Origin: Ilumatobacteraceae bacterium
Lineage (GTDB): Bacteria; Actinomycetota; Acidimicrobiia; Acidimicrobiales; Ilumatobacteraceae
DNA length: 35,422 nt
Direction of reading: 5' to 3'
NCBI GenBank assembly: GCA_021299715.1
Contig: JAJTEL010000012.1
Coordinates: 1-35,422 of the forward strand
Below the pieces are notes generated by a model. It made no database searches. It worked only from the letters and a program-made list of their open reading frames with translations, and was not told the origin of the DNA. This document shows positions 1 through 35,422 of the stretch, one piece after another; the stretch's first letter is position 1; each line of letters begins with the position of its first letter. A program made the position numbers and the translations under genes.

Positions 1-1
1 T

Positions 2-325
2 GCGGCTACCAGTGGCACACACACGGTGACCACAACTCTCACCAATACGTCGTCTCGCAACGGTGTACAAGTAGTGCAGGTGTACGCACACCTTGTGAAC
101 AGGGAAGGTCTGGCCAGCGACGAACCCCTGCAACGGCTTGTTGGCTTTGCTCGGGTTGAAGTGCCGGCCAATTCATCGGTGAACGCCGTGGTTCATCTTG
201 ATCGCGACGCATACCGCGCCTGGAATATTGAGACGAGCGCATGGACGCAATGGTCGGGAGACATTCAACTGCGTGTGGGAACAAGTTCACGACACGTTGT
301 GCACACGTTGCTGCTGTCGCTGTAA
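2..325 (+). CDS. GH3 beta-glucosidase, C-terminal fragment (Fn3-like domain)
   Basis: The reading frame is open from base 2, so this is the 3' end of a longer gene that starts outside the window. The roughly 107 visible residues match the fibronectin-III-like domain that closes family GH3 beta-glucosidases: a TLTNTS strand, then VVQVYAH, then LVGFARVEVPANSS, with the hydrophobic/charged rhythm of that domain. The catalytic domain is not visible, so substrate cannot be judged. GH3 enzymes release terminal glucose or xylose from oligosaccharides, which fits the sugar-degrading genes that follow. The stop codon abuts the stop of the convergent aldehyde dehydrogenase with no spacer. The internal GTG at 26 is not a real start. 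Confidence 0.85.
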   Translation, partial: AATSGTHTVTTTLTNTSSRNGVQVVQVYAHLVNREGLASDEPLQRLVGFARVEVPANSSVNAVVHLDRDAYRAWNIETSAWTQWSGDIQLRVGTSSRHVVHTLLLSL

Positions 326-1717
326 CTAACCGTGCTTCAAGTGAAAACTCTTGGGGCGCACATAGGGCGAAAACCCAAGCGAACTCAGGGCAATTCCTGA
401 TCCCGTGTCTTTCACGCCTGTCCACACAAGTGCAGGGTCTACATAATCACATCGATTCATAAACACAGTTCCCGTTTGTAAGTGGTTGCCAATGCGTTCT
501 GCTGCGGTGATGTCTTGTGTCCATACCGAACAGGTCAGACCAAACGGTGAATCGTTCATGAGGGCGATTGCTTCGTCGTCGCTAGATACCGGCATGATGC
601 CAATGACCGGACCAAACGATTCGTCTCGCATCACGCTCATAGAGTGATTCACGTCGACCAAGACTGTCGGGCCCATATAGGGAGAGTTGTCGGCACTGGC
701 CGCAAAGTGGGATTCGTTCACTAGTGCTGTCGCGCCCGACGCAAGTGCTGCAGTTACTTGCCCACGAACAAACTGCGCTGCTGCGGTATTCACCATGGGG
801 CCAATAGTGGTGGTGGCATCCAACGGGTTGCCAAGAACATACTGGCGGGTGAGGTCAACAAAGCCATCTACAAAATCTCCGTAGATGGATTGGTGAACGT
901 AGATGCGTTCAATTCCGCAGCATGATTGTCCGCTGTTGAAGAATGCACCATCAACGTTTTCTGCAATGGCCAATTCCAAGTTGCTATCGGCGCGCACGTA
1001 CGACGGATCTTTGCCGCCTAGTTCGGTTCCTACTCCAATAAATCGTCCAGCGGCAGCGCGTTCCATAGCGGCACCACCGTTAACGCTTCCGGTGAACACC
1101 ACGAAGTTGATACGTGAATCACCAATCATCTTTTCAACATGTGAGTGACTGGCGTGAATGTGCTGGAAGACTCCAGATGGAAATCCCACTGCTTCGCATG
1201 CTTGGCTGAATCGTTCCGCACACAGCAACGTCTGTGATGCGTGCTTCATGATGACGGTGTTTCCCGCAAGCAATGCTGGAACAAGTGAGTTAATGGCTGT
1301 GAGATATGGGTAATTCCATGGTGCAACAATCAACACTGTTCCCACTGGTTCACGGCGAATGAACTTGGTGAAACCGTCTGTCTGTGGAACCGCAAGGTCT
1401 GCAAGATTCTCGGAAGCAATGCTCATCATGTGGCGTGCACGTTCTTGTGCCCCACGCAGAATCTCATTTGGTGTGTAGCGAATAGGTCGACCCATTTGCA
1501 GAGTGATGTCACGTGCAATGTCGTTCACATGTGTCTCTAGCCAGGCAACCATTGCTTCACACAAAGCGCTGCGTTCTGCAAGAGGCATGTTTCGCCATTG
1601 CTGTTGTGCGGCAGCCGCCTGTGACAACACACGTTCTATGTGTGCATCGTTGGCAAGTTCACGCTCTGCAACAACAGAGCCATCTATGGGGGAGATAATG
1701 GTGTGTACGGCTGTCAC
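326..1717 (-). CDS. NAD(P)-dependent aldehyde dehydrogenase
   Basis: A 463-aa member of the ALDH superfamily, oxidising an aldehyde to a carboxylate with NAD(P). Visible signatures, numbered from the chosen start: catalytic Asn135 in APWNYPY, the Rossmann FTGSVNGG loop, general base Glu232 in GTELGGKDP and nucleophile Cys266 in NSGQSCCG. The GTG at 1717 was chosen because it lies just beyond the stop of the upstream saccharopine-dehydrogenase-like gene and sits right before the conserved N-terminal strand. An ATG at 1816 would add 33 unconserved residues inside that gene. The 26-bp spacing implies one transcript. With that neighbour, the likeliest substrate is alpha-aminoadipate semialdehyde (inference), but generic ALDH specificity cannot be read from sequence. 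Confidence 0.88.
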   Translation of the reverse strand: MTAVHTIISPIDGSVVAERELANDAHIERVLSQAAAAQQQWRNMPLAERSALCEAMVAWLETHVNDIARDITLQMGRPIRYTPNEILRGAQERARHMMSIASENLADLAVPQTDGFTKFIRREPVGTVLIVAPWNYPYLTAINSLVPALLAGNTVIMKHASQTLLCAERFSQACEAVGFPSGVFQHIHASHSHVEKMIGDSRINFVVFTGSVNGGAAMERAAAGRFIGVGTELGGKDPSYVRADSNLELAIAENVDGAFFNSGQSCCGIERIYVHQSIYGDFVDGFVDLTRQYVLGNPLDATTTIGPMVNTAAAQFVRGQVTAALASGATALVNESHFAASADNSPYMGPTVLVDVNHSMSVMRDESFGPVIGIMPVSSDDEAIALMNDSPFGLTCSVWTQDITAAERIGNHLQTGTVFMNRCDYVDPALVWTGVKDTGSGIALSSLGFSPYVRPKSFHLKHG

Positions 1718-1743
1718 GACGTAACAGTCTGCTACGCAAACTG

Positions 1744-3030
1744 TTACGCGGGCACTATGGCGCGACGCACAGGGCGGTCCCAGCCTGGTTGGCCAGTGGG
1801 TTTGGGGCTTGGCCACAAGCCAGGTCCCATTTCCAAAATGCCGTGGTGCGTGGAGTAATCACCCATGAGGTTCAAGAACGGCACAGCATCGAATTGCTCT
1901 GGGCCGAGAACGCCAGTGCCTTTCCATGATCCATTCGCTAAGAGCTCAAGTGCAATAACTGGGCACACTGCTGTTTGCCACAACACCGCTTGTGAACCCC
2001 ACTCACGCATTGTGGTCTCGTTGTCGGCAACGTGGTACAGATACACCTCGCGTGGTTTGCCATCGGCAATACCGCGCACCCATGTACCCGCACACGTTTT
2101 ACCGTGCATGAGGTGACCCAATTTTGCGGGGTTAGGAAGTACTGCAGCAAGAACATCTCGCGGCGCAACGGCAACGTCACCCACACGAATTTTCTCGGTG
2201 CTGTCCAAGCCGAGGTAGGCGAAAGTTTTCAGCCAGTCGATGAATTCGGCACCAAGTCCGTACTTGAACGTGACGCGTTGGCAGTCGACACCGCGCGGAA
2301 TAAGAAGAACTTCCTCGTGCTCTACGTTCACACATTCCACGGGGCCAATGCCGGCGGGGAAGTGGAACACTTCGGGTTCACTGAAACAGTCGGTGGTGTA
2401 CAAGCCGCGTTCTTTTTCCCACACAATTGGCGGGTTTAAGCATTCTTCAATTGTTGTCCAAATGGAGAATGTCGGTGCAAAGTCGAAACCGTCAATAGAC
2501 AGGTTTGATCCGTCACGTACGCCAATTTCGTGCACTTCATCGAAGATGTGATCTGCCGCGTAACGCGCGAACACATCGCTGAGGCCTGGTTCCACACCCA
2601 TTCCAACAAGTGCCAAAATTCCACGTTCTTTCCACGTGTCGTGTGCATTGAGTTGGTCTTCACCAAGTGGTGTCCCTACGTGGTTGTACGGGTCTGTGGG
2701 GTGAGGCGTGCTGAGGTTCATCGCCATGTCCATGTAACTGCACTTGGCTTGGTAGCACGCTTCAAAGATTGCTTCGTTAAAGCGCGGATCGCACGCGTTC
2801 ACCACAACATCGGCTTTTGTTTTTTCAATGAGAGCAACAAGTTGCTTTACATTGCCAGCATCTACAACTTCTGCGGAGAACTTTCCGGGGTCGTCCAACT
2901 CGGCGATGGCTTGTTCAGCACGCTCCCGAGAAATGTCGGCCAACACAAAGGAGTCGAAAAAACTCCTCGTTTCGGCAATAGAGGCCATTGAGGCCCCAAC
3001 TCCACCAGCTCCTACGACGAGGATTTTCAT
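1744..3030 (-). CDS. Saccharopine dehydrogenase-like oxidoreductase
   Basis: A 428-aa soluble protein opening with an N-terminal Rossmann fold (MKILVVGAGGVGAS) followed by the VVNACDPRFNEAIFEAC segment typical of the saccharopine dehydrogenase (Lys9/LYSDH) family. The C-terminal half carries the substrate domain (GVEPGLSDVFARYAAD onward). Family members cleave saccharopine to glutamate plus alpha-aminoadipate semialdehyde, or act on carboxynorspermidine-type substrates. The ATG at 3030 begins exactly at the nucleotide-binding strand; a GTG at 3051 would add seven residues. It is followed after 26 bp by an aldehyde dehydrogenase, the pairing expected for lysine catabolism through saccharopine. 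No lysine-ketoglutarate reductase gene is in the window, so the pathway assignment is inference. Confidence 0.82.
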   Translation of the reverse strand: MKILVVGAGGVGASMASIAETRSFFDSFVLADISRERAEQAIAELDDPGKFSAEVVDAGNVKQLVALIEKTKADVVVNACDPRFNEAIFEACYQAKCSYMDMAMNLSTPHPTDPYNHVGTPLGEDQLNAHDTWKERGILALVGMGVEPGLSDVFARYAADHIFDEVHEIGVRDGSNLSIDGFDFAPTFSIWTTIEECLNPPIVWEKERGLYTTDCFSEPEVFHFPAGIGPVECVNVEHEEVLLIPRGVDCQRVTFKYGLGAEFIDWLKTFAYLGLDSTEKIRVGDVAVAPRDVLAAVLPNPAKLGHLMHGKTCAGTWVRGIADGKPREVYLYHVADNETTMREWGSQAVLWQTAVCPVIALELLANGSWKGTGVLGPEQFDAVPFLNLMGDYSTHHGILEMGPGLWPSPKPTGQPGWDRPVRRAIVPA

Positions 3031-3089
3031 TGTTCTCACGGCTCCGGACACGCGTACGTGTCAATTTGGTTACTTATTGTCAGGTTATC

Positions 3090-7542
<4,453 letters not shown>

Positions 7543-7546
<4 letters not shown>

Positions 7547-8397
7547 AGTTCAAGTGCCTCACGAAGTGTGGCGGCAATGTCGGACGGATTCACCGGGTTG
7601 AAGTATTCGCCGGTTGCAACTTCTACACCCGCTATGTAACGCGGCAAGTTCGTTGCGCGCCACGGGGACACAATTTCCATATTCAGCCATGCATCGGGCC
7701 AATCGCTTGCCGCTCGTGGGGCCTGATTCCACCACATCATGTACGGCGGTGGTGCGTCGAACGCGTGGCGAAGTGCAGAGAATGTGTGGCGAAGTACGAC
7801 ACCTAATGACGCACATTGATCATCGGTTAACGATGGCAAGTCAGCGATGCGTTGTTCGGGAGCAACTCGAAGCGAAACCGGGTACACAGAGGCGTATTCG
7901 GTCCACACTCGCCATCCGTCCATCTCTAACACGAGACGATCGCCGGGGTTGTCATCTGGTTGCCACTGCGCACGCAACTGTTGTGCTGGGCGTTCAGGAA
8001 CGTTCGGAAACGCGTAGATCTGTCCGTGTGGATGGGGAATGGTTGCACCAATTTCTGCTCCACAATTTTCAAAGATGACAACGTGCTCGCCGTGTGGCAA
8101 TTTACGAAGTTCCACAGTTCTTTCTGCCCACAGATGAACAAGTTCATGCATATTGCGCAAACTTAAAGTGGCAAGAGATTCGTTGTGCTCTGGTGAATAC
8201 AGCACTACTTCGCAATAGCCCTCGTCTAACGAAGGCCACCTATTGGGAAAACTACGAACTGTGTAGGGCTCGGGTGCTTCTAGTCCACCAACACAGAATG
8301 GGCAATCAGACGATGGCAAGTTTGGTCTGTTTTGTCGTTGCGTCACAATGTGCACCACCGTTCCGGTGTGCGGATCTATGCGTACTTCGTGTGTCAT
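7543..8397 (-). CDS. galT: Galactose-1-phosphate uridylyltransferase (short form)
   Basis: A 284-aa HIT-superfamily enzyme that transfers UMP from UDP-glucose to galactose-1-phosphate. Visible are the zinc-site pair Cys32/Cys35 (CPFC), FPNRWPSL, His71 in SPEHNES and the active-site HPHGQ with catalytic His124. It is about 60 residues shorter than E. coli GalT, with a shortened N-terminus and a compact C-terminal HIT repeat, but every recognised catalytic element is kept. Its ATG overlaps the alpha-galactosidase stop by 4 nt (ATGA) and its stop overlaps galK. UDP-galactose 4-epimerase (galE), needed to close the cycle, is not in the window. Confidence 0.93.
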
Positions 8398-10526
8398 GGG
8401 TGCACCACGCGTTCAAGTCGAATAAGGAATGACGACTCTGGCAACAGCGACGGCATGGGTAATCCGACATGACCCAACACGCGCGCATCAAGCGTGGTGC
8501 TGTCGTTGTGAACCCACTGTGGAAGCTGGCGGTGTAATGCCCAGCGCGGAGGACCCAGATGAACGACAGAGACGCGGTAGTGAACCGCACCATCAACGGG
8601 AAGCCGAAGCGGTGCTGAATGATTACTAGGTCCACTGCGCAGTCTGCTGACACAGAACAGTCCTTCGTTTCCGTCATCGGAGAGAACACCACGAATATCG
8701 ATGGTGTCGTCGGGGTGGTTAACTCGTATGAAGTGACCCGAATGAAGGAAATTTCTGTGTTCTTTATAGAACTGAATTGCGTCGCGAAGACCGTCACGTT
8801 CTTTGTCGGTCAAGGTGAGCAGGTTCCATTCCACTCCCAGCCATCCGAAAAGTGCGGTTGTTGCACGAAATGACAGTGCATGCTTGCGTCCCGTGGTGTG
8901 GCACGTAGGCGAACCGATGTGGCTTCCCAGCATTTCGGGCGGGATGAATGTGGTGAGCCCCTTTTGAATTTCCAATCGATCGAGTGCATCAATGGAGTCA
9001 CTGGCCCAGAAACGCTTCACGTACTTGGCAACGCCCATGTCGATACGGCCGCCGCCAGACGCACACGATTCAAACTGAACCTTGGGGTGGGCCGCTGTGA
9101 GTCGTTCAAGTAGTTCATAGAAACCTGCTGTCTGTGCGTGCGAGGCACCGCCTATGAGGGGTCTGTTGTGGTCCCACTTCACATAGGCAATGTTGTTTTG
9201 GCTGAGCAGGGTGTTGATTTTGTCGAACAGATACTCGCGAACATCGGCGCGCGAAAGATTGAGAACTAACTGATTGCGGCCCAACAATGGGTTCACAAGG
9301 GTTCCATCAAGTGCCCATTCAGGGTGCGCGCGATACAGATCGCTATTGGGGTTCACCATCTCTGGTTCAAACCACAGTCCGAAGTCCATTCCTAACGACG
9401 TGACATGAGAGATGAGTGGTGACAAACCGTCTGGCCACACCGTTGCATCGACCCACCAATCGCCTAAGCCGGCAGTGTCATCGCGTCGACCGTGAAACCA
9501 GCCGTCGTCCAACACAAATCGCTCCACACCAACATCGGCCGCAGCAGTGGCGAGATCTTTCAATGTGTCGAGATTGTGCTTGAAGTACACGGCCTCCCAT
9601 GTGTTGAGAACAACGGGTCGCTTGTTTGTGTGCGCAAGTGATCGAACATGACGGTGGAAGTTCTGTGAAGCGCCAGATAGACCAGCGGTAGAGAACGACG
9701 CAACCACATCGGGCACGGAGTATGACTCTGCGGGTTCTAGAACTAGTTCGTTTGGTTGAAGCAGTTCCCCAACGTGGATGGTCTTCAGTGTTTCCGTGAT
9801 GCCGTCACACTGAATACGGAAGTTGCCACTCCATGCAAGGTGAACTCCCCATACATCACCACGCTGTTCTGTGAAACCAGGAGTACCTGCAAATACCACT
9901 CCAAGTTGCTCGTGCGATGTGCGCCCCGTGCGATTTTCAATACTGACCTTTGATCGCTCCCACGGCGTGCGTTGTTGTACTGCTTCCATTGCGTGACGAC
10001 CACCAAGAGTGAGTACTACGCCTGCATGGGAACCAACAGGAATACACAGTGACGCCGCATTGATGGTGAGTGGCGTATCGCCAGTATTGGTAATTCGCGC
10101 TGATGCAACGAGCGCATTTGACGAGTCGAGTTTGACGATGAGATCAATGGAAACTCCATGCTGCTCGTCATGCAGTGCAAAAGAAGATGCGTTATTGACC
10201 ATCGCTGGAGCGCTTGACGCTTTCAGTGTGTGGTGCGCGAACGAAAAGGAACAGGTCAGATTCAGTGGAAGGTTCTTTCCATGACGACTGGCCTCTAGAC
10301 CTGGCAGACCTGTCCAGCCCTGTGACGGTAGGGGGAACACACCGGGCACAACTTCGGTGTCGAGCCCGCCCCCCATGACGCCCCGCGAGAGAACTGATGC
10401 GTCGATGTGTACGTCGCCAAGTGAGACGCCGAAGTACGCGATGTAGAGAACACCATCACGGGTTGCAAACACCACACTGGTGTCGTTATTGAAGAGGTGG
10501 TCAACCACCTGAATGTCCCCGCTCAT
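8394..10526 (-). CDS. Alpha-galactosidase, GH36
   Basis: A 710-aa GH36 enzyme, the normal length for the family, releasing alpha-linked galactose from melibiose, raffinose or galactosylglycerol-like substrates. The N-terminal beta-supersandwich (about 1-300) precedes a TIM barrel with NTWEAVYFKHN, FVLDDGWFHGRRDD, FGLWFEPEMVNP and YVKWDHNRP (nucleophile Asp452). ESCASGGGRID and WASDSIDALDR (acid/base Asp510) follow. No signal peptide, so it acts in the cytoplasm on imported sugar. It heads a coupled set with galT and galK (4-nt overlaps). It begins 25 bp after the stop of the sulfite reductase gene on the same strand, so readthrough from the siroheme operon is possible. Confidence 0.94.
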   Translation of the reverse strand: MSGDIQVVDHLFNNDTSVVFATRDGVLYIAYFGVSLGDVHIDASVLSRGVMGGGLDTEVVPGVFPLPSQGWTGLPGLEASRHGKNLPLNLTCSFSFAHHTLKASSAPAMVNNASSFALHDEQHGVSIDLIVKLDSSNALVASARITNTGDTPLTINAASLCIPVGSHAGVVLTLGGRHAMEAVQQRTPWERSKVSIENRTGRTSHEQLGVVFAGTPGFTEQRGDVWGVHLAWSGNFRIQCDGITETLKTIHVGELLQPNELVLEPAESYSVPDVVASFSTAGLSGASQNFHRHVRSLAHTNKRPVVLNTWEAVYFKHNLDTLKDLATAAADVGVERFVLDDGWFHGRRDDTAGLGDWWVDATVWPDGLSPLISHVTSLGMDFGLWFEPEMVNPNSDLYRAHPEWALDGTLVNPLLGRNQLVLNLSRADVREYLFDKINTLLSQNNIAYVKWDHNRPLIGGASHAQTAGFYELLERLTAAHPKVQFESCASGGGRIDMGVAKYVKRFWASDSIDALDRLEIQKGLTTFIPPEMLGSHIGSPTCHTTGRKHALSFRATTALFGWLGVEWNLLTLTDKERDGLRDAIQFYKEHRNFLHSGHFIRVNHPDDTIDIRGVLSDDGNEGLFCVSRLRSGPSNHSAPLRLPVDGAVHYRVSVVHLGPPRWALHRQLPQWVHNDSTTLDARVLGHVGLPMPSLLPESSFLIRLERVVHP

Positions 10527-10551
10527 GCGGTTTCATTCTGCCAGCCGTGGC

Positions 10552-12369
10552 TTAGACGGCACACTCCGAGTCGCCAACTTCGCCAGTGAATGGTCCTGTT
10601 TCGCCGTAATCCACGAAGAAATCGGGAGCTGCGTCTGGCTCGGGGATGTTGTCCAAGTCGCGAAGCCCTTCAGCAACTGCAACGGCACCACCAGAGCGGG
10701 CCAGCCATCCCTGGAAGGTTTCCCCAGCGGAACGCTCTTCTGCGAAACGACGAATAACGCGTGCTGCGCCTTCGGGCGCGTTCTTTGCGGGAAGACGAAG
10801 TGCCTTTTCACCAAAGTGAATTTGCTCTTCACCCACATAGCCACCCAACAACATTTGGTAGCCGGGCAGTGACTTACCGTGTGCACGACGCTCGGCTCCG
10901 AAGAACCCAATATCGCTGGCGTGGTGCTGACCGCAACTGTTGGTGCAACCAGAGATATTGATGCGTACTCCGCCCACTTCAGCCAAGCCTTCTTCTTCAA
11001 GCTTTTCGCCGATTGCGTTTGCGAGTCCACGAGATTGCGTCACAGCAATGTTGCAAGTGTCGGCACCGGGGCAGGCAACAACGTCACGTGCAAGTTCTGC
11101 ACCAGGTTGTGCCATACCAATCTCGCTCAACATGTCGTACAGCTCTCGCATTTGCTCTGGCTGCAAGCCGCGGAACACAACGTTCTGGCGGTTGCTTAAG
11201 CGAACATCGCTTTGGAAGTGACGTTGAATGCGCGCAAGTCCACGGAATTGATCTGCAGTGATGTCACCCAGGGCCGCATATGCAACGGCTGACACTGTTC
11301 CGTTTGCGACACCGCGAATGACGCTTGCGTTTTCCCAACGGCGGAACGGATCGCTAGACGACAATTCAACGCGTACGCCTTGGCCAACTTGTGTGACTTC
11401 GCCAGAGGTGGCTTTGCCGGCTGCCGCGTCTCCCGCTGCAATCACTTCAGGTGGAATGCCACCGGGCCAAGTGCTGGAGGCGGGGAGTGTGTGGCGAATC
11501 TTGATAACGCGACGACGCACTTCGTCGATTCCCAACTGGTCAACAACCCACTTCAAACGTGCACGCAACTTGTTGTCGCGGTTTCCTGTTTGGTCAAACA
11601 CACGAAGCACCGCTTCGATGGTGGGCAACAAGTCTTCGCGAGAGGTGAACTCTTCAAGGGCGAGAGCGGGGTGTGGTGTTGCACCCAATCCGCCCGCGAT
11701 ATACACGCGGAAACCGGGCTCGATAGAACCGTCTTCGTGTTCGCGCACGGTGGCAACAACGCCAACGTCGTTGAACATTGCTTGACCACAGTCTGTGGAG
11801 CAACCAGAGAAGTTCACTTTGAACTTTCGTGGCAAACGTTGACCCAATGGGTTACGAACGAAATGACGGAACACTGCGTCGGCCCACGGAGTGACGTCGA
11901 TTTTTTCGTATGGGCAGGCACCTGCAAGGTGGCATGCCATAACGTTGCGCACGGTGTCACCACATGCTTCACGCGAGGTGAGACCAACATCGGCGAGTCG
12001 ACGCAATAAATCGGGGATGCGCTGCAACTGCACAAAGTGGAACTGAATGTTCTGACGTGTGGTGATGTGACCCCATCCGCGAGAGAACTCCACCGCGAGG
12101 TCAGCCATAACGTCGAATTGCTCTGGAGTGATGGAGCCGGCCGGCAACTTAAGGCGCACCATTTGGTTTGTTCCACCTTGGCGCTGACCGTAGATGCCGT
12201 TGTTCAATCGCATGACGCGGAAAACATCTTCGGAGATCTCGCCATTCAGGTATTGCTTGATGGCAACGTCAAAGCGTTGAATATCGCGCATCTGCTCTTC
12301 ATAAAGATCGCGCGGGAATGGTGCAGGTGCAATGGATGGATTCGTTCGCACAGTAGGTGTGGTGCTCAT
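10552..12369 (-). CDS. Siroheme/[4Fe-4S] sulfite (nitrite) reductase, SirA type
   Basis: A 605-aa assimilatory reductase performing the six-electron reduction of sulfite to sulfide (or nitrite to ammonia), usually from ferredoxin. Two ferredoxin-like/siroheme domain pairs are visible. The cluster and siroheme cysteines are Cys433 and Cys439 (ACPGADTCN) plus Cys475 and Cys479 (SGCTNSCGQ). Tyr60 in NNGIYGQ and Cys152 in GACPYE are 92 residues apart, the same spacing as the Tyr69-Cys161 crosslink of Mycobacterium tuberculosis NirA/SirA. That favours sulfite as substrate (inference). It follows the two siroheme-making enzymes and the 88-aa gene, overlapping the latter by 4 nt (ATGA). No ferredoxin or cysH gene is adjacent in the window. 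Confidence 0.92.
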   Translation of the reverse strand: MSTTPTVRTNPSIAPAPFPRDLYEEQMRDIQRFDVAIKQYLNGEISEDVFRVMRLNNGIYGQRQGGTNQMVRLKLPAGSITPEQFDVMADLAVEFSRGWGHITTRQNIQFHFVQLQRIPDLLRRLADVGLTSREACGDTVRNVMACHLAGACPYEKIDVTPWADAVFRHFVRNPLGQRLPRKFKVNFSGCSTDCGQAMFNDVGVVATVREHEDGSIEPGFRVYIAGGLGATPHPALALEEFTSREDLLPTIEAVLRVFDQTGNRDNKLRARLKWVVDQLGIDEVRRRVIKIRHTLPASSTWPGGIPPEVIAAGDAAAGKATSGEVTQVGQGVRVELSSSDPFRRWENASVIRGVANGTVSAVAYAALGDITADQFRGLARIQRHFQSDVRLSNRQNVVFRGLQPEQMRELYDMLSEIGMAQPGAELARDVVACPGADTCNIAVTQSRGLANAIGEKLEEEGLAEVGGVRINISGCTNSCGQHHASDIGFFGAERRAHGKSLPGYQMLLGGYVGEEQIHFGEKALRLPAKNAPEGAARVIRRFAEERSAGETFQGWLARSGGAVAVAEGLRDLDNIPEPDAAPDFFVDYGETGPFTGEVGDSECAV

Positions 12370-12632
12370 GATTGTCCTTCTTCTATAGGTTCGCCCACCT
12401 CACGGAGGGCATCTGCGAGTGCGCGACGAAGCCGTCGGGCATTTGTGGGAGAGAGATGTGCAACAAGGCCTTCGCCTGCTTCACCAAGACGCTCAACAGT
12501 GAGTTGCACGCGTGGTTCTGCATCGTCGTAGTCGTCGCTGACGGCAATTGTCCACGAGACGGGCGTTGGGTCGTCAAGACCTTCGGGCATGTCGCCAAGG
12601 TCAATCTGAACAACATCGATAGAACGGCGCAT
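12366..12632 (-). CDS. Unknown 88-aa protein between cobA and sulfite reductase
   Basis: Not a family I recognise. The 88-aa product has a first half with alternating hydrophobic strands (SIDVVQIDL, VSWTIAVSD, RVQLTVERL). A short amphipathic helix follows, rich in arginine and leucine (SPTNARRLRRALADALREVG). It has no cysteine, so an iron-sulfur or heme-ligand role is unlikely. Its ATG shares one base with the cobA stop (TAATG) and its stop overlaps the reductase start by 4 nt (ATGA). It is therefore almost certainly translated, in step with both. By position it could aid siroheme delivery, reductase assembly or regulation, but that is only guilt by association. Confidence 0.8.
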   Translation of the reverse strand: MRRSIDVVQIDLGDMPEGLDDPTPVSWTIAVSDDYDDAEPRVQLTVERLGEAGEGLVAHLSPTNARRLRRALADALREVGEPIEEGQS

Positions 12633-13372
12633 TAGAGACCTGCCACTGACGTTGGTTGGTGTGCACCGCTGATGAACTCATACGCAGCAACTTCGCCCAC
12701 CACGATGGTGCTGGGAGCACGTAGTTGTGCAGCATGAAGCTCGCCGAGGGTGGTGCGCGTGGTGTGTTGTTCTGCGCGAGTGCCCCAACGAATGGCTGCA
12801 ACAGGCGTGGTGGCCGAAAGCCCACCATTCATTAAGCGTTGTGCAATTACTGCACGCTCGGAAACACCCATGAGAATCACAATGGTTCCGCCTACTTTGG
12901 CGAGCGCTTCCCATTCAATATTGGACGACGCGCCAGATTCACGGTGGCCTGTTACAACGGTGAATGCTGGAGAAACATTGCGATGAGTGACGGGAATTCC
13001 GGCTGCTGCTGGAACACCGACAGCACTAGTAATTCCAGGAACAACGGTGAAGTGAATACCTGCATCCATGAGCGCTTGGGCCTCTTCGCCACCACGGCCA
13101 AACACAAACGGATCTCCGCCCTTCAAACGAACAACGTTGAGGTTTTGTGATCCCAAATGAACGAGAAGAGCGTTGATGAGTTCTTGTGGGGTGGGGTTTC
13201 CGGGCTTCTTGCCAACATCAATGAATTCCGCACCAGGTTTTGCTGCATCAAGAATGGATTCGTTCGACAGATAGTCGTGAACAATGACGTCTGCTTCGGC
13301 AATAAGGCGTGCGGCCTTCACCGTGAGAAGTTCGGGGTCGCCCGGCCCTGCGCCAACAAGATGAACTGTCAT
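12632..13372 (-). CDS. cobA: Uroporphyrinogen-III C-methyltransferase
   Basis: A 246-aa SAM-dependent methyltransferase (SUMT) that methylates uroporphyrinogen III at C2 and C7 to give precorrin-2, the branch to siroheme. Hallmarks are the N-terminal VHLVGAGPGDPELLTVKA loop, VVRLKGGDPFVFGRGGEEA, and VPGITSAVGVPAAAGIPVTHR. ATG 13372 is chosen because it starts right at the conserved strand and overlaps the Met8-like gene's stop by 4 nt (ATGA). An upstream in-frame start at 13405 would add 11 residues inside that gene. Together with Met8 it supplies the cofactor of the sulfite reductase downstream. Confidence is high for function; the symbol cobA is used for the single-domain form rather than fused CysG. 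Confidence 0.94.
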   Translation of the reverse strand: MTVHLVGAGPGDPELLTVKAARLIAEADVIVHDYLSNESILDAAKPGAEFIDVGKKPGNPTPQELINALLVHLGSQNLNVVRLKGGDPFVFGRGGEEAQALMDAGIHFTVVPGITSAVGVPAAAGIPVTHRNVSPAFTVVTGHRESGASSNIEWEALAKVGGTIVILMGVSERAVIAQRLMNGGLSATTPVAAIRWGTRAEQHTTRTTLGELHAAQLRAPSTIVVGEVAAYEFISGAHQPTSVAGL

Positions 13373-13962
13373 TGCAGAACTTCCTGTTCGCGAACTACGG
13401 GGCATGCCATTCCTGCATCTGCCATGGCTTTAGCAATGATGGGTTGCCAATCGATGTCTTCTGTTGACAGTCCCTCGCCATGAATGCGTGCTCGCTCGAT
13501 GGCGAGTCGCGATACAACATCGGCGAATTCAGGAACGATGGCGAGTTCAAGATGCGAACGTAACCATGATGCAAGTGCGGGGCTTGCGCCACCTGTAGAC
13601 ACGGTGACCATTAATGAACCGCGTCGCAATGTTGCGGGAAGAGTGAATGCGCATCGGTCGGGATCATCTGCCGAATTCACCCACACTCCCGCTTCTTCGC
13701 ACTCGTCATAGATGAATTGATCCACCTCTGTGTTGCCGGTGGCGGTGATGACAAGACGGAACTTGGCGGCGTCACCGGATGCGTATTCGCGCTGCACACA
13801 GGTGACAGGAAGGGAAGCAAAGTCGTCGACAATGTGTGGCGCGATGACCGTGACATCGCCACCAGCTGCAAGCAATTGTTGAACCTTGCGTAAGGCAATG
13901 CGTCCGCCGCCCACCACCAGAACGGGGCGACCAACAAGGTTCAGATTGACGGGGAATTGCAT
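13369..13962 (-). CDS. Precorrin-2 dehydrogenase / sirohydrochlorin ferrochelatase (Met8/CysG-N type)
   Basis: A 197-aa bifunctional siroheme synthase domain: it oxidises precorrin-2 with NAD to sirohydrochlorin and inserts iron. The sequence shows the opening Rossmann motif (VLVVGGGRIALRKV), then ITATGNTEVDQFIYDECEE. The conserved stretch WVNSADDPDRCAFTLPA followed by a VSTGGASPALA loop shared with CysG and Met8 is also present. ATG 13960-13962 gives a family-like N-terminus; an upstream ATG at 14034 adds unconserved residues and would cross the probable promoter region. First gene of the siroheme - sulfite reductase operon, coupled to cobA by a 4-nt overlap. It is divergent from the Tap-like lipoprotein gene. 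Confidence 0.9.
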   Translation of the reverse strand: MQFPVNLNLVGRPVLVVGGGRIALRKVQQLLAAGGDVTVIAPHIVDDFASLPVTCVQREYASGDAAKFRLVITATGNTEVDQFIYDECEEAGVWVNSADDPDRCAFTLPATLRRGSLMVTVSTGGASPALASWLRSHLELAIVPEFADVVSRLAIERARIHGEGLSTEDIDWQPIIAKAMADAGMACPVVREQEVLQ

Positions 13963-14077
13963 AGTGACGAGCAGGATATCTAAATCCCGACAAATACAGT
14001 CAGATTTATAATGAATGAACCTCGACCCAGGCATGTGCTAACAACTTGGAAAACGCCCCCTATATAAGAGGTAACTA
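13963..14077. promoter_or_regulatory. Divergent intergenic region, possible promoter
   Basis: These 115 bp separate the siroheme operon (minus) from the Tap-like lipoprotein (plus) and must hold both promoters. A perfect TATAAT lies at 14007-14012 on the plus strand, about 65 bp before the GTG start. No good -35 box is seen at 16-18 bp, only a weak GACA-like stretch at about 13989. An AGAGG Shine-Dalgarno sequence precedes GTG 14078. No riboswitch-like fold was recognised. Confidence 0.4.
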
Positions 14078-15859
14078 GTGAGAAAGTCCCACCTATCCGT
14101 TTCCACCGCGCTCTGCGTGGGTTTTGCGCTTCTCGCCGCGGCCTGTGGGGGCAACGGAGTCGACAACGTCGACAGCTTCGAAAAGACATTGTCGTGGGGT
14201 GACTGCAAGGGCGATGACGCCCCGAAAGACCCATTTCAATGCGCCACGCTCACCGTGCCCGCCGACTATCGCAATGCCAGTGGCGACACTTTGAAGATTG
14301 CTCTCGTGCGGTTGCCGGCAAGTGAAGGCAAAGCCAAGGGCGTCATCCTCACCAACCCCGGCGGCCCAGGCCAGTCCGGTTTCGAATTCGTTCGCAACGC
14401 CGGTCGAAGTTTGGTGGGCTCTCTCGGCATCGAAGGATTTGATCTTGTTGGTTTCGACCCCCGCGGCGTCGATAAGTCTGGTGGCGTGCGGTGCATGACC
14501 GACAAAGAACTCGACACGTTCCTCTACGTAGACAACACGCCCGATACTCCTGACGAAAAGAAGATCGATAAAGAATCCGACAAGTTTGATAACGCGTGTA
14601 CAGAAAAGTACGGCGACGCGTTAAAGAACTACTCCACGGAATATGCCGCGCGCGACATGGATCTCATTCGCGCCAGCATGGGTTTTGAAAAATTGCATTA
14701 CCTCGGTATTTCGTACGGAACGTATCTCGGTGGTGTGTACGCAACATTGTTCCCCGACCGTGTTGCTGGCATGGTGCTCGATGGTGCAATCGACCCACAA
14801 GGCGATAGTCCCGAGCAACAACGCACCACACAAGCCGAAGGTTTCGAGAAAGCATTCAACAACTGGGTGAAGTGGTGTGAGAAGTCACCTGAGCAATGTC
14901 CGTTCTCGTCCAGTGATGTGAAGAAAGACTGGCTCACGCTGTACAGCGCGTTGGACAAAGAGTCACTTGTTAGTAACAAGCGCGACGTCAATCACGAAGT
15001 GATGGATACGGCAACAAAAGCTGCGCTGTATGCGGAATCTATGTGGGCTGAACTTGGCCGTGCGCTTGCTGCTGCAAAAGATGGTGATGGCTCTGCATTA
15101 TTGAAATTGGCAGATCGTTACAACGGTCGAGACGATGATGGTTCGTACTCATCCCAGAATAATTCGTTCTATGTCATTCAATGCGCCAGCGGAATGGAAG
15201 GCGAAGATCCGAAGGATCCGAAAGCGCTTCTGAAGAAATTGAAAACAGTTGCACCGTGGTACGCCCGTGAGTACGAAGAAGACGACCTCACCGGTTCGTG
15301 GTGTGAAGATGGCTTTGGTTCGCCGTCGCTAGCGCAAGTGAAGTACTCCGGCACAGCACCCATTGTTGTTGTAGGCGGCAAGAACGACCCCGCAACTCCA
15401 TTCCGTTGGTCCGAAGAGATGACGCAAAACATGGGAGAAAATGCTCGCCTTGTCACATTTACTGGTGAAGGCCATAGTCAAATTCTTGTTGCACGGTGTG
15501 TCGACAAAATTGCAGGGGCTTTGTTTACGAAGAACGTCCTTCCGAAGAAGGGCACGCAGTGTGCACCAGATGTTCCTATGGCAAAGCCAGATTGGTGGGA
15601 CAACACGGTGTCAGTTTCTGGAGTTCCACTCGATTCTGAAGTCATGAACTACTACTACGGGCTCAAACCCATTGACTCCTACGCAGAGCACTACGCGGTT
15701 CCAGCCAGCGTGAACACTGCGTTTCGCACAATCTCTGCCGGCCTTCGTTCGAAAGGGTTGCAGTATTCAGAAGGCGAAGAGGCCGATCCAACAGTCGCCA
15801 AGGTTGAAGCGTCGGCCCAGAACGAGTGGGTACCGCTGCAAATACGTTCGGGTAACTGA
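14078..15859 (+). CDS. Tap-like lipoprotein alpha/beta hydrolase (tripeptidyl-aminopeptidase family, S33)
   Basis: A 593-aa exported hydrolase. The N-terminus is a lipoprotein signal ending in LLAAAC, with lipidated Cys23. The alpha/beta-hydrolase core follows: oxyanion loop NPGGPGQSG, GFDPRGVDKS, nucleophile Ser212 in GISYGTYLGG, Asp437 in GGKNDPATP and His466 in GEGHSQ. The last part matches the TAP-like C-terminal domain of actinobacterial tripeptidyl aminopeptidases. It probably trims peptides at the cell surface, perhaps feeding on products of the secreted protease encoded downstream. The GTG start has an AGAGG at 7-8 nt. The final 169 bp overlap the 3' end of the convergent carotenoid oxygenase. 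Confidence 0.9.
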   Translation: MRKSHLSVSTALCVGFALLAAACGGNGVDNVDSFEKTLSWGDCKGDDAPKDPFQCATLTVPADYRNASGDTLKIALVRLPASEGKAKGVILTNPGGPGQSGFEFVRNAGRSLVGSLGIEGFDLVGFDPRGVDKSGGVRCMTDKELDTFLYVDNTPDTPDEKKIDKESDKFDNACTEKYGDALKNYSTEYAARDMDLIRASMGFEKLHYLGISYGTYLGGVYATLFPDRVAGMVLDGAIDPQGDSPEQQRTTQAEGFEKAFNNWVKWCEKSPEQCPFSSSDVKKDWLTLYSALDKESLVSNKRDVNHEVMDTATKAALYAESMWAELGRALAAAKDGDGSALLKLADRYNGRDDDGSYSSQNNSFYVIQCASGMEGEDPKDPKALLKKLKTVAPWYAREYEEDDLTGSWCEDGFGSPSLAQVKYSGTAPIVVVGGKNDPATPFRWSEEMTQNMGENARLVTFTGEGHSQILVARCVDKIAGALFTKNVLPKKGTQCAPDVPMAKPDWWDNTVSVSGVPLDSEVMNYYYGLKPIDSYAEHYAVPASVNTAFRTISAGLRSKGLQYSEGEEADPTVAKVEASAQNEWVPLQIRSGN

Positions 15860-17262
15860 ATAGTTGCAATTGGCCCATCACTGACATTCAGAGCATCGAA
15901 CACCATGCAATGGCTCATGTCGTTGACAACGTCCATAGTGAACGTCACCAAGTAGCCATCGTCTTCGCTGCGTTGAACAGGCTTTGGTGCAAAAACGGTT
16001 TCACTTGCATACACACCAGGTGGTAACTGATAACGCTCTTCGCTTCCAGAGTGAACGTTGTGCTTAATGATGCCTTCAAAGCCAAACCAGCCCTCTGCGG
16101 GAATTGTGCTGTACACCCATTGGTATTTCTGGCCACCAAAGCGACCATTAATCATTCCGAATTCAGTCACAGTGTCGGTAAGTGGCCCTTCGTTCACCTG
16201 ACCTGTACGCATGTTCAAACGCCAACGGTATGGCTTTGTTTGCAGTGCATAAAGATCGAGGAATCGGAAGAGGCGTTGTTCCATGGATGCATCGGGTGGA
16301 AGTGATGGCGACGGATCAAACTGGAAGTACCCGTCGATGACAATTTCGTCGCCTTCTTCGTATGCGTTAATCCAGTGCAAGACATATGTTGCGTCGCATT
16401 CAAACCACTTGATGTCTTTCTCGGTGCCGTAGCGCGGAATAACACCAAGACGTGTGGGCATGTCGCGATGGAATTTCGTTGCGTACACACCTTTGGGAAT
16501 TAACTCTTCATTCCAGAACAACGGACAGTCGTTCAGAATTGAGTAGTTCTTTGTGAACGTCATATCGTGCGGCAAGCGTGGTCCGGGCAATGGCACAGGT
16601 GTGTAGTGCGCAAGATCTCCCGTTGCCGACAACACGCCATAGTGCATGTACGGATATTCGGTTTGATAGTTGAAGAACAGCAATTCGCCAGTGCTTTCGT
16701 CCACCTTGGTATGTGCGGACACTCCACACTCGGGGAACGCACCATTCCACGATGCGCGACCTTGGTCTTCCAATGTGACGGGATTGAGTTGGTACAAGTC
16801 GCCACACTGATAAAAGCTGGTGAGAGCAACTCCGTTGTGAACCACAACGTCTGTACTGCTGGCATCTTTCATGCGCGTGCGTGCACCCCATCCGTCTTGG
16901 CGTGGAGATTTCAACGGAGATTCTGCAAGCCCCGCCCACTGTGGTGCACCCGCTTCAATTTCTACTGCAAGACCTTCGGTGCGCACAAAACGATTTCGGT
17001 ATTCAACATGGCCTTCGCGAAATGAAATGGCGTGAATCATTCCGTCACCATCAAAGGGGTGGTAGCGCTCTAGTGATGGCAGAAGTGGGTTTTCTGTGTT
17101 GCGTAGATACACACCGTTCAAGTCAGTGGGAATCTCTCCAACAACTGTCATGTCAGTTGCGGTCCACTCGCGCGTTTGTGGGCGCCACGCACCTGTTCGG
17201 TAGGGGTGCTGGTCGTCGCTTGGCAAAAACGATGGCCACTCGCGGTTCATCTCGATGGTCAT
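15691..17262 (-). CDS. Carotenoid cleavage oxygenase (RPE65/CCO family)
   Basis: A 523-aa non-heme iron dioxygenase that cleaves a double bond of a carotenoid or a related stilbene-like compound. The seven-bladed propeller family signatures are clear: LNGVYLRNTENP, FDGDGMIHA and the four iron-binding histidines His184 (SAHTK), His232 (LPHDMTFTKNY), His296 (YVLHWINAYE) and His479 (SGTHSFW). ATG 17262 has a strong GGGAG site 8-9 nt upstream; in-frame codons back to 17343 are ignored. The segment beyond the last histidine is about 45 residues longer than family members normally carry. It lies, with His479 itself, antisense inside the end of the Tap-like gene. Substrate is unknown and no carotenoid synthesis genes are in the window. 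Confidence 0.9.
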   Translation of the reverse strand: MTIEMNREWPSFLPSDDQHPYRTGAWRPQTREWTATDMTVVGEIPTDLNGVYLRNTENPLLPSLERYHPFDGDGMIHAISFREGHVEYRNRFVRTEGLAVEIEAGAPQWAGLAESPLKSPRQDGWGARTRMKDASSTDVVVHNGVALTSFYQCGDLYQLNPVTLEDQGRASWNGAFPECGVSAHTKVDESTGELLFFNYQTEYPYMHYGVLSATGDLAHYTPVPLPGPRLPHDMTFTKNYSILNDCPLFWNEELIPKGVYATKFHRDMPTRLGVIPRYGTEKDIKWFECDATYVLHWINAYEEGDEIVIDGYFQFDPSPSLPPDASMEQRLFRFLDLYALQTKPYRWRLNMRTGQVNEGPLTDTVTEFGMINGRFGGQKYQWVYSTIPAEGWFGFEGIIKHNVHSGSEERYQLPPGVYASETVFAPKPVQRSEDDGYLVTFTMDVVNDMSHCMVFDALNVSDGPIATIQLPERICSGTHSFWADASTLATVGSASSPSEYCNPFERRPAEIVRNAVFTLAGTA

Positions 17263-17341
17263 ACCTGGCTCCCTCGGTGTTGTAGCCGAAACTCTATGCG
17301 TTCTCGTATGAGATGTAAAAGGTGGGGTACTGTCTTTCCCC

Positions 17342-18154
17342 ATGTCGGAACGCCTACCAGTTACGGATCTTCCTGAATCTGTGGCGTGGGTGTTGACAGA
17401 GTTGAATTTGGTGGCAGCAGATGGAACCGTTGACCGCCACCATGTACAGGTGTTGGGCGAGTGGACTGTGCGTTTCGGTGCGCCAAGTAAGCCTGTTGTT
17501 CGTACTCGTGCAAAGCGTGGTCCAACAAAAGCTCAGAAGCGCAGTGAGTTAACGAATGCAATCGGCGAGTACCTCATGGCCCGTCCGGGTTCAACCCTTC
17601 AAGAAGTTGCCACCGCACTGAATGTGTCGCTTGTTGAGGCAACCACTGCCTCGCATCCGGTGGATTGGCTCATTTTGGAAGAGAGCGAACTGGTGGAACC
17701 TGCTGAACGAATGGAGTCGGAAACTACTGCGGCAACACGAGATCGTGCGCGGGCTGCGTTACAGGCGGCGAGTTTGTTGGTGTCTCCATTGAGTCACCAG
17801 AACTACACGGGACTTCTGCGTGAGGGACGTGTGAAGGGGCCAAGTGTTGCGCGCATTGTGCAGTTGTTCGGTTCGTGGACTGCAGCGTGCACCAGCGTGG
17901 GCGTTGCAAGTGGTGAAGCATTGCGCCGAAATTATGAACGCACATGGACCGCCGATGACTTATTGGCATTTGTCGAGCGGTATTTGCGAGATCCCGTGTA
18001 TCGCGGTGCAAGCCACCAGTTCGATGTGTGGCGTGCCACAGTGAATGGTGCAGAGAAAGTTCCATCGTTGGGAACTGTGCGAAACATTGTCGGTGGTACG
18101 TGGAACGACATTCGAACCACTACGTTGCGCAAGATGCGCGGCACCTGGCAGTAA
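17342..18154 (+). CDS. Predicted DNA-binding protein with homing-endonuclease-associated repeats
   Basis: A 270-aa protein. Residues 66-110 look like a winged helix-turn-helix (KRSELTNAIGEYLMA, then LQEVATALNVSLVEA). Residues 149-190 contain a copy of the 'homing endonuclease associated repeat' (the HNH_repeat type), recognisable from GPSVARIVQLFGSWTAACTSVG. Residues 203-266 hold a second, more degenerate copy (VPSLGTVRNIVGGTWNDI). These repeats are thought to bind DNA. No HNH, GIY-YIG or LAGLIDADG catalytic motif is present, so this is more likely a regulator or a domesticated DNA-binding module than a nuclease. Its start is 79 bp from the divergent carotenoid oxygenase start, and its stop abuts the epimerase stop. 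Confidence 0.72.
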   Translation: MSERLPVTDLPESVAWVLTELNLVAADGTVDRHHVQVLGEWTVRFGAPSKPVVRTRAKRGPTKAQKRSELTNAIGEYLMARPGSTLQEVATALNVSLVEATTASHPVDWLILEESELVEPAERMESETTAATRDRARAALQAASLLVSPLSHQNYTGLLREGRVKGPSVARIVQLFGSWTAACTSVGVASGEALRRNYERTWTADDLLAFVERYLRDPVYRGASHQFDVWRATVNGAEKVPSLGTVRNIVGGTWNDIRTTTLRKMRGTWQ

Positions 18155-18922
18155 CTATTTCCGTACGACGCGCAATTCCATCCACCTGGTGAACGTGTTG
18201 CCTGCAGAAAGAAGTAATGGCGCATCGTTAATTCCGTTCGGTGGCCCCGATTGCGGTTCAATGCACACATCTCCAGAAGGTGCGTCGTAGTGAATCCAAA
18301 ACGGACAGTCGCTTGCAATCTCTAACGTCACGTTGTCGACAACAACGCGTGGCCACGCGTTTGGTTCCAGGAAACAGTCATCAATGTTGTGTGTCACAGG
18401 CTCAACACGCTCCGATGTTGCAATGCCATCTGCATCTCGCTTCAACATGGCATTAAAACGTGTGTGCGCAATTCCTTGGCGAAACCACGGATGCCACCCC
18501 AGTTGTACGGGCATGTCGTCGTGGGCAGTGACAGATAATTCGCAACGTAAACGGTCGGGGAGAAGTGTGATGCGATGTGTACAGGTTCCGCGGAATGGCC
18601 AACTTTTCCCTAGAGATGTGCTGAAGACTGCGGAAGTGTTAGTTATTTCATCGCGTGTCCACTGTTCATGCAGCACAGTTCCGTGCAATGCGTGACCATT
18701 GGTCACTGCGGGTAATTCATACGAGATGTCATTGAATGTGAAGACGGCATTTCGTACTCGACCGGCATAGGGAACCATGCAGTACAAGCCCCAGTCGTAA
18801 GTACTGTCGCTTGCTGTCACCAACATTTCGCGTCCATCAACGGTGAATGATGCAATACGCCCACCATCTTCACCATCTATGACAACACCGAGAGTGTTGG
18901 TCGCGAGAGACGTTGATTGCAC
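18155..18922 (-). CDS. Aldose 1-epimerase (mutarotase) family protein
   Basis: A 255-aa galactose-mutarotase-like beta-sandwich enzyme that would interconvert alpha and beta anomers of a hexose. From the GTG start, the sugar-binding Arg55 (PYAGRVRN), His80 (GHALHG), His144 (GWHPWF) and base Glu222 (CIEPQSGPPN) all match active-site positions of the family. It is shorter than E. coli GalM (346 aa), closer to the YihR/YphB-like branch. The start is uncertain: GTG 18922 leaves 37 bp to the divergent DUF554 gene, and TTG 18940 is an alternative. It could serve the galactose genes about 8 kb away, but linkage is not tight. Confidence 0.82.
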   Translation of the reverse strand: MQSTSLATNTLGVVIDGEDGGRIASFTVDGREMLVTASDSTYDWGLYCMVPYAGRVRNAVFTFNDISYELPAVTNGHALHGTVLHEQWTRDEITNTSAVFSTSLGKSWPFRGTCTHRITLLPDRLRCELSVTAHDDMPVQLGWHPWFRQGIAHTRFNAMLKRDADGIATSERVEPVTHNIDDCFLEPNAWPRVVVDNVTLEIASDCPFWIHYDAPSGDVCIEPQSGPPNGINDAPLLLSAGNTFTRWMELRVVRK

Positions 18923-18959
18923 CGTATGGACGATAGCCAAGGAGCGTGGAGTCGCTAGC

Positions 18960-19661
18960 GTGGACCTTGTGCGCGGTTTGGGAACTCTCATCAACACCGG
19001 AACTGTTCTGGCAGGCGGAAGTGTTGGCTATTTCATCGGACACCGCATTCCCGAGAGCATCCGCACCATCGTCGTGCAAGTCATTGGAATCGCAACATTG
19101 TTCATGGGCATTGAGAACATGTTGGGCACACACAACTTGGTGTTCCCACTGGTGGGTATGACACTTGGTGCCATTGTTGGTGAGCTACTGAAAGTGGAAG
19201 ATCGACTTGAGAGTCTTGGTGCGTGGCTAAAACGCAAGTTCACCAAAGAAGGCGACGAGGGAACCTTTGTTCAAGGATTCGTCACTGCAACTTTGCTGTT
19301 TTGCATTGGACCAATGACAATTCTTGGAGCCATTGAGGATGCAAGCGGAAAGACTCCGCAGTTGTACATCATTAAGGGAACCCTTGATGGATTTATGAGC
19401 ATCATCTTTGTGGCGACATACGGCATCGGTGCAGCGTTCAGCGCGGTGAGTGTTTTTGTGGTGCAAGGGCTTCTCACGTTGGGCGGGACAGGCATTGATT
19501 CTTTGCTGGACGACCGCATGCGAACTGAACTCTTTGCTGCCGGCGGATTCTGTGTTTTGGCCATTGGCCTCAATTTGTTGGAAATAAAGCGAATAAAGCT
19601 GGGTTCGTTGCTTCCTGGACTTGTCCTCACCCCCGTTTTGGTGGCTCTCTTCGCCGTATGA
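18960..19661 (+). CDS. DUF554 family integral membrane protein
   Basis: A 233-aa membrane protein with about six hydrophobic segments, resembling the DUF554 (YdfK/YqgA) family: an early GTLINTGTVLAGG stretch, GIENMLGTHNLVFPLVGM, and FCIGPMTILGAIEDA with the conserved GPMTILG-like turn. Function of the family is not established. GTG 18960 was chosen because a GGAG lies 8 nt upstream and the family N-terminus starts there; earlier in-frame codons would overlap the divergent epimerase. It is followed after 27 bp by the double-protease gene on the same strand, so the two may be co-transcribed. Confidence 0.82.
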   Translation: MDLVRGLGTLINTGTVLAGGSVGYFIGHRIPESIRTIVVQVIGIATLFMGIENMLGTHNLVFPLVGMTLGAIVGELLKVEDRLESLGAWLKRKFTKEGDEGTFVQGFVTATLLFCIGPMTILGAIEDASGKTPQLYIIKGTLDGFMSIIFVATYGIGAAFSAVSVFVVQGLLTLGGTGIDSLLDDRMRTELFAAGGFCVLAIGLNLLEIKRIKLGSLLPGLVLTPVLVALFAV

Positions 19662-19688
19662 CCTTTTGGGCTTCGGTAGGATTGTCCC

Positions 19689-22600
19689 GTGAGAAAAACC
19701 CACACCTCCCGACTGTTTTCCGCGCTTGCCGCTGTTGTTTCTGTAGCAGTCATTGCGCCCGCTACGGCAAGTGCGTCGAACAGCATCGACTATGTGGTGG
19801 TGGAACGAGACGGCAGCGTCGATGTTCGCTCTCTCACACCTGCACAAGCAGCCACATTGGCTGCTAACACCGATATCCGCGCCGTCACTCCCGAGCGCAC
19901 AATCTCGGTCAGCGAGTCGCCCACCGAAATAGTGACCGGATTAACCGTCGAGGACGAATCGTTGCAAGACGGCGATGTCATTCCTGGCCGATACATCGTT
20001 CAGTTCACGTCATCGGTGGCAACAAACGTTGCGGCCAACAACGTGTCAACGGGTATTCGCGCAATGTTCTCGCATTCCATCAACGGATTTGTTGCAGACT
20101 TGTCGCCTGACGAACTAGAAGAAATCTCGAACAACCCGAACGTTGTATCTGTTGAGCCCGATCGCATTGTTGAAGTGGCCGATACGCAAACAAATCCAAC
20201 GTGGGGTCTTGACCGTATAGATCAGCGCACACTGCCATTTAATTCGTCGTACACCTACAACACAGATGGCACTGGCGTCAGTGCGTACATCATTGATACT
20301 GGCGTCTACAGCGCGCACTCAGAGTTCACTGGTCGCGTCGTAAACGGGTTTACTGCCATTAACGATGGCAAGGGAAGCGACGACTGCCACGGCCATGGCA
20401 CTCATGTGGCCGGAACCGTCGCTGGCACCGTGTACGGAGTTGCAAAGAAAGCAACAATCATTCCTGTTCGCGTCTTGAGTTGTTCGGGAAGTGGTTCTTA
20501 CTCTGGTGTTATTGCTGGCATCGATTGGACCGTCGGCCATCACCAAGCAGGTGTTCCCGCAGTTGCCAACATGAGCCTTGGTGGCGGCGCAAGTGCCACT
20601 GTGAATGCGGCAGTTGCACGCGCCGTAGCCGATGGCATCACTTACGTTGTTGCAGCCGGAAACGAAAACACCAGTGCGTGTTTGCGTTCACCAGCGAGTG
20701 CTCCCGACGCGATCACCGTGGCAGCATCAACATCGTCCGATGCCCGCGCGTCGTTCTCTAACTGGGGACCGTGCGTCGATGTGTTCGCGCCTGGTCAAAG
20801 CATTACATCGGCATACATCGGAAGTACTACACGTACTGCATCAATGTCGGGTACATCTATGGCGTCGCCACACGTTGCTGGAGTTGCAGCTCTGTATTTG
20901 GCTTCCAACCCGTCAGCTACGCCAGCAACCGTAACGAGCACCTTGTTAAACGCTGCAACACGCGGAATTGTGACCAACCCTGGCACGGGCACACAGAACC
21001 TTCTTATTTACTCAGCGTCGTTCGAACCTGCACCACCTGGACTTCCCGCAGCAGCAACTGGCCTTCAAGGAACACCAGGCAATTCAACGGTTGCGTTGAC
21101 GTGGACTGCGCCCACCTACAACGGTGGAGCTGCAATTACCGACTATGTCATCGAGTACTCAATGAATAACTCATCATCGTGGACATCGTTTAATGATGGA
21201 GTATCTGCAACTCCTTCGGCAACCGTTTCTGGTCTCACCAACGGAACGATGTACGCATTTCGGGTATCGGCAGTGAACTCGGTGGGTCGTGGCCCGTCTT
21301 CGTCCACTATTGCCGTTACACCGAATATTCCAGGTCTTCCAGGGGCGCCGCGCTATTTGTCTTCTGTTGTTGGTCGTGAGCGAGTGTCGTTGAACTGGTT
21401 CACACCTGCAACCATCGGTGGTGGAGCAATTACTGACTATGTCGTTGAATACTCCACCGACTCTGGTGCAACGTGGACAACATTTGTTGACGGCGTCAGC
21501 ACATCTCGATCTGCAGTTGTGTCGCCACTTACTGCAGGAACCACGTATACCTTCCGCGTCTCCGCCGTAAACATTGCGGGCACGGGTTCTGCAAGTAACA
21601 CCGTTATTGCAATCCCGCTGTCGTTCAACCCACCATCCGCAGTGCGCAATATCACTGCGTCGTCACGTTTGTTGGGCGCCTACGTGTATTGGTCATCTCC
21701 GTTAGACAACGGTGGTAGCCCCATTACCTCGTATACGGTCGACTGGTCCACCGACGGCGGATCAACATGGGTAGGCAGTGTTCGTGTGAACGCGCCGCTC
21801 AGCTACGTAAGCCTGACGGGATTAACAGGAGACGTACTACACACCATTCGCGTTCGTGCAATGAATGCATACGGCACCAGCCAAGACGCAAGCACAACTG
21901 TCACTCCGCAGGGTCTTCGTGTGCCATCTGAGCCACGTAATCCATTCGTAAATGTTGGCTACAACTCGGCCAGCATTTATTGGTCAACACCTGTCAACAA
22001 TGGTGGTGCAACTATTACTGGCTACCACGTGGAACATTCAGTAGATGCAGGTGCCACGTGGACACGCAGTGCCTTGTTGCCGTCGTATCAGCGGTACCTA
22101 TCGCTCACGGGTCTTGCTGGGGGAGTCGCTCACAAGTTCCGAGTCCTTGCAGTGAACAGTGTTGGTAACAGTGCTCCATCAGTTGTTGTCGACAAGACTC
22201 CACTTGCACCAAGTGCACCAACTGCACCGCGCAACCTGTACGGGTTCCTCTCTAGCAACATTGCATACCTGTCATGGAGTACGCCGGTGGCTAATGGCGG
22301 CTCCGTCATCACTGGGTATGTCGTTCAAATGTCCACCGACAATGGCGCAACGTGGTCTACTGCCACCACAACAACGGCTGCACTTCGTTCTGCTCGAGTC
22401 TCTGGTCTTGTCGGCGGAACCGCATATGCCTTCCGTGTGTTGGCAGTAAACGCCGTAGGAACAAGCACTGCGTCGAACACCGTTACCTTGACGCCCACAA
22501 TTGTTGGATTGCCTCGACCACCTGCATCAATTTCTGCTGTTGTAAACACCACATCGGTCACTGTGTCGTGGTCGGCAGTTACATCGACAGTCGCACCAAT

Positions 22601-24359
22601 TACCGATTACGTGGTTGAGTACAGCGTGAACAACTCTGGTGTGTGGTCGGTGTGGAACGACGGAGTGTCTACGAACACCTCTGCGACTCTCACTGGCATG
22701 ACACCAGATGTTCCCGTCAGTCTTCGTGTGAAAGCTGTGAACTCAGTAGGAACAAGCCCAGCGTCAGTCACGGTTACCGTTACGCCGCGAGCTGCTGCAA
22801 CTGCTCCGTCTGCACCACAGAATGTTCAGGCAACTGCTGGCGACACTCGCGCAACAGTTCGCTGGAGTGCACCGTCTAACAATGGCGGTGCAGTTGTTTC
22901 TCTGTACACAGTGACCGCAACTCCTGGTGGCGCTACATGTACTGCATCAAGCGTGTTGGCATGTGTGGTGAATGGTCTCACGAATGGTGTGGCCTACACA
23001 TTCACCGTGACAGCAACGAACTCTGTTGGAACCAGCCCATCGTCTGATCCAAGTAACGAAATCACTCCCGTTGCATTGGGAATCCCGTCGGTGACAGCGC
23101 TGTCGTGGGGTCTTGACCGCGCAGATCAGCGCGCGTTGCCATTAGATGGTTTGCTCACTCGTTCGGGCACGGGCACTGGGGTTACCGCCTACGTCATCGA
23201 CACCGGCGTTGCATCGGCACATAATGAATTCACTGGTCGTGTTGTTGCTGGCTACACCGCAATTGGCGACGGTCGCGGAACCAACGACTGTCACGGCCAC
23301 GGCACACACGTTGCCGGAACGGTTGCAGGAGCAAACTACGGCTTCGCCACTCAGGCAACCATCGTTCCTATTCGTGTTCTCGATTGTTTCGGTAGTGGTT
23401 CCAATTCGGGCGTTATCGCTGGCATTAACTGGATGATTACCCATCACGCTGCTGGTGAGCCTGCAGTTGCCAACTTGAGCCTTGGTGGTGGATTTGACGC
23501 CGCAACAAACGACGCCATTACGCGCGCTGTTGCCGACGGCATCACTGTTGTAGTTGCAGCCGGTAACGAGTCAACAGATGCCTGTACAAAGTCGCCAGCC
23601 AGTGCACCAGCCGCAGTCACAGTGGGTGCCACGGCCAACAACGACTCAAAGGCGTACTACTCAAACACCGGTGCGTGTGTTGACATCTTCGGACCAGGAA
23701 GCAGCATTGTTTCCGCAGGAATTAGTACCAACTCGGCAACAGCACAAATGTCTGGTACCTCTATGGCGGCACCACACGTGGCAGGTGTTGCGGCACTTAT
23801 TCTGGGTAACGCTCGCGCGCTAACTCCCGCAGAAGTGGCAGCTCGCCTCAGCACAGATGCCACTCGTGGAGTCATTACTGGTTTGAACTCCTCAACGGTG
23901 AATGCGCTGTTGTATCAGCGTCCAACGTCAAACGCTTCGTCTGCATCATTTGATGATGAAGAAGCACTCGATGATTCGCAGAATCCTGGCGGAGGATCAG
24001 ATTCATCTCGCTTGGACTATGACGAAGAAGCCACACCGAGGTCTCCGGTAGCTGCACCTGTTGCAGCGCCCAAAGCTCCTGTTGCTTCGCCAAATGCACC
24101 AATTGTTCCCATGGCACGAATTTCTAGTGCCAAGAAAGTGGGCAACAAATTCCGCATCGTCGTTTCCGTACCTGCAGGTGCCAAGGTTGTGCTGTATCGC
24201 AACGGAAAATCGATTGCATCAGGAACAAAGACAACATTCATGGTTCCTGTGGGTAAGGCAAAGGCCTCAACATTCCACGCAGTTGCATTGGTGCAAGGGT
24301 CATTCCTCACCACGCAAAAGATTTCCGTTCGAGTTTCCTCCGCGTCCTCTCGCAAGTAA
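19689..24359 (+). CDS. Secreted twin-subtilisin serine protease with seven Fn3 domains
   Basis: A 1556-aa exported protein. Order: signal peptide (1-28), inhibitor-I9-type propeptide (about 90-160, RYIVQFTSS to NVVSVEPD), and S8 peptidase domain 1 (172-445) with triad Asp203, His236 and Ser390. Seven fibronectin-III domains (about 448-1134) follow, then S8 domain 2 (1140-1411) with triad Asp1171, His1204 and Ser1358. A Pro/Ala-rich linker and a C-terminal beta domain end it. Both peptidase domains have HGHGTHVAG and GTSMA(S/A)PHVAG motifs of the proteinase K group. All three triad residues of domain 2 sit exactly 968 positions after those of domain 1. Only domain 1 has a propeptide. The GTG start is preceded by GGTAGGA. 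Probably degrades external protein. Confidence 0.93.
20202..21023 (+). repeat. S8 peptidase repeat unit 1 (within the protease gene)
   Basis: First copy of a long imperfect coding repeat. It begins at WGLDRIDQR and runs through the complete catalytic triad. Its partner lies 2904 bp downstream in the same frame, with identical spacing of triad codons. Confidence 0.85.
21037..23090 (+). repeat. Seven tandem fibronectin type III repeats
   Basis: Imperfect repeats of about 90-100 codons each. They are recognised by a P-x-x-P/A-x-N/Y linker, a central V/Y-x-W strand followed by NGG-x-x-I-T-x-Y, and a closing Y/H-x-F/I-R-V-x-A-x-N-x-x-G strand. They form the spacer between the two peptidase domains. 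Confidence 0.85.
23106..23922 (+). repeat. S8 peptidase repeat unit 2 (within the protease gene)
   Basis: Second copy, beginning WGLDRADQR. It keeps Asp, His and Ser of the triad but has no I9 propeptide in front of it; the preceding sequence is the last Fn3 domain. The copies have diverged at third positions, so the duplication is not recent. Confidence 0.85.
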
Positions 24360-25625
24360 ATGACTCTGCGCAAGACTGTTGGGGCATTCATTGTCTCTGC
24401 ATTACTTGCGGCGGGGTGTTCTGCATCATCTAAATCGTCGAACGACACAGTTGTCGATTCGGTGTCAACCGTTGAGTGGCTTCCGTGTGGGGTGATTGAA
24501 TGTGCACGAATTGATGTGCCACTGAACCCATCTGATGTTGAAGGGGCAACCACGAAAGTGTCGGTGTATCGCCGGGTATCAACGCGTACATCTGCACCCG
24601 TTCTGTTCTTGTTGCCCGACAGGCGTTATGGAGGCAACGCACGTGATTCGGTGGAGTATGCCCCGTTACATCTGGGGTCTCAAAGCCGTGACTACACACT
24701 CATTGCCATTTCTGCACGGGGCACTGCAGATTCTCCCGTAGTTATCTCTGATGTCAATGTCTTGTCGTCATTAGACGAGATGGACGATGTTGTTGCAGTG
24801 CAGAAGGCGTTGAACATAAAGAAGGCGGCCGTATTGGGGTGGGGAACCGGCGCCACCACCGCAACTGCCTTGGTGATGACATATCCGTCGCGCGTCACGG
24901 CCGCAGTATTGGACTCACCACAAGATCCGGCTATGTCAATGGTGCGTCAAGCGGAACGCCAGTTGGAGTCGATGAAGTTGGCGGTGGAGACTGCAATGCG
25001 GTGGTGTGCCTCGCACTTGTCATGTCCGTCGAACGCGAATGTGGCCAAAGCATTGAGTTTGTTCAAGACAAACTTACGTCTGGGTCGTTTAGGTGAAGGC
25101 GTTAACTTCGACACCATCGCGCGTGCAGCAACTACCGCAATTGCGAATGGAGACCCGCAGTCGTTATTCGTGGCAATTAACAAAGCATCCGATGGCGATG
25201 GCGCGCAATTGTTGGCGCTAGCCGGACCGTTGCCTACACCCGATGCATCGCGGGCTGCGTGTGCCAACGTGAGCACCTCAGCAGCGGGGCGAATCTCGTC
25301 AATCTTTGCGGCACATGCGGCGAAGAAGAATCGCCACTTCTACATGGGTTCAGAAGCTGCAACCTATGGGTTCTGCGCTGGGCTGCCAGCAACACAACGC
25401 CCCATTGGCTCTGTTGTTCCCAATGAGAAGGCGAAAGACGTGCCGGTGTTTGTTTCCATTGGCAGAGGTGACCCTGTTGTCCCGCCGTATGTTCCGCGCA
25501 CTATGGCAAAGCGCATGGGGTGGACATACAAGTCGGTGTATGCCAATAGACACCTGGTGATTGGGAAAGATCAAGCAATTACGCAAACAGCGTTTGAGTT
25601 CTTGGCAGAGTCTTTGCAGGACTAA
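24360..25625 (+). CDS. Tap-like lipoprotein lacking the nucleophile serine (probable pseudoenzyme)
   Basis: A 421-aa lipoprotein (lipobox LLAAGC, Cys20) with the same architecture as the Tap-like hydrolase at 14078-15859. The nucleophile elbow reads GWGTG (160-164): the serine position is Gly162, where the paralogue has GISYG. The oxyanion loop NPGGPG is also replaced, by PDRRYGG. An Asp (GRGDPVVPP) and a late His (ANRHLVIG) remain. It is therefore probably not a hydrolase and may bind peptides or partner proteins. The ATG directly follows the TAA of the twin-protease gene (no intervening base), so translation is likely coupled. That suggests a chaperone, inhibitor or receptor role for that protease (inference). 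Confidence 0.82.
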   Translation: MTLRKTVGAFIVSALLAAGCSASSKSSNDTVVDSVSTVEWLPCGVIECARIDVPLNPSDVEGATTKVSVYRRVSTRTSAPVLFLLPDRRYGGNARDSVEYAPLHLGSQSRDYTLIAISARGTADSPVVISDVNVLSSLDEMDDVVAVQKALNIKKAAVLGWGTGATTATALVMTYPSRVTAAVLDSPQDPAMSMVRQAERQLESMKLAVETAMRWCASHLSCPSNANVAKALSLFKTNLRLGRLGEGVNFDTIARAATTAIANGDPQSLFVAINKASDGDGAQLLALAGPLPTPDASRAACANVSTSAAGRISSIFAAHAAKKNRHFYMGSEAATYGFCAGLPATQRPIGSVVPNEKAKDVPVFVSIGRGDPVVPPYVPRTMAKRMGWTYKSVYANRHLVIGKDQAITQTAFEFLAESLQD

Positions 25626-26549
25626 TTACAGCGCAAAGAAATCGCGAAGTAGTGCAGCGAGTTCTAGTGGAGTGTCACCTTGAACAGAGTGGCCAGCTTC
25701 TTGCACATGTTCTACGCGTACCGATGACGCGCGCTTGCGAAGTTCGGCCTCGTCATCGTCGGTGACCACACTTTGTGATCGCATTCCACGCACAAACAAC
25801 AGTGCCTTGCCGAAATGTTGAATGGCATCCCACAACACTGCAGTGGATGGTCGTTGCACGGCACCGTCTACTTCGGGAAGTGGGGGAGCGTCGTCTCGGC
25901 GATAGCGCCACACCCACGAACCATCTTCTTTCTGCAGTGCGTTGTGCAGAATGCCACGACGCAGGCTTTCCACAGTGCGTGTTGGGTTGAACTGAATGGT
26001 GCGTTCCAGGAGTTCTTCAAATGAGGGGAATGTGGCGGGGCCGTTGACAAAGTCTGTGATCTGTTTTGTCTTTTCCTGGTTGACACCTGGTGTGATGTCG
26101 ACCAACACCATTTTTCGCACAAGTTCAGGGAAGTCTCGAGCCAATGCAATGGTGGTGAGACCGCCGAGTGACATACCAATAACGCCTAACGCATTCGGTG
26201 CGAGTGCAGAGATAACGCGAGCAACATCGGCAGCGTTTTGTTGAAGAGGAGCCGCTGATGAATCAAATGGGGCAGCAGAGTCTGAATGTCCGTGGCCGGG
26301 AAGGTCGATACACAGCAGTGGAACGTTCAACGCGAGGGCGACGGTGTCCCAGGTGTGAGCGTTTTGTGCACCGCCATGAAGAAACACCAACTGTGGCTGG
26401 CCAACGCCCCACTTCAGTGCGGACAGTTGGCGTCCGTCTCCCATGGGAACAAACTCGCGCGAGACGGTGGGTTGTTGAAAAGGGATGCCATATTCAGCGG
26501 CGTTTTCGTGAAACATGCTGAATTCGTCATAAGGAATTCGCTCGGCCAT
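25626..26549 (-). CDS. Alpha/beta-fold hydrolase
   Basis: A 307-aa soluble hydrolase of the alpha/beta superfamily. Visible: oxyanion region FLHGGAQNAHTW, the CIDLPGHGHSD loop, the nucleophile elbow GMSLGG with Ser127 and a late His in EAGHSVQGD. No signal peptide. Substrate cannot be inferred; esters, lactones and C-C bonds are all possible in this family. ATG 26549 is preceded by GGTGGGG and leaves 47 bp to the divergent folBK start; an upstream in-frame codon at 26603 would overlap that gene. Its stop abuts the stop of the Tap-like pseudoenzyme. Confidence 0.85.
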   Translation of the reverse strand: MAERIPYDEFSMFHENAAEYGIPFQQPTVSREFVPMGDGRQLSALKWGVGQPQLVFLHGGAQNAHTWDTVALALNVPLLCIDLPGHGHSDSAAPFDSSAAPLQQNAADVARVISALAPNALGVIGMSLGGLTTIALARDFPELVRKMVLVDITPGVNQEKTKQITDFVNGPATFPSFEELLERTIQFNPTRTVESLRRGILHNALQKEDGSWVWRYRRDDAPPLPEVDGAVQRPSTAVLWDAIQHFGKALLFVRGMRSQSVVTDDDEAELRKRASSVRVEHVQEAGHSVQGDTPLELAALLRDFFAL

Positions 26550-26596
26550 AACCCCACCGTAGTCAGAGCGTGGATTTGTCAGATAGACAGAGAGCC

Positions 26597-27463
26597 ATGG
26601 CACGCGACCATATCTATGTAAACGGCTTGCGCTTAATGGCGTTAGTGGGGGTTCTTCCTCATGAACGCGAAGGTGAGCAGCCCGTACAAGTGGACATTGA
26701 CTTAGAGGTAGACCTTGCCGAAGCAGGCCTGACTGACAACTTGGTCGACACCGCCAACTATGGAGCTATTGCCGAGGCAGTGTCAGAGGTTGTGCGCATG
26801 TCGAGCGATGTGTTGTTGGAGCGTTTGGTGGCTCGCATTGCCGAACGCTGTTTGCAGTTCGACCATGTGGAGGTAGCCGATGTGAGACTCACAAAGTTGC
26901 GACCTCCCATTTCGGAGAACTTAGATTCCACCGCAGTACGCATTGTGCGCAGCAGAGTGGATATGAAGATTCCTGCACGTCACCGTGCGATTGTTGCGTT
27001 GGGTTCCAACTTGGGTGACCGCGTGGCGTATTTGCGTTTCGGTTTGGAGCGGTTGTCGAATGTTGTTGCACAGTCGCAAGTGTTTGAAACTGACCCAGTA
27101 GGTGGCCCCGATAACCAAGGCCCGTACCTCAACATGGTGGCCGTGATTGACACAGACCTTGACCCGTATGCGATGTTGCGTCGCTTGTTGCAGATTGAAG
27201 CAGAAGCACACCGCGTTCGCATTGAGCGGTGGGGTCCTCGCACCTTGGATCTTGACTTGTTGTTCTACGACGATGTCACCATTAACTCTGAAGAACTGAT
27301 TGTTCCGCATCCACGTTTTGCGGAACGTCGATTTGTGTTGGAGCCATTGTCTGAAGTGGCGTCAGAACATTGCCCATCTCAATGGCGCAACAGGCTCCCT
27401 GCATACGGCGTGTATCCGCGCGGACCTATTGATGGTCTTGTTGCGCACGTGTCGTTGTCGTAA
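26597..27463 (+). CDS. Bifunctional dihydroneopterin aldolase / HPPK (FolB-FolK fusion)
   Basis: A 288-aa fusion of two consecutive folate-synthesis steps. Residues 1-118 are FolB (DHIYVNGLRLMALVGVLPHER, LVDTANYGAIAE, ERLVARIAE), which splits dihydroneopterin to 6-hydroxymethyl-dihydropterin. Residues 129-288 are FolK (ALGSNLGDR, RWGPRTLDLDLLFYDD, PHPRFAERRFVLEPL), which pyrophosphorylates it. ATG 26597 has GAGAG just upstream and begins a typical FolB N-terminus. The fusion order B-K is known from several bacteria. No folP or folE lies in the window. The stop shares one base with the gpgS start (TAATG). Confidence 0.93.
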   Translation: MARDHIYVNGLRLMALVGVLPHEREGEQPVQVDIDLEVDLAEAGLTDNLVDTANYGAIAEAVSEVVRMSSDVLLERLVARIAERCLQFDHVEVADVRLTKLRPPISENLDSTAVRIVRSRVDMKIPARHRAIVALGSNLGDRVAYLRFGLERLSNVVAQSQVFETDPVGGPDNQGPYLNMVAVIDTDLDPYAMLRRLLQIEAEAHRVRIERWGPRTLDLDLLFYDDVTINSEELIVPHPRFAERRFVLEPLSEVASEHCPSQWRNRLPAYGVYPRGPIDGLVAHVSLS

Positions 27464-28143
27464 TGCACATTGCTCTTCTTATTCCTGCCCTGAATGAAGA
27501 AGTAGGAATTGCCCGCACTGCCGTTGTTGCTCGTGAAGCACTTGATGCCGGCCTAGTGCACAGCGCCTACGTGCTTGACGGCGGCTCTACCGATAACACT
27601 GCCAATGTTGCGCGGGATGCCGGAATTCAGGTGTTGCACGTGCCGTCGTTGTTTCCCGAACTTGGCCCTGTGTTGGGCAAAGGCGATTCGCTGTTTCGTG
27701 GAACCCGCACTGTTGATGCCGACTGGTTTGTGTTTCTTGATGCTGACCTGGGGAACATCTCGCTGGCGCACATTGACGCTTTGGTGGCACCGATTGGTCG
27801 CGATGGTGTGCAGTTTGTGAAGGGTGGCTTTCTTCGCGTTGATGAACAAGGTGTGCCGCGTGCGGTGCCTGGTGGGCGAGTGACAGAAGAAGTGGGCCGG
27901 CCGTTGTTGCGCACGGTGGCTGCAGAGTTGGCGGAATTGAGCCAGCCATTGAGTGGCCAGGTATCTATTCGCGCGAAGTTGGCGAAGAGTCTGAGTTTTG
28001 TGACGGGCTATGGCGTAGAGATTGCCATGTTGATTGATGTGTATCGCAGTGTTGGAATGGCGGGGATTGTTGAGGCCGACATGGGAGCTGTGAACAACAG
28101 ATGGAAGCCCGATGATGCGCTGGGCGATGTGATGCGCGCGTAG
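27463..28143 (+). CDS. gpgS: Glucosyl-3-phosphoglycerate synthase-like glycosyltransferase (GT81)
   Basis: A 226-aa GT-A transferase close to actinobacterial GpgS, which joins glucose from a nucleotide sugar to 3-phosphoglycerate on the way to glucosylglycerate and methylglucose lipopolysaccharide. Matching motifs: LIPALNEE, LDGGSTDNT, GKGDSLFRG, the metal-binding Asp93-Ala-Asp95, GGRVTEEVGRPLL, QPLSGQ and GYGVEIAMLIDVY. It is about 100 residues shorter than the mycobacterial enzyme (324 aa), lacking the N-terminal extension and some C-terminal residues. The start is fixed by the 1-nt TAATG overlap with folBK, so no room exists for the missing N-terminus. Activity is likely but the truncation makes substrate less certain. 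Confidence 0.8.
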   Translation: MHIALLIPALNEEVGIARTAVVAREALDAGLVHSAYVLDGGSTDNTANVARDAGIQVLHVPSLFPELGPVLGKGDSLFRGTRTVDADWFVFLDADLGNISLAHIDALVAPIGRDGVQFVKGGFLRVDEQGVPRAVPGGRVTEEVGRPLLRTVAAELAELSQPLSGQVSIRAKLAKSLSFVTGYGVEIAMLIDVYRSVGMAGIVEADMGAVNNRWKPDDALGDVMRA

Positions 28144-28158
28144 AGCCAATGACCTTGC

Positions 28159-28174
28159 CGGTCTTGAAAGACCG
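28159..28174. terminator. Short hairpin between convergent genes
   Basis: A perfect 6-bp stem CGGTCT / AGACCG around a TGAA tetraloop, located 15 bp after the gpgS stop and 18 bp before the stop of the convergent 144-aa gene. It has no T-run, so intrinsic termination is only suggested by position. Confidence 0.4.
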
Positions 28175-28192
28175 CCCTTAGTTGAAGTGACG

Positions 28193-28627
28193 TTACTCGT
28201 GCTCCATGAACTTGGAGTTCAGTTCATCCATTCCTTCGGCGAGTTCAAGAGTCTTATTGAACAGTCCATCGAGTAGAGCGTTCCATTCGTTCTGGGCGGC
28301 ATCTTGATCGTCGGCTTCATCACACGCATGCGCGCGAGATTCAATGAATTCTCGCGAGACCATTGACGCAACGCGTAGTGCATCAAACGTTGGCACCAGT
28401 ACTGGGCCGTTGCATTGAACAACGCTGTGAGGGGCAAGAAAGATAGTGACCGTCTTTGTTCCCTCTGTGCCGACCAGCAATGTGCCTTCTGGACTGCGTC
28501 GCACCAAATTCATTTCGTGTGTCATGTCGCGAAGAAGCTCGGGGGTAATCCCAGCGCCGTTGTTCAGTTCTTCCAATAGCTCTTCGCCTTGTTCAAAGTC
28601 AAAGCGCAGCGATTCATCTGTGGACAT
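28193..28627 (-). CDS. Unknown 144-aa acidic protein of the pentapeptide/zincin operon
   Basis: Not recognised. The 144-aa product is strongly acidic (SLRFDFEQGEELLEELNNG at the N-terminus; DEADDQDAAQNEW and LELAEGMDELNSKFMEHE at the C-terminus), with a central beta-rich core (GTLLVGTEGTKTVTIFLAPHS). No signal peptide or membrane segment. The ATG at 28627 is preceded by a near-ideal AGGAGA at 28631-28636, which settles the start; upstream in-frame codons are not used. It is the third gene after the pentapeptide-like and zincin genes (79 bp gap). An immunity or adaptor role is conceivable but unsupported by any motif. Confidence 0.7.
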   Translation of the reverse strand: MSTDESLRFDFEQGEELLEELNNGAGITPELLRDMTHEMNLVRRSPEGTLLVGTEGTKTVTIFLAPHSVVQCNGPVLVPTFDALRVASMVSREFIESRAHACDEADDQDAAQNEWNALLDGLFNKTLELAEGMDELNSKFMEHE

Positions 28628-28706
28628 GTTTCTCCTATTGCACGTGACTCCATAGTAGAAACGCCTACGGTCGACCGACAAGTAAACGAGAGCATGCCAG
28701 TAATCG

Positions 28707-29600
28707 TCAGACCAAGTAGACGGGGAGCTTTTCTTTTGTTTTTTTCCCAGCCTGGGTGAAGTAGAGGTCTCCATCTTTCCCTTCGAGTTGAGATCGGTAC
28801 AGCATCAGTGCGTTCAATCCGATGACGCGGCTCATCCCTTCGTGTGTGCCATTGCCTACTTGGTAATCGCTAAGAAGTTGAGATTCAGATTGCTGAAACG
28901 TTCCGATGGTGGTTCCTGCATGAGTACGACTGAAGTCAACATCGCTATAACCCGATGGCTGGTGTTCGATGAACGAACGGACAAATTTCTTCGCACTTTG
29001 GTCGGCCATACGGTAGGCGTAGGCGTTGCACACCGCTTCTTCAAGTTGGCTATATGGAAGATGGCGACGTGAGTAATTGAGCCAGAGCATTGGCGGGCTG
29101 CTCTTCGTCGCGTGTGCCATCGTCGTCTCCAACGTGAGTACTGCGCGGTCAATAAGAAAATGACATGTCTCGTGGTTCTGGAGAAAGTAACGAGCAATGC
29201 GATATGCGTCGTTAGGTGTGGCGCCTTGACGACCGAAAAATGAACCCTCAGTCAGTAGTCCGGCGCGGGTAATGAACACGCCCCATTTGCCAGTGCTGCG
29301 GAACGAGAGATACCACGCGAGGGCGTCACTTGGTTCTGTTGGGCCTTGTCCGTTGTCATCAGGCATTGGTGCCGATACACCCGACTTCTTACCGCCGTTA
29401 CCGCTACCGCCTTTCCCGCCAGATCCCAGGCTCGTGGCTAGTTCCGTGAGCTGTTCGAGAATTTCAGAATCGGGTTGGGTAGGGAATGGTCGCGCGCGCT
29501 CCAGATCAGAACTGGACACACGTTCGCGTATGGGAATAGGAATCTCCTGAGGATTTAACGGTTCCCAAGGAATTGGATTGCCAAGGTTGAATTCACTCAT
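28707..29600 (-). CDS. Putative HExxH zinc metallopeptidase
   Basis: A 297-aa cytoplasmic protein. Residues 1-90 are Pro/Gly-rich and disordered-looking (a GSGGKGGSGNGGKK stretch). From about 91 a folded domain begins (SDALAWYLSFRSTGKWGVFIT). It contains HETCH (His143, Glu144, His147), a classic zincin motif inside a helix. Forty-odd residues later comes LEEAVCNAYAYRM (Glu187/188, Asn192), resembling the Glu-x-x-x-Asn-x-(F/Y)-A third-ligand helix of ImmA/IrrE-type peptidases. Family membership is not certain. Its ATG overlaps the pentapeptide-like gene's stop by 4 nt (ATGA), so the two are made together. Likely activity: cleavage of a specific protein, perhaps on a signal. Confidence 0.7.
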   Translation of the reverse strand: MSEFNLGNPIPWEPLNPQEIPIPIRERVSSSDLERARPFPTQPDSEILEQLTELATSLGSGGKGGSGNGGKKSGVSAPMPDDNGQGPTEPSDALAWYLSFRSTGKWGVFITRAGLLTEGSFFGRQGATPNDAYRIARYFLQNHETCHFLIDRAVLTLETTMAHATKSSPPMLWLNYSRRHLPYSQLEEAVCNAYAYRMADQSAKKFVRSFIEHQPSGYSDVDFSRTHAGTTIGTFQQSESQLLSDYQVGNGTHEGMSRVIGLNALMLYRSQLEGKDGDLYFTQAGKKTKEKLPVYLV

Positions 29601-30751
29601 TTTGTTTCCTCTTCTTCATTGCCATTGAATTCTTTGATCTCGTTCATTTCTCCTCCGTCATCACCATCTTCTTCATCTTCATCAATGTCCCCATCATCCG
29701 CTGAGTCTTTAGGTGTTGGGTTTGGATCATTAATAGGTGTAAACCCGGCATGCCATTTCGTGTCATCTGAATAGGCAGGATTCACAATTGACAGATTCGT
29801 TGGAAAGACAAAACGGAAATCGCAAAACTCCCAATAAGAATCTGAGATGGTTGTATCTACAATCTCGCAACTGCTGAACTTGGCAAAACGCAGTCGCAGA
29901 GCACTGGCGTAAAGATTGTAGATGTGCGTATCTTTAAAGGTCGTTTCATTCCAACCGACGCTCTGGAAGTGTGAACTCAGAATGACACACATATCAAGGT
30001 CGCTCTTGTACCAGTTACAGCGTTCCATCACTGTTCCGAAAAAAGTTGAATTGCTCCAAGTTGAGTTGGATGCATGGCACATTGAGAAACGTGCGGCAGT
30101 GAGGTCTGCTGAATGAATTCCCCAGTAACCAATCGAGGACGCGACAGAAAGCCAGGTGCTGCCGGAGAGATTGCTATTGAAAATTTTCAGAAAATCTGCG
30201 GTGGACTCTTCGATGCGCAACCAACGCATATCGCATGTCTTGAACTTCACCACATCCAATGAGGTGCGCGAGATGGTCAGGTCGGTGCAGTTACTGTCTG
30301 TGAACTCGCAATTGGAGAGTTTGCTCTTGATGAAGTGCGCTTTGCTCAGATTTACATGATTAAAATTTGCTTCTTCAAAGTCGGCCTCAATGTGGGCTTG
30401 CTGAAGCTCGGAAGAGAAGAAACGGACATCGGACACGCTTGTCTTTGTCATCTTCAACTTGGATGACTTAGTCCACATGAATGCGACTGAGGTCATGAGG
30501 CAGTCGTGAAATGACGCTTCAGAAAAGGTGCTCTCAGACATGTCTGTCAAGTTAAACAAGCAGTGCTTGAATGAGGCCTTGGAGAAGTCAGCGCGAATGG
30601 TCAGAAAACTGAAGTCAATCTCAGCAAATTCCATTCCTGTGTAGTCACCGTCGGAATGCAAACAAATTGAATCTCCGTTGGAGTTGGTTACTACGTAGCC
30701 ATCTGGCGTATACGCAGGAGTTTGCAGGTCGTGCTTGTTGTAGGGGTTCAT
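29597..30751 (-). CDS. Pentapeptide-repeat-like beta-helix protein with acidic tail
   Basis: A 384-aa protein with degenerate pentapeptide-type repeats through residues about 40-320: runs such as ADFSKASFKHCLF, EANFNHVNLSKAHF, SELQQAH and SADLTAARFSMC show the five-residue period with a central F/L and preceding small residue. These build a right-handed quadrilateral beta-helix that often binds proteins or mimics DNA. The last 50 residues are nearly all Asp, Glu, Gly and Asn. No signal peptide, no transmembrane segment. ATG 30751 has AAAGGA 4 nt upstream. First gene of the operon, coupled to the zincin (ATGA overlap). It may be the recognition or scaffold partner of that protease (inference). 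Confidence 0.78.
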   Translation of the reverse strand: MNPYNKHDLQTPAYTPDGYVVTNSNGDSICLHSDGDYTGMEFAEIDFSFLTIRADFSKASFKHCLFNLTDMSESTFSEASFHDCLMTSVAFMWTKSSKLKMTKTSVSDVRFFSSELQQAHIEADFEEANFNHVNLSKAHFIKSKLSNCEFTDSNCTDLTISRTSLDVVKFKTCDMRWLRIEESTADFLKIFNSNLSGSTWLSVASSIGYWGIHSADLTAARFSMCHASNSTWSNSTFFGTVMERCNWYKSDLDMCVILSSHFQSVGWNETTFKDTHIYNLYASALRLRFAKFSSCEIVDTTISDSYWEFCDFRFVFPTNLSIVNPAYSDDTKWHAGFTPINDPNPTPKDSADDGDIDEDEEDGDDGGEMNEIKEFNGNEEEETK

Positions 30752-30816
30752 AAAGTCCTTTCGCTTGGCAGCGCCTGCAGGACTTTGTTGTCCGTTAGGC
30801 GAGACCTCTAAGTAGC

Positions 30817-30845
30817 TCTCGAGATCTAAATCGAGACCTAGGTCT
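30817..30845. promoter_or_regulatory. Palindrome cluster upstream of the pentapeptide/zincin operon
   Basis: TCTCGAGA (30817-30824) is a perfect 8-bp palindrome, and its TCGAGA half recurs at 30831. It is followed by the perfect 12-bp palindrome AGACCTAGGTCT (30834-30845). A further GAGACCT occurs at about 30801. This lies 65-95 bp upstream of the pentapeptide-like start and looks like an operator region. Confidence 0.45.
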
Positions 30846-30878
30846 TTCTCTGCCTAGTAAGGACGGTGTGAACATCTT

Positions 30879-30893
30879 GGTCATCTTATGACC
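30879..30893. promoter_or_regulatory. Inverted repeat, candidate operator
   Basis: GGTCAT-CTT-ATGACC, a perfect 6-bp inverted repeat with 3-bp spacer in the 291-bp gap between the divergent pentapeptide-like and 202-aa genes. The spacing suits a dimeric regulator. The rest of the gap shows no reading frame with support. Confidence 0.45.
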
Positions 30894-31028
30894 CGATTTG
30901 GCTCTTTGCGCCTTTGTGAAAAGATGCACGTATCTGTTGGTTTTCCAGTTCTCAGATCACACAAGATTCAGTTTGACTGTTGCGTTCGTAGTCGCTGAAT
31001 TCCATGTGTTGTTTTCTATGATTCCAAT

Positions 31029-31036
31029 AGGGGGGA
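31029..31036 (+). promoter_or_regulatory. Strong Shine-Dalgarno sequence
   Basis: AGGGGGGA ends 6 nt before ATG 31043 and decides the start of the 202-aa gene. Confidence 0.7.
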
Positions 31037-31042
31037 ATCTAA

Positions 31043-31651
31043 ATGGACATCGAATACATGAGGTCTCTGTATCACCAGACCCATTACGAGTTTTTCTACC
31101 GTGCACTACCGGTGTACTTAAAGTCGGTCGCTCTTGACCAGATTTTGGAAGGTGCGCGTCAGGGAATTGGAAATCAATACCTGGTTGGCTTCTGGCGGGG
31201 CACAGCGAAAAACATTGCCGGACTGAGCATTGATAATCCGACGCCTCGAGAGGTGGACTTCACGCGCGATGATTTCACGATGATCGTTGTGGATGCGGCG
31301 CCGGGAATGACGATGCTGTTAATGACGGGTCCACCGCCTCGTGGTCCGGTGGAAGCCGGGTGTGCAGTTGCAATTTTCGAAGATGCCCAGCCGCTAGAGA
31401 CAATGCGTTATTTCACGAGTGAAGCCCCCATGGAACCGTCTTTTCCCTGGATGGTGGGCGAGTGGTTTGACAATGGAAGTCGAGCAAACTTGGGCGGGCT
31501 TTCAGATGTCAGTGCGCAAGGAATGTGCAACTTCGTTCTCAGTGTGATGGGCCTGCCGCTTCAGAGTCTTCCGCAAGTGGCAGCCCAGCAACCGACGTCA
31601 AAGCCTCAGAACTTCTTCAAAAACCTCAAAGACTCATTGTTCAAAAAATAA
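31043..31651 (+). CDS. Unknown 202-aa protein of the accessory island
   Basis: Not recognised. A soluble 202-aa protein without signal peptide. An N-terminal aromatic helix (YHQTHYEFFYRALPVYLKS) leads to a mixed alpha/beta core with hydrophobic strands (FTMIVVDAAPGMTMLLMTG and AGCAVAIFEDA). A Pro/Gln linker follows, then a basic C-terminal tail (NFFKNLKDSLFKK) that could be an amphipathic membrane-binding helix. The start is well set by the ribosome-binding site. It is divergent from the pentapeptide/zincin operon, with shared upstream palindromes, and convergent with the MotB-like gene (151 bp between, in which nothing was recognised). Could belong to either neighbouring module. Confidence 0.68.
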   Translation: MDIEYMRSLYHQTHYEFFYRALPVYLKSVALDQILEGARQGIGNQYLVGFWRGTAKNIAGLSIDNPTPREVDFTRDDFTMIVVDAAPGMTMLLMTGPPPRGPVEAGCAVAIFEDAQPLETMRYFTSEAPMEPSFPWMVGEWFDNGSRANLGGLSDVSAQGMCNFVLSVMGLPLQSLPQVAAQQPTSKPQNFFKNLKDSLFKK

Positions 31652-31802
31652 GAGTGACGGCAGTAGCCCTTCACTGACGATTGCGTTTAGTCGAGCTGTG
31701 ACTTGAGGAAATCACAAACTTGAGTCTTTATGGTGGGATTGGCAACTACGAAATTCCAGATCTCTTCAGGAATTCAGTGATTCATTGGCCTAGGCAGTCG
31801 AA

Positions 31803-32327
31803 TTATTTGGTGTTGTCTTCGATATAGGGGAATAGTTTCAATTGAATGTCTCTAGGGCCAAGTTCAGTGGTGTGGCCAGTTTCAAAGAACGTCACTTTAC
31901 GCACTTTCTCCCATTGAGATGAAAGTTTTTCTTGTGTATTTCTAGCGTTGGTGTCCCCGGTCCTATTGTCAACACCGCGTGAACCGCCATAGATGATGAT
32001 GACGCCGAAGTGGGAAGTTCGTATTTCGGATTTGGCAATTTCGTTCTCTAGGCGTCCTATCAGCGACTTTGCTGATAGACCCACACCGTTCGGCACTATG
32101 ACCTCAAGTGGGTCGGAGTTGAATCCAGTATTGCCTGAGCCATCGCCTGCATCGGGAAGAGTTGTTGAAGATGCTCGACACTCATCAGAAGACTTTTGGG
32201 CCCCCTCACAGGGGTCGGACGTCTTTACCGCTGACGCCGCGAACAAAATCATTAGCACAAGCGAGAGGTCCGCAAATAGCCAGCCTGCACGGCTAATGAG
32301 AGTCTTTGACGCCTTCTTAGTTACCAA
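31803..32327 (-). CDS. MotB/ZorB-like single-pass membrane protein
   Basis: A 174-aa protein with a short basic cytoplasmic end, one transmembrane helix at about 15-34 and an extracytoplasmic domain. The helix entry W-L-F-A-D-L-S-L-V-L aligns with the W-x-x-x-x-D pattern of MotB, ZorB and ExbD, placing Asp20 where those proteins carry the proton-conducting aspartate. The outer part has two nearby cysteines (40 and 50), a linker, and a C-terminal alpha/beta domain (FGVIIIYGGSRGVDNR to KLFPYIED) that is OmpA-like in size but lacks a clear peptidoglycan motif. Start is TTG 32327: no other start exists before the helix, and it has AAGGA 8 nt upstream. It overlaps the preceding gene by 11 nt. Confidence 0.68.
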   Translation of the reverse strand: MVTKKASKTLISRAGWLFADLSLVLMILFAASAVKTSDPCEGAQKSSDECRASSTTLPDAGDGSGNTGFNSDPLEVIVPNGVGLSAKSLIGRLENEIAKSEIRTSHFGVIIIYGGSRGVDNRTGDTNARNTQEKLSSQWEKVRKVTFFETGHTTELGPRDIQLKLFPYIEDNTK

Positions 32328-33504
32328 TGCCGTTGTCCTTCAAGACTGCCGCGATATCTCTATTGACTGCGACGAAACGTTCAGAGGCTTGCTTCATCTC
32401 TGCCACGCTGCGGCCAATTTCAATAGTTGCACTTGAAATATCTTGCGCGATTTCACGCACAGTGAGTAGTTGAGCTCCGCGATCGTCAATGACGTCGAGA
32501 ACTTCACTGAGACGTTGAGCAATAGTTGCCGAGGAGTTGACAGCCTCGGAGAACTGACGTGCCGTATTGATAACTACCTTATTTGCACTTTCTACCTGTG
32601 AAATCAGTTGTTCAGCGGCGTTCGCAATGTTCACCGCAGTTTGGCCGATTCTTGAAGCGTCTTTCTCCGCAGTTCCGAGATGATTGTTCGCATTGGCCAT
32701 GAGCACTTGCATCTCCTTCATGCTCTGAGTGCTCCGCTGGATTGCTTGATCTGCATTTCGAAGAGAAGATTCGAGATTAACAATTGGTTCTATTGCGGTT
32801 GAGAGTCTTGAACCTACGTCTCCCATCGTTGTTGACGCGACCATGAGACCGTCAGTGGTTTTCGAAACCTGCTGAATCATATTTGATGCCTCGTGCACCG
32901 TGGCTGTGATTGTGGTTAATGCAGACTCCAGCTCTCGAGCGGCTGCAGAGATTGTTTTTGTGAACTCTTGCGGCGTCAAAACGCGAGTTTGCGCAAGGTC
33001 AAACTGAATTGCAAAAAGCGCATCATTAAGGTCTTGCGGAATGTCTTCAAGTTCGGTGTCATCAGTGATTAGGTCAAGAACAATCTGCATCAGGAGAAGT
33101 CCACCAACGAATAGAGCAATCAGTAGTCCAACTGACTGGAGGGTGTGACCAGAATAAGAGCCCTCTTGCCCAGTCCAGTATGCAATCAAACTGACGCCAT
33201 CTCTGATGTTTGAATCGTTTGCAAATGAGCTCAGTACATCTCTTAGTTCGTACCATGTATAAGCAACAGGAGCGAGGTACAGCCCACCAAGCAGGGCTCG
33301 AAAGATTGAGAAAATCCTGTTGAGCAATGGCGGAAGTGAAGAATCGGATCTGGCCTGGAACTCGCGTCGAATATCAAGAAGGCTGAGAGTGGGACGTTTC
33401 TTCTCATCTCTGAGCATTTGGGCAAGCTGGCGAGCAAAGGTGGCGCGTGGAGAAGGCCGCTTACCGGCCCACGACTCTATTTTCTCAATTGCTGACAAGT
33501 CCAT
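32317..33504 (-). CDS. Two-TM membrane protein with long coiled-coil tail (MotA/ZorA-like role)
   Basis: A 395-aa protein. Residues 1-60 form a charged cytoplasmic region. Two transmembrane helices lie at about 65-85 (IFSIFRALLGGLYLAPVAYTW) and 124-146 (SVGLLIALFVGGLLLM), joined by a loop of about 38 residues. From about 160 to the end runs an Ala/Ser/Thr/Gln-rich heptad region predicted to be a long cytoplasmic coiled coil. It lacks HAMP and the chemoreceptor hairpin tip, so it is not an ordinary MCP. Co-translation with a MotB-like gene and the long tail recall ZorA, but only two helices are clear. ATG 33504 is fixed by AAGGGGGA at 33515-33522. Confidence 0.68.
   Translation of the reverse strand: MDLSAIEKIESWAGKRPSPRATFARQLAQMLRDEKKRPTLSLLDIRREFQARSDSSLPPLLNRIFSIFRALLGGLYLAPVAYTWYELRDVLSSFANDSNIRDGVSLIAYWTGQEGSYSGHTLQSVGLLIALFVGGLLLMQIVLDLITDDTELEDIPQDLNDALFAIQFDLAQTRVLTPQEFTKTISAAARELESALTTITATVHEASNMIQQVSKTTDGLMVASTTMGDVGSRLSTAIEPIVNLESSLRNADQAIQRSTQSMKEMQVLMANANNHLGTAEKDASRIGQTAVNIANAAEQLISQVESANKVVINTARQFSEAVNSSATIAQRLSEVLDVIDDRGAQLLTVREIAQDISSATIEIGRSVAEMKQASERFVAVNRDIAAVLKDNGIGN
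32336..32340 (-). promoter_or_regulatory. Shine-Dalgarno sequence supporting a TTG start
   Basis: AAGGA on the minus strand, 8 nt before TTG 32327 and inside the end of the coiled-coil gene. It supports the rare start and the 11-nt overlap. Confidence 0.55.
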
Positions 33505-33514
33505 TTGGCTTATA

Positions 33515-33522
33515 TCCCCCTT
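33515..33522 (-). promoter_or_regulatory. Strong Shine-Dalgarno sequence for the coiled-coil membrane gene
   Basis: AAGGGGGA on the minus strand ends 10 nt before ATG 33504. It favours this start over the codons at 33624 and 33648, which would run into the divergent nuclease gene. Confidence 0.6.
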
Positions 33523-33547
33523 GATTCCTTGAGAGTAGTCTGAGGTC

Positions 33548-35422
33548 GTGTCGCAGTCAGAATCCGATGATGTAGCAAAGGGTGATTTTTCTCGTCTGCT
33601 TCTACTGGTTGATATTGCAAACATTCGCCCTCGGTCAATCAAGAACAAGAAACGGTTTCAAGCGAATTTTGGGATGAAATTGCCCTTGTTCAGCAAGACC
33701 AAATATGAACCCACATGCTTTGCGTTCATTGACCAGTGTCTCTTTGATTTAGCTCGATCGGCCCCTGGTGCAGTCATAGTCAAATACGCAGACTTTGGTC
33801 TAAAGAGTCAACTCGTGGGTGATGACGGCGAGGAACTGATTCGGAGGAATTCACTTGATGATTACGATTCCGACAAGATTTTTATAGTCGGCACATCTAA
33901 GGCCGATAATGCGCTACTTACTGCGAGTTTTGAAGTCGGTGGCTCCATCATCAGTCAGGATCAATTTGCAGACACCGAATATGCGGAGTTGTGGACTGAG
34001 AGCACTCGGCTCTTTGTGTATTCATACAACGAAGAGAGCGAGCAGTTTGATTTCCTAACGAGAGAAGGATTGAGCCTTCAAACGTGGTGGCAAGACGAGA
34101 ACAGCTTTGTCTCTGGTGATTGGTTAGCCAGCGACGAGTATCTAGAAGTCGAGGTTCGACTCCGCAATCAAGCGAAGCAAGCCAATTGGCAGTGGATCAC
34201 AACACCTCTCGTTCATAATCCAGAGATTCCTGTCGAGGTATACGAACGTATTGAAGCCACATCGAGGGAGAAACGTCGTCAGGCGAGAAAACGTTACGCG
34301 CACCGTCCGAAAAAATCTTTGGGTCGACAAAGAGAAGTCTTTGTTGATCAGGGCGCCGCCGATCTTGAGACGTACGAGCCATTCCTTGACCCTGATGGAA
34401 ATGAACTTACTGGAGAGACGTTCAGAAGAAAACGGCGTGTTAACGCTAAGCGATCTGCGCACGCACCAAAGAAATTTTTTGGGCGACAACGAGACGTTTT
34501 TAGTGACGAAGACGTATCAGATATGGACGTAAATGATCCTCTCTTGGAGTTCACGTTTTCTGAACCCAGTCGTAGTCAATCTGTGTGCTACCTGCTCGCG
34601 GATGATTTTCATGGCATGCGGAAGAATATTGGCAATCGCGTCACAGTTGCTGGTCGAGTCGTTCTCGGCGAAGGAAAGGTCTGCCTTCAGTGGATTCCTG
34701 GAACTGAAGCAGTCGAAGTTGTTAATCATCCGAACATTGATGCGGACATCGGAACTGCATTTGTTCAGCTTGACGGAGTCCTAGAAGTACTCGGAAATTC
34801 CATTGTCCTCAGGACAGATGACGACGAAATGTTTACTGTCGTAACTTACGCTCACATACGTGAAGAACGGAACGCCCAAAAAAGAGAATCTCGAGTATTG
34901 CAAGAGACGGAAATGCGCAAATGGGCAGTGCCAAGTTTCATTGACTCCGTTCAAAATCTTCGGACACTGCGACATTTGTTTAAGCCTGCAGTTCACGCAG
35001 ATGACGACAAGGTAGAGGGCTCCATATCTTCAGACCGGTTTACCGAGGTGGATCGCAGTGGTATGTATTCGGATGTTGACGAGATAATGCCCGGGGCCGT
35101 AAGCGACAAGAATTTTGGGATACCCACGTCTTCGGTCAATTCGGTAGAGCCCGCAGGCGTTCCCCCGGTTGAAGACCTTGACAACAAAGATGACTCATTT
35201 CGAGAGCACAGGCGCTTGCCGGCTGACAATGAGAATACGGTTCGTGATTTGCGAAAAACTACAGGCACTCCGCCAGATTCAGGTAAGCAAGAAAACGTCA
35301 AGAATGTTGAACCCGTATCGCCGGTGGAAATCGACGGGGATGTTTTTGTAAAGGATCGACCCGTCGATGAAATCAAAACGAATCAAGCTTTTCTCAGGAG
35401 GCGAATCTTGGTTGTTGGAGTT
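33548..35422 (+). CDS. NYN/Zc3h12a-type PIN-domain nuclease, partial (3' end outside window)
   Basis: An open frame of at least 625 codons running off the window end. Residues 17-145 form a PIN-like NYN domain: strand LLLLVDIANI with Asp22 and Asn25, a middle KYADFG strand, Asp120 in KADNALLTASFE, and SIISQDQFAD with Asp138 and Asp142. This is the acidic set of Zc3h12a/NYN metal-dependent ribonucleases. Two basic repeats follow (240-267 and 293-320, each containing KK..GRQR.VF), then a beta-rich segment (about 360-420, VTVAGRVVLGEG) possibly of OB type. A long acidic linker ends at a basic-hydrophobic FLRRRILVVGV, which may begin a membrane helix. GTG 33548 (GAGG 5 nt upstream) is needed to include Asp22; ATG 33674 would delete it. 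Frequent AGA/AGG codons. Confidence 0.72.
   Translation, partial: MSQSESDDVAKGDFSRLLLLVDIANIRPRSIKNKKRFQANFGMKLPLFSKTKYEPTCFAFIDQCLFDLARSAPGAVIVKYADFGLKSQLVGDDGEELIRRNSLDDYDSDKIFIVGTSKADNALLTASFEVGGSIISQDQFADTEYAELWTESTRLFVYSYNEESEQFDFLTREGLSLQTWWQDENSFVSGDWLASDEYLEVEVRLRNQAKQANWQWITTPLVHNPEIPVEVYERIEATSREKRRQARKRYAHRPKKSLGRQREVFVDQGAADLETYEPFLDPDGNELTGETFRRKRRVNAKRSAHAPKKFFGRQRDVFSDEDVSDMDVNDPLLEFTFSEPSRSQSVCYLLADDFHGMRKNIGNRVTVAGRVVLGEGKVCLQWIPGTEAVEVVNHPNIDADIGTAFVQLDGVLEVLGNSIVLRTDDDEMFTVVTYAHIREERNAQKRESRVLQETEMRKWAVPSFIDSVQNLRTLRHLFKPAVHADDDKVEGSISSDRFTEVDRSGMYSDVDEIMPGAVSDKNFGIPTSSVNSVEPAGVPPVEDLDNKDDSFREHRRLPADNENTVRDLRKTTGTPPDSGKQENVKNVEPVSPVEIDGDVFVKDRPVDEIKTNQAFLRRRILVVGV

What the first reader, a model, noticed from the sequence alone, without database searches (positions are those of the whole stretch)
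31803..35422. Candidate new PMF-linked defence module: MotB-like + coiled-coil membrane pair divergent from a NYN nuclease
Seen: a two-TM protein with a roughly 230-residue coiled-coil tail is co-translated with a one-TM protein carrying a MotB/ZorB-style transmembrane Asp. Their divergent neighbour (43 bp between starts) encodes an NYN/Zc3h12a-type PIN nuclease with extra domains. Known: in Zorya, ZorA (long coiled-coil tail) and ZorB form a proton-driven motor that signals to cytoplasmic effectors (ZorC/D, ZorE or ZorF/G). Inference: here the sensing pair may control an RNase-type effector, a combination I do not know as a described system. Caveats: only two TM helices are clear in the A-like subunit, and the nuclease gene is incomplete here.
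Basis: partly seen in the sequence, partly recalled or inferred. Interest (0 to 1): 0.85.

Follow-up and report, generated by a model that had tools for sequence, protein, structure and literature searches.

The report
Motor-like membrane pair with nuclease partner
Three neighbouring genes, two building what looks like a tiny ion-driven membrane machine with a long internal tail and one encoding a probable RNA-cutting enzyme, travel together as one accessory unit, resembling the known anti-virus system Zorya without being part of its family.

Summary
The window carries B (31806-32327, -), A (32320-33504, -) and, 43 bp away on the other strand, gene N, cut by the contig end. The same three genes in the same divergent order recur in a second species of the genus (27/33/22% identity) at an unrelated site, where they form a clean insertion flanked by an 18-bp direct repeat; in 7 of 10 stretches read at that site the two flanking genes are directly adjacent. 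In 32 genus genomes N is found only in those two, the only two with an intact tailed A. B has a transmembrane Asp kept in 27 of 27 rows covering the helix; its periplasmic part is modelled, weakly, as OmpA/MotB-like. A has two TM helices and a long helical tail. N has an NYN-type acidic signature with correct spacing but no profile or structural confirmation. Tail-less distant relatives of the pair sit beside guaA in the genus without a nuclease; a tailed pair in Kitasatospora sits with vWA and PP2C genes. It fails the Zorya membrane-domain tests, yet plausibly works like Zorya: a wall-anchored ion channel whose tail recruits or triggers a probably membrane-anchored nuclease. Defence against phages is inferred only.

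The parts
31803..32327 (-). B: 174-aa membrane protein, one N-terminal TM helix (16-34) with invariant Asp20, linker, periplasmic domain about 70-170 modelled as beta-alpha-beta-alpha-beta-beta (possibly OmpA/MotB-like)
32317..33504 (-). A: 395-aa membrane protein, about 60-aa N-terminal part, two TM helices (64-82, 125-143), Pro79, Trp84 and Trp110 invariant in the 6 rows aligned, 245-aa coiled-coil-like tail; its stop overlaps the B start by 11 bp
   Evidence: a longer TTG start at 33648 would overlap N and was not used
33505..33547 (.). 43-bp divergent gap between the A and N starts (47 bp in the second species)
33548..35422 (+). N: NYN-type nuclease-like domain (about residues 14-145; D22, N25, D120, D138, D142), a second conserved stretch (about 361-417, OB-like by eye only), long linker; truncated by the contig end at ...RRRILVVGV, where the complete relative has a C-terminal TM helix
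28193..31651 (.). neighbouring accessory genes (193 aa; 297 aa with HExxH; 384-aa pentapeptide-repeat protein; 202 aa) between the folK-glycosyltransferase genes and the module; not part of the conserved unit

Best explanation
A self-contained, horizontally moving three-gene module. B anchors in the cell wall through its periplasmic domain and, with several copies of the two-helix A around it, forms an ion-conducting stator-like complex gated by B Asp20 (inferred from conservation and motif). The bundled A tails reach into the cytoplasm and recruit or switch on N, a probable RNase of the NYN/PIN type held at the membrane by a C-terminal helix (predicted helix in the relative, inferred for the window). 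A disturbance of wall or membrane, most likely phage attack, starts the complex and lets N cut RNA, protecting the cell or the population. Shown: gene order, recurrence, insertion unit, invariant Asp, tail, NYN signature. Inferred: ion flow, stoichiometry, wall binding, tail-to-N signal, RNA as substrate, phage as trigger.
Confidence: 0.45

Rival explanations
1. Wall- or membrane-stress signalling rather than phage defence: the A-B pair reports envelope state and N adjusts RNA decay as a normal regulatory response.
For: Tail-less A-B pairs lie beside guaA in the 5 genus stretches read (G003, G008, G011, G019, G000), and 24 of 32 genus genomes have a B-family match; the Kitasatospora pair lies with vWA and PP2C genes, a signalling context; G025 N carries a PASTA domain (Pfam E 6.7e-10), which in kinases senses wall material (recalled).
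Against: The tailed three-gene version is rare and was gained as a unit; a broken remnant of A and B lies in a third species (L016), as expected of accessory cargo.
Confidence: 0.25
2. Toxin-antitoxin-like or selfish mobile module: N is the toxin and the membrane pair restrains it, protection being a by-product.
For: Small self-contained insertion unit with a nuclease, flanked by a direct repeat; NYN/PIN domains are common toxins (recalled).
Against: N is on the opposite strand, not in an operon with the pair; N is over 560 aa with several regions; two membrane proteins as antitoxin would be unusual (recalled).
Confidence: 0.15
3. A true but highly diverged Zorya subtype.
For: Same logic: tailed membrane subunit, Asp-bearing subunit with a possible wall-binding domain, nuclease-like partner; weak hits to ZorA models (window A E 0.0018; G025 A E 1.6e-4 to NCBIfam ZorA_1 and 0.0092 to ZorA_4; G025 A E 4.8e-5 to PADLOC ZorA2).
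Against: In A these hits cover only residues after the second helix, and SMC, JetC, DruC and other coiled-coil models hit the same part; no ZorB hit; two TM helices in A; no MotA/ExbB domain hit.
Confidence: 0.1
4. N is not a nuclease: the signature is chance or marks a catalytically dead domain used as scaffold.
For: No profile or PDB sequence match; hhalign with the host NYN protein covers only 38 columns, E 0.062.
Against: The acidic positions keep exact spacing in two proteins of 22% identity; 2 and 1 of 20000 shuffles carry the pattern; the host PF11977 protein also continues with what looks by eye like an S1-type stretch.
Confidence: 0.12

Closest known systems
Zorya anti-phage system (ZorAB plus ZorE, ZorCD or ZorFG)
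   Same: Two co-translated membrane proteins, one with a long cytoplasmic helical tail, the other with a TM Asp and a possible wall-binding periplasmic domain, next to a nuclease-like gene; accessory distribution.
   Different: No ZorA membrane-domain or ZorB match; two TM helices in A; the partner is NYN-type (probably RNA) instead of HNH or helicase, divergently transcribed and probably membrane-anchored.
GldL-GldM (PorL-PorM) motor of type 9 secretion
   Same: A-type subunit with two TM helices and a cytoplasmic part, B-type subunit with one TM helix, 5:2 complex (PMC10202324, passages).
   Different: That paper places a critical acidic residue in the second GldL helix; here the conserved acidic residue is in B and the second A helix has none. 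GldM has a long periplasmic shaft of four domains; no nuclease. The PDB sequence hit to PorL/GldL lies in the coiled-coil part (E 0.0061).
MotB / ExbD
   Same: TM Asp in the same motif position (that ExbD's Asp is functional is recalled); MotB periplasmic structures are among the matches of the B model.
   Different: Helix-level similarity only, over 28 and 17 columns; the partner A is unlike MotA and ExbB in sequence.
NYN/PIN RNases of the Zc3h12a type (PF11977)
   Same: Acidic signature and spacing as in the host's own PF11977 protein.
   Different: Not detected by the Pfam model; longer stretch between motifs; extra conserved stretch, and a PASTA domain and C-terminal TM helix in the relative.
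Tail-less A-B pair of the genus, and the Kitasatospora A-B pair
   Same: Related membrane core with the same Asp, Pro and Trp.
   Different: First: no tail, no nuclease, beside guaA. Second: tail present, but vWA and PP2C genes in place of N.

Membership tests
Zorya | ZorA with MotA/ExbB-type membrane domain (by sequence) | tested here: not met
   PADLOC and NCBIfam ZorA hits match only tail residues of A; no similarity to E. coli MotA or ExbB by hhalign. Fold of A not tested.
Zorya | ZorB model match | tested here: not met
   0 PADLOC families for window, G025 and Kitasatospora B; 0 Pfam and NCBIfam families for the window B.
Zorya | Long cytoplasmic A tail | tested here: met
   245 and 252 residues with helical periodicity, 0 of 2000 shuffles each.
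Zorya | Known effector gene (ZorC/D, ZorE, ZorF/G) next to the pair | tested here: not met
   PADLOC: no Zor effector among 7 proteins at 28-35 kb nor for G025 N; G025 flanks are GDT1 and MarC. Beyond the window's contig end nothing is known.
5:2 ion-driven motors (MotAB/ExbBD/TolQR) | Conserved TM acidic residue in the B subunit | tested here: met
   27 of 27 rows covering the helix, 30 loci (rows found with a profile built from 7 of them); aligned with MotB and ExbD Asp.
5:2 ion-driven motors (MotAB/ExbBD/TolQR) | A subunit related to MotA/ExbB | tested here: not met
   hhalign E 0.37 and 0.4, aligned pieces meaningless; sequence only.
5:2 ion-driven motors (MotAB/ExbBD/TolQR) | 5:2 assembly and ion flow | not testable with these tools
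   No complex prediction or experiment available.
OmpA-like / MotB periplasmic domain | OmpA-like fold of the B periplasmic domain | tested here: inconclusive
NYN / Zc3h12a RNases | Acidic catalytic signature with correct spacing | tested here: met
   Both N proteins; pattern written after seeing these proteins and the host PF11977 protein.
NYN / Zc3h12a RNases | Profile match | tested here: not met
   PF11977 does not match N in either genome at E<=10.
NYN / Zc3h12a RNases | PIN-like fold | tested here: inconclusive
   Model pLDDT 30.6; no fold search made with it.

The most novel reading that the evidence does not exclude
A distinct class of motor-gated immunity in which a minimal two-helix, wall-anchored stator with a coiled-coil tail, unrelated in detectable sequence to Zorya, triggers a membrane-tethered NYN RNase; it belongs to a sparse A-B family that also has tail-less members without nuclease, suggesting that tail plus nuclease has been joined to stator-like pairs more than once.
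Probability: 0.3. Interest if true: 0.82.

Novelty: new variant of a known kind. Interest (0 to 1): 0.62.

Why it matters
Zorya is the studied example of an ion-driven membrane machine that unleashes a nuclease. A second design with the same layout, without detectable sequence kinship and with a probable RNase, would show that the principle is general, and the tail-less pair in the same genome offers a natural control for what tail and nuclease add. It would also put a name to a rare membrane pair that no Pfam or NCBIfam family above cut-off covers.

Tried and rejected
Zorya membership: rejected on the membrane domains (above). Looking for more copies: class-wide long-A profile, 2 of 395 genomes, G000 itself and G413, whose match is a coiled-coil stretch in an unrelated region; phylum-wide B profile, only G000 of 396, with at most 8 candidates scored in the genomes listed, so weak; phylum-wide motif pattern, only G000 of 396, the reversed control pattern hitting 2 genomes; plasmids and viral contigs, none. 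The genome-contig scan matched 58 stretches and confirmed 2: L023, which has the contig length and the genes of G025 C11, and L024, Kitasatospora.

NYN by profile: Pfam, PF11977 and PDB sequence searches negative; hhalign weak. The RESC13 hit of the N profile (E 0.32) was taken as chance. AF2 of N failed. A as ExbB/MotA relative: negative. Hits of A to SMC, tropomyosin, chemotaxis receptors, spike proteins, JetC, DruC, DndD and others were taken as coiled-coil composition. I first guessed (note) that the G002 region held DISARM; PADLOC shows type II restriction enzyme and methyltransferase and a UvrD-type helicase. Unrelated rows in the B fold lists (DhaQ, DegV/FakB, chorismate mutase, TubZ) show how weak that evidence is.

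Hotspot idea for the window site: ten stretches at the glycosyltransferase gene were fetched (L016, L056-L064). I scanned with PADLOC only three that looked promising by eye, and all three had restriction-type hits (G002, G025 contig 4, G015); the other seven were not scanned and several contigs end early. This is no statistic.
Full report
What is there. The window is a complete 35422-base contig of an unnamed 1.9-Mb genome and ends inside the third gene. B (31806-32327) and A (32320-33504) are on the minus strand, the A stop overlapping the B start by 11 bp; N (33548-35422, still open) starts 43 bp from A on the plus strand. A has two hydrophobic helices at 64-82 and 125-143 and a 245-residue tail; B has one helix at 16-34. 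No Pfam family above its cut-off covers A, B or N of the window.

Recurrence. In 100 genomes (the window's own and 99 relatives, 32 of them of the genus) A matches G000 and G025 (E 6.7e-33), B matches 8 of 100 including G000, and N as a single sequence only G000. In G025 (L015) A (7979-9202) and B (9189-9719) lie beside a divergent 561-aa protein (6249-7931, minus strand) whose ATG is 47 bp from A. It shares with the window N the NYN-like start and a second stretch (collinear BLAST segments, E 0.018 and 0.017) and adds a PASTA domain and a C-terminal helix (542-560). The window N is cut at RRRILVVGV, where such a helix would begin. Identities are 27% (A), 33% (B) and 22% (N). The two-row N profile finds only these two genomes in 32 of the genus at E<=0.1; as it was built from them, what counts is the absence elsewhere. 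Several of these genomes are incomplete (62-97%).

Unit of gain. In G025 the three genes lie between a GDT1 and a MarC gene (Pfam). A MarC match was found in 22 of 32 genomes; I fetched 10 besides G025. In 7 of these 10 (G012, G029, G005, G008, G028, G013, and contig 6 of the window's own genome) the two genes are directly adjacent, 17-19 bp apart; in G011, G002 and G015 the surroundings differ or were not read clearly. The insert in G025 is bracketed by an 18-bp repeat at 6193-6210 and 9767-9784 with one difference, 3574 bp apart. Four empty sites (L065-L068) have one related copy at this place, 13-15 of 18 identical; in the more distant L069, L070 and L072 no ungapped match exceeds 9 of 18. 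So just these three genes moved as one piece, with no recombinase gene inside. The repeat pair is one of 15 short families reported in that stretch; its position at both ends is what makes it notable. At the window site the right flank is missing; four accessory genes to the left have no match (tblastn E<=1e-4) in ten stretches fetched at the same glycosyltransferase gene, some of them short.

Kin of the pair. A B-family profile matches 24 of 32 genus genomes. A short, tail-less A (174-223 aa as called) was found by motif in 25 of 28 loci scanned, two of them the same gene. In the five genus stretches read (G003, G008, G011, G019, G000) this pair lies near a GMP synthase gene; in G058, another genus of the family, it follows cytochrome-oxidase-like genes (by eye). 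A tree of 25 B rows puts the window, G025 and the G015 remnant together (support 87/73; one origin in 91% of 200 bootstrap trees), apart from 21 rows of the other pair; branches are long and the place of the Kitasatospora row is unsure. G015 (L016) holds a shortened A (tail part, 31.6% to G025 A over 187 residues) and a B that ends early. Kitasatospora (L024) has tailed A (8628-9977) and B (9974-10483) followed by vWA and PP2C genes, a gene without Pfam match, and a Sir2 gene.

Nuclease. N carries V-D-x-x-N-I and D-x15-[ST]-x-D-x3-D with the spacing of the host's own PF11977 protein, found through the family search. Shuffles carry the pattern 2 and 1 times in 20000, and in 398 scanned ORFs only N and PF11977 proteins do (6 rows). 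No profile or structure supports it further; hhalign with the host protein aligns 38 columns at E 0.062.

Defence links. PADLOC gives no family for window B and N or G025 B; G025 A hits ZorA2 (E 4.8e-5) and DruC in the tail, and G025 N hits PD-T4-6 (E 1.5e-5) over its PASTA region. None of these covers a membrane domain or the NYN part.

How it probably works, and what is inferred. In Zorya, ZorAB form a 5:2 motor-like complex with a bundled cytoplasmic tail; wall binding, tail and ion flow matter for function, and ZorE, a nickase, is recruited by ZorAB (PMC11890865, abstract and passages). The present layout has each element in another form, so the likeliest reading is a wall-anchored ion-driven complex whose tail controls a membrane-held RNase. 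That the trigger is a phage is an inference from rarity and modular gain. A stress-signalling role is the main rival, given the tail-less pair and the Kitasatospora context.

In print. Searches of the paper library listed no paper whose title or abstract start describes this combination; I saw listings, and passages of PMC11890865, PMC12505986, PMC9389320, PMC10853773 and PMC10202324 only. Subscription papers are mostly absent from the library.

Noticed in passing
window 28193-30751: Three-gene minus-strand run next to the module: 193 aa, 297 aa with an HExxH motif (by eye), and a 384-aa pentapeptide-repeat protein (Pfam E 1.1e-19); no match in ten stretches fetched at the neighbouring glycosyltransferase gene.
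   Followed up: partly
window 31043-31651: 202-aa plus-strand protein between that run and B; no Pfam or PADLOC match.
   Followed up: partly
L055 6994-8162 (window genome, contig 3): Tail-less A-B pair near GMP synthase and riboflavin genes (the latter by eye), without nuclease; B-family matches in 24 of 32 genus genomes. Function unknown.
   Followed up: yes
L024 8628-14288 (Kitasatospora): Tailed A-B pair followed by vWA, PP2C, an unassigned gene and Sir2: a possible signalling version of the pair.
   Followed up: partly
L016 784-7483 (G015): Remnant with shortened A tail and early-ending B, beside a 351-aa protein, a 1093-aa UvrD-like protein and a coiled-coil protein.
   Followed up: partly
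L058 681-13267 (G002): Type II restriction enzyme and methyltransferase and a UvrD-type helicase, with two large proteins (1103 and 925 aa) without Pfam or PADLOC match: possible unnamed defence cluster.
   Followed up: no
L015 6249-7931 (G025 N): A PASTA domain lies between the NYN-like part and the C-terminal helix, so it would be cytoplasmic if the helix is a tail anchor; unusual for PASTA (recalled).
   Followed up: no
L075 1057-2271: Host protein with PF11977 domain, an S1-like stretch (by eye) and a Lys/Ala-rich tail, probably housekeeping.
   Followed up: no
L023: The public record is titled Bifidobacterium breve MAG; not checked.
   Followed up: no
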